Part shown: one piece after another, positions 1 through 64,000 of the stretch
Position numbering within the stretch: the first letter of the stretch is position 1
Layout of the letters: each line of letters begins with the position of its first letter
Source of the DNA: Streptomyces sp. WZ-12
GTDB taxonomy: Bacteria > Actinomycetota > Actinomycetes > Streptomycetales > Streptomycetaceae
DNA: 64,000 nucleotides
Direction: 5' to 3'
Assembly (NCBI RefSeq): GCF_028898845.1
Contig: NZ_CP118574.1
Span: forward strand, 4,871,001 to 4,935,000
The notes under the pieces: model-generated
The model's database searches: none
What the model was told of the DNA's origin: nothing
Seen by the model: only the letters and a program-made list of their open reading frames with translations
Program-made: the position numbers and the translations under genes

Positions 1-1
1 C

Positions 2-208
2 CAGTGGTACGAGGCCCTGACCCGCCGGGACAGCGTCCTCACCCGCTGGGAGAACACCCTGCGTGAGGGCGTCGAGAGCCTCGGCAAGGAGAGCGCCGCC
101 GGCCGCCGGATCGGCGAGACGCTGGCCTTCACGGAGTTCATGCAGCACGAGCTCGCCGGCATGCTGGAGCGCTGGCGCGACCACCTCGAAGAGCTCCGCG
201 CGGATTAG
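2..208 (+). CDS. MarR/GbsR-like transcriptional regulator, C-terminal fragment
   Basis: Only the last 68 codons are present; the gene begins left of the window and ends at TAG 206-208. The visible part is an amphipathic helical segment (WYEALTRRDSVLTRWENTL, then RRIGETLAFTEFMQHELAG and ERWRDHLEEL). It resembles the C-terminal dimerisation helices of GbsR/MarR-type regulators of actinobacteria. The DNA-binding domain is off-window, so the family is an inference from a helical tail. A PadR-type tail is the main alternative. Its stop lies 20 bp from the stop of the convergent kinase-like gene. Confidence 0.45.
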   Translation, partial: QWYEALTRRDSVLTRWENTLREGVESLGKESAAGRRIGETLAFTEFMQHELAGMLERWRDHLEELRAD

Positions 209-227
209 GGCGACCCCGCGCCCCGGC

Positions 228-1325
228 TCACCTCTGCCGCGGTAGCTGCAGCCGCCAGGCCCCCTGCTGCACCGTCCAGGTCCGGGTCCGTACGGGCCCG
301 CCGACCAGCGCGTCCGCCCGGTAGTGGAAGTCCGCCCCGGACACCGTCACCGCCCGCGCGGCGACCCGCACCGGGCGCTCCCCGCCCGGCCAGTGCACGA
401 TCACCTCGGCCAGCCCGCCCGGCCGCCCGTCGTCGCCGGTGCCCGCCACCACCGACACCCCGCGCACCGGTCGGTCCAGATCCGCCAGCAGCGCCCCGTC
501 GGCCTCGACCCGCAGCCGCAGCCGCTGCGCGGGCACCCGCGCCCGCCGGCTCCCGCCGGGGCCCGTCGTGCCGGGGCGGGCGGTGCCCCACCGCCCCGCT
601 CCGGGCGCGGCGAGCAGCGACAGCGCCGTACGGGCGGTGCGGGCGGCCGGCGCCCACCAGGGGCGGTGCCCGCCGGCCGGGTCCACCGGGTCGATCCCCT
701 CCCCCGGGCGCGCGCCACCGGAGAACCCGCCGTCCCCGAGGGCCGCGGCCCGCTCCGCCGGCGGGTCCGCCTCCGCCGCCCGGTCGTCGGCGTGCTCCGT
801 GCGCTCCCGGCACGCGCCGTGGGCCGCCCCGTACTCCGCCAGCGGCCCGGCCGGATCGCCGCACGGGATCCGCAGGCCGCCCAGCACGATGCCGTCACTG
901 TCGTCGGTGAGCAGGTCCATCGGCCGCTCCCCGCCGTCCAGGACGGCCCGCGCGGCGGCCACCGCGTCCGTGGGGACGCCCAGGGTCCGGCTCAGCGCGA
1001 CCGTCTCCGGCGGGCCCACCGGCACCATCGACAGCGCCACCCCGGCCAGCTCCCGCTCCTTGTGGAGCAGGCCCACCGCCCTGAGGAGCGCCCGGTCGTC
1101 GCCGATCACCACCGGGCGGCGCCGGCCGCGCCGGGACAGTGCCTGGGCGAACTCCGCCGGCCCCTCCGGGAGACAGATCTTCGCCCCCGCGCCGGCGCAC
1201 AGGACGTCCTTGGCGATCCGCACGGATTCGCCGTCCGCCCGGCGGGCGACCGGGTCGATGACCACAAGCAGGGGGCACCCCCGAACGGAGTCCGCGGGAG
1301 AGTGCCCAGAAGACTGCGCCGACAC
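228..1325 (-). CDS. diacylglycerol kinase catalytic-domain-like protein, degenerate
   Basis: A 365-aa protein, divergent from purA. Residues about 18-150 follow the DAGK/lipid-kinase fold: an N-terminal strand PLLVVIDPVARR, a nucleotide-region strand RPVVIGDDRALLRAVG, and LSMVPVGPPETVALSRTLGV. In active enzymes the second and third would read GGDGT and PxGTxND; here they read GDDRA and GPPET. Both phosphate-binding signatures are therefore lost although the scaffold remains. I infer a lipid- or nucleotide-sensing pseudo-enzyme, or a family with changed chemistry. The C-terminal half (170-365) is typical of the lipid-binding beta-rich half. Family assignment is moderate; activity is doubtful. 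Confidence 0.6.
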   Translation of the reverse strand: MSAQSSGHSPADSVRGCPLLVVIDPVARRADGESVRIAKDVLCAGAGAKICLPEGPAEFAQALSRRGRRRPVVIGDDRALLRAVGLLHKERELAGVALSMVPVGPPETVALSRTLGVPTDAVAAARAVLDGGERPMDLLTDDSDGIVLGGLRIPCGDPAGPLAEYGAAHGACRERTEHADDRAAEADPPAERAAALGDGGFSGGARPGEGIDPVDPAGGHRPWWAPAARTARTALSLLAAPGAGRWGTARPGTTGPGGSRRARVPAQRLRLRVEADGALLADLDRPVRGVSVVAGTGDDGRPGGLAEVIVHWPGGERPVRVAARAVTVSGADFHYRADALVGGPVRTRTWTVQQGAWRLQLPRQR

Positions 1326-1359
1326 CTCGGTCCTTCCTCAGGTAGCATCTCGGTGCAAG

Positions 1360-1387
1360 AGCCCCTTGCGCTATTGCGCCAGGGGCT
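1360..1387 (+). promoter_or_regulatory. stem-loop in the purA leader
   Basis: A 12-bp stem with one mismatch (AGCCCCTTGCGC / GCGCCAGGGGCT) closes a TATT loop. It sits 115 bp upstream of the purA GTG and just after a -10-like TAGCAT (1343-1348). If that box is used, the hairpin would form the 5' end of the purA mRNA. It also lies upstream of the divergent kinase-like gene and could insulate the two units. Confidence 0.4.
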
Positions 1388-1502
1388 TCGTCTATTCCGG
1401 GGCACCGGTCCGACGGCTCTGGCCGACGCCACGCGAGCACACGCGTAGCGCCGCGCCATCCACGCACGTTGGACATGCCCCGCCCGGAAGGGGTGTACGC
1501 CT

Positions 1503-2789
1503 GTGCCCGCACTTGTGCTGCTCGGTGCTCAGTGGGGTGATGAAGGCAAGGGAAAGGCCACCGATCTGCTCGGTGGGTCCGTGGACTATGTGGTGCGCTA
1601 CCAGGGCGGCAACAACGCCGGCCACACGGTCGTCGTCGGCGACCAGAAGTACGCACTGCACCTCCTCCCTTCCGGAATCCTCTCGCCGGGGTGCACCCCG
1701 GTCATCGGCAACGGTGTCGTCGTCGACCCGGCGGTCCTGCTCTCCGAGCTGAGCGGACTCAACGAGCGCGGCGTCGACACGTCCAAGCTGCTGCTCAGCG
1801 GTAACGCGCACCTGATCACGCCGTACAACATCACCGTCGACAAGGTGACCGAACGCTTCCTCGGCAAGCGGAAGATCGGCACCACCGGCCGCGGCATCGG
1901 CCCGACCTACGCCGACAAGATCAACCGCACCGGCATCCGGGTCCAGGACCTCTACGACGAGTCGATCCTGACCCAGAAGGTCGAGGCGGCCCTCGACGTC
2001 AAGAACCAGCTGCTGACCAAGCTCTACAACCGCCGCGCCATCGAGGCCGGTCAGGTCGTCGAGGAGCTGCTGGGCTACGCCGACAAGATCAAGGGCTACG
2101 TCGCCGACACCACCCTGATCCTCAACAAGGCCCTGGACGACGACAAGGTCGTGCTCTTCGAGGGCGGGCAGGGCACCCTGCTCGACATCGACCACGGCAC
2201 GTACCCCTTCGTCACCTCCTCGAACCCGACCGCCGGCGGCGCCTGCACCGGCGCCGGCGTCGGCCCGACGAAGATCAGCCGGGTCATCGGCATCCTCAAG
2301 GCGTACACCACCCGCGTGGGCGCCGGGCCGTTCCCGACGGAGCTGTTCGACAAGGACGGCGAGGCGCTGCGCGCCATCGGTGGCGAGCGCGGCGTCACCA
2401 CCGGTCGGGACCGCCGCTGCGGCTGGTTCGACGCGGTGATCGCCCGCTACGCGACCCGGGTCAACGGCCTGACGGACTTCTTCCTCACCAAGCTCGACGT
2501 CCTCACCGGCTGGGAGCAGATCCCGGTCTGCGTGGCCTACGAGATCGACGGCAAGCGCGTCGAGGAACTGCCCTACAGCCAGACCGACTTCCACCACGCG
2601 AAGCCGATCTACGAGATGCTGCCGGGCTGGTCCGAGGACATCACCAAGGCCAAGACCTTCGCCGAGCTGCCGAAGAACGCCCAGGCGTACGTCAAGGCGC
2701 TGGAGGAGATGTCGGGCGCCCCGATCTCCGCGATCGGCGTCGGCCCGGGCCGGGACGAGACGATCGAGATCAACTCGTTCCTGTCGTAG
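1503..2789 (+). CDS. purA: adenylosuccinate synthetase
   Basis: Converts IMP, aspartate and GTP to adenylosuccinate, the first committed step from IMP to AMP. The 428-aa length is normal for bacteria. The N-terminal GTP-binding loop GDEGKGK lies at residues 12-18, followed by the conserved [15 protein letters not shown]. The IMP-binding [13 protein letters not shown] is near 129-141 and the GTP-recognising [12 protein letters not shown] near 300. Start is GTG 1503 with AAGGGG upstream; upstream codons lack a better site. It is a single-gene unit with about 175 bp to the divergent gene and a hairpin leader. Stop is followed by a terminator-like GC hairpin shared with the convergent kinase gene. 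Confidence 0.97.
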
Positions 2790-2857
2790 GGCATTTCGCG
2801 GCGGCCGGTCTCTGACGGCCGGCCGGTCCCCTTGGGGACGACCGCCGTCCGGGGTGG

Positions 2858-2884
2858 CGGCGGGAGGCATCGCGCCTCCCGCCG
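2858..2884. terminator. bidirectional terminator between purA and the kinase gene
   Basis: Perfect stem GGCGGGAGGC / GCCTCCCGCC (extendable by one C-G pair) with a 5-nt loop ATCGC. It lies between the convergent stops. No T-run follows, as is usual in Streptomyces. Confidence 0.7.
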
Positions 2885-4408
<1,524 letters not shown>

Positions 4409-4793
4409 GATGTGCCGCCCCTTTGTCCGGCTCTCCCCGCTTCGCCCTGTGGGAGCGGCCGTTGCTCGTCCGCGGTGAGGATATCGAGGCCGGGCGGACG
4501 GCCGTGGGGGCGGTATTCGGCCAAGACGCCCGCCTGTTGGGGAGGGCGGCCGTTCCCCCTTGCCCGGCACCGGAGTTCGCGCGCCGTCCGTAACGGCAGG
4601 AGAAGCGGCACGGCGTCGACAGAAAACTGACATAACGTCAGAAATGCTGCACCGGGCGGGAGCTGGGCAATGGATGGCCGATTCCGCGGCGCGGAACTTT
4701 CCGGGGTTATCGATCGTAAAGAAAGGAGAAAAACCGCAGAGAGCGACGACAGGACCCGCACGATCCCCCGTCCCCGAATCCCAAGGAGACCGT
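4409..4793. other. divergent intergenic region, kinase / VTC-domain gene
   Basis: No convincing gene. The stretch 4620-4740 is locally AT-richer, with a perfect inverted repeat CTGAC-ATAAC-GTCAG at 4627-4641 and an AAAGAAAGGAGAAAAA purine run near 4720. It presumably carries both divergent promoters. Confidence 0.5.
4627..4641. promoter_or_regulatory. inverted repeat, possible operator
   Basis: CTGAC-ATAAC-GTCAG, 5-bp arms with a 5-bp centre. The half-sites match the TNAC...GTNA outer positions of the BldD consensus, but the centre does not. It lies about 150 bp before the VTC gene start. Confidence 0.3.
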
Positions 4794-5594
4794 GTGATAC
4801 CCGCCGTACGAGCCATCGCGCGCGCCACCATGGCCGCCCGCCCCGTCCCCCTGGCCGAGGTCCAGGCCCGTGCCGAACTCCTCGCCCGCTACAGCACCAC
4901 CTACCTCGTCCCGGTCGAGGTCTTCGCCGCCTTCGCGGCCGAACTCACCGACCGCGCCCGCCCCGGCGGCCCGTTCGCGGCGCTGTGCATCAACGGCCGC
5001 CGCTGGTTCCGCTACCGGTCCGTCTACTACGACACCCCCGACCTGCGTTCCTTCCACGACCACCGGCAGCGCAACGTGCTCCGCTTCAAGATCCGCGAGC
5101 GGCTCTACGCGGACACCGGGGAGCGGCAGTTCGAGGTCAAGCTCAAGGAGGAGCACGGCAGGACGGTCAAGCACCGGCAGCCGCTGATGCCCGGCGACCC
5201 GGCGCTCGGCGCGGCCCCGCGCGACTTCCTCGCCACCGTGCTCGACCGCTCCTACGGCATCCAGGCCCCCACCGAACTGGGCCGCTCCATCGAGACCGAC
5301 TACCAGCGGGCCACCTTCGTCGCCGACGGCCAACGGGTCACCTGCGACGCCGCCCTCGTCTGCCGGGACCCGGAGACCGGCCGCACCGTACGGGCCGACG
5401 GCGGCCTGGTCGTCGTCGAGACCAAGACCTGCGGCCGGCTCACCGAGGCCGACCGGCTGCTGGCCGGGTACGGTGTCCCGGCCGCCGACTTCACCAAGTA
5501 CTGCGGCGGGCTGTCGGCGCTCCGCCCGCACCTCTACGCCAACCACTGGCGCGGCCCGGTGCGGACCGCGTTCCCCACCGCCGCGGCGGCCTGA
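4794..5594 (+). CDS. VTC-domain (polyphosphate-polymerase-like) protein
   Basis: A 266-aa protein with one VTC/CYTH-superfamily tunnel domain across most of its length. Visible signatures are VYYDTPDLRSFHDH (early substrate-tunnel strand), VLRFKIRERLY and QFEVKLKEEHGRTVKHR (basic strands lining the tunnel) and the late acidic VVVETKT (metal ligand). In eukaryotes this domain makes polyphosphate from ATP; bacterial members are mostly uncharacterised and often paired with a DUF4956 membrane protein, absent here. Start is GTG 4794 behind AAGGAGA; the open frame extends upstream without family similarity. Soluble, cytoplasmic, single-gene unit ending at a strong terminator. Confidence 0.8.
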   Translation: MIPAVRAIARATMAARPVPLAEVQARAELLARYSTTYLVPVEVFAAFAAELTDRARPGGPFAALCINGRRWFRYRSVYYDTPDLRSFHDHRQRNVLRFKIRERLYADTGERQFEVKLKEEHGRTVKHRQPLMPGDPALGAAPRDFLATVLDRSYGIQAPTELGRSIETDYQRATFVADGQRVTCDAALVCRDPETGRTVRADGGLVVVETKTCGRLTEADRLLAGYGVPAADFTKYCGGLSALRPHLYANHWRGPVRTAFPTAAAA

Positions 5595-5640
5595 ACCGGT
5601 GCGCGGGGCGGCATGCCCTGAGCGCCGCGGCTCTTGACGG

Positions 5641-5671
5641 TGCCCGGGGGCAAGCACCCCACCCCCGGGCA
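5641..5671 (+). terminator. terminator after the VTC-domain gene
   Basis: Perfect 10-bp stem TGCCCGGGGG / CCCCCGGGCA with an 11-nt loop, 46 bp after the stop. No T-run. Confidence 0.7.
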
Positions 5672-5831
5672 TCCCTGGAGTTTCCTCCAGGACCGTAGAC
5701 ATTCTGTCCGCGCTCGCGGTGAGCGCCATACACAGTGTCGGTATCGGCAGACGGACGGTGATCCCTAGGCTGGGGCCGTTCGCCGCTCTGTCCGGCGGCG
5801 GAACCGAGCGACCCGATCCGAGGTACTGACC

Positions 5832-7241
5832 GTGACCACGCCGCACCCCGATCCCGCAACGAACAAAGACAGCAGCACGAAGCGATTCCAGGGAAGGGCG
5901 GTGGCGGGTGACGGGCAGGCCGTGAAGGCGGCCGACCGCGCGCACGTCTTCCACTCCTGGTCCGCCCAGGGCCTGATCGATCCGCTCCCGGTCGCCGGCG
6001 CCGAGGGCGCGTACTTCTGGGACTACGACGGCAACAGCTACCTCGACTTCTCCTCCCAGCTCGTCAACACCAACATCGGCCACCAGCACCCCAAGGTCGT
6101 CGCGGCGATCCAGGAGCAGGCCGGCAAGCTGTGCACCCTCGCCCCCGGCTTCGCGGTGGACGTCCGCTCCGAGGCCGCCCGGCTGGTCGCCGAGCGCACC
6201 CCCGGCGACCTGGACAAGATCTTCTTCACCAACGGCGGCGCCGAGGCGGTGGAGAACGCCGTCCGGATGGCCCGGCTGCACACCGGCCGCCCCAAGGTGC
6301 TCTCCACCTACCGCTCGTACCACGGCGCCACCGCCGCCGCGATCAACCTCACCGGCGACCCGCGCCGTTGGCCCTCCGACACCGGCGCGGCCGGCGTCGT
6401 CCACTTCTGGGGCCCGTTCCTGTACCGCTCGCCGTTCCACGCCGAGAACGAGGCCCAGGAGTGCGAGCGCGCCCTGGCCCACCTGGAACAGACCCTCGCC
6501 TTCGAGGGCCCCGCCTCGATCGCCGCGATCATCCTGGAGACCGTGCCCGGCACCGCCGGCATCATGGTCCCGCCGCCCGGCTACCTCGCCGGCGTCCGCG
6601 AGATCTGCGACCGCCACGGCATCGTCTTCATCCTCGACGAGGTGATGGCCGGCTTCGGCCGCACCGGCCGCTGGTTCGCCGCCGACCACTTCGGCGTCAC
6701 CCCCGACCTGCTGACCTTCGCCAAGGGCGTCAACTCCGGCTACGTCCCGCTCGGCGGCGTGGCGATCAACGCCGAGATCGCCGCCACCTTCGAGCAGCGC
6801 CCCTACCCCGGCGGCCTGACCTACTCCGGTCACCCGCTGGCCTGCGCCTCCGCCGTCGCCACGCTCAACGCGATGGCCGAGGAGCGGATCGTGGAGAACG
6901 CCGCGGAGATCGGCGAGAAGGTCATCGGCCCGGCGCTGCGCGAGATGGCCGAGCGGCACCCGTCGGTCGGCGAGGTCCGCGGCCTGGGCGTCTTCTGGGC
7001 GCTCGACCTGGTGCGGAACAAGGAGACCCGCGAGCCGCTGGTGCCGTACAACGCGGCCGGTGCCGACAACGCCCCGATGGCCGCGTTCGCCGCCGCCTGC
7101 AAGCGCGGCGGCCTGTGGCCGTTCGTGAACATGAACCGCACCCACGTCGTCCCGCCGTGCACCATCACCGAGGCCGAGGCCAAGGAGGGCCTGGCCGCCC
7201 TCGACGAGGCCCTGGCGACCGCGGACGCGCACACGGCCTGA
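5832..7241 (+). CDS. class III PLP-dependent aminotransferase (aspartate/omega-aminotransferase family)
   Basis: A 469-aa fold-type I aminotransferase. Motifs in order: FWDYDGNSYLDF (N-terminal substrate region), IFFTNGGAEAVENAVRMAR (PLP phosphate loop), the STYRSYHGAT segment stacking on the ring, ILDEVMAGFGRTG (Asp contacting the pyridine N), and LLTFAKGVNSGYVPLGG with the Schiff-base Lys. Relatives move an amino group from omega-amino acids such as beta-alanine, taurine or GABA to pyruvate or 2-oxoglutarate; the donor cannot be read from sequence. A GntR regulator follows after 157 bp, so this gene is its likely neighbour target. Start is GTG 5832, supported by typical family length. Confidence 0.88.
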   Translation: MTTPHPDPATNKDSSTKRFQGRAVAGDGQAVKAADRAHVFHSWSAQGLIDPLPVAGAEGAYFWDYDGNSYLDFSSQLVNTNIGHQHPKVVAAIQEQAGKLCTLAPGFAVDVRSEAARLVAERTPGDLDKIFFTNGGAEAVENAVRMARLHTGRPKVLSTYRSYHGATAAAINLTGDPRRWPSDTGAAGVVHFWGPFLYRSPFHAENEAQECERALAHLEQTLAFEGPASIAAIILETVPGTAGIMVPPPGYLAGVREICDRHGIVFILDEVMAGFGRTGRWFAADHFGVTPDLLTFAKGVNSGYVPLGGVAINAEIAATFEQRPYPGGLTYSGHPLACASAVATLNAMAEERIVENAAEIGEKVIGPALREMAERHPSVGEVRGLGVFWALDLVRNKETREPLVPYNAAGADNAPMAAFAAACKRGGLWPFVNMNRTHVVPPCTITEAEAKEGLAALDEALATADAHTA

Positions 7242-7260
7242 CCGCCACCCCGCCCGAGAA

Positions 7261-7306
7261 CGCGGCCCGGCGGCCCCGCCCCTCGTGGCGGGGCCGCCGG
7301 GCCGCG
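7261..7306 (+). terminator. terminator after the aminotransferase gene
   Basis: A perfect 20-bp GC-only stem (CGCGGCCCGGCGGCCCCGCC pairing with its complement) around a 6-nt loop CCTCGT, 20 bp after the stop. Among the strongest hairpins in the window. Confidence 0.8.
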
Positions 7307-7398
7307 CGGCTTCCCGTGAGAGCACTCCCGCCGCCTCGCCTATCGTGGGCGGCGGCCGCATGGACCTGCGGTCATGGACGTCGAAGGAGACGCACCGC

Positions 7399-8076
7399 AT
7401 GGCCCCGGGCCCGGACAGCTCAGTGATACGGCGCAGCACGCTGCGCGAGCAGATCGCCGACGCGCTGCGCGACGAGGTCCTGGCGGGCCGGCTGTCGTCC
7501 GGCCACCCCTTCACCGTCAAGGAGATCGCCGACCAGTACGGCGTCTCCGCGACGCCGGTGCGCGAGGCGCTGCTCGACCTGTGCGCCCAGGGGCTGCTCG
7601 ACGTCGAGCAGCACCGCGGCTTCAAGGTGCACGCCTTCACCGCCGACGACTTCCGCGCCATGGTCGAGGCCCGCACCCTCCTCATCGAGGGGATCTTCCG
7701 CAGCAACGCCGAACGGGCGCTGCGGACCGCCCCCGAGGAGGTGCTGATCTCCGTCCGCCGCCGCGCCGAGGAGGCCGAACGCGCCGCCCGGGCCGGTGAC
7801 CTGGACGTCCTCATCGGCTACGACCTGCGGTTCTGGCGCGAGTTGAGCGGCATCGTCAAGAACCCCTACATCAGCGACTTCCTGGACCGGATCCGCGTCC
7901 AGACCTGGATGTTCGCGGTGCCGCTGCTGCGCCGCGAGCCGCGCCTCAAGGGGCTGCTCTGGCACGGCCACGGCGAACTGGCCGACGCCCTGCTGCGGCA
8001 CGACCTGCCCGCCGCCCAGCGGCTGATCGCCGACTACAACGCGCACTCCCTCGCTCTCGTCGGAACGCCCGGCTAG
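7399..8076 (+). CDS. GntR-family transcriptional regulator (FadR/FCD type)
   Basis: A 225-aa regulator. The winged helix-turn-helix spans about residues 10-75, with VKEIADQYGVSATPVREALLDL as the recognition region. An all-helical FCD ligand domain follows (DDFRAMVEARTLLIEG onward), where acidic and histidine residues usually hold a metal and a small carboxylate. Start ATG 7399 sits 8 nt after AAGGAGA; a longer open frame upstream crosses the preceding terminator and is not credible. It lies directly downstream of the aminotransferase, suggesting control of amino-acid or amine catabolism. Confidence 0.9.
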   Translation: MAPGPDSSVIRRSTLREQIADALRDEVLAGRLSSGHPFTVKEIADQYGVSATPVREALLDLCAQGLLDVEQHRGFKVHAFTADDFRAMVEARTLLIEGIFRSNAERALRTAPEEVLISVRRRAEEAERAARAGDLDVLIGYDLRFWRELSGIVKNPYISDFLDRIRVQTWMFAVPLLRREPRLKGLLWHGHGELADALLRHDLPAAQRLIADYNAHSLALVGTPG

Positions 8077-8172
8077 CACTACGCTGTCCCGACCATCGGC
8101 CGTAATGGGCCGTACCCGTGGCTCTACGAGCGCCGGTGCCCCTCGTCCCCGACCGGAAGCGAGCCCCCACCC

Positions 8173-8823
8173 GTGGCATGTGACCTGTGGCTGGTACCCC
8201 TCGTCGATGTGCTGTGCCACAGCCCCGACAACCCCTTCTCCGAAGAGATCGCCGCCTACAACGACGCCCTGGTGGGCGCTGGCCTGCCCGAGATCCCGGT
8301 CTTCAGCTACATGCCGGGCCTCTCCGGTGACGTGGCTCCGGTCGCCGGCTTCGACTACGACGCGCTGCACTTCCTGCGCCGCGCCTACCTGTTGCGGCTG
8401 TGCGGCCTGGAGGTGACCCCGGTCGACGAACTCGGCGGCGACTACGAGCAGTTGCTGGAGATGTTCGAGACCACCGCGCAACAGTCCCACCTGGTCTGGC
8501 ACTACGACCACGCGGGCGCGTACGTCCCGGTGGACTTCCCGCACCCGCTGGCCACCGAGGAACTCCTCGCCGGCGGCGGCCCGTTGGGGTCCTCCCACGG
8601 CCTGCTGCGGGACCTCGAACTGGTCGCCCCGGCCCTGGGCATCGATCCGGCCAACCCGCCGGCCGCGCCCGCGCCGCCGGCCGGCCCCACCTCCCTGGAG
8701 GAGCGGGCCACCGCGGTCCCCGTGGACGACGGCCCGTTCGCCCGGGAACGGCACGTCTGGCTCGGGCTGCACGCGGCCGCCACCCGCAGCCTCGGCCAGG
8801 GCTCCATGATCGTCTTCAGCTGA
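8173..8823 (+). CDS. conserved hypothetical protein
   Basis: A 216-aa cytoplasmic protein of unknown function, probably conserved in streptomycetes. No membrane segment or signal peptide. Notable stretches are an N-terminal hydrophobic strand ([15 protein letters not shown]), an acidic middle ([14 protein letters not shown]), an aromatic/His segment [20 protein letters not shown], and a Pro/Ala linker near 160. I cannot assign a domain. GTG 8173 is the first in-frame start. Its stop and that of the convergent SLATT gene are both embedded in one GC hairpin. Confidence 0.7.
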
Positions 8824-8886
8824 GCGGGCCGGACCGGCGGGGGGCGCCGCCGAAGGCCCCGCGGGGCTCCCGGCCGGTCCGCGCTC
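8822..8886. terminator. shared terminator between convergent genes
   Basis: Outer stem GAGCG/CGCTC and middle stem GGACCGGC / GCCGGTCC (8831-8838 / 8873-8880) enclose a further GC-rich fold. It covers the stop codons of both flanking genes. Confidence 0.5.
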
Positions 8887-9694
8887 AGCGGGGGGCCTCC
8901 GGGGGCCGCTGCCGCGGCATGTTCGGCCGCGTACCGGGCGGCAACGGGTAGCGCCCCGGGTGCCCGTGGCCGTCCTGCCGCGGCGCCGCCCACGGCAGCA
9001 CCGCGTGCGTGGCCTGCGGCACCGGGCCGGACCGGAACTCCACCATCCAGTCCGCCGTCTCCGCGCGCACCAACTCCCCGATGTCCTCGTTGAATCGCCG
9101 CAGCACGCTCAGGCAACGCTCCGCCGCCTCGCTCGCGGTGCCCTCCGCGGGACCGAGCACCTCCCGCACGCTCTCGGCCGCCCAGTCGAACTGCAGCGCC
9201 TCCACCCGCCGGTGGATCGCCTGTGCGGTGGCCAGGTCCCGCATCCAGCCCGCGGTCACCCCGAAGTACCGGTCGCAGCCCACGCACACGGCCGCCATCA
9301 GCAGCGTCAGCGCGCCCCACGGCGCCCCGTGCTCCCAGACCCCGGCGAGGTCGAGCAGCGGCAGCGCCCCGCCCGCGGTCACCCCGGCCGCGGCCCCCAC
9401 CCGCAGCACCCGCGCCCCCCGACGCTTGGCCAGCCGGTCGCGCAGGTACCAGTCGGCGGTGCGCAGCGCGCCCTCCTCGCTCCAGAGGTACAGCGCGTCC
9501 AGCCGGTTGTCCGGCTCGCCCCAGTCGCCGTGCGGGAACGCCCGCCCCACGAGGTCGCCGCGGCCGCGCAGCCCGGCGGGGCGGCGCGGCGGCCGGCCCC
9601 CGTTCCGGTCGCGGTCCGGGGACCGCCCGCGGCCCCGGTCGGGCCCGCCCTCGCCCCGAAGGGGCCCCTCGGGCTGCATCTCCGGCTGACTCAC
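8885..9694 (-). CDS. SLATT-domain two-helix membrane protein
   Basis: A 269-aa protein. An Arg/Gly/Pro-rich N-terminus (1-50) precedes a SLATT-like region. [26 protein letters not shown] is the amphipathic helix before two membrane helices (about residues 85-105, [23 protein letters not shown]; and 112-130, [18 protein letters not shown]). Then comes the long helix [19 protein letters not shown], typical of SLATT proteins. SLATT domains are predicted pore-forming effectors in nucleotide-signalled conflict systems, but no SMODS, SLOG or nuclease partner lies nearby. Start GTG 9694 follows GAGGGAGAG. It diverges from purD. A housekeeping role is as likely as defence. Confidence 0.7.
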
Positions 9695-9975
9695 CCGTGG
9701 CTCTCCCTCGTACGCGGATCCGTGCGGTGCGCGCACGGCCTACGGGAGGGCCGCGCATCGCCTCCCTTCCTACCGCCGAACGGTTGGGCTCTGTCCCAAG
9801 ATCACCCGGTTTCCGCCCGGAAGTGGTGCGGGATCCGGTATAGGACGCCCGCGGATCTCACCCGAAAGAGTTCTCGCCGTGCGGGCGGACGCCGGTGGCG
9901 CCGGTGGTTTCCGGCCGGGGCCCACCCTTGTGCGATCGGGGCACGCCCGGCGGCCGGCCGTTTGGTGCGTTCGTC

Positions 9976-9981
9976 TAGGCT
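9976..9981 (+). promoter_or_regulatory. -10 box of purD, leaderless
   Basis: TAGGCT ends 7 nt before the purD GTG. The transcript should therefore begin at or next to the start codon; no ribosome binding site is present. Confidence 0.65.
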
Positions 9982-9988
9982 GCACCCC

Positions 9989-11245
9989 GTGAAGGTCCTC
10001 GTCATCGGCGGCGGCGCCCGCGAACACGCCCTGTGCCGCTCTCTGTCCCTCGACCCCGACGTCAGCGCGCTGCACTGCGCCCCCGGCAACGCCGGCATCG
10101 CCGGGGTGGCCGAACTGCACGGGGTCGACGCCCTCGACGGCCGGGCGGTGGCCGACCTCGCCGCCGACCTGGAGGCCGACCTCGTCGTCGTCGGTCCCGA
10201 GGCCCCGCTGGTGGCCGGCGTCGCGGACGCGGTCCGGGCGCGCGGCATCCCGGCCTTCGGCCCCTCGGCGCAGGCCGCCCAGTTGGAGGGCTCCAAGGCG
10301 TTCGCCAAGGACGTGATGGCCGCCGCGGGCGTGCCCACCGCCCGCAGCTACGTCTGCGCCACCCCCGACGAGATCGACACCGCGCTGGACGCCTTCGGCG
10401 CCCCCTACGTGGTCAAGGACGACGGGCTGGCGGCCGGCAAGGGCGTCGTGGTCACCGACGACGTCGAGGAGGCCCGCGCGCACGCGGGCGCCTGCGACCG
10501 CGTCGTCATCGAGGAGTTCCTCGACGGCCCCGAGGTCTCGCTCTTCGCGGTGACCGACGGCGAGACCGTCGTCCCGCTCCAGCCGGCCCAGGACTTCAAG
10601 CGCGCCCACGACGACGACCAGGGCCCCAACACCGGTGGCATGGGCGCCTACAGCCCGCTGCCGTGGGCCGACCCCAAGCTGGTCGACGAGGTGCTGCGGA
10701 CCGTCCTCCGGCCCACCGTCGACGAACTGCGGCGCCGCGGCACCCCGTTCTCCGGGCTGCTCTACGCCGGCCTGGCGATCACCTCCCGCGGGGTCCGCGT
10801 GATCGAGTTCAACGCGCGGTTCGGCGACCCGGAGACCCAGGTCGTGCTGGCCCGCCTGAAGACCCCGTTGGCCGGCCTGCTGCACGCCGCCGCCACCGGC
10901 ACGCTCGCCGCCCTCCCGCCGCTGCGCTGGAGCGACGGCGCCGCGGTCACCGTCGTCATCGCCTCCCACAACTACCCGGGCGCCCCGCGCACCGGCGACC
11001 CGATCGAGGGCCTGGCCGAGGTCGCCGAGCAGGACGCCCCCGACGCCTACGTGCTGCACGCCGGCACCGCGCGCGACGCGTCCGGCGCGGTACTGAGCGC
11101 CGGCGGCCGGGTGCTGTCCGTCACGGCCACCGGCGCCGACCTGACCACCGCCAGGGAGCGTGCCTACCGCGCCGTCGACAAGATCTCGTTGGACGGTTCG
11201 CACCACCGCACCGACATCGCCGCGAAGGCGGCAGCGGGGGCGTAA
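9989..11245 (+). CDS. purD: phosphoribosylamine-glycine ligase (GAR synthetase)
   Basis: Joins phosphoribosylamine and glycine with ATP to form GAR, the second step of purine synthesis. The 418-aa length is standard. N-terminal strand [13 protein letters not shown] is diagnostic. The ATP-grasp domain includes [16 protein letters not shown], the hinge [15 protein letters not shown], the conserved [16 protein letters not shown], and the Mg/ATP site [13 protein letters not shown]. Start GTG 9989 lies at the predicted transcription start, so translation is likely leaderless. It stands alone, 294 bp from the divergent SLATT gene, and ends in a perfect 15-bp hairpin. Confidence 0.96.
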
Positions 11246-11284
11246 CGCACCGCGGCCGGCGCCCGCTTCCCCGCCTTCACGGCG

Positions 11285-11322
11285 ACCGAGGCATATGTCA
11301 TTTCCCCGACATATGCCTCGGT
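11285..11322 (+). terminator. terminator after purD
   Basis: Perfect 15-bp stem ACCGAGGCATATGTC / GACATATGCCTCGGT with 8-nt loop ATTTCCCC, 39 bp after the stop. The ATATG core is unusual for a terminator in this GC background, so an operator role is possible. Confidence 0.65.
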
Positions 11323-11719
11323 GCGTTGCGGGGCCGTGCCGCCCGCCGGGAAGCAGCACAGAAATGCCGTTCCCGGGCCCGCGGCTTTACCCAAAGCCAT
11401 TCCATCGAGTGACCGGGCGGGTATCTGGCTGACGAACTCCGCAGCCCCAACTAGGGTGCCGCGCAAGCCTCCTGTGGTCGTCGTGCCGACAACGGGGGGT
11501 GTGGGGTTGGCCGCTCCGGTCATCGGGGCCTCCCCCGCTCGTGTGGACGCCCGAGCGCGGGGAACGGTGCGTGCACCGGGCGTTGCCCCGAGCGCGTCCG
11601 GCAACTGGCCCACCGGCATTGCGATGTCAGTGGCCGGTGCCACAGTGGGGGAGTGGGTCGCTCGCTCGCCCGCACCTCGCACGACCGTCGTCCGTCCCGC
11701 TCCGCTAGGACCGCTGGGG
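11323..11719. other. gap upstream of the M48-like gene
   Basis: The frame of the downstream gene stays open here, but the translation is low-complexity and begins inside the purD hairpin, so I do not call it coding. A -10-like TAGGAC at 11706-11711 precedes the chosen start. Nothing else is recognised. Confidence 0.4.
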
Positions 11720-13582
11720 GTGTACAGGCTCGTGACAAGTCCGGAAACAGGCGTCCTGGTGGCGCGTGCCCGCGCCCTCGCGGTGCTCCGCGTCCGCGGT
11801 GCGGCGTTGGCCCTCGCCCTGCTGCCTGCCGCCGTCGCCGTGGTGCTCCTCGTCGGCGGCGCCACCGGCCGGCTCGGCACCGAGGGCGGCTGGGCCGTCG
11901 CCCGCTGGACCGCCGGCGGCCTCACGGCGCTGAGCCTGCTGCTGACGGCCTTCGTCTCCGCAGTCGTCGCCCGCGCCCGACCCGCGCTCAGCCCCTCCGT
12001 GCCGATCGCCGAGGAGGCCGCCCCCGGCCTCTACCGCCTGGTCCGCGATCTCGCCGACCGCCTCGACGTCCCCGCCCCCTCGTCGATAGCCCTCACCCCG
12101 GACTGCGACAGTTGGCTGGAGGACCGCACCCACCGCGCCCACGGCCCGCCGCGCCCGGCCCGGCCCGGCGGCCGCCGGGCGCCCGAGGCCCCGGTCCTGG
12201 TGATCGGCTCGCCGTTCCTGTGGTGGATGCGGGTCGCCGAGCTGCGCGCCCTGCTGGCCCCCGTCGTCGCCGGCACCGGCCCGTCGGCACACCCGGACAT
12301 AGCCGCCGCCCGCCGCTTCATCCGCGGCCTGGACGCGGCCGTCGCGGTCGCCGGCCGCGCCCGCGGTCCGCTGGGCGCCCTCCCGTTCCGCTTCGTCGGC
12401 CGGGTGGCCCGGCTGCTGCTGCGCGCCGCCCGCGAGCACGCCACGCTCATGGAGCGCGGGGTCGCGGCCGCCGCCTCCGAGCGTGCCCAGAGCGTCGACT
12501 ACGGCCTGCGGCTGGTCGCCCAGGAGCAGGTCGGCCTGGCGTACGCGGGCTGGGACCGGCTGCTCACCCGGGTCGCGCTGCCCGCCTGGCGCATGGGGCG
12601 TTGGCCCTCCCGCCTGGACGCCGGCGTGGTCTCCGCGCTCACCGAGCTCTCGCGCCGTGACCGCCTGGCCGAGGGCTTCACCTCCCGGCTCGGCGAGCGG
12701 CCCGCCTGCGACCTCCTGGAGGAGCCCGGCACCATCGACCGGGCCGCCTCCTTGTTGGCCGCCCGGCTCTTCCACGGCGGCCCGCCCGAGCCCGGCCCGG
12801 ACTGGTCGCCGGTCGGCTGGCAGCAGTACCCGCAGGAGATCGTGGACCGCAAGTGGCGCCTGGAGGCCGCCCGCCTGCACCGGGTCCTCGACGAACTCCC
12901 GGTCGCCGGCCCGGATCTCGACCGCCCGGCGCCGGAGCCGTCCCGTACGCCGGACCGCCCCGCCGTCCCCGCGGACGCCCCCGACTCCACCCCCGCCCCC
13001 CGGCCCACCCCGGCCCCGCGCCTCACCTACGCCGGGGCCCGCGCCCGTACGCCCGCCGCGCACCACCCCGCGGGCCTGTCGCACGCCCTCGGCCCCGAGC
13101 GGGCCGGCGCCGCCCCCGCCCCGTCCCCCGGGCCGACCCTGGCCCGGGTCATCGACCGGCTGGCCCGCGACACCCGCGCCGGCGATCTGCTCGCCGCCCG
13201 GCTGGGCGCCGAGGTCGCCCGCGAGGAGCGCGAGCAGGCCGCCCGCCAGGCCGCCCACGGCGCCCCGCCGGCCGACGCCCCCTGGAGCGACGGCACGAGC
13301 GACGGCGCCCTCCCGCTCTTCCCCCTCCAACCGCCGCGCACCGGCCGGGAGTTGCTCGCCGATCACGTCACCGCCATGGTCTGCTGCGCCGCCGTGGACA
13401 CCGCCGGCGCCGCCCCCGGTCTGGACTGGCTCGACGGCCCGGCCCTCCTGGTGGACGGCGCCCGCCGCGCCGACCTGGGCCGCCCGGTCCTCAGCCTGGT
13501 CGACGAGGGCGATGCCGAACCGCTCCGCGGCTGGCTGCACCGCGTCGGCGTCCGCCCGGAGAAGCCGGTCCGGCTGGGCTGA
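11720..13582 (+). CDS. membrane protein resembling M48 peptidases but lacking HExxH
   Basis: A 620-aa protein. Two membrane helices lie near residues 20-45 and 58-80. The next segment aligns by eye with streptomycete M48 peptidases: LYRLVRDLADRLDVPAP, IALTPDCDSWLEDR, LVIGSPFLWWMRVAELRALLAPVVAG. In M48 enzymes the last would read ELRAVLAHELGHY, so both zinc histidines and the catalytic Glu are replaced by APVVAG. The third-ligand helix is also altered (LMERGVAAAAS). The C-terminal third is Pro/Ala-rich. The name is an inference from pattern; it may be a non-catalytic paralogue. Start GTG 11720 is chosen because TAGGAC ends 8 nt upstream; GTG 11732 behind GGGGG is the alternative. Confidence 0.6.
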   Translation: MYRLVTSPETGVLVARARALAVLRVRGAALALALLPAAVAVVLLVGGATGRLGTEGGWAVARWTAGGLTALSLLLTAFVSAVVARARPALSPSVPIAEEAAPGLYRLVRDLADRLDVPAPSSIALTPDCDSWLEDRTHRAHGPPRPARPGGRRAPEAPVLVIGSPFLWWMRVAELRALLAPVVAGTGPSAHPDIAAARRFIRGLDAAVAVAGRARGPLGALPFRFVGRVARLLLRAAREHATLMERGVAAAASERAQSVDYGLRLVAQEQVGLAYAGWDRLLTRVALPAWRMGRWPSRLDAGVVSALTELSRRDRLAEGFTSRLGERPACDLLEEPGTIDRAASLLAARLFHGGPPEPGPDWSPVGWQQYPQEIVDRKWRLEAARLHRVLDELPVAGPDLDRPAPEPSRTPDRPAVPADAPDSTPAPRPTPAPRLTYAGARARTPAAHHPAGLSHALGPERAGAAPAPSPGPTLARVIDRLARDTRAGDLLAARLGAEVAREEREQAARQAAHGAPPADAPWSDGTSDGALPLFPLQPPRTGRELLADHVTAMVCCAAVDTAGAAPGLDWLDGPALLVDGARRADLGRPVLSLVDEGDAEPLRGWLHRVGVRPEKPVRLG

Positions 13583-13758
13583 GCCCAGGGCGCGGCGCCC
13601 GCCGCACCGGCTGCATGTTCCCTTCCAGTTCGCGCTTCGGGGCAAGGGCACCTAAATTCACGACGAAGGGTGACGAAGTGAGTGCGTAATGTGATGTGCT
13701 GGGGGGTGGGTAGGCCCGGTGGGCCGCGGTCATGGGAGACGCGGGAGGGGAGTGCAGG

Positions 13759-15240
13759 GTGGCGACGGAACAGATCAGGCGCTGGGAGTCGGGTGCCCTC
13801 GCCCACGCGGTCACGGACCCGTTCGGACAGGGGCCGTTGCCCTGGCTCCGCGGCAGCGAGACCTACTTCGACTCGGGCCGCATCATCCCCTGGTACGTCG
13901 ACCCGGCCGTCGCCCACGGCGACCTACGGGTGCCCGCACCGCGAAAACACAACGGCCCCCGCACCGCCGACGACGTCCACCGCCAGATCAAGGGCTTCGC
14001 CGTCCCCGGCGCGGTGGCCCCCGGCGACGCCATCGACTTCCGGGTCTCGGTCGACCCGCCGCAGCCCTTCAGCATCGACGTCTACCGCATCGGCCACTAC
14101 GCCGGCGCCGGCGCCGCCAAGATCACCACCAGCCCCCGCCTCGCCGGCATCGTCCAGCCGGCCCCGCTGCTCGTCGACCGCACCGTCTCCTGCCACCACT
14201 GGTGGCTCTCCTGGCGCCTCCAGGTCCCCGCGTACTGGCAACTGGGCGCCTACGTCGCCGTGTTGACCACCGCCGACGGCCGCTACCGCTCGCACGTCCC
14301 CTTCACCGTCCGCGACGCCGAGCCCGCCGACCTGTTGCTGCTGCTCCCCGACATCACGTGGCAGGCGTACAACCTCTACCCCGAGGACGGCCGGACCGGC
14401 GCCAGCCTCTACCACGCCTGGGACGAGAAGGGCGCCCTCCTCGGCGAGCGGGACGCCGCCACCACCGTCTCCTTCGACCGCCCCTACGCCGGCGCCGGTC
14501 TTCCCCTCCACGTCGGCCACGCCTACGACTTCATCCGCTGGGCCGAGCGCTACGGCTACGACCTCGCCTACGCCGACGCCCGCGACCTGCACGCCGGCCG
14601 CGTCGACCCCACCCGCTACCGCGGCCTGGTCTTCCCCGGCCACGACGAGTACTGGTCGGTCCCGATGCGCCGCACGGTCGAGGCCGCCCGGGACGCCGGC
14701 ACCTCCCTGGTCTTCCTCTCCGCCAACACCCTGTACTGGCAGGTGGAGCTCGCCCCGTCGCCGGCCGGCCCGGACTCGCTGCTGAACTGCCGCAAGCGCC
14801 AGGGCCCCGGCCGCCCCGCCCTCTGGCGCGAACTGGGCGCTCCGGAACAGCGGTTGATGGGCATCCAGTACGCCGGCCGGGTCCCCGAGCCCGTCCCCCT
14901 GGTGGTCCGCAACGCCGACCACTGGCTGTGGGAGGCCACCGGCGCCCACGAGGGCGACGAGCTCGCCGGCCTGGTCGCCGGCGAGGCCGACCGCTACTTC
15001 CCGCGCACCAGCCTCCCCGAGCACACCCGCCGCATCCTGCTCGCGCACTCCCCGTACCGTGACGGCGAGGGCGTCCGCCGCCACCAGGAGACCTCCCTGT
15101 ACCGCGCGCCCAGCGGCGCCCTGGTCTTCTCCTCCGGCACCTTCGCCTGGTCGCCCGCGCTCGACCGCCCCGGCCACGTCGACCAGCGCGTCCAGCGCGC
15201 CACGGCCAACCTCCTCGACCGCATCTGCAAGCGCGACTGA
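13759..15240 (+). CDS. N,N-dimethylformamidase beta-subunit-like protein
   Basis: A 493-aa soluble protein of the family named after the large subunit of N,N-dimethylformamidase. Visible hallmarks are the beta-rich N-terminal part (FRVSVDPPQPFSIDVYRIGHYAG), PFTVRDAEPADLLLLLPDITWQAYN, the motif VFPGHDEYWSVPMRRTVE, and SLVFLSANTLYWQVE. These mark a class I glutamine-amidotransferase-like fold with a sandwich domain. True DMFase needs a small alpha subunit, which is absent, so hydrolysis of formamides is not implied. Start GTG 13759 has GGAGGGGAG upstream; ATG 13732 is an alternative without a good site. Its stop lies 17 bp from the convergent LysR stop. Confidence 0.8.
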   Translation: MATEQIRRWESGALAHAVTDPFGQGPLPWLRGSETYFDSGRIIPWYVDPAVAHGDLRVPAPRKHNGPRTADDVHRQIKGFAVPGAVAPGDAIDFRVSVDPPQPFSIDVYRIGHYAGAGAAKITTSPRLAGIVQPAPLLVDRTVSCHHWWLSWRLQVPAYWQLGAYVAVLTTADGRYRSHVPFTVRDAEPADLLLLLPDITWQAYNLYPEDGRTGASLYHAWDEKGALLGERDAATTVSFDRPYAGAGLPLHVGHAYDFIRWAERYGYDLAYADARDLHAGRVDPTRYRGLVFPGHDEYWSVPMRRTVEAARDAGTSLVFLSANTLYWQVELAPSPAGPDSLLNCRKRQGPGRPALWRELGAPEQRLMGIQYAGRVPEPVPLVVRNADHWLWEATGAHEGDELAGLVAGEADRYFPRTSLPEHTRRILLAHSPYRDGEGVRRHQETSLYRAPSGALVFSSGTFAWSPALDRPGHVDQRVQRATANLLDRICKRD

Positions 15241-15257
15241 AGCGCCCGGCCGCCGCG

Positions 15258-16166
15258 CTAACGGGCCGCGTACTCCCCCAACTCCCGTGCCAGCGCCACC
15301 GTCAGCGCCCGGAAGATCCGCACCTCCGGATTGGCGTCCCCGACCCGCGTCGCCAGCACGCTCTGCGCGCTCGGCGCGTCCAGCACCGGCACGAACACCG
15401 TCCCCGGCCAGGGGTAGTACCGGGCGAAGGACTTCAGCCCGGACCCCGCACCGCGCCCCGCCGCCACGCTCGTCAGCACGTCGTGCGGGTTCAACGCGCA
15501 GTCCGGCGCCCGCCGTTCGCCCTCCTGGAAGTAGAGGTAGTCGACGAACGGCCGCGGGGTGCGCGCCGGCAGCCGCAGGAACGGCAGGTCGAGCACGTCC
15601 GCGATCCGCACCCCCTCGCGCGCCGCGTCCGCCAGCGGTGACCGGGCGGAGACCGCCACGATCCGCTGCTCGGTCGTCAGCACGTCCACCTCGATGCCCT
15701 CGGCCCGCACCAGTGGCCGGACGAACGCCACGTCCACCCGGTCCTCGCGCAGCGCGGAGCAGTGCTCGGTGAAGTTCAACTGCACCAACGACACCGGGAC
15801 ATCGGGCCGGGCCCGGCGGAAGGCGTTCACCGCGGCCGGCGTCACCTCCGCCGACCCGTGGCTCATCACCCCGACCCGCAGCCCGCGCCCCGCCGCCGGC
15901 CGGTCCCGGACGGCCTCGGTCACGTCCTCCACCGCGGCGTTCGCGGCGGCCAGCAGCGTCCGGGCGTGCGAGACCAGCCGCTGCCCGGCGACCGTCGGGA
16001 CCACCGGGCCCCGGCCGCGCTCCAACAGTCGGGTCCCGAACTCCCGCTCCAACTGCTGCACATGCTGGGTGACCGCGGCCGGCGACAGGAACAGCCGCGC
16101 CGCGGCCCGGCCGAAGTGCTGCTCCTCGACCACCGCCAGGAACGAAGACAGCCGGCGCAGATCCAT
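15258..16166 (-). CDS. LysR-family transcriptional regulator
   Basis: A regulator of about 302 aa. The helix-turn-helix is at residues 2-62 (LRRLSSFLAVVEEQHFGRAA, then LSPAAVTQHVQQLEREFG). The substrate domain from about 92 (LRVGVMSHGSAEVTPAAV) resembles the PBP2 fold. It diverges from an MFS transporter gene across 101 bp that contains a TTCA-N7-TGAA repeat, the usual arrangement for a LysR protein controlling its neighbour and itself. ATG 16166 gives the usual MDLRRL N-terminus; GTG 16175 adds three residues. Confidence 0.9.
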   Translation of the reverse strand: MDLRRLSSFLAVVEEQHFGRAAARLFLSPAAVTQHVQQLEREFGTRLLERGRGPVVPTVAGQRLVSHARTLLAAANAAVEDVTEAVRDRPAAGRGLRVGVMSHGSAEVTPAAVNAFRRARPDVPVSLVQLNFTEHCSALREDRVDVAFVRPLVRAEGIEVDVLTTEQRIVAVSARSPLADAAREGVRIADVLDLPFLRLPARTPRPFVDYLYFQEGERRAPDCALNPHDVLTSVAAGRGAGSGLKSFARYYPWPGTVFVPVLDAPSAQSVLATRVGDANPEVRIFRALTVALARELGEYAAR

Positions 16167-16206
16167 ACCGGCCACGATAGGCCGGGCCCCGCGCGTTCAC
16201 ACCGAG

Positions 16207-16227
16207 CCGTTCACATTTCCTGAACGG
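16207..16227. promoter_or_regulatory. LysR-type operator between LysR and MFS genes
   Basis: CCGTTCA-CATTTCC-TGAACGG, perfect 7-bp arms around 7 bp, containing the T-N11-A core expected for LysR boxes. A further GTTCA half-site lies at about 16195. Confidence 0.6.
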
Positions 16228-16267
16228 GGGCGGCGCGCCGGCCCGCCCGCGCCGTACAACAGCCCTC

Positions 16268-17503
16268 ATGCCTCTGACACACACCCCGGCGGCCCCGGTC
16301 GGCCCGGCCGCCTCCGCGGCCCCCGCCCCCCGCCACTGGCTCCGTGCCGGCTGGCTGATGACGGCCTCCGGGTGGAGCGCCAACCAGTACTCCTCCCTCC
16401 TCGGCGCCTACCGCGACCACCTCGGCCTGACCGCCGCCACCACCACCGCCCTCTTCGCCGTCTACGTGCTCGGCCTGATCCCCGCCCTCCTCCTCGGCGG
16501 CCCGCTCGCCGACCGGCACGGCCGCCGCCGGGTCGCCCTCACCGCGCTGGCCGTCTCGGCCCTGGCGACCTGCCTGCTGATGTGCGGCCCGGTCGCGCCC
16601 GCCCTGCTGTGGCCCGGCCGCTTCCTCACCGGCGTCGGCGCCGGCACTCTGCTCACCGCCGGCAGCGTCTGGATCAAGGAGCTCTCCACCGCGCCGTACG
16701 GCGCCGCCCCCACCCCCGGCGCCGCCGCCCGCCGCTCCGGCCTCTTCCTCTCCGCGGGCTTCGCCACCGGCGGCCTGGCCGCCTCCCTGATAGCCCAGTG
16801 GGCCCCGCACCCGATGGTCCTGGCCTACGTCCCGCACCTGGCCCTGTCCGCGGCCGCCGCGCTGGGCGCCGCCCGCGCCCCCGAGACGGTCCCGCCCCGG
16901 GCCCCGGCCGCCGCGACCCAGGAGCGCACCGCCCCCGCCTACCGCACCCCGTTCCGCCGCCTCGTCCTCCCGGTCGCCCCCTGGGTGTTCGCCGCCCCCG
17001 CGATCGCCTTCGCCGTCCTGCCCGCGCAGGTCGACGCCGGCCTGCGCGGCTGGGGGACCGTCTACGCGGGCATCGTCACCGCCGTCACCCCCGGGGCCGG
17101 CCTGCTCGTCGCCCCGCTCGCCCGCCGGCTGAGCGCCCGGCACCGCCTCGCCACCGCAGTCGCCGGCCTGCTCGTCACCGCCGCCGGCCTGCTGACCGGC
17201 GCGCTGGCCGTGGCGCACGCCCAGCCCGCGGTGGCCCTGCTCGCCGCCGCGCTGATCGGCGCCGGCTACGGCCTGTGCGTGGCCTACGGCCTGACCGAGG
17301 TCGGCGCCCTGGCGCCCCCGCACCACCTGGCCCGCGTCACCGCCCGCTTCTGGGCCGTCTGCTACCTGGGCTTCTGCACCCCGTACGCGGTCACCCTGCT
17401 CGGCGGCGCGTTCTCCACGGCGACGATCCTGGCCGCCGTCGCCGCCCTGGCGCTGCTCACCCTCGCCGCCGTGGCCCGCCCCGGAGCCCGAACCTCCGCT
17501 TGA
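16268..17503 (+). CDS. MFS transporter
   Basis: A 411-aa protein with about 12 hydrophobic helices. The motif-A loop between helices 2 and 3 reads GGPLADRHGRRRVAL. The N-terminus AGWLMTASGWSANQYSSLLGAYRDHLG and the alanine-rich helices resemble drug/metabolite efflux families. Substrate is not readable. A central loop (EERTAPAYRTPFRRLV-like) separates the two six-helix halves. The divergent LysR gene and operator suggest inducible expression. ATG 16268 is the only sensible start. Confidence 0.87.
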   Translation: MPLTHTPAAPVGPAASAAPAPRHWLRAGWLMTASGWSANQYSSLLGAYRDHLGLTAATTTALFAVYVLGLIPALLLGGPLADRHGRRRVALTALAVSALATCLLMCGPVAPALLWPGRFLTGVGAGTLLTAGSVWIKELSTAPYGAAPTPGAAARRSGLFLSAGFATGGLAASLIAQWAPHPMVLAYVPHLALSAAAALGAARAPETVPPRAPAAATQERTAPAYRTPFRRLVLPVAPWVFAAPAIAFAVLPAQVDAGLRGWGTVYAGIVTAVTPGAGLLVAPLARRLSARHRLATAVAGLLVTAAGLLTGALAVAHAQPAVALLAAALIGAGYGLCVAYGLTEVGALAPPHHLARVTARFWAVCYLGFCTPYAVTLLGGAFSTATILAAVAALALLTLAAVARPGARTSA

Positions 17504-17507
17504 CCGC

Positions 17508-17536
17508 CCGTCGCGGGGCCGCCGCTCCCCCGACGG
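17508..17536 (+). terminator. terminator after the MFS gene
   Basis: Stem CCGTCG-GGGG / CCCC-CGACGG, 10 bp with a one-base bulge, directly after the TGA and before purC. Confidence 0.5.
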
Positions 17537-17612
17537 CGACCCTGCGGCGGAGCCCCCGCCCCGCATACGGGAGAATCACCGGGACTCCTGGATCAACCTA
17601 CGCGGAGGCAGC

Positions 17613-18512
17613 GTGTCCGGATTCGTAGAAAAGCCCGAGCCCGTGCAGGTCCCGGGTCTCACCCACCTGCACACCGGCAAGGTGCGCGACCTCTACCAGA
17701 ACGCCGCCGGCGACCTGGTCATGGTCGCCAGCGACCGCATCTCCGCCTACGACTGGGTGCTCCCCACCGAAATCCCCGACAAGGGGCGGGTGTTGACCCG
17801 GCTCTCACTCTGGTGGTTCGACCAGTTCGCGGACCTGATCCCGCACCACGTCCTGTCCACCGAGGTCCCCGAGGGCGCCCCCGCCGACTGGGCCGGCCGC
17901 ACCCTCGTCTGCCGCTCCCTGGCCATGGTCCCGGTGGAGTGCGTCGCCCGCGGCTACCTCACCGGCTCCGGCCTCGCCGAGTACCGGGAGTCCCGCACGG
18001 TCTGCGGGCTGGCGCTCCCCGAGGGCCTGACCGACGGCTCCGAACTCCCCGCGCCGATCTTCACCCCGGCCACCAAGGCCGCCGTCGGCGACCACGACGA
18101 GAACGTCTCCTACGAAGAGGTCGCCCGCCAGGTCGGCGCCGAGACCGCCGCCCAGCTCCGCCAGGCGACCCTCGCGGTCTACGGCCGGGCCCGCGACATC
18201 GCCCGCGAGCGCGGCCTGATCCTCGCCGACACCAAGTTCGAGTTCGGCTTCCACGAGGGCCGCCTCACCCTGGCCGACGAGGTCCTCACCCCCGACTCCT
18301 CGCGTTTCTGGCCCGCCGACCAGTGGCAGCCGGGCCGCGCCCAGCCGTCCTTCGACAAGCAGTTCGTCCGCGACTGGTTGACCTCGCCCGCCGCGGCCTG
18401 GGACCGCACCGGCGAGCGGCCCCCGCCGGCCCTCCCGCAGGAGGTCGTCGACCGCACCCGCGCCAAGTACCTGGAGGCGTACGCGCGCCTGACCGGCCAC
18501 CCCTGGTCCTGA
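17613..18512 (+). CDS. purC: SAICAR synthetase (phosphoribosylaminoimidazole-succinocarboxamide synthase)
   Basis: Joins CAIR and aspartate with ATP to give SAICAR. At 299 aa it is the longer, eukaryote/actinobacterial-like form. Signatures: HLHTGKVRDLYQ (ATP loop), MVASDRISAYDWVLPTEIPDKG, VECVARGYLTGSG, IFTPATKAAVGDHDENVS, and LADTKFEFGF with EVLTPDSSRFWP near the C-terminus. Start GTG 17613 lies behind GGAGGCA. A separate unit from purSQL, from which it is split by the tRNA-Gly cluster. It converges on the first tRNA-Gly across one shared terminator. Confidence 0.97.
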   Translation: MSGFVEKPEPVQVPGLTHLHTGKVRDLYQNAAGDLVMVASDRISAYDWVLPTEIPDKGRVLTRLSLWWFDQFADLIPHHVLSTEVPEGAPADWAGRTLVCRSLAMVPVECVARGYLTGSGLAEYRESRTVCGLALPEGLTDGSELPAPIFTPATKAAVGDHDENVSYEEVARQVGAETAAQLRQATLAVYGRARDIARERGLILADTKFEFGFHEGRLTLADEVLTPDSSRFWPADQWQPGRAQPSFDKQFVRDWLTSPAAAWDRTGERPPPALPQEVVDRTRAKYLEAYARLTGHPWS

Positions 18513-18524
18513 CGCCCCCACGAC

Positions 18525-18557
18525 AAAGGCCCCGGTTCGCGTGAACCGGGGCCTTTT
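18525..18557. terminator. terminator between purC and tRNA-Gly, copy 1
   Basis: Perfect 14-bp stem AAAGGCCCCGGTTC / GAACCGGGGCCTTT with GCGT loop; A and T runs on each side make it work in both directions. It serves purC and the convergent tRNA. Confidence 0.9.
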
Positions 18558-18562
18558 CTCTG

Positions 18563-18635
18563 AGCGGACGACGAGGCTCGAACTCGCGACCTCAACCTTG
18601 GCAAGGTTGCGCTCTACCAACTGAGCTACGTCCGC
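18563..18635 (-). tRNA. tRNA-Gly (GCC), copy 1
   Basis: 73 nt. Acceptor stem GCGGACG pairs with CGTCCGC, D-arm AGCTCAGTTGGTAGAGC, anticodon stem CAACC/GGTTG around TTGCCAA (anticodon GCC), T-arm with GTTCGAGCC. No encoded CCA. Identical to the copy 541 bp downstream. Confidence 0.97.
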
Positions 18636-18636
18636 A

Positions 18637-19060
18637 CGCTCCGTGCGCCGGCTTCCGTTTCCGTTCGCCGCTGCGCGGTGCGAGCCCTACTATAGCCAAC
18701 TTCCGGGCCCCCGACGCACGCCCCGGAGCCACCTCCGTCCGCGGCCGCCCCGCGAACGCGTCCCACCCGCGCCCCAGATGCGGCCCTCGCCCGCTCCCGA
18801 GCGACCCCAACTCCCGCCCGTCGCCACGCCATTAGGTCCGGCCCGCCCCGCCGCCCGGTTTCCGCCCGCCGCCCCGGCACCCCGCCTCGCACTGTGTTCA
18901 CCGCCACATCGCGCCCGTGGCCGCGATTTCCCGCGATAAGGCACGCGACACCGCGCCCGGCCGCCCCGCCGGCCGAGATCCCGGGAGCCGCCCCGCCTTT
19001 CCGCCCGGGAACTCGGGAACTTGGGCAGTTGGGGACTTCAGGGCTTGGAGGCGTGGGAAT
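18637..19060. other. spacer between the two tRNA-Gly(GCC) copies
   Basis: No gene. A minus-strand -10 TATAGT (18689-18694) about 45 bp upstream of the first tRNA is its likely promoter. The rest is GC-rich and unremarkable. Confidence 0.55.
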
Positions 19061-19065
19061 ACGAC

Positions 19066-19098
19066 AAAGGCCCCGGTTCGCGTGAACCGGGGCCTTTT
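19066..19098. terminator. terminator after tRNA-Gly, copy 2
   Basis: Same 14-bp stem and GCGT loop as at 18525-18557; ends the second tRNA-Gly transcript. Confidence 0.85.
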
Positions 19099-19103
19099 CT
19101 CTG

Positions 19104-19176
19104 AGCGGACGACGAGGCTCGAACTCGCGACCTCAACCTTGGCAAGGTTGCGCTCTACCAACTGAGCTACGTCCGC
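19104..19176 (-). tRNA. tRNA-Gly (GCC), copy 2
   Basis: 73 nt, sequence identical to copy 1, anticodon GCC, no encoded CCA. It has its own promoter at 19214-19242. Confidence 0.97.
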
Positions 19177-19213
19177 AGGCATCCACTCGGCTTTCACCGG
19201 TGGCGCGACAGCT

Positions 19214-19242
19214 ACTCTACCTGATCATTTGGACCGGTTGAA
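19214..19242 (-). promoter_or_regulatory. promoter of tRNA-Gly copy 2
   Basis: On the minus strand TTCAAC (19237-19242), 17-bp spacer, TAGAGT (19214-19219). It sits between the second and third tRNA genes. Confidence 0.6.
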
Positions 19243-19249
19243 CTGTCAG

Positions 19250-19321
19250 AGCGGGTGACAGGGATTGCACACTGCGCCTCCCCCTTGGAAAGGGGGCGCT
19301 CTACTACTGAGCTACACCCGC
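19250..19321 (-). tRNA. tRNA-Gly (TCC)
   Basis: 72 nt. Acceptor GCGGGTG/TACCCGC-type pairing, anticodon stem CCCCC/GGGGG around TTTCCAA (anticodon TCC), T-arm GTGCAATCC in place of the usual GTTCGAATCC. No encoded CCA. Confidence 0.95.
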
Positions 19322-19371
19322 GTGACTCCTCGGGGCCCGGCCTTTCGGCCTCGCCCCTCGGCGTGCTCCAG

Positions 19372-19402
19372 ACTCTAGCTGATCAGTAGGGGTGCTGTGC
19401 AA
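19372..19402 (-). promoter_or_regulatory. promoter of tRNA-Gly(TCC)
   Basis: Minus-strand TTGCAC (19397-19402), 19-bp spacer, TAGAGT (19372-19377). The -10 box is the same as that of the neighbouring tRNA gene. Confidence 0.5.
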
Positions 19403-19440
19403 GTCGGCGGTGTGCGCACCCGCGGACGTCGGCAAGTCGG

Positions 19441-19761
19441 TTAGTGGTTGGCCGCGTTGAAGGCTTCGTAGACCTTCTTGGGGATGCGGCCGCGCGGCGG
19501 GACGTCCATCTGATGGGAGCGGGCCCAGGCGCGGACGGCCGCCGGGTCGGCGGTCACCGCGGTCCGGTGGAAGGTCTTGCCGGACTTGGCCCGCTTGCGG
19601 CCGGCCTCCACGAACGGGGCGAGAGCGCCGCGCAGTTTCTTCGCATTGGTGGGATTGAGGTCGATCTCGTACGACTTCCCGTCCAAACCGAAGATGACCG
19701 TCTCTGCGGCTTCTCCTCCGTCGATGTCATCGGAGAGCGTCACTACTACGCGCTGCGCCAC
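19441..19761 (-). CDS. lsrL: Lsr2-like nucleoid-associated protein (LsrL type)
   Basis: A 106-aa H-NS-like DNA-bridging protein that silences AT-rich DNA. The N-terminal oligomerisation domain (VAQRVVVTLSDDIDGGEA, then TVIFGLDGKSYEIDLNP) is followed by the DNA-binding tail VRAWARSHQMDVPPRGRIP, whose RGR core inserts into the minor groove. Streptomycetes carry a main Lsr2 and a paralogue, LsrL; linkage to purS-purQ-purL matches my memory of the lsrL locus. Start GTG 19761 behind AAAGGA gives the family N-terminus; the ATG 18 bases upstream overlaps that site. The gene diverges from purS over a markedly AT-richer gap. Confidence 0.9.
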   Translation of the reverse strand: MAQRVVVTLSDDIDGGEAAETVIFGLDGKSYEIDLNPTNAKKLRGALAPFVEAGRKRAKSGKTFHRTAVTADPAAVRAWARSHQMDVPPRGRIPKKVYEAFNAANH

Positions 19762-20061
19762 GGATATCGGTCCTTTCATCGAGCGACCCCTTGTTGACGT
19801 GGGGTGATGCTCCAGATCCGGCTGATTGGGATCAATGCTTTTTCATTTGTACAGCGATGGGCATTGCATTGTGAAGCCCATTTAATTTCGTCAGCGTGTC
19901 CTGCCGCAATCCGGCCCCCCGTTCTTTTCGCAGATTTTTCCTGGCAGGCACGCTCCCGGTAACCGACCCGGGATCGGGCACGTCGCATATCTATGCGCGT
20001 AGATTTTCGAACACGGTACTGTGAGGACACCGCCTTACGCACCACACCACCGGGAGTGCCA
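19762..20061. other. AT-rich divergent region, lsrL / purS
   Basis: No gene. About 19805-20020 is visibly poorer in GC than the rest of the window (runs such as GCTTTTTCATTTGTAC and CATTTAATTTCG), the kind of DNA Lsr2 proteins bind. A -10-like TACTGT at about 20015 would give purS a leader of about 40 nt. Confidence 0.6.
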
Positions 20062-20325
20062 GTGGCACGCGTCGTAGTCGACGTCATGCTCAAGCCGGAG
20101 ATCCTCGACCCGCAGGGGCAGGCGGTGCAGCGCGCACTGCCACGCCTGGGATTCGAGGGCATCGCCGACGTCCGTCAGGGCAAGCGTTTCGAACTTGAGG
20201 TGGAGGGCCCCCTCGACGAGGCCGCCCTCGCCCGTATCCATGAGATGGCCGAGACCTTCCTCGCCAACACCGTCATCGAGGACTTCACCGTCCGGGTCGA
20301 CGAAGCCGCGCGGGCCGAGTCATGA
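20062..20325 (+). CDS. purS: FGAM synthase subunit PurS
   Basis: Small 87-aa subunit of the three-part phosphoribosylformylglycinamidine synthase, bridging PurQ and PurL for ammonia transfer. Strand-rich fold with [18 protein letters not shown], the helix [10 protein letters not shown] and [14 protein letters not shown]. Start GTG 20062 behind GGGAG gives the usual length; the 23 codons before it belong to the leader. The stop overlaps purQ by ATGA. Confidence 0.95.
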
Positions 20326-21076
20326 CCGCCCACCCGTCACCCACCACCACCCGTGACGGAGGCCCTTCGGGCCGCGGCAACATCCGGGTCGGAGTCGTCA
20401 CCTTTCCCGGCACGCTCGACGACCGCGACACCCAGCGCGCGGTCCGGGCGGCCGGGGCGGAGGCGGTGCCGCTGTGGCACCGCGACAAGGACCTGCACCA
20501 GGTCGACGCCGTGGTCCTGCCCGGCGGCTTCTCGTACGGGGACTACCTGCGGGCGGGGGCGATCTCCCGGTTCTCGCCGGTGATGGAGACCGTGATCGAA
20601 CAAGCCCGGGCCGGTATGCCGGTGTTGGGCATCTGCAACGGTTTCCAGGTCCTCACCGAGACGCATTTGCTGCCGGGCGCGATGCTGCGCAACAACCACC
20701 TGCACTTCATCTGTCGCGACCAGAAGCTGCGGGTGGAGAACGCCGGTACCGCCTGGACCGCCGACTACGACCGGGGCCAGGAGATCAGCATTCCGCTGAA
20801 GAACATCGACGGCCGATATGTCGCCGACGAGCGGACGCTGGACATGCTGGAGGCCGAGGGCCGGGTGGCCTTCCGTTACCTCACCGACGGCCCGGCCGCC
20901 GACGGGTACCAAAACCCCAACGGATCGCTCCGCGACATCGCCGGCATCACCAATGAGGCGGGCAATGTCGTCGGCCTGATGCCGCACCCCGAGCACGCCG
21001 TCGAGCCGCTGATCGGCACCGGCCGCACCGACGGCCTCGGGTTCTTCACCTCGATCCTGAAGAAGCTGGTCAACGC

Positions 21077-21080
<4 letters not shown>
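20322..21080 (+). CDS. purQ: FGAM synthase glutaminase subunit PurQ
   Basis: Class I glutamine amidotransferase of 252 aa that supplies ammonia from glutamine to PurL. Triad visible: nucleophile C105 in [11 protein letters not shown]222 and E224 in [29 protein letters not shown] and [15 protein letters not shown] are family signatures. The first 20 residues are a Ser/Thr/Pro-rich extension. Overlaps purS and purL by four bases each (ATGA), indicating translational coupling. Confidence 0.97.
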
Positions 21081-23329
<2,249 letters not shown>

Positions 23330-23378
23330 GCCCCGCCCAACAGGGCGGTGCGCGCGCTCCGTTGACCTTTCGCGCCGG

Positions 23379-23412
23379 AACGGCCCGCCAGGAGTGCCTG
23401 GCGGGCCGTTTT
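23379..23412 (+). terminator. terminator of the purSQL operon
   Basis: Perfect 14-bp stem AACGGCCCGCCAGG / CCTGGCGGGCCGTT, AGTG loop, followed by TT. Confidence 0.88.
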
Positions 23413-23469
23413 GGCGTTGGTGCGGGCCCTGTGCCGGTTCCGGGCGCTGCACAAGGAGGCTTGCCCGTA

Positions 23470-23487
23470 ATTACGTAACTACGTAAT
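23470..23487. promoter_or_regulatory. palindromic operator of the ArsR-like gene
   Basis: ATTACGTA-AC-TACGTAAT, a perfect AT-rich palindrome ending 8 bp before the GTG start, and overlapping where a -10 box or the ribosome binding site would be. Probably bound by the encoded regulator. Confidence 0.65.
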
Positions 23488-23495
23488 CTGGGGGA

Positions 23496-24047
23496 GTGGA
23501 TCTGGAAGAGCGGGTGGCCGAGTTGGAGCGCCGCCTGGCCGCGCTGGAAGAGGCCGTCGGGGCGACCGACGCCGCGCCCGCCGCGCCACCGTCCACGCCG
23601 AGGCGGGGGGCGAACGACGCGCTGTGGGCCCTGAACGGGTTCAAGGAGCAACTCGCCGGCCTGGGCGCCGTCAACGGGGGCGTGATGTTCACCGGTGCCG
23701 TGCGGACCCCGGCCGGGCTGCGCTACGAGTGGCAGTACGGGCTGCCCACCGACACCGTCATGGACGGCGACTGGGCCGCGTCCGCCGAGGCGTTCGCGGC
23801 GCTCGGCCAGCCGGTGCGCCTGCGGCTGCTGCGCGAGGTGCTCCACGGCCGCTGCACCGCCGCCGAGCTCACCGAGCTCGACGGCACCGGCACGACCGGC
23901 CAGATCTACCACCACCTACGGCAGTTGACCGCTGCCGGCTGGCTGCGCACGACCACCCGCGGCCGGTACGAGGTACCGGTCGAGCGGGTCGTCCCGCTGC
24001 TGGTGATGCTGATTGCCGCCGGGCGCTCCGACGCCCGGCCCACCTAG
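23496..24047 (+). CDS. ArsR-like helix-turn-helix regulator with N-terminal coiled coil
   Basis: A 183-aa protein. Residues 1-22 (LEERVAELERRLAALEEAVG) are a clear heptad coiled coil, then a low-complexity linker and a Gly-rich segment (LAGLGAVNGGVMFTG). The C-terminal winged helix (about 95-165) holds FAALGQPVRLRLLREVLHG, TTGQIYHHLRQLTAAGWL as recognition helix, and the wing TTTRGRYEVP. No Cys or His metal site typical of SmtB/ArsR is evident, so a non-metal signal is likely. Start GTG 23496 follows GGGGGAG and sits just after a palindrome. A small membrane protein follows 11 bp later, probably co-transcribed. Confidence 0.85.
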   Translation: MDLEERVAELERRLAALEEAVGATDAAPAAPPSTPRRGANDALWALNGFKEQLAGLGAVNGGVMFTGAVRTPAGLRYEWQYGLPTDTVMDGDWAASAEAFAALGQPVRLRLLREVLHGRCTAAELTELDGTGTTGQIYHHLRQLTAAGWLRTTTRGRYEVPVERVVPLLVMLIAAGRSDARPT

Positions 24048-24058
24048 GGGAGGCCCAC

Positions 24059-24268
24059 TTGTCCGAGAACGACAGCCGTTTGCTCTGGTCCGCCGCCGCG
24101 GCGTTCGCCGTGCTGGGCGCCGCGGTGTTCGCCTACGCGATGCAGCTCTACCTGGCCGACGACACGATCTACGTGGACGCGCTCTCCCGCTTCGCCGGCG
24201 CGACGTGGGGCCTGTCGCTGACCGTCGGCGCCGTCGCGTGGCAGGGCCGCCGCCTCAGCAGCGGCTGA
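24059..24268 (+). CDS. small two-helix membrane protein
   Basis: A 69-aa hydrophobic protein with two predicted helices (about 9-31, WSAAAAFAVLGAAVFAYAMQLY; and 45-62, ATWGLSLTVGAVAWQG) joined by an acidic loop LADDTIYVDALSRF. The start is TTG 24059, chosen because a full AGGGGAGG lies 6 nt upstream and no ATG/GTG fits; it begins 11 bp after the regulator's stop. Function unknown. Translational coupling with the ArsR-like gene suggests they act together. Confidence 0.7.
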   Translation: MSENDSRLLWSAAAAFAVLGAAVFAYAMQLYLADDTIYVDALSRFAGATWGLSLTVGAVAWQGRRLSSG

Positions 24269-24381
24269 CCGCCTCCGGCCGCCCCGACACCCCACCAACG
24301 GGCGGGGCAGGCAGCCCCTTTGAGGCGCCGGGCGGCACCGCGGCGGCCGGGCGAACCGGTCCGGTTGTCAGTGGTGCCGCT

Positions 24382-24387
24382 TAGGCT
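24382..24387 (+). promoter_or_regulatory. -10 box, leaderless SCP-family gene
   Basis: TAGGCT ends 6 nt before the ATG 24394; no Shine-Dalgarno sequence follows. Confidence 0.6.
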
Positions 24388-24393
24388 GGCCGC

Positions 24394-25191
24394 ATGTCTC
24401 CCGCCGCCCGCACCCCGCGCCCCCGCCGGTACGACCCGGCCAAGACCCGCGCCGCCGTCACCGCCCAATACGCGGAGGTCCGGCGGGTGGTGGGCGGTCT
24501 CACCCCCGAGCAGCTCGCGGCGCCCACCCGGCTCGGCGACTGGACGGTGCGGGAGCTGGCCGCCCATCTGTCCATGGCGGTCGGCAGCGTGGTGCGCGCC
24601 CTGCGGCTGCCGGCCCCGCCCGAGCCGGAGGTGACCGTCCTGGCCTGGCCGTCCGCGACCGCGCAGTACGCCACCGGCATCGACGAGCACGTCCGCGAAC
24701 TCGCGGCCGGGCACGACCCGGTGGAGCTGCTGGAGCGCACCGCCGAGGAGTTCGCCCAGGTGGTGCCCGGCGAGCCGGACGACCGGGTCATCCCGTGCCG
24801 CCCCGGCGCGATGCTGCTCGGCGACTATCTGGTCACCCGCTGCGTCGAACTCGTCGTCCACACCGACGATCTGGCCGACGCCCTCGGCACGGAGATCCCC
24901 TTCGACCGGCAGGCGCTGGCGGCCACCACCCGGCTGTTGGCCGACGGGCTGGCCGCCAAGGCGCCCGGTGGCTCGGTCGAGGTCCGGGTGCCGCCGTTCG
25001 CCGTCGTGCAGTGCGTCGAGGGCCCCCGGCACACCCGTGGCACCCCGCCCAACGTCGTCGAGACCGACCCGCTGACCTGGATACGGCTGGCCACCGGCCG
25101 CGCCGACTGGGCGGCGGCGCTGGACGCGGCGAAGGTCAGCGCCAGTGGCGAACGGGCCGACCTCGGCGGCCTGTTGCCCGTGATGAGCTGA
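24394..25191 (+). CDS. maleylpyruvate-isomerase-like / sterol-carrier family protein
   Basis: A 265-aa protein. The N-terminal four-helix bundle (about 12-150) matches the mycothiol-dependent MDMPI_N family: VRRVVGGLTPEQLAAPTRLGDWTVRELAAHLS, with the metal-type His in AAHLS and another in CVELVVHTDDL. The C-terminal part (170-265) resembles the bacterial SCP-like domain (SVEVRVPPF, RHTRGTPPNVVETDPLTWIRLATG). Such proteins are DinB/MDMPI-fold mycothiol-S-transferase relatives; the substrate is unknown. Predicted leaderless. It converges on the sulfatase gene. Confidence 0.8.
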   Translation: MSPAARTPRPRRYDPAKTRAAVTAQYAEVRRVVGGLTPEQLAAPTRLGDWTVRELAAHLSMAVGSVVRALRLPAPPEPEVTVLAWPSATAQYATGIDEHVRELAAGHDPVELLERTAEEFAQVVPGEPDDRVIPCRPGAMLLGDYLVTRCVELVVHTDDLADALGTEIPFDRQALAATTRLLADGLAAKAPGGSVEVRVPPFAVVQCVEGPRHTRGTPPNVVETDPLTWIRLATGRADWAAALDAAKVSASGERADLGGLLPVMS

Positions 25192-25225
25192 GCGGGCCGG
25201 GCCCGGCGCCGCGCGCCGCCGCGGC

Positions 25226-26707
25226 TCACTGCGGCGGATACGGCAGCAGCATCCGGTCCACCGCCTCCCAGGACGCCCGCAGCCGGGCCAGCAACTCCCG
25301 TTCGTGCCCGGCCCGGTCGGCCTGCTCCCGGGGGTCGGCGGCGACGTGGAAGAGCTGGTCCCGGCCGCCCTTGCCGCGGTAGTACTTCCAGTCGCCGCGG
25401 CGCAGTGCCCTCTCGCCGCGCACCCGCCAGAACAGGTCCCGCTCGGCGAGGCGTTCCCCGCGCAGCAGGTAGCCCGCCAGGCTCGTCCCGTCCAGGGGGT
25501 GGGCGCGGTCCGGGCGGGCGCCCCCGAGCTCCAGGAGGGTGGCGGTCCAGTCGGGCGTGAACACCGGCTCGTGGCTGACCTGCCCGCCGTCGATCCGGGC
25601 CGGCCAGCGCACCAGCGTCGGCACCCGGATGCCGCCCTCCTGGAGCGACGCCTTCTCCCCGGACAGCGGCCAGTTGTACGACCAGCGCTCCCCGCCGTTG
25701 TCGCTGGCGAAGAAGACGAGGGTGTCCTCCTCCTGGCCCGAGCGCCGGAGCGCGGCCAGCACCTGACCGATCGAGCGGTCCAGGTCCTCGACCATCGCGC
25801 GGTACGTCGCGAGCGAACCGCCGTCCTCGTGGAACAGCGCCTTCCGGTCGCCCGCCCTGATCCGGCGGGCGATCTCGGCGCTCCCCTCGGTGTCACCCTC
25901 CGCGATCCACGGCCAGTGCGGCGTCGTGTAGTTGAGGTTCAGCAGCCAGGGCCGGCCGCCGCCCCGCCCGGCCGTGGTGACGTGGTCCACCGCCCGCTCG
26001 GTGAGGATCCGGGTGTAGTAGCGCAGGTCCCGATGGGTGGCGTCGCCCTCGTACAGGTCGTACTCCCCGGCGAGGCCCAGCTTCGAGTAATACTCCAGCG
26101 CGCCACCGAAGTTACCGAAGAAGGTGTCCCAACCGGAGCGGGTGGGGCTGTAGTCCGGGAGATAGCCGCAGTGCCACTTGCCGATCAGCGCGGTGGCGTA
26201 GCCGGCGTCCCGCAGCAGCGAGGCGAGCGTGGGGTGGCCGGGGTCCAGCCCCACGCCGCGGTCCGCGATCGGCTCGGCCAGACCGCCCTTCGTACGGCCC
26301 GGGTAGCGGCCGGTGTAGAGCGAGAAGCGGGTGGGCGAGCAGGTCGCGGACCCCGCGTACCCCTGGGTGAAGCGGACGCCCTGCCGGGCCAGCCGGTCCA
26401 GGTGCGGCGTGCGGATGCCGGCCGCCCCGTAGCAGGAGAGGTCCGCCCACCCGAGGTCGTCGCCCAGGATGAACAGGACGTTGGGGCGCCGCGAGCGCCG
26501 GCCGGGGGCGGCCCGGAACGGACGTTCGTCGTTCCGCGGCGGTGCGGCAGCGGCGGCGGGTGCGCCCGCGAGCGCACCCAGCCCGCCCGCGGCGGCCGCG
26601 GCGCCGACGCCGGCCAACCCGCCGAAGGCGCGCCGGGAGAGACCCGGTGCCGGGTGGTCGGGGGAGCGGTCGGCGGGGGACGGAAGGGCGGGATCGACGG
26701 AGGACAT
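25226..26707 (-). CDS. Tat-exported sulfatase
   Basis: A 493-aa type I sulfatase that releases sulphate from organic sulphate esters outside the cell. A twin-arginine signal (SRRAFGGLAGVGAAAAAGG; Arg25-26) precedes the alkaline-phosphatase-superfamily core. Metal-ligand Asp pair is D83-D84 in FILGDDLGWADLS. The nucleophile motif is TCSPTR with C123, to be oxidised to formylglycine by a formylglycine-generating enzyme. Further family blocks are IGKWHCGYLP and VFFASDNGGERWS. Start ATG 26707 follows AGGAGAG. A 41-codon leader-peptide ORF of a family linked to sulphur genes lies 240 bp upstream on the same strand, suggesting attenuation control. Confidence 0.9.
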   Translation of the reverse strand: MSSVDPALPSPADRSPDHPAPGLSRRAFGGLAGVGAAAAAGGLGALAGAPAAAAAPPRNDERPFRAAPGRRSRRPNVLFILGDDLGWADLSCYGAAGIRTPHLDRLARQGVRFTQGYAGSATCSPTRFSLYTGRYPGRTKGGLAEPIADRGVGLDPGHPTLASLLRDAGYATALIGKWHCGYLPDYSPTRSGWDTFFGNFGGALEYYSKLGLAGEYDLYEGDATHRDLRYYTRILTERAVDHVTTAGRGGGRPWLLNLNYTTPHWPWIAEGDTEGSAEIARRIRAGDRKALFHEDGGSLATYRAMVEDLDRSIGQVLAALRRSGQEEDTLVFFASDNGGERWSYNWPLSGEKASLQEGGIRVPTLVRWPARIDGGQVSHEPVFTPDWTATLLELGGARPDRAHPLDGTSLAGYLLRGERLAERDLFWRVRGERALRRGDWKYYRGKGGRDQLFHVAADPREQADRAGHERELLARLRASWEAVDRMLLPYPPQ

Positions 26708-26916
26708 CGGTCGGCTCTCCTGGAAGTCGTCGGGGGCCGTACGGGCACGCGCCGCGCCCCCGGGGACGGCGGGGAGGCGGGCGGTCAGCGGGACGTCGCG
26801 CATCTCACACCGCCGTGGCATACGGACAGTGCGGGAAAACTGCCGTAAAAGGTCAGAAAAGGCTCTGCCTCAGCAGCGACGAAGAACGCGAAAGTGCAGC
26901 TCAGAAGCGGTGGCGC

Positions 26917-26939
26917 GGCCTCGGCGGCGGCGCGAGGCC
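26917..26939 (-). promoter_or_regulatory. candidate attenuator hairpin after the leader peptide
   Basis: Stem GGCCTCG / CGAGGCC with a 9-nt loop, starting 8 nt after the leader-peptide stop and within the sulfatase leader. A ribosome stalled near the leader stop would cover it. Confidence 0.4.
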
Positions 26940-26946
26940 ACTGTCG

Positions 26947-27072
26947 TCAGCCGCGGCGACAGACGGCGCTGGCCAGCCGACCGAGATCGACGTGGCGGCG
27001 CCGGACGAGGCGCGGCGCGCGGCGGGGCACCCGGTGACGCACCAGGCGCGCCAAGGGCTGCGGGGTCTGCAT
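26947..27072 (-). CDS. putative leader peptide upstream of the sulfatase gene
   Basis: A 41-aa Arg-rich ORF, ATG 27072 behind AGGA, ending 240 bp before the sulfatase start on the same strand. Its C-terminus RRRHVDLGRLASAVCRRG fits the RR-H-[VI]-DL-x-R-[VL]-ASA-x-C pattern of actinobacterial putative leader peptides, which I recall mainly upstream of sulphur-assimilation and related genes. The single Cys codon TGT lies four codons before the stop, where ribosome stalling could report cysteine supply. It is followed closely by a GC hairpin. The inference is of cis-acting attenuation; the peptide itself probably has no other function. Confidence 0.65.
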   Translation of the reverse strand: MQTPQPLARLVRHRVPRRAPRLVRRRHVDLGRLASAVCRRG

Positions 27073-27199
27073 GGGCAGGAATCCTGGCCGCGTGGCCGTG
27101 GGCACGTCAACCATCCGCAACGTCCCGTTCATGCATCCCTCCAGGCCGCCGACCATCCCCGGTTCGGATGAATGCGCGACCTGCCCTAGACTCTGGGGC
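27073..27199. other. divergent region, sulfatase leader / purF
   Basis: Carries the purF -10 box (27187-27192) and, on the other strand, the leader-peptide promoter, which I could not place. Confidence 0.4.
27187..27192 (+). promoter_or_regulatory. -10 box of purF, leaderless
   Basis: TAGACT ends 7 nt before the purF GTG. A weak -35 TTCGGA lies 18 bp further upstream. Confidence 0.65.
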
Positions 27200-28759
27200 G
27201 TGCCACGTGGTGACGGACGACTCAACCACGACCTGCTCCCCGGGGAGAAGGGCCCGCAAGACGCCTGTGGCGTCTTCGGTGTCTGGGCCCCGGGTGAAGA
27301 GGTCGCCAAACTCACCTACTTCGGGCTGTACGCGCTGCAGCACCGTGGACAGGAGTCCGCGGGCATCGCGGTGAGCAACGGCTCCCAGATCCTCGTCTTC
27401 AAGGACATGGGCCTGGTGTCCCAGGTCTTCGACGAGACTTCCCTCAGTTCCCTCCAAGGCCACATCGCCGTGGGCCACGCCCGCTACTCCACCACCGGTG
27501 CCTCGGTGTGGGAGAACGCCCAGCCGACGTTCCGCGCCACCGCGCACGGATCGATCGCGCTCGGCCACAACGGCAATCTGGTCAACACCGCCGAACTGGC
27601 CGAGATGGTCGCCGCGCTGCCCCGCGACGGTGGCCGGGCGACCCAGGTCGCGGCCACCAACGACACCGACCTGGTGACCGCCCTACTGGCCGGCCAGGTC
27701 GACGACGACGGCAAGCCGCTGACCGTCGAGGAGGCCGCGCCGCGCGTCCTCCCGCACGTCAGGGGCGCCTTCTCGCTCTGCTTCATGGACGAGCACACGC
27801 TCTACGCCGCCCGCGACCCGCAGGGCATCCGCCCGCTGGTCCTCGGCCGCCTGGAGCGCGGCTGGGTGGTGGCCTCCGAGTCCGCCGCCCTGGACATCGT
27901 CGGCGCCAGCTTCATCCGGGAGATCGAGCCCGGCGAGATGGTCGCCATCGACGAGAACGGCCTGCGCGCCTCGCGCTTCGCCGAGGCCCGCCCCAAGGGC
28001 TGCGTCTTCGAGTACGTCTACCTCGCCCGCCCCGACACCGACATCGCCGGGCGGAACGTCTACCTCTCCCGGGTGGAGATGGGCCGCAAGCTGGCCGCCG
28101 AGGCGCCCGCCGACGCGGACCTGGTGATAGCGACCCCGGAGTCCGGCACCCCGGCCGCCGTCGGGTACGCCGAGGCCAGCGGCATCCCCTACGGCTCCGG
28201 CCTGGTCAAGAACTCCTACGTCGGCCGGACCTTCATCCAGCCCTCGCAGACCATCCGTCAGCTCGGCATCCGCCTCAAGCTCAACCCGCTCAAGGAAGTC
28301 ATCCGCGGCAAGCGCCTGGTGGTCGTCGACGACTCGATCGTCCGCGGCAACACCCAGCGGGCCCTGGTCCGGATGTTGCGCGAGGCCGGCGCCGCCGAGG
28401 TCCACATCCGGATCTCGTCCCCGCCGATCAAGTGGCCGTGCTTCTTCGGCATCGACTTCGCCACCCGCGCGGAGCTGATCGCCAACGGGCTGAGCGTCGA
28501 GGAGATCGGCAAGTCGCTGGGCGCCGATTCGCTGGCGTACATCTCCATCGACGGCATGATCGAGGCGACCGCGATCGACAAGTCGAAGCTGTGCCACGCC
28601 TGTTTCGACGGCGAGTACCCGATGGAGCTGCCGGACCCGGAGCTGCTGGGCAAGCACCTCCTGGAGTCCGAGACCAAGGCCCCGGCCTCGTCCGACGTGG
28701 ACGGCGTCCGCACGCTCACCGCCGGGGTCGGCGGCGCCGACGCGCTGCGTCGCCCGTAG
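27200..28759 (+). CDS. purF: amidophosphoribosyltransferase
   Basis: First committed step of purine synthesis: PRPP plus glutamine to phosphoribosylamine. The 519-aa precursor has a 22-residue propeptide ahead of the N-terminal nucleophile C23 (QDACGVFGVW), as in the Bacillus-type enzyme with a cleaved propeptide. Glutaminase domain follows (LYALQHRGQESAGI, VGHARYSTTG, ALGHNGNLVN). The phosphoribosyltransferase domain has the PRPP loop RLVVVDDSIVRGNTQR. Cys residues in IKWPCFFGID and SKLCHACFDGEYP fit the iron-sulphur ligands of this class. Start GTG 27200 is leaderless by its -10 box. purM follows after 33 bp and is probably in the same operon. Confidence 0.97.
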   Translation: MPRGDGRLNHDLLPGEKGPQDACGVFGVWAPGEEVAKLTYFGLYALQHRGQESAGIAVSNGSQILVFKDMGLVSQVFDETSLSSLQGHIAVGHARYSTTGASVWENAQPTFRATAHGSIALGHNGNLVNTAELAEMVAALPRDGGRATQVAATNDTDLVTALLAGQVDDDGKPLTVEEAAPRVLPHVRGAFSLCFMDEHTLYAARDPQGIRPLVLGRLERGWVVASESAALDIVGASFIREIEPGEMVAIDENGLRASRFAEARPKGCVFEYVYLARPDTDIAGRNVYLSRVEMGRKLAAEAPADADLVIATPESGTPAAVGYAEASGIPYGSGLVKNSYVGRTFIQPSQTIRQLGIRLKLNPLKEVIRGKRLVVVDDSIVRGNTQRALVRMLREAGAAEVHIRISSPPIKWPCFFGIDFATRAELIANGLSVEEIGKSLGADSLAYISIDGMIEATAIDKSKLCHACFDGEYPMELPDPELLGKHLLESETKAPASSDVDGVRTLTAGVGGADALRRP

Positions 28760-28792
28760 AGCTCGTACCCACCCAAACGAAAGTTCTCAGCC

Positions 28793-29863
28793 ATGTCCGC
28801 TGAATCAACCGGTGCCAGCTACGCGAGCGCGGGCGTCGACATCGAGGCCGGCGACCGTGCCGTGGACCTCATGAAGAAGTGGGTCGCCAAGGCCACCCGC
28901 CCCGAGGTCGTCGGCGGGCTGGGCGGTTTCGCCGGCCTCTTCGACGCCTCCGCGCTCAAGCGCTACGAGCGTCCGCTGCTGGCCTCGGCCACCGACGGCG
29001 TCGGCACCAAGGTCGACGTCGCCCGCAAGATGGGCGTCTACGACACCATCGGCCACGACCTGGTCGCCATGGTCGTCGACGACCTGGTCGTGTGCGGCGC
29101 CGAGCCGCTGTTCATGACGGACTACATCTGCGTCGGCAAGGTCCACCCGGAGCGGGTCGCCGCGATCGTCAAGGGCATCGCCGAGGGCTGCGTGCTGGCC
29201 GGCTGCGCGCTGGTGGGCGGCGAGACCGCCGAACACCCGGGCCTGCTGGGCGCGGACGAGTTCGACGTCGCCGGCGCCGGCACGGGCGTGGTCGAGGCCG
29301 ACCGGGTCCTGGGCGCCGATCGCATCCGCAAGGGCGACGTGGTGATCTCCATGGCCTCCTCCGGACTTCACTCGAACGGGTACTCCCTGGTCCGCCACGT
29401 CCTCTTCGACCGCGCCGGCCTGTCCCTGGACCAGGAGGTCCCGGAGCTCGGCCGCACCCTCGGCGAGGAGCTGCTGGAGCCCACCAAGATCTACTCGCTG
29501 GACTGCCTGGCCCTGACCCGCACCACCGAGGTGCACGCCTTCTCGCACATCACCGGCGGCGGCCTCGCCAACAACCTGGCCCGGGTGATCCCGGACGGCC
29601 TGCACGCCACGGTGGACCGTGCCACCTGGGCGCCGGGCGCGGTCTTCGACCTCGTCGGCACCGCCGGCTCGGTCGAGCGCCTGGAGCTGGAGAAGACCCT
29701 GAACATGGGCGTCGGCATGATCGCCGTGGTCCCCCAGGAGTCCGCGGACGTCGCCCTGACGACCCTCGCCGACCGCGGCGTGGACGCCTGGGTCAGCGGC
29801 GAGATCGTCGAGCGCGGCGCTCACGCAGAGGCTGTGACCCTCACCGGTGACTACGCGAGCTGA
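28793..29863 (+). CDS. purM: phosphoribosylformylglycinamidine cyclo-ligase (AIR synthetase)
   Basis: Closes the imidazole ring: FGAM plus ATP to AIR. 356 aa, standard length. YASAGVDIEAGDRAVDLMKKW is the family N-terminus. Further landmarks: ASATDGVGTKVDVARKM, GHDLVAMVVDDLVVCGAEPLF, ALVGGETAEHPGLL, ISMASSGLHSNGYSLVR and HITGGGLANNLAR. Second gene of purFM. A hairpin 10 bp after the stop separates it from the convergent DUF3073 gene. Confidence 0.97.
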   Translation: MSAESTGASYASAGVDIEAGDRAVDLMKKWVAKATRPEVVGGLGGFAGLFDASALKRYERPLLASATDGVGTKVDVARKMGVYDTIGHDLVAMVVDDLVVCGAEPLFMTDYICVGKVHPERVAAIVKGIAEGCVLAGCALVGGETAEHPGLLGADEFDVAGAGTGVVEADRVLGADRIRKGDVVISMASSGLHSNGYSLVRHVLFDRAGLSLDQEVPELGRTLGEELLEPTKIYSLDCLALTRTTEVHAFSHITGGGLANNLARVIPDGLHATVDRATWAPGAVFDLVGTAGSVERLELEKTLNMGVGMIAVVPQESADVALTTLADRGVDAWVSGEIVERGAHAEAVTLTGDYAS

Positions 29864-29874
29864 CACCGAAGGCA

Positions 29875-29903
29875 CGCGGGACCGCCGGTCCGGTGGTCCC
29901 GCG
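29875..29903. terminator. terminator after purM
   Basis: Stem CGCGGGACC / GGTCCCGCG with an 11-nt GC-rich loop. Confidence 0.65.
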
Positions 29904-30025
29904 CGCAGCACAGAACCCGGCCTGGGGGATTCCCCGGACCGGGTCCGTGATGGTGTTATGAGTCCCGTGAGCGCACGACGCGTGAAGGCGCCTGGGCGCT
30001 GCTGGACCGGCGGTCAGCAGCGCGA

Positions 30026-30274
30026 TCAGGCGCGACGACGCTGGTTCGAGGAGTGGCCCTCTTCTTCGTCGTCCTCGGTGTTGTACCGTTCTGCGTACCG
30101 CGCGTACGGGTCGTCGTCCTCGTCCTCGTCCTCGAACGGCTCTCGGTTCGGAGGCTGCTGGTCCGACTGCGATGCAAGCTCGTCGGCCAGTCGTGAGAGA
30201 TCCGTCCCACCGCTGCTGTACTTCAGCTGGCGGGCGACCTTTGTCTGCTTGGCCTTGGCCCGGCCGCGCCCCAT
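30026..30274 (-). CDS. DUF3073 family protein
   Basis: An 82-aa highly charged protein. The basic N-terminus GRGRAKAKQTKVARQLKYSSGGTDLSRL is the family signature. An acidic stretch (EPFEDEDEDDDPYARY) and a basic C-terminus follow. Predicted largely disordered. Conserved next to purM in actinobacteria; function unknown, possibly nucleic-acid associated. ATG 30274 is the only start consistent with the family N-terminus. Confidence 0.88.
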   Translation of the reverse strand: MGRGRAKAKQTKVARQLKYSSGGTDLSRLADELASQSDQQPPNREPFEDEDEDDDPYARYAERYNTEDDEEEGHSSNQRRRA

Positions 30275-30584
30275 GGGTCGACCCCCTCAGTGACGGGGCT
30301 CATTGGCCCCAGAGTCTTGACACGCGTTCATGATTCAGAGCGGGCTCTCGACAGAGAGACCGGCCTGTAGGGCTTTAACGGTACCTGCTTCCGCGGCCAT
30401 ACGGTACGTCGCCCGCATCACCCACCGCTCGGTACGACCGGCACGGCGCCCCGTCCACGCTGGTCAACTGCGATTTTAACCTGTCCTGTACGGCGACCCG
30501 CCGACGGGTGGTGAGAGATGTCTCCCCCAGCCCCCGCGACGGGCCGCACAAGGGTGTGTTTCTGGCCACTTGGGCCGCGTCGGA
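30275..30584. other. gap between vdh and the DUF3073 gene
   Basis: No gene seen. The minus strand contains an AT-rich GTTAAAAT at about 30475, a plausible -10 for a DUF3073 transcript, and otherwise nothing recognised. Confidence 0.4.
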
Positions 30585-31751
30585 TCAGGCGCGACGCCCC
30601 TCCGCCATCCGCGCCTCGGCGATCCGGTCGGCCGCCGCGGCCGGCGGGATACCGTCCGCCTTCGCACGAGCGAATATCGACAGCGTGGTGTCGAAGATCT
30701 TCGCGGCCTTCGCCCTGCACCGGTCGAAGTCGAAGCCGTGGAGCTCGTCGGCGACCTGGATGACCCCGCCGGCGTTCACGACGTAGTCGGGGGCGTAGAG
30801 GATGCCGCGGTCCGAGAGGTCCTTCTCCACGCCGGGGTGCGCGAGTTGGTTGTTGGCGGCGCCGCAGACCACCTTCGCGGTGAGCACGGGCACCGTCTCG
30901 TCGCTGAGCGCACCGCCGAGCGCGCAGGGGGCGTAGAGGTCGAGGCCCTCGGTGCGGATCAGCGCGGCGGTGTCGGCGACGGCGGTCACCCGGGGGTGGC
31001 GGTCGAGGATCCGGTCCACCGCCCCGGCGCGGACGTCGGTGACCACGACCTCGGCGCCGTCCTTGAGCAGATGCTCGACGAGGTGGTGTCCCACCTTGCC
31101 GACGCCGGCGATGCCGACCTTCCGGTCGCGCAGCGTGGGGTCGCCCCACAGGTGCTGCGCCGAGGCCCGCATGCCCTGGAAGACGCCGTAGGCGGTCAGC
31201 ACCGAGGAGTCGCCGGCGCCGCCGTTCTCCGGCGAGCGGCCGGTGGTCCACTCGTTGGTCCGGGCGACCACGTCCATGTCGGCGACGTAGGTGCCGACGT
31301 CGCAGGCGGTCACGTAGCGGCCCCCGAGGGACGCCACGAACCGGCCGTAGGCGAGCAGCAGTTCGTCGGTCTTGACCAGTTCGGGGTCGCCGATGATCAC
31401 GGCCTTGCCGCCGCCGTGGTCGAGCCCGGCCAGGGCGTTCTTGTACGACATGCCGCGCGAGAGGTTCAGCGCGTCCAGCAGGGCCTCCTCTTCGGAGGCG
31501 TAGGCGTGGAAACGGGTGCCGCCGAGGGCGGGGCCCAGCGCGGTGTTGTGGACGGCGATCACGGCCTTCAGGCCGCTGGCGCGGTCCTGGCAGAGGACGA
31601 CTTGCTCGTGGCCGCCCTGCTCCGTGCGGAACAGGGTCTGCAACGCGCCACCGGGGGCGGCGGGGGGAGGCGTCCCCGGCTCGAACGGGGCGGAGAACTC
31701 GGGGGAGGCGGCAGGACGTACGTCGGTCACTGTGGTGACTCCCATAGTCAC
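30585..31751 (-). CDS. vdh: valine (branched-chain amino acid) dehydrogenase
   Basis: NAD-dependent oxidative deamination of valine, leucine and isoleucine to 2-oxo acids, which feed branched fatty acids and polyketide precursors. About 388 aa. Substrate domain has [33 protein letters not shown] and the catalytic-lysine segment [19 protein letters not shown]. The Rossmann domain carries [13 protein letters not shown]. Late signature is [11 protein letters not shown] then [12 protein letters not shown]. Start is ambiguous: GTG 31751 lies 8 nt after AGGAGGGC, ATG 31745 is 14 nt after it. The N-terminus has about 35 extra Pro-rich residues. Divergent from a conserved hypothetical gene. Confidence 0.93.
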
Positions 31752-31936
31752 GAAGGACGCCCTCCTGTGGGTGGGGAGGGCCGGTTGGGATGAGCGTAAG
31801 ACCTGGAGGGCGGGTTGATCGGCCAGGTACGGAGGATCACCCTCTCCCGGGGGACGAGCGTGGGACGATCTGCCGTATCCGGACCGGGCGGAGGCAGGCA
31901 ACTCCGGCCGGTGGGCTTTCCTTTGGAGGAGCGGGC

Positions 31937-32773
31937 GTGGCCGTGGCGTCGTCGGTGCGGGTCCCGTATGTGGCGTATCTACGGGTCTACGAACCGCTGG
32001 CAGCGTTTCCCGAGCCGGAGCGCTCCTACTGGGCGCGCTACGCCAAGCGCGACGCCACCCCCACCGCCCTGGACGAGCAGCGCCGGGCGCTGGCCGATCT
32101 GTTGCCGACCCCGCCGGTGCCGGTCCCGGTGCACGAGAGCGGGGACGCGTTCGTCGCCGTCGTGGACGACGTCACCTGCGTCTGCCCCTGGCGGACCCGG
32201 CTGCGCGGCTGGCAGGCGCTGGCCTCCCTGGAGGAGCTGCTGCCGGCGTCCGTACTGGATGCCGCGCTGCCCCCGGTGGTGCGCCGGCAGGCGACCACCG
32301 ACTACGAGCGGTGGCGCGAGCGCAATCCGGACGCCCGGCCCTGGATCCGGGCGTCCACCTGGCACATCCCGGTGCGCTGGTTCGTCCTCTTCGACGACGA
32401 CGAGCGGGAGTACGCGAAGGGTGAGCCGGTCCCTGCGCTGCGTTACCGGACGCCGATGGTGCAGGCGCGCCGACGGGTCGCGCGCGGACTGCGTACGCTT
32501 CGGGATGCCCTGGAAGAGGGACCGTTGATCGACGGCCTGGTAGATGTGGGGCGCTGGCTTGAGGAGTTCCACCCGCGCTCGCTCGTGGAGCTGGACTACG
32601 GAGGGCTGGTGCACGCGGTGCCCGAGGGGCAGCTCGCCGAGGACCGTTCCGCCGCGGAGGTGGCGGAGGGGCTGGCGGCGCTGCGCGAGGGGGACGGCGA
32701 GCGGGCCGGCGCCGCGTACGAGAAGCTCTCGCAGCGGTGGCGCGCGGTGCGCGAACGTCAGTTCTCCAGCTGA
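31937..32773 (+). CDS. conserved hypothetical protein between vdh and bldC
   Basis: A 278-aa soluble protein that I recall as conserved between vdh and bldC in streptomycetes. No catalytic motif recognised. Visible blocks: [77 protein letters not shown], and [32 protein letters not shown]. Rich in Trp/Arg and acidic residues, cytoplasmic. Start GTG 31937 follows TTTGGAGGAG exactly; the longer frame upstream is not supported. Transcribed towards bldC but ended by a hairpin. Confidence 0.8.
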
Positions 32774-32928
32774 ACGCCGGTGGGTCGGCGCCCAGTTGCC
32801 GGGTGCGGCGCCGCAACTGACGGGACGTACGGGACGTAGGTCCTGATCCGGGCTATTGCCCCAAGCGTGACCTAAAGCACTGACTTCGGGTCTTGCTCCC
32901 AAGGCGCACCCTCGTGTCAAAATAGGAC

Positions 32929-32951
32929 AAGGAGCCTGACTTGGGCTCCTT
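32929..32951 (+). terminator. terminator upstream of bldC
   Basis: Stem AAGGAGCC / GGCTCCTT with loop TGACTTG. Confidence 0.6.
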
Positions 32952-33019
32952 CCGTCCAACTAAGGGCGGATAGATCGGTATTGCGCTCCTTGAGGGGTCT
33001 CATGGCGGCTGGTCATGTT

Positions 33020-33034
33020 GTGACTGATCGTCAC
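33020..33034. promoter_or_regulatory. candidate BldD operator upstream of bldC
   Basis: GTGAC-TGATC-GTCAC. The half-sites TGAC and GTCA have the spacing of the BldD consensus (TNAC-N5-GTNA), while the centre differs. bldC is a known BldD target in other streptomycetes. Confidence 0.45.
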
Positions 33035-33275
33035 GGGGGTGTGACTGTCCGCTATGGCACGGTCCATCGGCATCCGCCAAGGTTGAACACCTGAGAGGGC
33101 AATTCCATCGGTTTGGCCGACGTGGCTGGACAGATGGTGTAGTTGTAGTGCCGAGGACAAGCCGTTCGTCCTATAACCGACTCGGCCCGCGTCCGCCATT
33201 TCGGGCAACGTGGGTCAAGGTGCAGAATTTAGAGGAAAGAACCGTGATGGTTCGGTTCTCCCGAGGAGGCCGCTC

Positions 33276-33482
33276 ATGACCGCTCGCACCCCTGACGCCG
33301 AGCCGCTGCTTACCCCCGCTGAGGTCGCCACGATGTTCCGCGTGGACCCGAAGACGGTGACCCGCTGGGCCAAGGCAGGCAAGCTCACGTCCATCCGCAC
33401 GCTCGGAGGGCACCGGCGTTACCGCGAGGCTGAGGTCCGCGCACTGCTCGCGGGTATCCCGCAGCAGCGCAGCGAGTCCTGA
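33276..33482 (+). CDS. bldC: developmental regulator BldC
   Basis: A 68-aa MerR-like DNA-binding protein that holds vegetative growth against early sporulation. It consists of a winged helix only, without effector domain: LLTPAEVATMFRVDPKTVTRWAKAG, then the wing KLTSIRTLGGHRRYREAEVRALL. The sequence matches BldC as I remember it essentially residue for residue. Start ATG 33276 lies 6 nt after GAGGAGG. BldC binds cooperatively to direct repeats. It has a roughly 90-nt leader, a BldD-like box about 250 bp upstream, and a terminator with a T-run about 135 bp downstream. Confidence 0.98.
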   Translation: MTARTPDAEPLLTPAEVATMFRVDPKTVTRWAKAGKLTSIRTLGGHRRYREAEVRALLAGIPQQRSES

Positions 33483-33617
33483 ATAACCGCATAACCAGGC
33501 TGTTTTCGGGCCCCCCAACCCGGAAGCGCCCTTTCGTACCACCTGCTCCACCACAGCTCCATACGACGCGGCGCCTGCCCCAACAGGCCCACACCCACTT
33601 CACTCGGGTACGTCATC

Positions 33618-33657
33618 GATCGCGCTGGACTCCGCCGGGTCCGGCGCGATCTCTTTT
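33618..33657 (+). terminator. rho-independent terminator after bldC
   Basis: Stem GATCGCGC / GCGCGATC with an inner GGAC/GTCC stem, followed by TCTTTTT. A T-run of this kind is uncommon in this genome. Confidence 0.8.
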
Positions 33658-33805
33658 TGTGTGCGGCCGTTCGCCGGCCGCTCGCGGCGCTTGGGTCGCC
33701 CCGGCGTCGACCGGCGCCCAAAGGCGCGTGACACCCCCTTCAAGGGCCCTGATGGGTGCCATCAGAGCAGACCTGGCGGTCTTGTTTCGGGGTGCTTAAG
33801 GGGTA

Positions 33806-33947
33806 GTGCAATTGCACATATTAAATTGACCCGTTGTAGACGGGTAGTAAGTTCCCCATCCCGCGAAACCTGTTCGGTGACTCCCGTCACATCCCGGAGT
33901 TCTTGAAGGGTGAACGGCGCTGAGGTATAGCGCCTTTCCGCCGTTCC
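33806..33947 (+). ncRNA. candidate small RNA with own promoter and operator
   Basis: A perfect palindrome GTGCAATTGCAC (33806-33817) precedes TTGACC (33826-33831), a 16-bp spacer and TAAGTT. About 60 nt further a hairpin GAACGGC...GCCGTTC (33913-33919 / 33941-33947) encloses a GGCGCT/AGCGCC stem. No ORF fits. A transcript of roughly 95 nt is inferred; the hairpin may instead terminate the minus-strand gene at 33996. Confidence 0.3.
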
Positions 33948-33995
33948 CTTCTCAACAGCCTTCCACCGCACGACCGGTGGCGCAGCCGTCCTTGG

Positions 33996-34232
33996 TCACC
34001 GGGCGGCGGGACTTTCGTCCTCCGTCGGCGGCTCGCAGGCGGCCGGGGAGGGATCTGGGGCGGTCGAGGGCGCCGGGCGCTCGGAACGGGCGCCGTGCGG
34101 CTCCATGGCGAGCCGCAGCAGTTGATGGCACACCGGGCACTGCCGGGTCCGGTGGCGGTAGCCGTAGCGCAGTGCCGCCGACAGATGGGCGCGCAACAGC
34201 GCCCTGGTCTCGTGCCGTACCGCGGTCGTCAT
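33996..34232 (-). CDS. small CxxC protein (DUF6274-like)
   Basis: A 78-aa protein. N-terminal helix RHETRALLRAHLSAALRYGYRH leads to a single CPVCHQLLRLAME motif, a possible half zinc knuckle or dimeric metal site, then a disordered Pro/Ser/Glu tail. It resembles the streptomycete DUF6274 family as I remember it. ATG 34232 lies 9 nt after GGGAGGTG; the preceding GTG is an alternative. It ends in the hairpin region downstream of bldC. Function unknown. Confidence 0.65.
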   Translation of the reverse strand: MTTAVRHETRALLRAHLSAALRYGYRHRTRQCPVCHQLLRLAMEPHGARSERPAPSTAPDPSPAACEPPTEDESPAAR

Positions 34233-34374
34233 CACACGCCACCTCCCGGCCCCACGCCCTGCCTCAGTGAGTACCCGCGGCCGGTGCCGCCGTCAAGACG
34301 GCCGAAGGGTCCGGTCCGCGTCGACCGGGGTCTTCGAGGCGCCGCGCCCGCACCCCGTCCACCGAAAACGCGAC

Positions 34375-34444
34375 GGCCCGCACCGGGGAACACCCGGTGC
34401 GGGCCGAACACCACAACGGCCCGCACCGGTGAACGGTGCGGGCC
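34375..34444 (-). terminator. tandem terminator hairpins after tRNA-Asp copy 1
   Basis: Two near-identical hairpins: GGCCCGCACCG / CGGTGCGGGCC (34418-34444, 11 bp) next to the tRNA, and GGCCCGCACCGGG / CCCGGTGCGGGCC (34375-34405, 13 bp) behind it. Both have GGTGCGGG arms and 5-nt loops. Confidence 0.75.
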
Positions 34445-34452
34445 GTGACATG

Positions 34453-34527
34453 CGGTCCTGACGGGATTTGAACCCGCGGCCTCCACCTTGACAGGGTGGC
34501 GAGCACTCCAAACTGCTCCACAGGACC
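34453..34527 (-). tRNA. tRNA-Asp (GTC), copy 1
   Basis: 75 nt. Acceptor GGTCCTG/CAGGACC, anticodon stem CCACC/GGTGG around CTGTCAA (anticodon GTC), T-arm GGGTTCAAATCCC, discriminator G. No encoded CCA. Identical to the copy at 40248-40322. Confidence 0.97.
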
Positions 34528-34634
34528 TTGCTTTTCGCTTTCCGCTTGCGGCGGGCTGCGAAGCAAGACTGTACAGCAGGTCAGGGGGTGCGGTCGAACT
34601 CGGTCCCGGCCGTCGTCCCGCGGTGCGGTCCGGG

Positions 34635-37600
34635 CTACGGAACCGCGGCGTCCACCGCCTTCATGATCCGCTTGTCGGAGACCGGGTACGCGGTCCCCAG
34701 GGCGTGCGCGAAGTAGCTCACCCGGAGCTCCTCGATCATCCAGCGGATCTCCCGGGCCGCGGCCGGCACCGGGCGGCCCTGGGGGAACTGCTCCAGGAGC
34801 CAGGCGTATTCGTCCTGCATCTCCTTCACCTTCGCCATCCGGCTGCGGTCCCGTTCGGCGTTGGTGGGCAGTTGGGTCAGCCGGCGGTCGGCGGCGACCA
34901 GGTAACGCATCAGGTCCGGCAGCCGCTTGGCGCCGTGCGCGGTCACGAAGCCCGGCTTGATCAGCGCCGCCAACTGCTCCTTGACGTCGGTCAGCGACGG
35001 CAGCAGCGAGGGGAACGCGGTCGCCTTCAGCCGGCGCTCGCACGCCTGCCAGGCGGCCAGCACCTCCTGGGCCTGCTGGATGGTCTTCAGCGTCGCGTCG
35101 ACCAGGTCGGTCCGGACCGCGTCGAACAGCTTGCGGAACGCCTCCTCGTCCCAGGCCGGGCCGCCCCGGGCCGCGATCAGCCGGTCCGCGGCGGCGGTCA
35201 CACAGTCGTCGAAGAGCGCCGCGATGGAGCCGTGCGGATTGCGGGAGAGGGCCAGCTTCTGCTGGTTGCTCAGCTTGTCCTGGGCGAACTTGGCGGGGTT
35301 GGTGGGGATGTTGAGCAGGATGAGGCGGCGGGTGCCGGCCCACATGGCGGCCAGTTGCTCGGCCTCGGTGTCGAACAGCCGCACCGCGACGCTGCTGCCC
35401 TCGTCGACCAGCGCCGGGTACGCCTTCACCGGCTGGCCGGCGCGGCGGGTCTCGAAGGTGCGCGGGAGCGTGCCGATCGTCCAGGACGTCAGGCCGGTGC
35501 GCTGTTCCGGGCCGGCCGGCGCGGCCTCGTCCCCGCCGCCCCTGCGGTCCTTGCCGGGCCGCTTCTCGGCCTGCTCGAAGGCCCGGGAGATGGCGGCCCG
35601 GGTCTTGGGCTTCAACTGGAGCCGCAGCGCCTCCAGATCCTTGGCCTCGGCCAGCTTGCGGCGCCGCTCGTCGACCACCCGGAAGGTGATCTTCAGGTGG
35701 TCGGGGACCTTGCCGAGGTCGAAGTCGGCGGCGTCCACCGGGACCCCCACCATCCGCTGGAGACCGGCGGCCAGCGCCGACGGCAGGGCCCCCTGGAGCG
35801 GGACGGTGGAGTCCAGGAAACGGGCGGCGAAGTTCGGCGCCGGGACGTAGTTGCGGCGGATCGGCTTGGGCAGCGAACGGATCAGCTCGGTCACCAACTG
35901 CTCGCGCAGGCCCGGGATCTGCCAGTCGAAGCCCTCGGCGGAGACCTGGTTGAGCACCTGGAGCGGGATGTGGACGGTCACGCCGTCCGCGTCCGCGCCC
36001 GGCTCGAACTGGTAGGTGACCTTGAACTTCAGCTTCCCCTGCCGCCACGAGTCCGGGTAGTCGTCCTTGGTGACGGCCTCGGCGGACTCGTTGATGAGCA
36101 TCGAGTGCTCGAAGTTGAGCAGGTCCGGCTCGTCGTGGCGCTGCTTCTTCCACCAGGAGTCGAAGTGCGCCCCGGAAACCACGTCTGCCGGGATCCGCTG
36201 GTCGTAGAAGTCGAAGAGGGTCTCGTCGTCGACGAGGATGTCGCGGCGCCGGGCGCGGTGCTCCAACTCCTCGACCTCGCCGAGGAGTTTGCGGTTGTCA
36301 TGGAAGAACTGGTGGTGGGTGCGCCAGTCGCCCTCCACCAGGGCGTGCCGGATGAACAGCTCGCGCGAGACCTCGGCGTCGATCCGCCCGTAGTTGACCT
36401 TGCGTTGCGCGACGATCGGGACGCCGTAGAGGGTGACCCGCTCGTAGGCCATGACCGCGGCCATCTTCTGTTCCCAGTGCGGCTCGCTGTAGTTCCGCTT
36501 CACCAGGTGTCCGGCGAGCGGCTCGATCCACTCCGGCTCGATCCGGGCGTTCACCCGGGCCCACAGCCGGGAGGTCTCCACCAGCTCGGCGGACATCACC
36601 CAGCGCGGCGGCTTCTTGAAGAGCGCGGAGCCGGGGAAGACCGCGAACTTGGCGCTGCGGGCGCCCAGGTACTCGTTCTTGGCGTCCGCGTCCTTGAGTC
36701 CGATGTGCGAAAGCAAACCGGAGAGCAACGACGTGTGGATGTGCTCGGGCGCTGCGTCGGTGTCGTTCAGGTGGACGCCCATGCTCTTGGCGACCGTCCG
36801 CAACTGCGAGTAGATGTCCTGCCACTCGCGTATCCGCAGGTAGTTCAGGAACTCCCCGCGGCACATCCGGCGGAACGCGGACGAGGACAGCGCCTTCTGC
36901 TGCTCGCGCACGTAACTCCAGAGGTTGAGGAACGCCAGGAAGTCCGACGTCTCGTCCTTGAAGCGGGCGTGCTGCTGGTCGGCCTGCTGCTGCTTGTCCG
37001 ACGGGCGCTCGCGCGGGTCCTGGATGGACAGCGCGGCCGCGATCACCATGACCTCGCGGACGCAGCCGTTGCGGTCCGCCTCCAGTACCATCCGGGCCAG
37101 CCGCGGGTCCACCGGCAGTTGGGAGAGCTTGCGGCCGAGCGGGGTCAGCCGCTTGCGGGCGTCCTTCTGCGCGGTGTCCAGCGCGCCCAGCTCGCGCAGC
37201 AGGTCGACGCCGTCCTTGATGTTGCGGCGGTCCGGCGGGTCGATGAACGGGAACTTCTCGATGTCGCCGAGGCCGGCCGCGGTCATCTGGAGGATGACGG
37301 AGGCGAGGTTGGTCCGCAGGATCTCCGCGTCGGTGAACTCCGGCCGGGAGAGGAAGTCCTCCTCCGAGTACAGCCGGATGCAGATGCCGTCGCTGGTCCG
37401 GCCGCAGCGGCCCTTGCGCTGGTTGGCGCTGGCCTGCGAGACCGGCTCGATGGGCAGCCGCTGCACCTTCGTGCGGAAGCTGTAGCGGGAGATCCGCGCC
37501 ATGCCCGGGTCGATCACGTACTTGATGCCGGGGACGGTCAGCGAGGTCTCGGCCACGTTGGTGGCCAGTACGATCCGCCGGCCCGTATGGCGCTGGAAGA

Positions 37601-38672
37601 CCCGGTGCTGTTCGGCGTGCGACAGCCGCGCGTACAGCGGCAGCACCTCGGTGGCGGCGAGGTTCTTCTTGTTGAGCGCGTCCGCGGTGTCGCGGATCTC
37701 CCGCTCGCCGGAGAGGAAGACCAGGATGTCGCCGGGGCCCTCGGCGCGGAGCTCGTCCACCGCGTCGCAGATCGCGGTGATCTGGTCGCGGTCGGGGTCC
37801 GCGCCGCCCTCTTCCAACAGCGGCCGGTAGCGCACCTCGACCGGGTAGGTGCGCCCGGAGACCTCGACGATCGGGGCGGTCGACTTCTCGTCGTCCGCCG
37901 TCGCGTCCACGGTGGCGAAGCGGCCGAAGTGCCGGGCGAACCGCTCGGGGTCGATCGTCGCGGAGGTGATGACGACCTTCAGGTCCGGGCGCTTGGGCAG
38001 CAACTGGGCGAGATAGCCCATGATGAAGTCGATGTTGAGGCTGCGCTCGTGCGCCTCGTCGATGATGAGGGTGTCGTACTGGCGCAGCTCGCGGTCCGTC
38101 TGGATCTCGGCGAGCAGGATGCCGTCCGTCATCAGCTTGACGAGGGTGTCGTCGCCGACCTGGTCGGTGAACCGGACCTTCCAGCCGACCGCCTCGCCCA
38201 GGGGCGTCCGCAGCTCCTCGGCCACCCGCTCAGCGACCGTACGGGCCGCGATCCGCCGCGGCTGGGTGTGCCCGATCAGCCCCTGGACGCCGCGCCCCAG
38301 TTCCAGACAGATCTTGGGGATCTGGGTGGTCTTGCCGGAGCCGGTCTCGCCCGCGACGATCACCACCTGGTGGTCGCGGATGGCCGCCAGGATCTCGTCC
38401 TTCTTCTGGCTGACCGGGAGTTCTTCGGGATAACTCACCCGCGGCATCGCGGCGCGGCGCTGCGCCACCCGCAGCTCCGCCTCGTCGATGCCGGCGGCGA
38501 TCTCGGCGAGCACCTCCGCCCGGGCCTCGGGCTTACGGATCCGGCGCGCGCCGTCGAGCCGGCGCCCCAACCGCTGCTGATCGCGCAGCATCAGCTCGGG
38601 AAGGCGCTTCAGCAGGGAGGGCAGCGCGGGCGCGGCGCTCTCGGACGGGGCGGAGGCAGGCTGACTGGACAT
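34635..38672 (-). CDS. hrpA: ATP-dependent RNA helicase HrpA
   Basis: A 1345-aa DEAH-box 3'-5' RNA helicase, close to the usual HrpA length. Motif I GETGSGKTTQIP is near residue 111, motif II IIDEAHERSLNIDF near 205, and motif III VITSATIDPERF follows. QASANQRKGRCGRT (motif VI) lies near 420. Helicase-associated and OB-type regions follow, then the long HrpA-specific C-terminal domain (DUF3418-like). Enterobacterial HrpA rescues stalled ribosomes by unwinding mRNA; the same job is likely here. Single-gene unit, ATG 38672, divergent from a YhgE-like gene. Confidence 0.96.
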   Translation of the reverse strand: MSSQPASAPSESAAPALPSLLKRLPELMLRDQQRLGRRLDGARRIRKPEARAEVLAEIAAGIDEAELRVAQRRAAMPRVSYPEELPVSQKKDEILAAIRDHQVVIVAGETGSGKTTQIPKICLELGRGVQGLIGHTQPRRIAARTVAERVAEELRTPLGEAVGWKVRFTDQVGDDTLVKLMTDGILLAEIQTDRELRQYDTLIIDEAHERSLNIDFIMGYLAQLLPKRPDLKVVITSATIDPERFARHFGRFATVDATADDEKSTAPIVEVSGRTYPVEVRYRPLLEEGGADPDRDQITAICDAVDELRAEGPGDILVFLSGEREIRDTADALNKKNLAATEVLPLYARLSHAEQHRVFQRHTGRRIVLATNVAETSLTVPGIKYVIDPGMARISRYSFRTKVQRLPIEPVSQASANQRKGRCGRTSDGICIRLYSEEDFLSRPEFTDAEILRTNLASVILQMTAAGLGDIEKFPFIDPPDRRNIKDGVDLLRELGALDTAQKDARKRLTPLGRKLSQLPVDPRLARMVLEADRNGCVREVMVIAAALSIQDPRERPSDKQQQADQQHARFKDETSDFLAFLNLWSYVREQQKALSSSAFRRMCRGEFLNYLRIREWQDIYSQLRTVAKSMGVHLNDTDAAPEHIHTSLLSGLLSHIGLKDADAKNEYLGARSAKFAVFPGSALFKKPPRWVMSAELVETSRLWARVNARIEPEWIEPLAGHLVKRNYSEPHWEQKMAAVMAYERVTLYGVPIVAQRKVNYGRIDAEVSRELFIRHALVEGDWRTHHQFFHDNRKLLGEVEELEHRARRRDILVDDETLFDFYDQRIPADVVSGAHFDSWWKKQRHDEPDLLNFEHSMLINESAEAVTKDDYPDSWRQGKLKFKVTYQFEPGADADGVTVHIPLQVLNQVSAEGFDWQIPGLREQLVTELIRSLPKPIRRNYVPAPNFAARFLDSTVPLQGALPSALAAGLQRMVGVPVDAADFDLGKVPDHLKITFRVVDERRRKLAEAKDLEALRLQLKPKTRAAISRAFEQAEKRPGKDRRGGGDEAAPAGPEQRTGLTSWTIGTLPRTFETRRAGQPVKAYPALVDEGSSVAVRLFDTEAEQLAAMWAGTRRLILLNIPTNPAKFAQDKLSNQQKLALSRNPHGSIAALFDDCVTAAADRLIAARGGPAWDEEAFRKLFDAVRTDLVDATLKTIQQAQEVLAAWQACERRLKATAFPSLLPSLTDVKEQLAALIKPGFVTAHGAKRLPDLMRYLVAADRRLTQLPTNAERDRSRMAKVKEMQDEYAWLLEQFPQGRPVPAAAREIRWMIEELRVSYFAHALGTAYPVSDKRIMKAVDAAVP

Positions 38673-38802
38673 ACGTCCCCCAGGATCTCACCTCGTGGAA
38701 AAGACTGGCGAACCATTTCACGGCGGTACCCGGGTCGGGAACGCTCCACGGGCCGGCCGGGCGGCACCGGACCCCCGGGCGGTATGTCCGACATCATTGG
38801 CT

Positions 38803-38808
38803 TAGCGT
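38803..38808 (+). promoter_or_regulatory. -10 box, leaderless DUF3533-like gene
   Basis: TAGCGT ends 7 nt before the ATG 38816. Confidence 0.5.
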
Positions 38809-38815
38809 GTTTCCC

Positions 38816-39919
38816 ATGGATGATCATGAACATGAAGGTGAGAGCGCCCCGCACGCCCCGCACGCCCCGCACGGCGCGCACGGCCGGCCCCGGACCGCGG
38901 CGCAGCACTGGGCGGCCTTCAAGAAGTCCCCGTTCCTCCCGGCGGTCGTCCTGACGGTCATCCTCGCCGCCGCGGCCGGCCTCTTCGCCGGCTCGTACAC
39001 CTACGCCATGGCCAACCCGGCGCCCCGGCACATCCCCACCGCCGTGGTCACCGGCCCCGCCGCCCCGGAGCAGCGGGCCTTCGTCGCCGACCTGGAGAAG
39101 GCCCTCAACGCCTCCCTCCGACTGACCAAGTACGCCACCTACCCCGAGGCCCGGAACGCCGTCGAGGAGCAGCGCGAGTACGCGGTGCTGCGCGCCAGCG
39201 GCCGCGGGGTGGAGCTGGACGTGGCCGGCGCCTCGGGCGCCTCCGTGGCCCAACTCCTGTCCGAGGCCGCCGTCAAGGTCGGCCCGGCCACCGGGGTGCC
39301 CGTCACCGTCCGGGACATCAAGCCGCTCCAGAAGGGCGATCCGCGCGGCCTGGCCCTCTTCTACGTCTCCCTCGCGGCCGTGATCATCGGCTTCGTCGGC
39401 GCCATCCAGCTCAGCGTGCACGCCCGCGGCCTCAACCCGGCCGAGCGGATCGCCTTCACCGTCGCCTACGCCCTGCTCGGCGGCTTCGCCATCGTCGCGG
39501 TGGCCGACTGGTGGCTGGGCGCGCTCCGCCTGCCGTTCGTCGAGTCCTGGCTGATCCTCGCGCTGACGATGTTCACGTCCGGGATGGTCTTCACGATGTT
39601 CAACACCCTGATGGGCCGCTGGGCGATGATCCCCACCTGGGGCCTGATGGTCCTGCTCGGCAACCCCTCGTCCGGCGGCGCGGTCTCCTGGCCGCTGCTC
39701 CCGTCCGTCCTCGGCCTCATCGGCCGTTGGCTACCGCCGGGCGCCTCGGTCAACGCCCAGCACGCCGCGGTCTACTTCCGCGGCCACCAGCACGCCTTCC
39801 CCTTCCTGGTGCTGGCCGGCTGGTCGTTGGTCTCCTGCACGGTCTTCTGGACCTGGCGGCACCGCCACCCGGGCGGCCGCGAACCGGCCCCCGCCCCGGC
39901 GCACGCCGCCGGCGCCTGA
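38816..39919 (+). CDS. YhgE/Pip-like multi-pass membrane protein (DUF3533-like)
   Basis: A 367-aa protein. The His-rich cytoplasmic N-terminus (DDHEHEGESAPHAPHAPHG) could bind metal. One membrane helix (about 38-65) is followed by a roughly 120-residue extracytoplasmic domain with IPTAVVTGPAAPEQRAFVADLEKAL, and then five helices from about 178 to the end (FYVSLAAVIIGFVGAIQL, VAYALLGGFAIVAVADWW, LILALTMFTSGMVFTMFNTLMG and two more). This is the topology of YhgE/Pip and ABC-2-like proteins. No ATPase gene adjoins. ATG 38816 is favoured by the -10 box 7 nt upstream; GTG 38807 is the alternative. Confidence 0.75.
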   Translation: MDDHEHEGESAPHAPHAPHGAHGRPRTAAQHWAAFKKSPFLPAVVLTVILAAAAGLFAGSYTYAMANPAPRHIPTAVVTGPAAPEQRAFVADLEKALNASLRLTKYATYPEARNAVEEQREYAVLRASGRGVELDVAGASGASVAQLLSEAAVKVGPATGVPVTVRDIKPLQKGDPRGLALFYVSLAAVIIGFVGAIQLSVHARGLNPAERIAFTVAYALLGGFAIVAVADWWLGALRLPFVESWLILALTMFTSGMVFTMFNTLMGRWAMIPTWGLMVLLGNPSSGGAVSWPLLPSVLGLIGRWLPPGASVNAQHAAVYFRGHQHAFPFLVLAGWSLVSCTVFWTWRHRHPGGREPAPAPAHAAGA

Positions 39920-39993
39920 ACCACCCCGCGCTTCCGAACCCAACGGAACGCGTCGACGGAACGCACCCAGGGGCGCCGTCGACGAGCAGCAAC

Positions 39994-40041
39994 GCCGAAG
40001 GGGCCGTCCCCGGGAGAACTCCCGGGGACGGCCCCTTCGGC
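39994..40041. terminator. terminator after the DUF3533-like gene
   Basis: Perfect 21-bp stem (starts GCCGAAGGGGCCGTCCCCGG) with loop AGAACT. One of the longest perfect hairpins in the window. Confidence 0.85.
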
Positions 40042-40121
40042 AAGTGGCAAGCCCGCAAGAAAACCCACCAAGAATTTTCTCCCCAAGTTCCCCACAGGGA
40101 ACAGGGGTTGCGGAACAACGA

Positions 40122-40158
40122 AGAAGGTCCCGGTTCGAGAATCGAACCGGGACCTTCT
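40122..40158 (-). terminator. terminator of the Glu-Asp-Phe tRNA operon
   Basis: Perfect 17-bp stem AGAAGGTCCCGGTTCGA / TCGAACCGGGACCTTCT with a GAA loop, 11 nt after tRNA-Phe. The apex contains GGTTCGA, like a tRNA T-arm. Confidence 0.85.
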
Positions 40159-40169
40159 CCCAATGGGTG

Positions 40170-40243
40170 TGGCTGGGGCCGGGGTCGAACCGGCGACCTT
40201 CCGCTTTTCAGGCGGACGCTCGTACCAACTGAGCTACCCAGCC
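40170..40243 (-). tRNA. tRNA-Phe (GAA)
   Basis: 74 nt. Acceptor GGCTGGG/CCCAGCC, D-arm AGCTCAGTTGGTACGAGC, anticodon stem TCCGC/GCGGA around CTGAAAA (anticodon GAA), T-arm GGTTCGACCC. Last of three co-oriented tRNA genes. CCA is not encoded. Confidence 0.96.
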
Positions 40244-40247
40244 GCAG

Positions 40248-40322
40248 CGGTCCTGACGGGATTTGAACCCGCGGCCTCCACCTTGACAGGGTGGCGAGCA
40301 CTCCAAACTGCTCCACAGGACC
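40248..40322 (-). tRNA. tRNA-Asp (GTC), copy 2
   Basis: 75 nt, identical to the copy at 34453-34527; anticodon GTC. Middle gene of the Glu-Asp-Phe unit, 4 bp from tRNA-Phe. Confidence 0.97.
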
Positions 40323-40369
40323 TTGCATTGTGCGAGTGGCGTGAACCAGTCTCGCACACGGTTGGTGCG

Positions 40370-40442
40370 TGCCCCCAACGGGATTCGAACCCGTGCTACC
40401 GCCTTGAAAGGGCGGCGTCCTGGGCCACTAGACGATGAGGGC
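40370..40442 (-). tRNA. tRNA-Glu (TTC)
   Basis: 73 nt. Acceptor GCCCTCA/TGGGGGC with one T-G wobble, anticodon loop CTTTCAA (anticodon TTC), T-arm GGGTTCGAATCCC. First gene of the Glu-Asp-Phe unit. CCA is not encoded. Confidence 0.96.
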
Positions 40443-40525
40443 TGATGGCCCGCCTTGGCGCCGTTACCGGCCCCGTCGGGGACGTGAGAAGCATATGGGA
40501 TGGGAGGACCGTTCGCCAAAACGGT

Positions 40526-42190
40526 TTACCCGGGCCCGTCGGAAGGCGTTGTGGACGGGTGGGCGGAGGGGGTGGCGCCGGGTGCGGCGGGCTGGTTCTC
40601 GCGGGGCAGGTGGCGGCTGACCTCGGCGCGGGTGAGCCCCAGTCCGCCCAGGGTGATCTCGTCCCACGCCTGGAGCCGCTTGGTGGTGCGGTCCAGGTAG
40701 AGCACCGACGCCTGGACGGGCGCGGGCTGTTTGTTCTGGACGGCGCGCAGCCCGCCGCCGCCCGTGGAGCCCTCCACCATCAGCAGGGTGCCCTGGGGGA
40801 GCGTGCTGATCTCGCGGTGGTGGAGGTGGCCGGCGAGCGCCAGGGGGACCAGGCCGTCGGCCTCGGTCACCGCGGTCGGGTTGTGGGCCAGCGCGAGGTC
40901 GACCGGGGTGCCGGCCAGCCGCTGGGTGCGCAACGCGTCGGCGAGCTTGCCGCCGGCGGTCCGCTCGGCCGCGTCGCCGGCCGCCGCCACCGAGCGGTCC
41001 GGGGTGAACTGCGGGTCGCCGACGCCCGCGATGCGCACCCCGGCGACCTGGGTGACCTGGCCGTCGTCGAGGACCGTGACGTGCCGGCGGGTGGCGAGGT
41101 AGCGCTGGGTGGTGCGGGAGTCGTGGTTGCCGCGGACCCAGACGTACGGGGCGCCGAGCGTGGCGACCGGGTCCAGGAAGCGGTTCTCGGCGGCCGAGCC
41201 GTGGTCCATGGTGTCGCCGGTGTCGACGATGACGTTGATCCGGTACTGCTGCACCAGCGAGGCGATGATGTGCCAGCTCGCCGGGTTGAGGTGGATGTCG
41301 GAGACGTGCAGGACGCGCAGGGTGGTGGGGTCCGGCTGGTAGGCGGGGAGCGTGGAGGCGGTGTCGTAGAGCTTGCTGACGTTGGTGACGAGGCGCGCCA
41401 ACTCCTTCTGGTAGACGTCGAATTCACTGACGATGTTGCGGGCGGTGCCGACCACGGACGGGGCGGAGGAGAGCAGTCCGGAGAACCGCGGCTCCAGGAC
41501 GGACTTCGGGTTCCAGGTGGCGTAGGCGGCGGCGCCGGAGGCGGTGAGCAGGGTGAGGGCGAGGCCGCCGGCGGCCAGGGCGCGGCGCGGGCGGCGGTAG
41601 ACGACCAGTGCCAGCGCGGTCGCGCCGCCGACCACCGCGGCGCAGGAGGCGGCCACCAGGCCGGCGGCGCCGCGCAGCACGTCGTGGGTGACCTGCTTCT
41701 GGAGGCCGGCGAACCGCTCGGGGTGGTCGACCAGTTCGGCGGAGCGGGCTGGGTCCAGCCGGTTGACGTCGACGTCGAGCCGGACGGGGGCGCGGTGACT
41801 GTCCAACTCCAGGTCGCCCAGGGGCGGGACGGTGATCCGGGTGCCGCCGGTCAGCGACGGCCGCAGCGCCATGCTGGTGTCCACCGGGCCGACGGGGGCC
41901 TTGACGCCCCCGAGGAGCAGCAGCCCCAACCAGGCGCCGAGCAGGCTGACGACTACCAGGCCGGCGGCCCGGGCGTACGGGTGCGCGGGCGGCGCGAGCG
42001 TGGCACCGGGGCGCGTGCGGCGGCGGGCGGCGGGCGGTCTCCGCGCCGTGCCGGGCCGCAGGAACGGGCGGCCGGGACGGCGGGGGCCCGGCAGGCGGAG
42101 GCGGGGGCGGCCTGGCGGGTCGGGATGCGGGGTCCGGGAGCGCGCGGCGCGGGCCATTGGTCCGGTATGCCCGGCTGCGCCGTCCGTCAT
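40526..42190 (-). CDS. membrane-anchored metallophosphoesterase
   Basis: A 554-aa protein. An Arg/Pro-rich cytoplasmic N-terminus (to about 55), membrane helix AAGLVVVSLLGAWLGLLLLGG, an extracytoplasmic segment, then two more helices (about 155-200). The C-terminal calcineurin-type domain carries LHVSDIHLNP, DTGDTMDHG, VRGNHDSR and AGHLHHRE, the D-x-H, GDxxDH, GNHD and GHxH metal ligands. Substrate unknown. The C-terminal 30 residues are Pro/Ser-rich. Start is uncertain: ATG 42190 or ATG 42157, neither with a strong binding site. The gene ends 83 bp from the tRNA-Glu 5' end. Confidence 0.82.
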   Translation of the reverse strand: MTDGAAGHTGPMARAARSRTPHPDPPGRPRLRLPGPRRPGRPFLRPGTARRPPAARRRTRPGATLAPPAHPYARAAGLVVVSLLGAWLGLLLLGGVKAPVGPVDTSMALRPSLTGGTRITVPPLGDLELDSHRAPVRLDVDVNRLDPARSAELVDHPERFAGLQKQVTHDVLRGAAGLVAASCAAVVGGATALALVVYRRPRRALAAGGLALTLLTASGAAAYATWNPKSVLEPRFSGLLSSAPSVVGTARNIVSEFDVYQKELARLVTNVSKLYDTASTLPAYQPDPTTLRVLHVSDIHLNPASWHIIASLVQQYRINVIVDTGDTMDHGSAAENRFLDPVATLGAPYVWVRGNHDSRTTQRYLATRRHVTVLDDGQVTQVAGVRIAGVGDPQFTPDRSVAAAGDAAERTAGGKLADALRTQRLAGTPVDLALAHNPTAVTEADGLVPLALAGHLHHREISTLPQGTLLMVEGSTGGGGLRAVQNKQPAPVQASVLYLDRTTKRLQAWDEITLGGLGLTRAEVSRHLPRENQPAAPGATPSAHPSTTPSDGPG

Positions 42191-42263
42191 GCGGGACGGG
42201 GCGCCTCCGGTTGGTGTCCGGGCGTGGACCCCCGGCGCGCGGCCGTTGCCGGACAATGGGGGC

Positions 42264-42614
42264 GTGCTGGAAATGACGCGCGAGGAGTTCGAGGAACTGG
42301 TCGCCGAGGCGCTGGACCGGATCCCGCCGGAGCTGACCCGGCTCATGGACAACGTGGCGGTCTTCGTCGAGGACGAGCCCCCGGCCGACGACCCCGAGTT
42401 GCTCGGCCTCTACGAGGGGACCCCGCTCACGGATCGCGGCGAGTGGTACGCGGGCGTCCTGCCGGACCGGATCACCGTCTTCCGCGGACCGACCCTGCGG
42501 ATGTGCGACACGAGGGAGGACGTGGTCGCGGAGACGGAGGTGACGGTCGTTCACGAGATCGCCCACCACTTCGGGATCGACGACGCGCGGCTGCACGCGC
42601 TCGGCTACGGCTGA
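42264..42614 (+). CDS. zincin-like metallopeptidase (PF06262 type)
   Basis: A 116-aa minimal metallopeptidase. The C-terminal EVTVVHEIAHHFGIDDARL supplies HExxH and a downstream Asp as third ligand. EEFEELVAEALDRIPPELTRLMDNVAVFVED is the family N-terminal helix, and LLGLYEGTPLTDR is a conserved turn. Physiological target unknown. GTG 42264 sits 6 nt after GACAAT, suggesting a leaderless transcript; ATG 42273 is the alternative. Divergent from the metallophosphoesterase. Confidence 0.85.
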   Translation: MLEMTREEFEELVAEALDRIPPELTRLMDNVAVFVEDEPPADDPELLGLYEGTPLTDRGEWYAGVLPDRITVFRGPTLRMCDTREDVVAETEVTVVHEIAHHFGIDDARLHALGYG

Positions 42615-42754
42615 CCGGCCGGGGGGCGGGCCCGGCGGGGTGCGGTGGAGCGCCGGGGCGGGTGTGACGGTCGTGGCGTGTCCTCAGGTGGGGGGCGGGA
42701 GTTGGGCAGGGCGTCCGACGCCGTCCCTGCGCTCCGGATCCGGAGGTCCCGCCC

Positions 42755-43592
42755 GTGCACTCGCTGCCCCCTCGCCCACTGTCCGCCACCGACCCGTCGA
42801 CGGTCGGGGTCGCCGCCGCCGGCGCGCCCGGCGCCCGGGCGGCCGCTCCCGTCGGCGGAACGCCCGCGTCCGCAACGCCCGATGGCGCGCTGCCCGGTGG
42901 CGCGACGTCCGCCTCCGGAACGGGCACGCGCTCGATGAAGCGGGTCGCCGCCGCGGCGCTGACCGTCTCCGCGCTGGCCGCCTCGCTGGCCGGCTGCATG
43001 AGCGTCAGCGATCCCGGGCGGCCGGCGCCGTCGGGCAGCGCCGCCCGGCCCGGCGACGGGAAGGGCAAGCACTCCGCCCCCGGTGGGCTGACCGCCGACG
43101 GCCGCGGCGCCGGGCCGCGGCGGCCGGGCCACGGCGGCCCGCGGCGGGCCGGCCGGCGGGGGCGCGGGGGACACCGGCCGGGTGGAGGACGCCGGGCCGT
43201 CGCCGAGCGCGGGGCCGTCCTCGCCGCCGGTGGGGCCGGGAGCGCCCGCGCAGCCGGCCAAGCCTTCCGGGCCGGAGCCCGGTAGGGCGCCGGGCCGCGG
43301 CGGAACCGCCGGCCCGGGACGCCCGTCGCGCCCCGCGCAGCCCTCGTCCTCCGCTCCCGGCCGGCCGTCGTCCCCGCCCGGTGCGCCGACCCCCGGCTCG
43401 CCGAGCGCGCCGCCGAGCGGCCCCTCGGGCGGGCCGTCGGGCGGGGGCGCGCCGGGGGCCGGCCCGCCACCGCCCGGCTCGAAGTCGCCGCCCGCCGAGC
43501 CGTCGTCGTCCGTCGCGCACTCCTCCTCGCCGGGGGCCGGTTCCTCCGCACTCTCCTCGCCGATGACGCCCCAGATGGAGTGGGACGCCTGA
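42755..43592 (+). pseudogene. lipoprotein gene with apparent frameshift
   Basis: GTG 42755 has GGAGG 9 nt upstream. After a 60-residue Ala/Pro-rich stretch a lipoprotein signal appears (KRVAAAALTVSALAASLAGC, lipobox LAGC). The mature part begins CMSVSDPGRPAPSGS and reads sensibly to about 43100. Beyond that, this frame becomes Arg/Gly nonsense and ends at 43285. Another frame takes over: from about 43120 to TGA 43592 it encodes a coherent Pro/Ser/Gly-rich tail (AGPSSPPVGPGAPAQPAKPS... ending TPQMEWDA) with high GC3. A one-base indel in the GC run 43100-43170 would fuse them. It may be a true lesion or a sequencing error. Function of the surface protein unknown. Confidence 0.55.
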
Positions 43593-43635
43593 CGGTGCCG
43601 GGGCGCGGGCCGGGGGAGGGCCGCGAGGAGGCCAT

Positions 43636-43665
43636 TTGCATTGCCGGGGGAAGGGTGCGTATGGT
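43636..43665 (+). promoter_or_regulatory. promoter of the DEAD-box helicase gene
   Basis: TTGCAT (43636-43641), 18-bp spacer, TATGGT (43660-43665). It predicts a leader of about 150 nt containing a GCGCGCCGTGTGGCGCG hairpin. Confidence 0.5.
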
Positions 43666-43822
43666 GGTAGATCGTTTGATCCCATTTGCCCGGCGCCCTG
43701 AAAACAGCGCGCCGTGTGGCGCGTTCTCTCCCTTGCCGTGGCTGACCGCATTGAGGCGGTCTTTGTGAAATCACACGGAGTTGTGGGCGCGTGCCGAGAC
43801 TCCGGAAGGTTTCGCATTTCGC

Positions 43823-46066
43823 ATGTCCGTTTCCACTGACCAGTCCGCCCTGCCCGCAAACGGCGAGGCCCCCGAAGACCAGCCCGTCCAGCCGGCCCCC
43901 GAGGCCGTCGAAGAGACCGTGGCGCAGGACGCCGGTACCGAAGCCGTCGAGCCCGCAGAGGACGACGACGCCGGGACCGTGACCTTCGCGGACCTCGGTC
44001 TGCCCGAGGGCGTCGTCCGCAAGCTGGCCCAGAACGGCGTCACCACCCCGTTCCCGATCCAGGCCGCGACCATCCCGGACGCGCTGGCCGGCAAGGACAT
44101 CCTCGGCCGTGGCCGCACCGGCTCCGGCAAGACGCTCTCCTTCGGTCTGCCGACCCTGGCCCGCCTGGCCGACGGCCGCACCGAGAAGAAGAAGCCGCGC
44201 GCGGTCATCCTCACCCCGACCCGTGAACTCGCGATGCAGGTCGCGGACGCCCTCCAGCCGTACGGCGACGTGCTCGGCCTGAAGATGAAGGTCGTCTGCG
44301 GCGGTACGTCCATGGGCAACCAGATCTACGCGCTGGAGCGCGGCGTCGACATCCTCGTCGCCACCCCGGGCCGGCTGCGCGACATCATCAACCGCGGCGC
44401 GTGCTCCCTGGAGGACGTCCAGGTCGCCGTCCTCGACGAGGCCGACCAGATGTCGGACCTGGGCTTCCTGCCCGAGGTCACCGAGCTGCTGGACCAGGTG
44501 CCCGAGGGCGGCCAGCGGATGCTGTTCTCGGCCACGATGGAGAACGAGATCTCGACGCTGGTCAAGCGTTACCTGACCAACCCGGTCAGTCACGAGGTCG
44601 ACAGCGCCCAGGGCAATGTCACGACCATGACCCACCACGTCCTCGTCGTGAAGCCGAAGGACAAGGCGCCGGTCACCGCCGCCATCGCCGCCCGCAAGGG
44701 CCGCACCATCATCTTCGTCCGCACCCAGTTGGGCGCCGAGCGGGTCGCCGAGCAGCTCATCGAGGCGGGCGTGACGGCGGACGCGCTGCACGGCGGGATG
44801 ACCCAGGGCGCGCGCACCCGCGTCCTCGCCGACTTCAAGGACGGCTACGTCAACGCGCTGGTCGCCACCGACGTCGCCGCCCGCGGCATCCACGTCGACG
44901 GCATCGACCTGGTCCTGAACGTCGACCCGGCCGGTGACCACAAGGACTACCTGCACCGCGCCGGCCGCACCGCCCGCGCCGGTCAGGAAGGCACCGTGGT
45001 CTCGCTGTCCCTGCCGCACCAGCGCCGCCAGATCTTCCGGCTGATGGAGGACGCGGGCGTGGACGCCTCGCGGCACATCGTCGGCGGCGCCGGCGCGTTC
45101 GACGAGGACCTGGCCAAGATCACCGGCGCCCGTTCGCTCACCGAGGTCCAGGCCGAGTCGGCGAACAACGTCGCCAAGCAGGCCGAGCGCGAGGTCGGCT
45201 CCATGACCCGCGAGCTTGAGCGGCTCCAGGCCCGCGCCACCGAGCTGCGCGAGGAGGCCGACCGGCTGACCGCGCGCGCCGCCCGCGAGCGCGGCGAGGA
45301 CCCGGCGGAGGCCCTGGCGGCCAACGCCCAGGCGGCCGCCGAGGCGGTGGCCGAGGCCGCGGTGCCGACCCAGTCCGGCTCCGGCGAGCGCCGCCGGGAC
45401 GAGCGCCGCGACGACCGTCGTGACGAGCGGCCGCACCGCCGCGACGACCGCGGCAACTTCGAGCGCCGCGACCGTGACCGTCGTGACGACCGCTCCGGCG
45501 GTGGCCGTTCCTTCGAGCGCCGCGATGACCGTCGTGACGAGCGCGGCGGCTTCGGCGGCCGGGACCGTGACCGTCGTGACGACCGCGGTGGCTTCGGCGG
45601 CCGGGACCGTCGTGATGACCGGGGCGGCTTCGGTCGTGACCGGGATCGTGACCGTGACCGTCGCGATGACCGTGGTGGCTTTGGCCGCGACCGTGACCGT
45701 GACCGTCGCGATGACCGTGGTGGCTTCGGCCGCGACCGTGACCGTGACCGCCGTGACGACCGCGGTGGCTTCGGCGGCGGCCGCTCGTTCGACCGTCGTG
45801 ACGACCGCGGTGGCCTCCACCGCGGCGACCGTGGCGAGCGCCCGAACCGTCCGTTCAACCGCGACGACCGCGGCGGGCGCCCCTTCCGCCCCGGTGGTGG
45901 CGACCGTCCGTTCAACCGTGACGACCGCTCCGGCGGCCGGCCGTCCTCCGGTTTCCGTTCCGGCGGCGACCGCCCCTACGGCCGGCGCGACGACCACCGC
46001 GGCTCCGGTAGCACCTCCGGCTTCGGCCGGCGCGAGGACAAGCCGCGCTGGAAGCGCAACGGCTGA
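43823..46066 (+). CDS. DEAD-box RNA helicase with Arg/Asp/Gly-rich tail
   Basis: A 747-aa CsdA/DeaD-like helicase. An acidic N-terminus (1-50) precedes the core: Q motif TTPFPIQAATIP, motif I GRGRTGSGKT, motif II VLDEADQMSDLGF, motif III FSATM, motif VI HRAGRTARAG. After the core comes a coiled, charged segment (about 440-520), then a roughly 220-residue tail of repeated RDRDRRDDRGGFG units, likely disordered RNA-binding. Role: ribosome assembly or mRNA turnover, often cold-induced. ATG 43823 is chosen over the open frame upstream because MSVSTDQSALP starts the conserved acidic region. Long leader and strong terminator: a single-gene unit. Confidence 0.94.
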   Translation: MSVSTDQSALPANGEAPEDQPVQPAPEAVEETVAQDAGTEAVEPAEDDDAGTVTFADLGLPEGVVRKLAQNGVTTPFPIQAATIPDALAGKDILGRGRTGSGKTLSFGLPTLARLADGRTEKKKPRAVILTPTRELAMQVADALQPYGDVLGLKMKVVCGGTSMGNQIYALERGVDILVATPGRLRDIINRGACSLEDVQVAVLDEADQMSDLGFLPEVTELLDQVPEGGQRMLFSATMENEISTLVKRYLTNPVSHEVDSAQGNVTTMTHHVLVVKPKDKAPVTAAIAARKGRTIIFVRTQLGAERVAEQLIEAGVTADALHGGMTQGARTRVLADFKDGYVNALVATDVAARGIHVDGIDLVLNVDPAGDHKDYLHRAGRTARAGQEGTVVSLSLPHQRRQIFRLMEDAGVDASRHIVGGAGAFDEDLAKITGARSLTEVQAESANNVAKQAEREVGSMTRELERLQARATELREEADRLTARAARERGEDPAEALAANAQAAAEAVAEAAVPTQSGSGERRRDERRDDRRDERPHRRDDRGNFERRDRDRRDDRSGGGRSFERRDDRRDERGGFGGRDRDRRDDRGGFGGRDRRDDRGGFGRDRDRDRDRRDDRGGFGRDRDRDRRDDRGGFGRDRDRDRRDDRGGFGGGRSFDRRDDRGGLHRGDRGERPNRPFNRDDRGGRPFRPGGGDRPFNRDDRSGGRPSSGFRSGGDRPYGRRDDHRGSGSTSGFGRREDKPRWKRNG
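45390..46050 (+). repeat. in-gene repeats encoding RDDRGGFG units
   Basis: Imperfect tandem repeats of about 30-50 bp (CGTGACCGTCGTGACGACCGCGGTGGC-like) inside the helicase gene, giving roughly a dozen Arg-Asp/Gly-Gly-Phe modules. Units near 45640-45770 are almost identical to each other, so copy number could change by recombination. Confidence 0.85.
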
Positions 46067-46107
46067 TCCGACCGTGGCCGATACAGGCCGGTAGCCCACA
46101 CGGCTCG

Positions 46108-46148
46108 CGCAGGGCCCGTACGCACGCAAGTGCCGTACGGGCCCTGCG
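46108..46148 (+). terminator. terminator after the DEAD-box gene
   Basis: Perfect 15-bp stem CGCAGGGCCCGTACG / CGTACGGGCCCTGCG; the loop can form an extra GCAC/GTGC stem with a GCAA tetraloop. Confidence 0.85.
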
Positions 46149-46337
46149 TGTTGGCGGACCGCGGGGCGCCTGTCGCACCCGGCGCGCGGTGGCCCCGGCG
46201 CGCCGCGTGCGGGCGCGGTGGAGGTCCGTATCCGGGGCGAGCGCGGCCGGCTGAGCGCCGTCGTGGCACGCCGTGGATTGGCCAGATCCGCCATGCCTTC
46301 GGGCTGTGGCAGGACCTCCGGCTATGCTGCTCGGTGC

Positions 46338-46410
46338 GGGCCATTAGCTCAATTGGCAGAGCAGTGGACTTTTAATCCATTGGTTCAGGGTTCGAGCCCC
46401 TGATGGCCCA
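46338..46410 (+). tRNA. tRNA-Lys (TTT)
   Basis: 73 nt. Acceptor GGGCCAT/ATGGCCC, D-arm AGCTCAATTGGCAGAGC, anticodon loop CTTTTAA (anticodon TTT), T-arm GGGTTCGAGCCCC. A -10-like TATGCT lies 10 nt upstream. CCA is not encoded in full. Confidence 0.97.
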
Positions 46411-46452
46411 CCGAAATCCATCGCAGGACAGGGACCATGACCTGCGGTTCGG

Positions 46453-46482
46453 CGCCCCGATCGGAAGACTCCGGTCGGGGCG
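46453..46482 (+). terminator. terminator after tRNA-Lys
   Basis: 12-bp stem CGCCCCGATCGG / CCGGTCGGGGCG with one G-T pair, loop AAGACT, then TTT. Confidence 0.75.
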
Positions 46483-47251
46483 TTTCGCATTGCCGCGGCC
46501 GCGTTGCGACGGCTGCGTTGCTCCGTTGGTCGGTCCGGGGCGGGGTGCGGGCCCGGGCCGTCGGGTGGGGGCGGGTGTGCGGCGGTCCTCGGGAGCGGTG
46601 TGGAGGCGCCGATCGCGTCGGTCTCCCGGCCCCGGATGCCGCGGGGCGCTGGGCTCCAGGCGGTCGGACAGCCGGTCGAGGGCCCAAACGGCGGGCGGTG
46701 TCGGGGCGTTGAGGAGCGGGGCGGGAGCGAACCGCGGGCGGGCTCGCCGGGCGGTGCCGAGGTCGCCGTGAGGGCGTCGCCGGCGGTCGGTAGTCACGCG
46801 GGTGTCATCGCGCCCCACCCGCCCCACGTCCGTCGCGGCGTCACATCGCGGAGTGGCGGGGGCGGAAGCTCTGCATGAGGCGGTGCCGGGCGCGGTGCCG
46901 GGGGCGATGCCGGAACGGCTCGTCCAGCCGGTTGCCGCCGGGCGCTCGGGCGCGAGCGGCTCGGTTTCGGCCATGTTGACCGAGACCGAGGCGGCCGAGC
47001 GCGTCCGCCCCCGCCCGTTGGAGGCGCGCACCGCCTCGCCTTGGGGAGCTGCCCCTTGGGGACGGCGGCGCCGACGCCGGACCACTATGGCTCGCGCTGG
47101 GGGGCGATCGGGGCGGACGTGCGTCGATTCATTCGCGGTGCGTATAGGTCGGACGGAAAGGCTATTTGTCCGGGCGGGGCGCCGTATTTAGCGTCGTCGG
47201 GGGATGTCGGGGGAGCGGCAGGGCGTCGTTCGCCGGCCCGGAGGGGGAATT
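46483..47251. other. gap between tRNA-Lys and the MFS exporter gene
   Basis: Open frames on both strands are Arg/Pro/Ala-rich and lack recognisable domains or good ribosome binding sites; several run through the tRNA. I find no supportable gene. No integrase or direct repeat of the tRNA 3' end is seen, so it does not look like an integrated element. Confidence 0.5.
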
Positions 47252-48931
47252 GTGACGGAGTGCGTGAAGGCGGCGGATCGCAGAGAAGGCGGGAGCGGGG
47301 CGTCTAGGACGCCCGGGGTATCCGTTGGTGAATCCGTGCGGTCCGTTGAGAGGAGGGAACGTGCCGGGCGTCGATGGTGGGCATTCGCCGGGCTGAGCGT
47401 CATCAGTTTTCTCGGCTGTATCGACCTCACCATCGTCAATACCGCGGCTCCCGCCATCCAGGGGGATATGGGGGCCACGGTCACCGAACTCCAACTGATC
47501 GTCAACATGTTCATCGTCGCGCTGTCGATGTTCATGGTGACGATGGGGCGGTTGGCCGACAGTCACGGCCGGCGGCGGGTGCTCTACTCCGGGACCGCGG
47601 TGTTCGGCCTCGCCTCTCTGGCGGCCGGGTGCGCGGGGGACGTCCGGATGCTGATCGTCTGCCGCTTCGTCCAAGGGGCCGCCTGCGCCGTGCTCTACAC
47701 CAGTACGGGCGCGCTGGTCTCCGACACCTTTCCGCCGGAGCAGCGCGGCCGGGCCATCGGGGCGCTCTACGGCGTCAACGGGCTCGGGTTGGCGATCGGG
47801 CCGATGCTGGGCGGATTCATCGTCGGGCAGTTGAGCTGGCGCTGGGTTTTCTGGATGAACGTGCCGCTGACGGCCGTCGGGTTGGCCGTGTGCTTCTTCT
47901 CCGTGCGGGTGTCAGGGAAGCGCGTCGCCGGAACAGGAAAGCTGGATTGGCCTGGGCTGGCGCTCATCAGCCTCGCGCTGCCCGCAGTGGTTCTCGGCCT
48001 GACATTGGGCGATGCCTGGGGCTGGACATCGGTCCGCATTCTCGGGCTGTTGGCCGTGGGAATCGTCGGTGTGCTCGCCTTCTGCGGGGTGGAACGCAAA
48101 GTGGCGGCGCCCCTCATCGATTTCCAACTGTTCGGGAACCGCACTTTCTTGGGCGCGCTCACCGCCGATTTCTCCCTGGCGTTCTTCTACTGCCTGGCGT
48201 TCTTCCTGATGCCGCTGTACCTGGTTTCCGTACGGCACGACGGGGGCACCGCGAGCGGACTGATGTTGCTGCCGTGCACGGCGGTGATGGCGGTGCTGTC
48301 GCCCGTCGTGGGGCGGCTGGTGGACCGCTTCCCGCCGCGGCTGCTGCTGTGCGGCGGGTTCGTGGCGTTCGCCCTGTCGGCAGCGCTCCAGGCGCAGTTC
48401 AGCACGGAGAGCGGGGTCGTCCTCGTGATGGCGGCGTTCGCGCTGATGGGGATCGGCTGGGCCCTCGTCCTCGGCCCGGCCACCGTGGCCGCGCTGTCCG
48501 CCGTACCGGAGCGGCTGGCGGGGACCGCGGTGGGTTCGTCGTGGACCTTCCACAACCTGGGCGGGGCGATCGGGCTGGCGGTCGGGATGGCGGTCTACCG
48601 CCGGTCGGCGCGGGACGCGTTGGACGGGGCGCTGGCCGCGCGCCGGCTGCCGGGCGGGGAGTGGGTGTCGCGGGCGGTGGCCGACCCGGGGGTGGGGAAC
48701 GGGCTGCTGCGCGCGCACACCGGGCTGGACGGGCGCGGCGCCGAGGCGCTCTCCAGGGAGCTGTTCCTCCGGGGTAACCAGGCGGCGATGTGGCTGCTGT
48801 GCGGGGTGGCCGTCGTTGCGTTCCTGGTGATCTGGGTCGGGATGCGGGGGCGCCGCGGGACGTCGGGTGGGGCGGAAGAGGCGGGCATGAAGGGTGAGTT
48901 GAAGGAGGTGGGAGACAGGGGAGCGAGGTGA
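47252..48931 (+). CDS. MFS drug exporter (DHA2 / EmrB-QacA type)
   Basis: A 559-aa protein with about 14 hydrophobic helices, the DHA2 length. Motif D1 FLGCIDLTIVNTAAPAI lies in helix 1, motif A RLADSHGRRRVLYSG follows helix 2, and motif C-like GPMLGGFIVGQLSWRWVFWMNVP lies in helix 5. These mark proton-driven multidrug or antibiotic exporters. Charged N-terminal (about 45 residues) and C-terminal tails are cytoplasmic. Start GTG 47252 has GGAGGGGG 5 nt upstream. A LysR gene overlaps its stop region, so the two may form one unit or the regulator may have its own internal promoter. Confidence 0.88.
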   Translation: MTECVKAADRREGGSGASRTPGVSVGESVRSVERRERAGRRWWAFAGLSVISFLGCIDLTIVNTAAPAIQGDMGATVTELQLIVNMFIVALSMFMVTMGRLADSHGRRRVLYSGTAVFGLASLAAGCAGDVRMLIVCRFVQGAACAVLYTSTGALVSDTFPPEQRGRAIGALYGVNGLGLAIGPMLGGFIVGQLSWRWVFWMNVPLTAVGLAVCFFSVRVSGKRVAGTGKLDWPGLALISLALPAVVLGLTLGDAWGWTSVRILGLLAVGIVGVLAFCGVERKVAAPLIDFQLFGNRTFLGALTADFSLAFFYCLAFFLMPLYLVSVRHDGGTASGLMLLPCTAVMAVLSPVVGRLVDRFPPRLLLCGGFVAFALSAALQAQFSTESGVVLVMAAFALMGIGWALVLGPATVAALSAVPERLAGTAVGSSWTFHNLGGAIGLAVGMAVYRRSARDALDGALAARRLPGGEWVSRAVADPGVGNGLLRAHTGLDGRGAEALSRELFLRGNQAAMWLLCGVAVVAFLVIWVGMRGRRGTSGGAEEAGMKGELKEVGDRGAR

Positions 48932-49035
48932 GTGAGGGGAGTGGTGGTCCGGGGGCGGTGGTCCGGTGGCCCATCGAGGCCGACCGGGCCGTCGAGCCCG
49001 TTCGGGCCGCTGTACGGGAGCCTAGGATGCCGATC

Positions 49036-49956
49036 ATGGCGATACCGGGCATCGAGCTGCACCACCTCCGTTGCTACGCGGCCCTTGCCGAGGAGCGGCA
49101 CTTCACCCGGGCCGCGGACCGCCTCGGCCTCTCGCAGCCCACGGTCAGCCGCACCATCCGCCGCCTTGAGGAACTGCTCGGCTACCGCCTCCTGGAGCGC
49201 ACCACCCGACAGGTCACCCTGACCGCCGCCGGCGAGCGACTCTACGGGGACCTCCGCGAACTGCTGCCCCGTTTGGAGACGGCGCTCCTGCCGGCCCCGG
49301 ACGCGCCGCTCTTCCGGATCGGATTCGCCTGGGGGTTTCCGGCCACCTGGCCGCAGGCCGCCATCGAGCGGTTCGAGGCGGAGACCGGTGTCGGGGCGCG
49401 GGTCTACCGGCGGGACGCGGCGTTGGCCGGGGTGGACAACGGCGAGGTCGACATCGCGATCCTGCGGGGGAACGTCACCGCGCCGGGCCTGACGGCGGTG
49501 ACGCTGCTGCACGAGCGGCGGATCGCCGCGGTGTCGGTGCGTTCCCCGCTCGCGGCCCGGGACGAGGTCGGCTGGCGGGAGTTGGCCCGTATGCCGCTGG
49601 TGCTGAACGAGGCCGGCGGGATGACGGACGCGTCGGACTGGCCGCCGGAGGAGCGGCCGGAAATCGCCGTCCGGTGCGGGAACTTCGACGAGTGGCTGGA
49701 GGCGGTGGCCGGTAACCGAGGCGTCGGCGTCGTGCCGGAGTCCATCGGCCGCCAACGGGTGCACCCGTTCATCGCCTTCGTGGCGATCCCCGACGCGCCC
49801 CTGATGCCGCTGCACATCGTCTTCCCGCGGCACGACGGGCATCCGCTGACCCGGCGCTTCATCGCCCATGCGCGGGCCACGGTCAACCAGTGCGAGGGCG
49901 GCGGGGCAGGCACCGGGATCGTGCCGGAGCCCGGAGGGGAAAGCCCGGAGGCGTAA
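49036..49956 (+). CDS. LysR-family transcriptional regulator
   Basis: A 306-aa regulator. HTH at residues 4-64: ELHHLRCYAALAEERHFTRAA then LSQPTVSRTIRRLEELLGYRLLER. The substrate domain starts about 90 (FRIGFAWGFPATWPQAAIERFEAE). Three starts are possible. GTG 48928 overlaps the exporter stop (GTGA) and would couple the genes; ATG 49027 follows GGGAG; ATG 49036 is 7 nt after TAGGAT and gives the family N-terminus. I chose the last. The tandem position after an exporter suggests it controls that exporter. Confidence 0.88.
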   Translation: MAIPGIELHHLRCYAALAEERHFTRAADRLGLSQPTVSRTIRRLEELLGYRLLERTTRQVTLTAAGERLYGDLRELLPRLETALLPAPDAPLFRIGFAWGFPATWPQAAIERFEAETGVGARVYRRDAALAGVDNGEVDIAILRGNVTAPGLTAVTLLHERRIAAVSVRSPLAARDEVGWRELARMPLVLNEAGGMTDASDWPPEERPEIAVRCGNFDEWLEAVAGNRGVGVVPESIGRQRVHPFIAFVAIPDAPLMPLHIVFPRHDGHPLTRRFIAHARATVNQCEGGGAGTGIVPEPGGESPEA

Positions 49957-50345
49957 TGGGGGAGCGGGGGCGGGGCGACGGGTGGTTGCCGTAAGGGGGT
50001 GAGGGGGTGGCCCCTTAGGGGGCGGGGTGGCCCCAGCCTGTGCCTACCCCATTTGGCTCAGGAGGACTCGCCACCCGGTGGAGCGGCGGCAAGCCTTGAG
50101 GCAGCAGGCAGCAGGCAGCAGGCAGCAGGCAGCAGGCAGCAGGCAGCAGGCAGCAGGCCGGCGGGGGAGGGCACAGCGCACGGCAGGCGAAGTGGGCGGC
50201 GCAGGTGGCCCGGGGCGCGGGAATCGGCGGGACGGCCGGGGACGGCGTGGGGGCCGCGGGCGGCGCAACGGACCAGGGCGGCACGACGGGTGGGGGCGGA
50301 ACGAGCGCGCCACCGGGCGGGCGGAGTGGGAAGAGGCCGGTGCGG
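49957..50345. other. gap with heptamer repeat before the PP2C gene
   Basis: No supportable gene. The main feature is the (GCAGCAG)8 array at 50101-50156. The rest is G-rich sequence with runs such as GGGGGTGAGGGGGTGG. Confidence 0.5.
50101..50156. repeat. perfect heptanucleotide tandem repeat (GCAGCAG) x 8
   Basis: Eight exact 7-bp units, 56 bp in all, about 190 bp upstream of the phosphatase start. A 7-bp unit shifts frame with each change in copy number, and its purine/CAG content makes slippage likely. Confidence 0.95.
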
Positions 50346-51485
50346 ATGCGTCGACGCGGCAGGAACCGCACGGGCAGCGGGGAACGGCGCTCCCGCCGCG
50401 ACCACATGTCCCCGCTCGGCCGCCGGTTGGCCCGTTGGCTGCCCACCGCCCTGGTCGTCATCGGGGTGCTCTTCGACCTCGTCACGCCGCCCCAGTACAC
50501 CGCGGCCCCGTTCCTCGCCGCCGCCCCGTTGGTCGCGGCTCCCCTCTTCTCCCTACGGGCCACCGGCGTCACGGCGTTGGCCGCCATCATCAGCGAGCTC
50601 CTGGTCGCCACGTACCACGGCGTCGAGGACTACTACGAGTCGGTGACCGAGGCGATCACGGTGGTGGTCGTCGCCCTGCTGGCGCTCGGCATCAACCGGG
50701 TGGTGCGGATCAGCGACGCCCGGCTGGCCTCCGTGCGGGATGTCTCGGAGGCCGCCCAACGGGCCGTACTGCCGGCCCCGCCCGATCGATTGGCGTCTCT
50801 CGCGGTCGCCGCCCGTTACGTCGGTGCCCGGGCCGGCGCTCGTATTGGCGGCGACCTCCACGCCATCCAGGACACCCCGCACGGCGTGCGGATGATCGTC
50901 GGCGATGTGCGGGGCAAGGGACTGGAGGCGGTGGAGGCCGCGGTGGTCGTGGTCGGCGCCTTCCGGGAGGCGGCGGATCAGGAGGCCACCCTGGAGGCGG
51001 TGGCGCACCGGCTGGAGCGGGCGCTCAAACGGGAGGGCGGGCGCCGCGCGGGCCTCGACGAGTACGAGGGCTTCACCACGGCCGTACTGGCGGAGGTCCC
51101 CGCCGGAGACCAGTCCGTCCTGCGCATCCTCAACCGCGGCCACCCGTCCCCTCTGCTGCTCACCCCGGACGGCGGCCTACGGGAACTGCCGCCGGCCACC
51201 GCCGCGTTGCCGCTGGGCCTGACCGACGTGGCGGGTTTTCCGGACCGCTCCGACGAGGTCTTCTTCCCGGCCGGCGGGATGCTGTTCCTGTTCACCGACG
51301 GGGTGACCGAGGCCCGCAACCGGGCCGGCGCGTTCTACGACCCGTGCACCCGGTTGCGCGGCAGCCGCTTCGACGGCCCCGACGACCTGTTGGACGTGGT
51401 GATCGAGGACGTCGCCCGGTACACGGGCGAGGCGCCCGCGGACGACATGGCGCTGCTGGCGGTCCAGCGCCCCTTGGGGACGTAG
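50346..51485 (+). CDS. membrane PP2C-type (SpoIIE-like) protein phosphatase
   Basis: A 379-aa protein. A basic N-terminus is followed by three or four hydrophobic helices (about 30-110: LPTALVVIGVLFDLV, FLAAAPLVAAPLFSL, VTALAAIISELLVA, AITVVVVALLALGI). The cytoplasmic PP2C/SpoIIE domain (about 150-379) shows metal-ligand aspartates in GGDLHAI, IVGDVRGKGLEA, FLFTDGVTEA and ADDMALLAV. These phosphatases act on phosphoserine anti-anti-sigma factors, so it may feed a partner-switching sigma pathway; none is encoded here. ATG 50346 follows GGGAAGAGG; ATG 50406 is possible. Confidence 0.88.
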   Translation: MRRRGRNRTGSGERRSRRDHMSPLGRRLARWLPTALVVIGVLFDLVTPPQYTAAPFLAAAPLVAAPLFSLRATGVTALAAIISELLVATYHGVEDYYESVTEAITVVVVALLALGINRVVRISDARLASVRDVSEAAQRAVLPAPPDRLASLAVAARYVGARAGARIGGDLHAIQDTPHGVRMIVGDVRGKGLEAVEAAVVVVGAFREAADQEATLEAVAHRLERALKREGGRRAGLDEYEGFTTAVLAEVPAGDQSVLRILNRGHPSPLLLTPDGGLRELPPATAALPLGLTDVAGFPDRSDEVFFPAGGMLFLFTDGVTEARNRAGAFYDPCTRLRGSRFDGPDDLLDVVIEDVARYTGEAPADDMALLAVQRPLGT

Positions 51486-51583
51486 GGCGCGGGCCGCGCC
51501 CCCTTGGCCGCGGTGGCGCCCCGGCTTCCCGCGTCCGCCGCGGGCCCGGCCCCCGTAGGGCCGTTGGGAATGTCCGGCACCGC

Positions 51584-52690
51584 CTACGGGTGCGCGGATC
51601 GGAGCCAGTGCACGCTCCGGCCGTGCGGGTCCGTGAGCGCGACCGGGCGCTCGTCCACCGCGAGGGTCAGCAGCATGCCGTCCTCGGGCCGCAGGGAGCG
51701 GTGTTCCGGTGCGGTGATCCACGGCAGCACGCTGTGGTGCTCCTGGGAGATCCAGTGCCCGCCGCCGTCCCGTTCGGCGAGCAGCGTCCGCACGCGGTGC
51801 GCGAACTCCTCGCGCCGGGCGGGAGGAAGGTAGTTCAGCACCGAGCCGTGGAAGACCACCAGCGTCGCCGCTGCCGGTGCCTGGGCGGCCAGCGCCGGCA
51901 ACTCATCGACCAGGTCGCCGCGGACCAGCACGGGGCGCGGTGCGGGCCGCACCGCCTCGACGGCGGCCGTGAGGCGCGCGCCGCGGGCCTCGTCGCCGGG
52001 CCAGACGAGCGCCCGCAGCCAGCGGAGGTCGTCCGGGTTCCCGGCCGGGTCCAGCGGGTTCAGGTCGATGCCGGCGCGCCAGACGATGTCGGGGAGGAGC
52101 CCGCCGGGCAGCGTCGTCGCGTCGCCGTCGTCGAAGGGGGCCGGCCCGCTGGTGCGGCAGGTGAACGTGACCGGGGAATCCGGGGCGCCGCACGCAACGT
52201 CGCGCCCCTCTTGGACGTAGCGGTAGCGGTACCGGTCCGGGTGCAGGCACAACCCGGCCGACGCTCCGACCTCCAGGAGGGCCAGGGGCTGCGCCAGACG
52301 GGCCAGCAGCGGCAGCAGCGCGGCGCAGCGGGCCGGTTCGTTGGTCTGGGTGGCGCGCTGCATGATCACCGAGCGGACCTCGTCCCAGTGCCGGATCGTC
52401 CACTCGCGCCAGCGCCCGTACGCGGCCGCGCCGCGCGGCCCCAACTCCGCGTGCGGGCCGTCCAGATAGCGCACCGCGGCGAGCAGGAGGTTCGGCTGCT
52501 GCTTGTTGCCGGCCGGCAGTGACCCCGCCAGCAGTTCGCAGAACTCGTCGTCCTGGCCGATCCGGGTGGCCAACTCCTCGTGCGCCTCGGACCGCCCGCG
52601 CGCCTGCTGCCAGGAGAACTCCCGGTACCGATCCGCCACTTCCTGCGGGGTGTTGACGACGTTTCCGGTGTTCGCAACGTTGACGACCAT
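51584..52690 (-). CDS. DUF2332 family protein
   Basis: A 368-aa cytoplasmic protein. N-terminal VADRYREFSWQQARGRS and the helical VRYLDGPHAELGPRG segment are followed by LALLEVGASAGLCLHPDRYRYRY, a methyltransferase-like SAM loop (E-V-G-x-S-x-G-L). Then come DLNPLDPAGNPDDLRWLRALVWPGD and LVVFHGSVLNYLPPARREEF. These blocks are the DUF2332 signature. A Rossmann-type methyltransferase role is suggested by the loop but unproven. ATG 52690 with an in-frame Val-rich N-terminus; promoter region is shared with the M23 gene side. Confidence 0.85.
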   Translation of the reverse strand: MVVNVANTGNVVNTPQEVADRYREFSWQQARGRSEAHEELATRIGQDDEFCELLAGSLPAGNKQQPNLLLAAVRYLDGPHAELGPRGAAAYGRWREWTIRHWDEVRSVIMQRATQTNEPARCAALLPLLARLAQPLALLEVGASAGLCLHPDRYRYRYVQEGRDVACGAPDSPVTFTCRTSGPAPFDDGDATTLPGGLLPDIVWRAGIDLNPLDPAGNPDDLRWLRALVWPGDEARGARLTAAVEAVRPAPRPVLVRGDLVDELPALAAQAPAAATLVVFHGSVLNYLPPARREEFAHRVRTLLAERDGGGHWISQEHHSVLPWITAPEHRSLRPEDGMLLTLAVDERPVALTDPHGRSVHWLRSAHP

Positions 52691-53107
52691 GGGGCGACGT
52701 TATCGCCCTCACCCTCCGTGATCGCGAGGCATCCCTCTGCATAACAAGTCGCGCACAATCGTCGCGAGATCGTTTGACGCGGTGACGTCAACTCGCCCTG
52801 GTTTGGGATGGCTTGAAGGGAAATGTTCCAGCCGGGGCCGCTGTGAAGGCCGGGCGGAACCCTTGTGGATTCATGGGAACGCTTGGATTTCCCTCGTCGT
52901 CTCTATTACTGTCCGATAACGGAGCGCGGTCGTCCCAGCCGTCGCAAGTGGCGGCACCGTGCGCCGACGCCGAATCCCGCACGCGCTTTTTCCGCACGCC
53001 CAGAACGACCCCGACCCGTCCCGCACGAGCCGGCCGCCGCCCTGCTCGACCGTGTCCCCGACCCGCGTCGCGCCGCCCGGATCGACCGGTTTGGTGGATG
53101 CCCGTCG
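52691..53107. other. upstream region of the M23 hydrolase transcript
   Basis: No supportable gene; plus-strand open frames here are Arg/Pro-rich. An inverted repeat TTGACG-N6-CGTCAA lies at 52774-52791. TATTACTGTCCGATAACG near 52905 could hold a promoter -10 box (GATAAC) for the riboswitch-bearing transcript. Confidence 0.45.
52774..52791. promoter_or_regulatory. inverted repeat upstream of the DUF2332 gene
   Basis: TTGACG-CGGTGA-CGTCAA, 6-bp perfect arms, 84 bp before the DUF2332 start; the TTGACG arm could also serve as a -35. Confidence 0.35.
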
Positions 53108-53247
53108 GATCCGCCTGGAATTGCTGGGAATTGAGCGGAGGGAACCGGGGAACCACCCTCTTGGGGTGAATCGGGCGCTTCCCGCCAGGAGGCGTTCGTA
53201 GGAGACCTTCCTGCTCCGAACCCGTCAGCTAACCCGGTAGGCGAGAA
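53108..53247 (+). promoter_or_regulatory. ydaO-type c-di-AMP riboswitch
   Basis: Contains the diagnostic conserved blocks of the ydaO/yuaA aptamer in order: GGAACCGGGGAACCA, GGGGTGAATCGGGCG, TAGGAGACCTTCCTGCTCCGAACCCG, then GTCAGCTAACCCGGTAGGCG. They end about 25 nt before the GTG of an M23 cell-wall hydrolase. In streptomycetes this class is known to control cell-wall hydrolases such as rpfA, reducing expression when c-di-AMP is high. The aptamer's 5' boundary is approximate. Confidence 0.88.
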
Positions 53248-53269
53248 GGAAGGAAAGGAGAGCGCCCCC

Positions 53270-54802
53270 GTGGCGTCCAACAGGCCCGCCCCTCACGCTC
53301 CATCCGGCTATGGCCTTGGCGGCCCCGCCGACTTCAGCGGCACGATCGGCTTCGGTCTCGGCCTCGGCGGCCCCGCCGGGCCCGTTGCCTCCGGTGGTGT
53401 TGGTGTGGATGTTTCGGGTGGGGGTGGCGACTTCGTTGATGCCGCTGCTTCGCCCGCTTCCCCTGCCTCCACCGTTTCTGCTGCTTCCGTTGCTTCCGTC
53501 GCTTCCGTCGCTTCTTCCGCTGACGAGGCGATGCTCCAGCAGGGGGCGCCCCACCATGGGCCGACCCCGGAGTGGCCGGCCCATGAGGGCGTCGGCCAGG
53601 GCGGGTTGGCCGATGGTGGGGCGGTGCACGGTCTCCAAGGGGGCGGTGTCGCGGGCGCGTGGGGCACGGGTGACGAGAGGGGCGTCGATGAGGCGGATCT
53701 CGACGAGGCCGGCGCCGACGAAGAGGGCCTCCGTGCGCTGCGCGGCAAGCACCGGGTGGCCAGGCAGCGCAGCGGCGGTCTGGCGCGCGGCGGTACGGCC
53801 CTGGGGGTCGGCGTGATCGCGGCGGTCGGTGCGAGCGGGGTGGCCGCGGCCGAGGGCCGGCCGCCGGCCCCGATCTCGATGCCCGATCCCGGTGGGACGG
53901 CCGATGACGCCGCCGTGGACGTCCCGAACGCCCCGGTGGCCGCCGCGAGCACCGCCACGGACGCCTTCGCTCCCCCCGCGCACGGCTCGCGGGCCGGCGG
54001 CGCCCCGGCGGAAGCCGCCCAGGGTGCGGGCGCGGCCGAGGCGCTGCGCAACCGCATCCTCCAGCAGGGCGGCGTCCGCCCGGCCGATGCTCAAGCCGAC
54101 GTCCGAGCCGACGCCCAACAGGGCGGCCCCGTGGGGCCGGAGGCCAAGGGAGCGGCCGCGACCCAGGAGAGCGCGCCGCAGAAGCCCGGGGCGGAGGAGG
54201 CGTCCGAGACAGAGGAGGCGCCGGAGACGGGGACGGAGGAGACGCCGGCCGCCACACAGGCGCCGGAGCCGGACGCGAAGACCACCCAGGTCACCCAGGC
54301 CACGGAGACAACGCAGGCCACCCAGACCTCTCAGGAACCGGCGGCCCCGGCCGCGCGGCCCGCCTCCCCCGCCTCTCCGGAAGCCGACCAACCCGCCCGC
54401 CCCGCCCAGGACTTCGTCGCCCCGGTTTCCTCGCACACCCTGGCCACCGGCTTCGGACAGGCCGGCGACCGCTGGGCCGCGGACCACACCGGGCAGGACC
54501 TCGCGGCCCCAACGGGCACGCTGGTCAAGGCGGTTCACGACGGGACCATCACCCAGGCGGGCTGGGCCGGAGCGTACGGCTACCGGATCGTCGTCACGCT
54601 CGACGACGGCACGGAGCTCTGGTTCTGCCACCTGTCCTCCATGGTCAAGACGTCGGGCAGGGTCCATACGGGAGAGGTGATCGGCCGCGTCGGCGCCACC
54701 GGCAACGCCACCACTCCGCACCTCCACCTGGAGGTCCGTCCGCACGGCGGAGCCCCGATCGACCCGGTGCCGTGGCTGCGCGACCGCGGGGTCACCGTCT
54801 GA
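53270..54802 (+). CDS. M23 (LytM/lysostaphin-type) peptidoglycan endopeptidase
   Basis: A 510-aa cell-wall hydrolase. The N-terminal 165 residues are low-complexity Gly/Ala/Ser with acidic patches. A single hydrophobic stretch near 175-195 (GTALGVGVIAAVGASGVAAAEG) serves as an internal signal/anchor. A long Ala/Thr/Glu/Pro linker (200-385) precedes the M23 domain (about 388-510). Zinc ligands are H and D in WAADHTGQDLAAPTG and the final HLH of TTPHLHLEVRPHGG. Start GTG 53270 follows GGAAAGGAG. Controlled by the c-di-AMP riboswitch directly upstream, it probably acts in germination or hyphal growth. The roughly 165-residue stretch before the export signal is odd; a shorter downstream start is possible. 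Confidence 0.88.
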   Translation: MASNRPAPHAPSGYGLGGPADFSGTIGFGLGLGGPAGPVASGGVGVDVSGGGGDFVDAAASPASPASTVSAASVASVASVASSADEAMLQQGAPHHGPTPEWPAHEGVGQGGLADGGAVHGLQGGGVAGAWGTGDERGVDEADLDEAGADEEGLRALRGKHRVARQRSGGLARGGTALGVGVIAAVGASGVAAAEGRPPAPISMPDPGGTADDAAVDVPNAPVAAASTATDAFAPPAHGSRAGGAPAEAAQGAGAAEALRNRILQQGGVRPADAQADVRADAQQGGPVGPEAKGAAATQESAPQKPGAEEASETEEAPETGTEETPAATQAPEPDAKTTQVTQATETTQATQTSQEPAAPAARPASPASPEADQPARPAQDFVAPVSSHTLATGFGQAGDRWAADHTGQDLAAPTGTLVKAVHDGTITQAGWAGAYGYRIVVTLDDGTELWFCHLSSMVKTSGRVHTGEVIGRVGATGNATTPHLHLEVRPHGGAPIDPVPWLRDRGVTV

Positions 54803-54948
54803 CGCCCCGACCCGGCCGCCCGCACCCCGTGGGCGGCCACCCGCGCGCCCTCCCGGGCCCGGCACCGGCCTCAACTCCCCGCCCGGAGCGGGGAACAACT
54901 CCCGCAGCGCGAGGAACAATTCCCCGCGCTCCCGCGTTGTAGCAGGGC

Positions 54949-55914
54949 ATGACCGCGACACACGCCCACAGCTCCGTTCCCGACCGCAAGCCGCTCGGTT
55001 CGCTGTCCGTCTCCCGGCTCTGCCTCGGGGGCAACGTCTTCGGCTGGACCGCCGACGAGGCCGAGTCCTTCGCCGTACTCGACGCCTACGTGGCCGGCGG
55101 TGGCAACTTCATCGACACCGCCGACATGTACTCGGCCTGGGCGCCGGGCAACAAGGGCGGTGAGTCCGAGACCGTCATCGGCAACTGGCTCGCGGCCCGC
55201 GGCAACCGCGACCAGGTCGTGATCGCCACCAAGGTCGGTGCCCACCCCGACTACAAGGGCCTGTCCGCGGCCACCATCAAGGCCGGCGTCGACCGGTCCC
55301 TGACCCGTCTCCGCACGGACCACATCGACCTCTACTACACCCACTTCGACGACGAGTCCGTCGAGGTGAGCGAGTTCCTCACCGCCCTGGACGACCTCGT
55401 CAAGGCCGGCAAGGTCCGCGAGATCGCCGCGTCCAACATCTCCGCGCAGCGCCTCCAGGAGTCGCTGGACTTCTCCGACCGCGAGGGCGTGGCCCGTTAC
55501 GCGGCCCTCCAGCCGCACTACAACCTGGTCTCCCGCGACACCTACGAGGGCGAGCTCGCCGACGTGGCCGCCCGCAACGGCCTGGCCGCCGTCCCGTATT
55601 TCGCGCTCGCCTCCGGCTTCCTGACGGGCAAGTACCGCCCGGGCGTCAACGTGGACAGCGCCCGCGCCGGGACGGCCGCCGCGCATCTGGAGACCGACCG
55701 CGGCCGCCGCGTCCTCACCGCGCTCGACACCGTCGCCGCGGCCCACGGCACCGAGCCGACCACCGTCGCGCTCGCCTGGCTCGCCGCCCAGCCCACCGTC
55801 GTGGCCCCCATCGCCAGCGCCCGCAACGCCGCCCAGCTCCCGGCCCTCCTGGCCGTCACCGAGCTCACCCTCACCGACGCCGAGGTCGCCCTCCTCACGG
55901 AGGCGTCGGCCTGA
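54949..55914 (+). CDS. aldo/keto reductase
   Basis: A 321-aa NADPH-dependent oxidoreductase with a TIM-barrel fold. Catalytic tetrad readable: D56 and Y61 in FIDTADMYSAW, K95 in VIATKVG, H132 in LYYTHFDD. The NADPH-binding C-terminal segment ATVVAPIASARNAAQL-like (PTVVAPIASARNAAQLP) follows. Resembles YajO/Gcy-type enzymes acting on small aldehydes; substrate unknown. ATG 54949 has a -10-like TGTAGC close by. Ends at a 15-bp bidirectional terminator. Confidence 0.92.
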   Translation: MTATHAHSSVPDRKPLGSLSVSRLCLGGNVFGWTADEAESFAVLDAYVAGGGNFIDTADMYSAWAPGNKGGESETVIGNWLAARGNRDQVVIATKVGAHPDYKGLSAATIKAGVDRSLTRLRTDHIDLYYTHFDDESVEVSEFLTALDDLVKAGKVREIAASNISAQRLQESLDFSDREGVARYAALQPHYNLVSRDTYEGELADVAARNGLAAVPYFALASGFLTGKYRPGVNVDSARAGTAAAHLETDRGRRVLTALDTVAAAHGTEPTTVALAWLAAQPTVVAPIASARNAAQLPALLAVTELTLTDAEVALLTEASA

Positions 55915-55939
55915 GAACGGCAGCCGCCTGAGCGACGCA

Positions 55940-55974
55940 GCAGAGGGGCCGGCCCGTATGGCCGGCCCCTCTGC
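55940..55974. terminator. bidirectional terminator
   Basis: Perfect 15-bp stem GCAGAGGGGCCGGCC / GGCCGGCCCCTCTGC, 5-nt loop CGTAT, between the reductase gene and the convergent small membrane protein gene. Confidence 0.85.
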
Positions 55975-56016
55975 GGTCTGCTCCTGGCGATCGGCCCCGC
56001 AGTGGAGCCGCCGGCG

Positions 56017-56319
56017 TCAGCCGCGCCGGTCCGCCACCGCCCATGAGGCCAGCGCGACGCCGCCGGCCACCGCGAACACCGAGGGCCACGCCCCGATCTT
56101 CTTGGCCAGCGGGTGGGACCCCGCGAACGCCGCCACATAGGCGCCGCTCAGCGCGGCGGCCGCCTTCGTGCCGGCCTTCTGCTGCCAGCCGCGGGCCGCC
56201 ACCGCGCCGGCCGCCGCGAGCGCCACCCCGCCCAGGGGCCGCTTCTTGGTCCACCGGGCCACGCCGTAACCGCCCACCAGCCCGGTGGCCGCCACCACGC
56301 TCGTCGGTATCCCAGCCAT
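56017..56319 (-). CDS. small Ala/Gly-rich membrane protein
   Basis: A 100-aa protein with three or four short hydrophobic stretches (VVAATGLVGGYGVARW, LGGVALAAAGAVAARGW, AAALSGAYVAAFAG, VFAVAGGVALASWAVA) separated by basic loops (TKKRP, KKIGAW). Start ATG 56319 is fixed by GGGAGG 8-9 nt upstream; the longer open frame beyond it is a shadow. Seems conserved in streptomycetes; no function known. Confidence 0.75.
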   Translation of the reverse strand: MAGIPTSVVAATGLVGGYGVARWTKKRPLGGVALAAAGAVAARGWQQKAGTKAAAALSGAYVAAFAGSHPLAKKIGAWPSVFAVAGGVALASWAVADRRG

Positions 56320-56435
56320 CGCAGAATCCTCCCTTTCGCGGACAACTCCCACGAGCCTACGCGCGGCCCCCGCACCGCGGGGCGGCACGGTCGAGCGGGG
56401 CGGGCGGCCGGCGCCGCTCGCGCGACCGCGGTCCC

Positions 56436-57764
56436 TTACGGGGCGGGGCGCCGGCCCGTTGCCGCGTCGGAACCGGGCGCGCCCCCGGGCCGGTCCGGCA
56501 CCGCTTCCGGCGTCGCCGTCCGGCCCGCCCATGCCTGGAGCAGCGCCGGGCCCGCCCACGACCGGTAGTGCCACAGGCCGTCCAGGAGTTCCCGCTCCCG
56601 GGCGGCGAAGTCGGCGGTCGGGCCGGTCAGATGGGCGCGGCGTCGGTGGAAGGAGAGCGCGGTGGCCAGCGCGCCGTAGGCGGTGACGGCGCGGGCGGCG
56701 GCCGGGCCGTGGGTGCGGCGGGCTATGTCGCGGGCCAGTGCGCGGGTCTTCAGCGAGGCGAGGGCGGTGGGCTCGGGCGCGGCCAGCCAGCCGGCGGCGG
56801 TGTACGGGGCGAGGTACTCGCGGACCGAGAGCAGCTCCTGGCGGCGGGCCCAGAGCGCCAGCCACGTCAGGGCCAGCAGGACCGGGACCATGAAGACGCC
56901 GTAGACGGTGAGGAAGCCGGCGTCACCGAGGGAGGAGGCGGCGTTCCACACGCCGTGCAGCAGGATCGCGGTGGTCAGGCCGAGGAGCACGAGCCCGGTC
57001 CGGGCACCGCGGCGGCGGGGGTAGCGGGTCGCGGCGATGCCGAACGCCAGGCCGGTGAGGATCGTGAACAACGGGTGGGCGAACGGGGAGACCACGATCC
57101 GCACGAAGAAGGTGCCGGCCGTGAGGGAGGTCAGTCCGGTGTGGCCCATGGACTGGTCCTCGCCGAAGGCGCTGCCCAGATAGAGGACGTTCTCGGTGAA
57201 CGCGAAGCCGGTGGCGGTGATGCCGGCGATCACGATGCCGGCCGTGATCCCGTCGAAGTCGCGGCGGCGGAAGCGGTAGAGGAGGGCGATGGCGGCGGCC
57301 TTCACCACTTCCTCGACGATCGGGGCGACCACCGTCGAACCCCATGCCTCGGCCTCGGTCGGGGACGCGGTGGCGAGGTTGCTGGCCAGCCAGTCGGTGG
57401 CGAAGCCGTTGGCCAGTACGGCGACGAGGGTGGCGGCGCATGCCCCCCAGGCGAAGGCGAACGCGAGGTTCCGCCAGGGCTCGGGCTCGATGCGGTCCAG
57501 CCAGCAGAACGCCGCTATCAGTAGCGGGACGGGGAAGACGGCCAGCCCGAGGCCGACCAGGAAGCCCTCGGTGCCGGTCTGGCGCCGGACGATGCCGAGG
57601 ATGAGCACGCCGGAGAGCGCGAGCAGCGCGGCCAGTGCGATGGCCCGGACGGTCCGGCTGCGCCAGGGCGCGAACCGGCGCCGGGGCCCGGGGTGGGCCT
57701 CGGCGGGTGTGTACGGCGGCGGGCCGGCTGAGCGCTCGGGGAGCGGCGGCGGTGACGGGTACAC
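56436..57764 (-). CDS. PrsW-family intramembrane metalloprotease
   Basis: A 442-aa protein with about eight membrane helices. Family catalytic motifs are VVAPIVEEVVKAAAI (EExxK), TGFAFTENVLYL (FxxxEN), VVSPFAHPLFTILTGLAFG (HPxxT) and TAILLHGVWNAAS (HxxWN). PrsW enzymes cleave anti-sigma factors within the membrane, but many relatives have other targets. The Pro-rich N-terminus and the 140-residue C-terminal soluble part are extra. GTG 57764 lies 6 nt after TAGGGT on the minus strand, so it is likely leaderless. Next to trmB, but with its own promoter. Confidence 0.87.
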   Translation of the reverse strand: MYPSPPPLPERSAGPPPYTPAEAHPGPRRRFAPWRSRTVRAIALAALLALSGVLILGIVRRQTGTEGFLVGLGLAVFPVPLLIAAFCWLDRIEPEPWRNLAFAFAWGACAATLVAVLANGFATDWLASNLATASPTEAEAWGSTVVAPIVEEVVKAAAIALLYRFRRRDFDGITAGIVIAGITATGFAFTENVLYLGSAFGEDQSMGHTGLTSLTAGTFFVRIVVSPFAHPLFTILTGLAFGIAATRYPRRRGARTGLVLLGLTTAILLHGVWNAASSLGDAGFLTVYGVFMVPVLLALTWLALWARRQELLSVREYLAPYTAAGWLAAPEPTALASLKTRALARDIARRTHGPAAARAVTAYGALATALSFHRRRAHLTGPTADFAARERELLDGLWHYRSWAGPALLQAWAGRTATPEAVPDRPGGAPGSDAATGRRPAP

Positions 57765-57770
57765 CCATCG

Positions 57771-57776
57771 ACCCTA
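57771..57776 (-). promoter_or_regulatory. -10 box, leaderless PrsW-family gene
   Basis: TAGGGT on the minus strand, 6 nt before the GTG. Confidence 0.5.
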
Positions 57777-57862
57777 ACGAGGGTGGAGCGGCGCGGGCAG
57801 GCGAGTTTGCCGCCAGCGAGGACACGGGGGTGCCGGGGCACGGCCCCAGGGGACCGCGGCCC

Positions 57863-58702
57863 TCAGGCCCGGCGACGGAACAGCAGGTCGTGGACGGTGT
57901 GGCCCTTGTCCAGGCCCTGGCCCTCGAACTTCGTCAGCGGCCGGAAGTCCGGTCGCGGCGCGTAGTCCTGGTAGCGGTTCTCCAGCGCCGGCTCCGCGGA
58001 GAGGACCTCCAGCATCTGCTCGGCGTACGGCTCCCAGTCGGTCGCGCAGTGCACCAGGGCGCCGGGCGCGAGCCGGGTGGCGGCCAGCGCCACGAACTCC
58101 GGCTGGATCAGGCGGCGTTTGTGGTGGCGCTTCTTGGGCCAGGGGTCCGGGAAGTAGACGCGCAGGCCGGCCAGGGACGCCGGGGGGAGCATCTCGCGCA
58201 GCAGGATGATCGCGTCGCCGTTGGCCACCCGGATGTTGGACAGACCGTTCCGCTCCGCGAGACCGAGCAGATGGCCCTGGCCAGGGGTGTGCACATCGCA
58301 GCCGAGGATGCCGGTCTCCGGGGCGGCGGCGGCCATCTGCGCGGTGGCCTCGCCCATCCCGAAACCGATCTCCAGGACGACCGGCAGCCCGTCGAAGAAC
58401 GCGTCGAGGTCGAGGCGGGAGAGCCCGTCGACGTCCACGCCCCACTTCGGCCAGAGCCGGCGCAGCGCCTCGCCCTGCGAGGCGGTGACGCGGCTGCGGC
58501 GGGGTTGGAAGGACCGGATCCGCCGCTCGTGGTGCGAGCCGGCGGGGTCGGCCGCCGGCCCCGTGCCGTCGGGGAACATCGGCTTGCCGCGCCGGGGCAC
58601 GGCGGCCGGGGCGGCGGTCGCGACGGTGGTCACCGCGGCGTCCGCGCCCGTGGCGTCGGCATCGGCGGCGAGGGTCTTGGGGGTGGCGGGGTTCTCGGAC
58701 AC
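57863..58702 (-). CDS. trmB: tRNA (guanine-N7-)-methyltransferase
   Basis: Methylates G46 in the variable loop of tRNAs using SAM. 279 aa including a roughly 60-residue Ala/Pro-rich N-terminal extension. SAM loop VVLEIGFGMGEATAQ is near residue 110. The TrmB hallmark YFPDPWPKKRHHKRRLIQPEF lies near 184-205, and the C-terminal ALENRYQDYAPRPDFRPLTKFEGQG contains the T-KFE-G signature. GTG 58702 is 9 nt after TAGAAT on the minus strand, giving an almost leaderless transcript. Confidence 0.95.
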   Translation of the reverse strand: MSENPATPKTLAADADATGADAAVTTVATAAPAAVPRRGKPMFPDGTGPAADPAGSHHERRIRSFQPRRSRVTASQGEALRRLWPKWGVDVDGLSRLDLDAFFDGLPVVLEIGFGMGEATAQMAAAAPETGILGCDVHTPGQGHLLGLAERNGLSNIRVANGDAIILLREMLPPASLAGLRVYFPDPWPKKRHHKRRLIQPEFVALAATRLAPGALVHCATDWEPYAEQMLEVLSAEPALENRYQDYAPRPDFRPLTKFEGQGLDKGHTVHDLLFRRRA

Positions 58703-58942
58703 AGTGCGTCGATTCTACGGAGGGCGCCGGGGCGGAAGGGACCGTCGAGGGTGGCACCGCCGGGCGCGGTGATCGGGGAGAACGCCGGCCGACGCCCCCG
58801 GCCCCGGCGGGCCCGCGCCCCGGCCCGCCCGTAGAGGCGCAGGTGGGGCACGGTGGCCTACGGGCGGCGCGGTGCGGGCGGGGCGGGCGGCGTCGGCCTC
58901 CTGGGGAGCGGTGCGGTGTGGGCGAGGTAACGGGGGCGCGCC

Positions 58943-60196
58943 TCAGCTCCCCGCCGGGGAGCGGCCGTCTTGCACCTCGCCCGCCGGTATGCCCAACAGC
59001 CGGGCGACCCGCCGGGCCACCTCGCGGCCGATCGGGAGGCAGGCCGTGGCGGCCGGCGACGGGGCGTTGAGGACGTGGACCATGCCGGGGGACTCGGCGA
59101 AGAGGAAGTCGTCGACGAGGGTGCCGTCGGGGAGGACGGCCTGGGCCCGGACGCCGGCGGGGCAGGGGAGCAGGTCCTCCTCCCGGGCGTCGGGCAGCAG
59201 CCGGCGGACCGCGTCCGCGAAGGCCCGGCGGGACAGCGAGCGGTGCAGCTCGCCCGCGCCGTAGCGCCAGTGGCGGCGGGCTATCCGCCAGGAGCCGCGG
59301 AAGGCCAGCGTCCCGGCGAGCTCCGCGGGGCGCAGCGTGCGCCAGTCGTACCCCTCGCGGGCCAGCGCGGGGACGGCGTTCGGCCCGATGTGGACGGCGC
59401 CGTCGATGCCGCGGGTGAGGTGCACCCCCAGGAACGGGAACGCCGGGTCGGGCACCGGGTAGACCAGGCCGCGGACCAGGGCCGCGCGCTCCGGGGCGAG
59501 GGTGAAGTACTCACCGCGGAACGGCACGATCCGCATGCCCGGGGCGTCGCCGGCCAGCCGGGCGATCCGGTCGCAGTGCAGCCCGGCGCAGTTGACCAGG
59601 GCGCGGGCGCGGTAGACCGTGCCGCCGGCGGTGCGGACCGCGACCCGGCCGGGGCGGCGCCCGATGGCGGTGACCTCCTCGCCGAGGACGACCCGCGCGC
59701 CGTCCTCCTGGGCGAGCCGGCCCAACTCCCGGGCGACCGCGCCGAAGTCGCAGACGCCGGTCGTGCCGACGTGGATCGCGGCCAGGCCGCGCACCTCCGG
59801 CTCGTACGCGGCGATCTGGGCCGGGCCCAGCTCCCGGACCGGCAGCCCGTGCTCCCGGCCGCGCTGGATGAGGCCGTGCAGCCGGGGCAGCTCGCCGCGG
59901 TCGGTGGCGACGATCAGCTTGCCGGTGACCTCGTGCGGAATGTCATGCTCCGTGCAGAACTTGACCATTTCCGCCGCCCCTTGGAGGGCGAAGCGGGCCT
60001 TGAGCGAACCGGGTGGGTAGTAGATGCCGCTGTGGATCACCCCGCTGTTGCGCCCGGTCTGGTGGCGGGCCACACCGGGCTCCTTCTCCAGCACCACGAC
60101 GCGTATGCCCGGCGCGGCGCGCGTGAGGGCACGGGCCGTGGAAAGCCCCACGATCCCGGCACCGATCACCAGCACATCGCAGTCGTACGCCGCCAC
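58943..60196 (-). CDS. lhgO: L-2-hydroxyglutarate oxidase
   Basis: FAD enzyme oxidising L-2-hydroxyglutarate, a side product of central metabolism, to 2-oxoglutarate. 417 aa. N-terminal dinucleotide fold VLVIGAGIVGLSTARAL, then HQTGRNSGVIHSGIYYPPGSLKA, the family signature that places FAD and substrate. Further blocks are ALVNCAGLHCDRIA and VPFRGEYFTL; VHLTRGIDGAVHIGPNAVPA and MVHVLNAPSPAATACLPIG close the site. Start GTG 60196 with GGAGGTGCA upstream. Stands alone on this strand with 215 bp to the next gene. Confidence 0.93.
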   Translation of the reverse strand: MAAYDCDVLVIGAGIVGLSTARALTRAAPGIRVVVLEKEPGVARHQTGRNSGVIHSGIYYPPGSLKARFALQGAAEMVKFCTEHDIPHEVTGKLIVATDRGELPRLHGLIQRGREHGLPVRELGPAQIAAYEPEVRGLAAIHVGTTGVCDFGAVARELGRLAQEDGARVVLGEEVTAIGRRPGRVAVRTAGGTVYRARALVNCAGLHCDRIARLAGDAPGMRIVPFRGEYFTLAPERAALVRGLVYPVPDPAFPFLGVHLTRGIDGAVHIGPNAVPALAREGYDWRTLRPAELAGTLAFRGSWRIARRHWRYGAGELHRSLSRRAFADAVRRLLPDAREEDLLPCPAGVRAQAVLPDGTLVDDFLFAESPGMVHVLNAPSPAATACLPIGREVARRVARLLGIPAGEVQDGRSPAGS

Positions 60197-60411
60197 TGCA
60201 CCTCCCCAACCGCATGACCGCCGGCCCGCCCGTCGCCGCGGGCCCGCGCGTCATCGCCGACGCCGTAGTCCATCATGACGGGCGGCACCGACAATCCGCA
60301 GCGATCCAGCCTGACCTGCGAAGACGACCCGCGGCCGCGCACCCGCCCCGCGCAGGGCGCCCGATCTCCGTTCCCCGACCGCCACCCGCGGCCGCCCTCC
60401 GCGCCCGCCGG

Positions 60412-61860
60412 CTACGCCGGCGCCGCCAGCAACGGCCGCGCCCGCTCCCGGAGTTCGACCACCCGGGGCTCGTCCCCGTACGGCTCCAGGCGGTGCAGCA
60501 GGTCCCGGACGTACTCCGTGGTGCGGGCGGACGAGATGCGGCCGGCGACCTCGACGGCCCGGGTGCCGGCGGCGCACGCCGCGTCCAGATTGCCGGACTC
60601 CAGTTCGGCGACGGCCGACACGACGAGGCGCAGCCCGTGCGAGCGGACGAACTCCTCCGTCGGCCGGGAGAGCGCCTGCTCGGTGAAGCGCCGCACCTGA
60701 CGGGGCAGCCGCAGGTCCCGGTAGCACTCGGCGGCGTCGGCGGCGAACCGCTCGTAGGAGTAGAAGTCCAACCAGGACGGGTCCGGGTCGCCGCTGCGGG
60801 AGCGCTCCAGCCAGCCCTCGGACGCCTTCAGCGCCACCTCGCAGGCGCGCGCCTCGCCGGCCTTGGCCTGCGCCCGCGCCTCCACCAGGCGGAAGAAGCT
60901 CATGGTGCGCGCGGTGGCCAGCCCGCGGTTGCGCTCCAGGGCGGCCTGGGCCAGGTCGACGCCCTCGTCGGCGAAGCCCCGGTAGGTCGCCTGGAGGGAC
61001 ATCGACGCGAGCACGTACCCGCCCAGGGGGACGTCCGCGGCGGCGCGGGCCAGCCGCAGCGCCTGGATGTAGTACCGCTGGGCGGCCTCCTGTTGGCCGG
61101 TGTCGAAGGCCATCCAGCCTGCCAGGCGGGTGAGTTCGGACGTCGCCCCGAAGAGCGCGCGGCCCACCTCGTCGCTGTACGAGGCGAGCAGCAGCGGCGC
61201 CGCGTCCACCCGGAGGCACTCCGGCACCATGGACGAACGCCAGTCCCCGCCACCGTACTTGGAGTCCCAGCGCCGGGCGTCCTCGGCCGCCTCGCGCAGC
61301 TTGGTGACGTCGCTGTGGCCGACGTGCTGCGGGGTCCCGGCGTCACCGGCGGCCGCGGCGTCCTTCTCCCGCGCCTCGGCCGTCTCCCGCGCCACCGAAC
61401 TGTCGGTCGGCGATATCAGCCAACGGGAGGTGGGGGTCGCATACGCGCTGACCGCGAAGGATCCGGCCAGGCTCTGCCAGATGCCGCCGCCGTTGCCCCG
61501 CCGGCCGGCGAGATCGAGACGGTACAACTCGGTCGCTGAGCGCACCGCCGCGCCCACGTCACGGGGGAAGGCCAGCCCGACTTCGGGCGCCGGATCGGCA
61601 TCGGCCAGGCCGATCTCGTGCAACGGCACCGGTCGCCCCAGCTTGCTGCCGATCGCGGACGCAATCAGATGGGGCGCGGCGCCCTGGGGCACCATGCCCT
61701 TGGAGACCCACCGGGCCACCGACGTCTTGTCGTAGCGAAGCGTCAGACCGCGTTGGGCACCCAGGTCGTTGACCCGGCGCGCCAGTCCGGCATTGCTGAT
61801 CCCCGCGAGGGCGAGAACGGTGCCGAGCTTCTCGTTCGGCCCGCGTGTATCCCTGGACAT
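60412..61860 (-). CDS. sporulation-associated regulator (Orf1590 type)
   Basis: A 482-aa regulator. The N-terminal XRE-like helix-turn-helix (about 9-60) reads [25 protein letters not shown] and [18 protein letters not shown]. The C-terminal half (about 230-480) is a chain of TPR-like helical repeats ([67 protein letters not shown]). This matches the developmental protein first studied in S. griseus as Orf1590. ATG 61860 follows GAGGGG. Met56 could be an internal start yielding a form without HTH, as reported for that protein. Divergent from an asparagine-synthetase-like gene across a 705-bp gap. Confidence 0.82.
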
Positions 61861-62565
61861 GCGCACCCCTCGACACAGCGACAGCCGCCCCGTACCCCGG
61901 GGCATGCGTCCACCCAGAGTAGTTCGCCGGATCCCGACCGTTAAGGGTCGGTGTCTTGGATGGCGAGATTCGTGTTCAAACGGGGGTGCGGGAATTGGCA
62001 TGTGCTCCGGGTACGTGTGCCCATGCGCCCGTCCGTGCGCGCTGGCCCCTCAACGCCCCCCGCGCTTCGATGAGTTCTGCGTGGGTCGGCCCGCTGTACT
62101 GGATCCAGTGGGCTGGGGGACACCGCCACCTCATTCCCCGCGGGTGGCGGTCCGGTCCGGGAGGCGCAGCCCGCTTCCCGGACCGTCGCGGGGACCGGGC
62201 GCCCACCCGGCCGCCGCGCCGCACGGCGGTCGAGTCCGGGACGCCGGCCGGGACCCAACTCGGCGGAACGGCACGGACTTTGGCCGAAAATCGACGGGTG
62301 GTGCTTTCGCGCCGTCGACCGCTCCGGGGGCCACACGGGGGGCCACCCGGGGCCGTTGCCCCGCACCGCGCCCGCCCGGCACCCGACCACCACACCCGCT
62401 CAACGCCGGCGCCGCGCACCGAAGGACCGCCCGCATACGGGCCGTCTCCGCAGCCGCCCGCAGGCCAGCGCCATGGCAGCATGGACCGCACGGCAGACTG
62501 GGGAATCCGCTGTGCGGGGCGGCCGCCGGCCACCCGGGCGGACGGGGAATCGGGTGGAGGCGGCG
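61861..62565. other. long divergent intergenic region
   Basis: 705 bp without a supportable protein gene; open frames are Arg/Pro-rich. Near the Orf1590-type gene are a hairpin CCGACC/GGTCGG (about 61938-61957) and a minus-strand -10-like TACTCT. The length suggests complex developmental control of the left gene. Confidence 0.5.
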
Positions 62566-64000
62566 ATGCGCTGGCTGGTGGGGTGGAGCAGTGCCGCGAC
62601 CACCGACAAGGGGTGCCGCTCGCTGCTGCCGGTGGGCGCCCAACTCCTGTGGGGCGACCCCGATCCCCTCTGGGCGGTGGGCGATTGGCGGCCCCATGAG
62701 GTGCGCGTCGTGCAGGCCGACCCGGAGACCCGGCTCGCCGTCTTCGGGGTCTGCGGCGCCACCGACGACCAGTTGAAGGTCGGCCTGTTCGCCGCCCGCG
62801 GGGGCGCGCTGCGCCACCTCACCGCCTGGCCGGGCAGTTACACCGCCGTCGCCCAGGTGGGACGCCGGATCACCGTCACCGGGGACCTGGCCGGCGCCCG
62901 CCCCGTCTTCCACACCCGTTGGGCCGGCGGCACCGCGTACGCCACCGCCGCCCTGCCCCTCGCCGACCTCGTCGAGGCCAGCCTCGACGTCGGCCACCTG
63001 GCCGCGCTGCTGGCCTGCCCGGACGCCCCCGAGGCCCTCGGCACCGGCACCCCGTACGACGGCGTGCACCGCGTCCCACCCGGCCACGCCCTGGTGCTGC
63101 GCACCGGCACCAGCGAGCGCGCCTCCTACGAGCCGCCCGCCTCCCTCGCCGTCGCCACCCCCCAACTCGCCCCGGAACAGGCCGTGGACGGCGTCCGCGA
63201 GGCCCTGGTGGAGGCCGTCCGCGCCCGCCTGGCGGCCCCCCGCTTCGCCCCCGACCCGGACGGCCTGGACCGGCTCGACCCCGGCCCGGTGCCCGGCATG
63301 GGCCCCGCGGAGCGGCGCGCGGCGCGCGGCGGCCCGGCCCCCGGCATCGGCGCCGACCTCTCCGGGGGCAGCGCCTCCGGAACGCTCGCCCTCCTGGCCG
63401 CCGGACTCCCCGGCCAGCCAGGGAGGATCAACGGCCACGGCGAGCGCCTGTTGGCGGTGACCTTCAACGACCGCGCCACCCGGGGCGGTCAGGACGACCA
63501 CGAGGCAGAACTGGAGCGCGCCCGCGGGATCGCCGAGAACCCCCGGCTGCACCACGTCGTCGTCGCGGCCGGCGAGGAGGCGCTCCCGTACACCGGCCTC
63601 GACGCCCTCCCGCTCACGGACGAGCCCGGCCCCGCGCTGGTCGTCGCCGGCCGGCACCGCAGCCGGCTGGTGTCCGGCGGCGCCGACCACTTCGTCGGGA
63701 ACGGCGCCCGTCAGGTCCTCGACGCCCACCCGGCCCGCCTCGCCGACCTCCTCATGGACCGCCGCCGGCGCCATCTGCTGCGCCCGGTCACCGCGTTGGC
63801 CAGGGCGGACGGCCCGTCCGCGCACTCCGTCCTGGTCCCGTTCACCGTCTACCGGGCCGCCCGGAGGCTCGCCCGCACCCCCTACGCCACGGGGATCGCC
63901 GAGGCCGCCCGCCGCCTACGGGAGCGGGAGTTCGCCGACGAGCCGGTGGCCGGCGGTGCGGTGGACGCCTCGCTGGCCGCGCTCACCTGGTGCCGCCCCG
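62566..64000 (+). CDS. asparagine-synthetase-like protein, degenerate PP-loop (partial)
   Basis: Runs off the right edge; 478 codons seen. The N-terminal part (1-200) resembles a class II amidotransferase Ntn fold (AVFGVCGATDDQLKVGLFAA, GSYTAVAQVGRRITVTGDLAGARPVFHT, PYDGVHRVPPGHALVLR), but it starts MRWLVGW with no Cys2 nucleophile. The synthetase half has IGADLSGGSASGTLALLAAG near 260, where AsnB has SGGLDS; the Asp is replaced by Ala. A later LVSGGADHFVGNG replaces the usual GxGxDExFxGY region. This recalls lasso-peptide cyclases and beta-lactam synthetases more than AsnB, though those keep SGGxDS. ATG 62566 has GGAGG 6 nt upstream. Confidence 0.7.
   Translation, partial: MRWLVGWSSAATTDKGCRSLLPVGAQLLWGDPDPLWAVGDWRPHEVRVVQADPETRLAVFGVCGATDDQLKVGLFAARGGALRHLTAWPGSYTAVAQVGRRITVTGDLAGARPVFHTRWAGGTAYATAALPLADLVEASLDVGHLAALLACPDAPEALGTGTPYDGVHRVPPGHALVLRTGTSERASYEPPASLAVATPQLAPEQAVDGVREALVEAVRARLAAPRFAPDPDGLDRLDPGPVPGMGPAERRAARGGPAPGIGADLSGGSASGTLALLAAGLPGQPGRINGHGERLLAVTFNDRATRGGQDDHEAELERARGIAENPRLHHVVVAAGEEALPYTGLDALPLTDEPGPALVVAGRHRSRLVSGGADHFVGNGARQVLDAHPARLADLLMDRRRRHLLRPVTALARADGPSAHSVLVPFTVYRAARRLARTPYATGIAEAARRLREREFADEPVAGGAVDASLAALTWCRP

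Follow-up and report, generated by a model that had tools for sequence, protein, structure and literature searches.

A sulfatase gene in the 64,000-nt stretch of Streptomyces sp. WZ-12 DNA analysed here (the window) is preceded by a short open reading frame (ORF), which raises the question of whether this ORF serves the sulfatase gene as a leader and how it could do so. The likely start of the sulfatase gene, with AGGAGAG ahead of it, is 26707, and the longest open frame runs from 26821; scanned as this longer frame, the protein matched Pfam PF00884 with 193.5 bits. Its best relatives among solved structures were a sulfatase, an N-acetylgalactosamine 6-sulfate sulfatase, and a carrageenan sulfatase. 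A CSPTR site and a twin-arginine-type start were read from its letters, and the enzyme is presumably secreted and formylglycine-dependent. On its other side, the ORF is flanked by a divergent gene on the opposite strand with a likely GTG start near 27201, which we take from its sequence to be purF. The coordinates of the features are collected in Table 1.

Table 1. Positions of the sulfatase leader and associated elements in the window
Feature	Position	Strand	Remarks
−35 element TTGACG of the predicted leaderless promoter	27105..27110	-	TTGAC conserved in relatives
Putative −10 element CAGGAT	27081..27086	-	18-nt spacer; ends 8 nt before the ATG
Leader ORF	26947..27072	-	41 aa, ATG (27072) to TGA (26947); peptide MQTPQPLARLVRHRVPRRAPRLVRRRHVDLGRLASAVCRRG; motif RRHVDLGRLASAVC; NF042934, 34 bits; conserved, purifying selection
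UGU cysteine codon, +11 from the conserved His	26959..26961	-	Candidate sensor codon; UGU in 175 of 177 distinct leaders
GC hairpin, GGCCTCG-CGCCGCCGC-CGAGGCC	26917..26939	-	7-bp stem, 9-nt loop; 7 nt past the stop; from the preliminary description; not conserved
Post-stop tract, putative Rho-loading site	26887..26946	-	60 nt; C 26, G 19 here; C-rich, G-poor in relatives
Shine-Dalgarno sequence AGGAGAG of the sulfatase gene	26715..26721	-	Window letters
Sulfatase gene, predicted controlled gene	25226..26707	-	493 aa from the likely start; PF00884

The leader ORF and its family

The preliminary description of this locus had reported a 41-codon ORF with a sulfatase gene downstream on the same strand, and had likened its C-terminal pattern to actinobacterial leader peptides found before sulphur genes. 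The arrangement was confirmed from the window letters, and the peptide scored 34 bits against the NCBIfam model NF042934 ('putative leader peptide', cis_reg_atten; cut-off 27), which makes it a member of this family. It shares the motif of the family and the same place before sulphur genes, being a short ORF that lies ahead of a sulphur-related gene and is read in the same direction; this placement is our reading of the NF042934 pattern and no stated family rule. NF042934 is a protein-only model without codon, promoter, or post-stop information, and the features of these kinds described below are new points outside it. The peptide fell outside the two Cys-rich families NF042936 (Ms4527A, 19.3 bits) and NF042933 (Ms5788A, 14 bits), for which the threshold is 45, and its single Cys codon does not form a cluster of the mycobacterial type.

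Seven NF042934 matches above the cut-off were found in the host genome (9.5 Mb, two contigs), among which the window leader scored best; three weaker matches are likely further members, L010 being the least sure. Class-wide, 99 of 148 genomes and 54 of 81 genera had a match at E 1e-4, and the seven genomes with a match in a phylum-wide draw of 149 all belonged to the host's class. A Pfam scan of 20 chosen downstream proteins, 19 of which matched at E 1e-5, showed that other members do precede sulphur genes, as had been claimed for the family. The genes after the other leaders of the host genome encode a ThiS/CysO-like protein (L002), cysteine dioxygenase (L003), sulfite reductase (L004), rhodanese (L005), an ABC permease (L006), GST (L007), flavin reductase (L008), and an SDF symporter (L009); no Pfam match was obtained in the scan for the downstream neighbour of L010. 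Targets in other genomes include luciferase-type monooxygenases, an NMT1-like protein, a 2OG-oxygenase, and DUF4395. The probably secreted sulfatase is tied in this way to a leader family that stands before several sulphur genes and that was found in all 31 sampled genomes of the genus (host included; 4 to 16 matches each at E 0.01 or better). The cysteine dioxygenase found behind L003 and L144 destroys cysteine, and control may run in the opposite direction at these two loci.

Conservation of the leader and its promoter before orthologous sulfatases

Orthologous sulfatases were collected in two sets, the best 80 of 582 from named genomes and the 30 best matches (host included) from 150 sampled genomes of the genus, 54 of which had a match; the loci are not all independent, because the two sets share species. 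The strict motif was found upstream on the same strand in 91 of the 110 sulfatase loci, giving 80 distinct leader sequences, and diverged leader copies (RRRHVDFCHVASAVCRHG) were recognised by eye in L069 and L123. With L060 excluded, the locus of which ends at a contig edge, a leader was present ahead of the orthologous sulfatase in 93 of the 109 assessable loci, the window included. The conservation of the RRHVDL-ASAxC motif at this place, on which the preliminary description had staked its reading, thus held.

In the 80 distinct sulfatase leaders, pN/pS was 0.21 in the motif versus 0.64 in the six preceding codons, and the codon entropy of the motif was 0.80 at third positions versus 0.27 at first and 0.14 at second positions. 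By these measures, the motif region of the orthologous leaders is under purifying selection. Leaders before unrelated genes lose conservation sharply after the UGU codon. Taken together, the NF042934 score, the purifying selection on the motif, and the presence of the leader in most assessable loci indicate that the ORF is more than a chance occurrence. Among the 62 leader loci of the named set, purF was found within the stretch (up to 4 kb) in 40 and was absent in 22, a count that does not include L069 and in which some stretches end at contig edges. Since 22 of the 62 have no purF nearby, the leader appears to go with the sulfatase rather than with purF.

The sequence TTGAC was found 36 to 39 nt before the leader ATG in all 90 loci measured, compared with 64 of 6648 sampled 19-nt windows of the same loci (about 1%). 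The loci measured were the 91 with the strict motif less L025, which has no in-frame ATG; nine loci offered several possible ATGs, and there the ATG within range of TTGAC was used, which made a difference only in L106. The best −10 hexamer, most commonly CAGGCT (42 of 90), ends 7 to 9 nt before the ATG, and it is weaker evidence than TTGAC because it was picked by A and T content. Since the geometry of the promoter is fixed relative to the leader ATG, transcription is predicted to start at or next to this ATG and to give a leaderless mRNA. This speaks indirectly against a start downstream of 26947, which the preliminary description had named as a refutation of its reading.

No recognisable leader was found in 16 of the 109 loci. 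In seven of them (L043, L079, L085, L086, L093, L094, and L096), a promoter built in the same way lies close to the start of the sulfatase gene without any leader ORF, and in L043 the start MQP runs directly into the sulfatase. L067 combines the promoter with a short ORF that contains Cys but not the motif, and in the other eight the same-form promoter was absent from the 420 nt searched. Because seven loci keep the promoter without the leader ORF, the promoter and the leader look as if they were separable parts serving the sulfatase gene; these seven loci represent ready-made natural controls.

The UGU codon and the conserved peptide stretch

The new point that emerged from the leaders is that the Cys codon at +11 is almost always the rare UGU and not the usual UGC. 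In the pooled distinct leaders, it is TGT in 175 and TGC in 2 when the diverged L069 and L123 are left out, and TGT in 175 of 179 when they are added. The other Cys codons of the same leaders comprise 55 TGT and 174 TGC (n = 229; Fisher p 5e-62 versus +11), and TGT accounts for 154 of the 1446 Cys codons (about 11%) of background ORFs. Related leaders count as independent in this test, and its p value is no more than a guide; the argument rests on the spread over genera and on the internal control.

TGT occupies +11 in 79 of the 80 distinct sulfatase leaders (79 of 82 with L069 and L123, in which the codon is TGC by eye) and in 52 of 52 other leaders with a Cys at +11 in a 60-locus set. The latter set left out the sulfatase leaders L137-L140 as well as L141, which is cut by a contig end and was not parsed; L010, not parsed in that count, has TGT when read, and +11 is not a Cys codon in L007 and L185. 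In the class-wide set of 54 loci, 53 could be parsed; 51 of these had a Cys at +11, encoded by TGT in 50. This set contains one leader under two entries (L208 and L216) as well as the sulfatase leader L217, two surplus entries that the pooled figures omit. The 51 leaders span 33 genus codes by our own count, with TGT in 32 of the 33. Where +11 is not Cys, it is a stop codon (L007 and L185) or glycine (L199 and L211).

Sequence context was ruled out as the source of the UGU by a matched control, since Cys codons followed by Arg (CGN) comprise 102 TGT and 2 TGC at +11 and 6 TGT and 50 TGC elsewhere. Ascertainment by the search was likewise ruled out, because the NF042934 protein model is blind to codons. 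Separate tRNA-Cys anticodons for UGU and UGC were also ruled out: the 72 predicted tRNAs (8 in the window and 64 elsewhere) were found to include two tRNA-Cys genes, both with the anticodon GCA. These genes, L266 and L280, are clearly different from each other. None of the other residues common to most unrelated leaders has a fixed codon. Within the sulfatase set, further codon constraint is possible, because Ser +8 is AGC in 77 of 77, Arg +5 is CGT in 64 of 81, and +12 is commonly Arg (73 of 81).

Two simpler explanations were weighed against these data. UGU would be read by wobble, and it is rare in background ORFs. Stalling could then be plainly tRNA-limited, UGU being just a slower, rarer codon and the HVDL stretch an ancestral relic in a peptide without a role. 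We regard this as rather unlikely, since the motif residues, which are common to leaders before unrelated genes, are under purifying selection while synonymous sites vary, and since selective charging of isoacceptors is not obviously applicable with GCA in both tRNA-Cys. Attenuation theory bears on both sides: in the available part of PMC1183508, synonymous codon choice affects sensitivity, which favours plain stalling, whereas a small fraction of regulatory codons gives a less sensitive response, which does not. A trans-acting small protein without any cis regulator would account for the conserved amino acids of the peptide; nevertheless, it is hardly credible, given that leaders accompany a wide range of sulphur genes within a single genome, that the conservation extends to one synonymous codon choice, and that the N-terminal half and the tail are variable.

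The UGU codon together with the preceding HVDLxRxxSA stretch points rather to nascent-chain-assisted stalling at one UGU codon. If the codon matters, a single synonymous change from UGU to UGC should alter regulation, and the leader would show a one-codon sensor at work where theory favours many codons. No recognised account of this leader before sulfatases or of the UGU invariance was found in an open-licence library of papers, which does not prove its absence. The leaders L007 (host) and L185 (a related genome), both before GST-like genes, carry the same motif with a stop codon (TAG and TGA, respectively) exactly where the UGU would stand and with a Cys encoded by TGC at +7, and they perhaps represent variant stalling at termination.

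The region after the stop codon and the putative mechanism

The preliminary description had placed a GC hairpin 8 nt after the leader stop and had positioned a stalled ribosome over it. The hairpin is present in the window, at 7 nt, and is not clearly beyond chance (the 50 nt after the stop fold at −22.1 kcal/mol, z about −1.2, at the structured end of the set). Across the 80 distinct sulfatase leaders, the mean for these 50 nt was −10.5 kcal/mol versus −17.4 kcal/mol in 139 control 5' regions, z was below −2 in 9 of the 80, and no terminator-like site, which requires a T-run, was found after the leader of the window. Classical transcription attenuation, in which the stalled ribosome decides whether the hairpin forms and ends transcription, is therefore very improbable, even though the hairpin sits close to the stop and a different GC-rich inverted repeat was seen by eye at about the same place in the close relative L022. 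With its weak and unconserved counterparts in relatives, the hairpin was given up as a working part; the family membership, the sulphur-gene context, and the conservation before sulfatases that had been proposed with it stood. In the window, CUGUCG, which includes the UGU, can pair with CGACAG after the stop; no such pairing was noticed by eye in the post-stop letters of relatives, and the idea was dropped.

The first 60 nt after the stop are instead rich in C. They contain C 48%, G 23%, and A 7% in the 80 sulfatase leaders, with C exceeding G in 79, versus C 36% and G 36% in the 139 control 5' regions, which were taken from the named loci with kinship ignored. The tracts after other leaders contain C 47% and G 28% (54 tracts, 53 with C exceeding G), and those of the class-wide set C 43.5% and G 28% (53 tracts). 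Among the 18 loci that lack the strict motif, a start could be assigned in six (L043, L067, L069, L093, L094, and L123, among which L069 and L123 carry the diverged leader), and these also average C 47% and G 28%; because of this excess, the C-rich tract may not be the leader's alone. Its composition and its weak folding in most relatives would suit a Rho site better than a terminator, and the host genome has a Rho gene. The tract after L006 is the only one of ten in the host genome with G exceeding C, and it contains TTCCTGG-GTTGGG-like repeats.

The gap from the leader stop to the sulfatase start ranges from 57 to 535 nt across loci, too variable for one shared pairing. This speaks against translational attenuation, in which pairing hides the ribosome-binding site of the sulfatase gene unless a ribosome is stalled on the leader, a mechanism that the available text of PMC13236596 ascribes to cysteine genes of M. 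smegmatis. Masking of the leader raised the predicted accessibility of this site in L022, L030, and the window (L102). However, over the 74 of 80 loci that were folded, all with a placed start and a gap of no more than 330 nt, accessibility was 0.394 with the leader, 0.436 with the leader masked, and 0.383 with the leader shuffled, and masking raised it in 43 loci, by more than 0.2 in only 8. General sequestration by the leader thus found no support over these loci, and we consider translational attenuation unlikely.

On these grounds, the ORF is probably a cysteine-responsive cis-acting leader of a known family, with its response to cysteine deduced from the family and from the codon conservation. 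The sulfatase mRNA would begin at the ATG of the short leaderless upstream ORF. When Cys-tRNA is scarce, the ribosome would slow at the single UGU codon, aided by the conserved nascent stretch RRHVDLxRxxSAx inside the exit tunnel. The stop is the second to seventh codon after UGU in the sulfatase leaders, and a ribosome with UGU in its A site would, from general ribosome size, have its front edge just past the stop, which would suit protection of a Rho site adjoining the stop. The waiting ribosome would let the sulfatase message be continued, most likely because it would shield the beginning of the tract and deny Rho a loading site. With ample cysteine, the ribosome would finish and depart, the tract would be exposed, and transcription would end early, so that sulfatase would be produced under sulphur shortage. 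What is observed is the membership in the family, the conservation, the geometry of the promoter, the near-invariant UGU, and the C-rich tracts of relatives; that the ORF is translated, that ribosomes stall on it, in which direction control runs, and that Rho acts are inferred. Several points count against this mechanism: the C excess in the window is modest and the tract there folds well, a stalled ribosome would probably hide no more than some 10 nt at the beginning of the tract, 16 of the 109 loci have no recognisable leader, the diverged L069 and L123 carry UGC, the gap to the sulfatase start differs widely between loci, the C excess extends to loci lacking the strict motif, and induction by cysteine shortage makes little sense for the leader of a catabolic cysteine dioxygenase. 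Because the leader also precedes that gene, the sign of control may differ between targets. A wider reading, plausible and held only tentatively, would make these leaders class-wide codon-specific arrest peptides, in which RxHVDLxRxxSAx primes the ribosome, UGU and not UGC is the A-site sensor even though GCA is the only tRNA-Cys anticodon found, and Rho reads out on the C-rich tract; if true, it would be an arrest peptide with a trigger depending on the wobble base.

Related systems share parts of this scheme. Cys-rich leaderless upstream ORFs of mycobacteria were reportedly treated by Canestrari in 2020. TnaC of E. coli senses free tryptophan and stalls at the stop codon, ahead of a Rho site. 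As far as the available text of PMC10941005 goes, conserved nascent residues and stalling near the stop are common to TnaC and, putatively, the window leader, whereas the proposed stall site of the latter is a sense UGU codon. The mycobacterial ORFs (PMC4633059, in part; NF042936 and NF042933) are leaderless, as is predicted for the window leader, and likewise have Cys near the stop and sulphur genes downstream, and leaders matching NF042936 share an H[IV]D[LF]xR motif; the window leader differs in having one Cys codon without a cluster and a sulfatase as its target. The cys leaders without terminators (Seliverstov 2005, PMC1262725) likewise have Cys codons near the stop and no conserved terminator hairpin, and Rho is suggested in the available part of that source as a rather weak prediction; those leaders belong to cys/cbs operons of Mycobacterium, Propionibacterium, and Bifidobacterium and have runs of Cys codons. 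The cysS leader uORFC-8-2 of Rhodobacterales also contains Cys codons but, in the available text of PMC8632094, has two in tandem, mostly UGC, and an intrinsic terminator.

In a related genus, the leaders L165 (before a DUF4395 gene), L166, and L215 carry the same motif and, between it and the stop, several Cys codons in a row, and may form a bridge to the mycobacterial polycysteine type. Elsewhere in the window, on the plus strand, a c-di-AMP riboswitch (Rfam RF00379, 53112-53258, 78.1 bits) and the Streptomyces small RNA Scr4115 (Rfam RF02829, 62079-62187, 110.6 bits) were detected.
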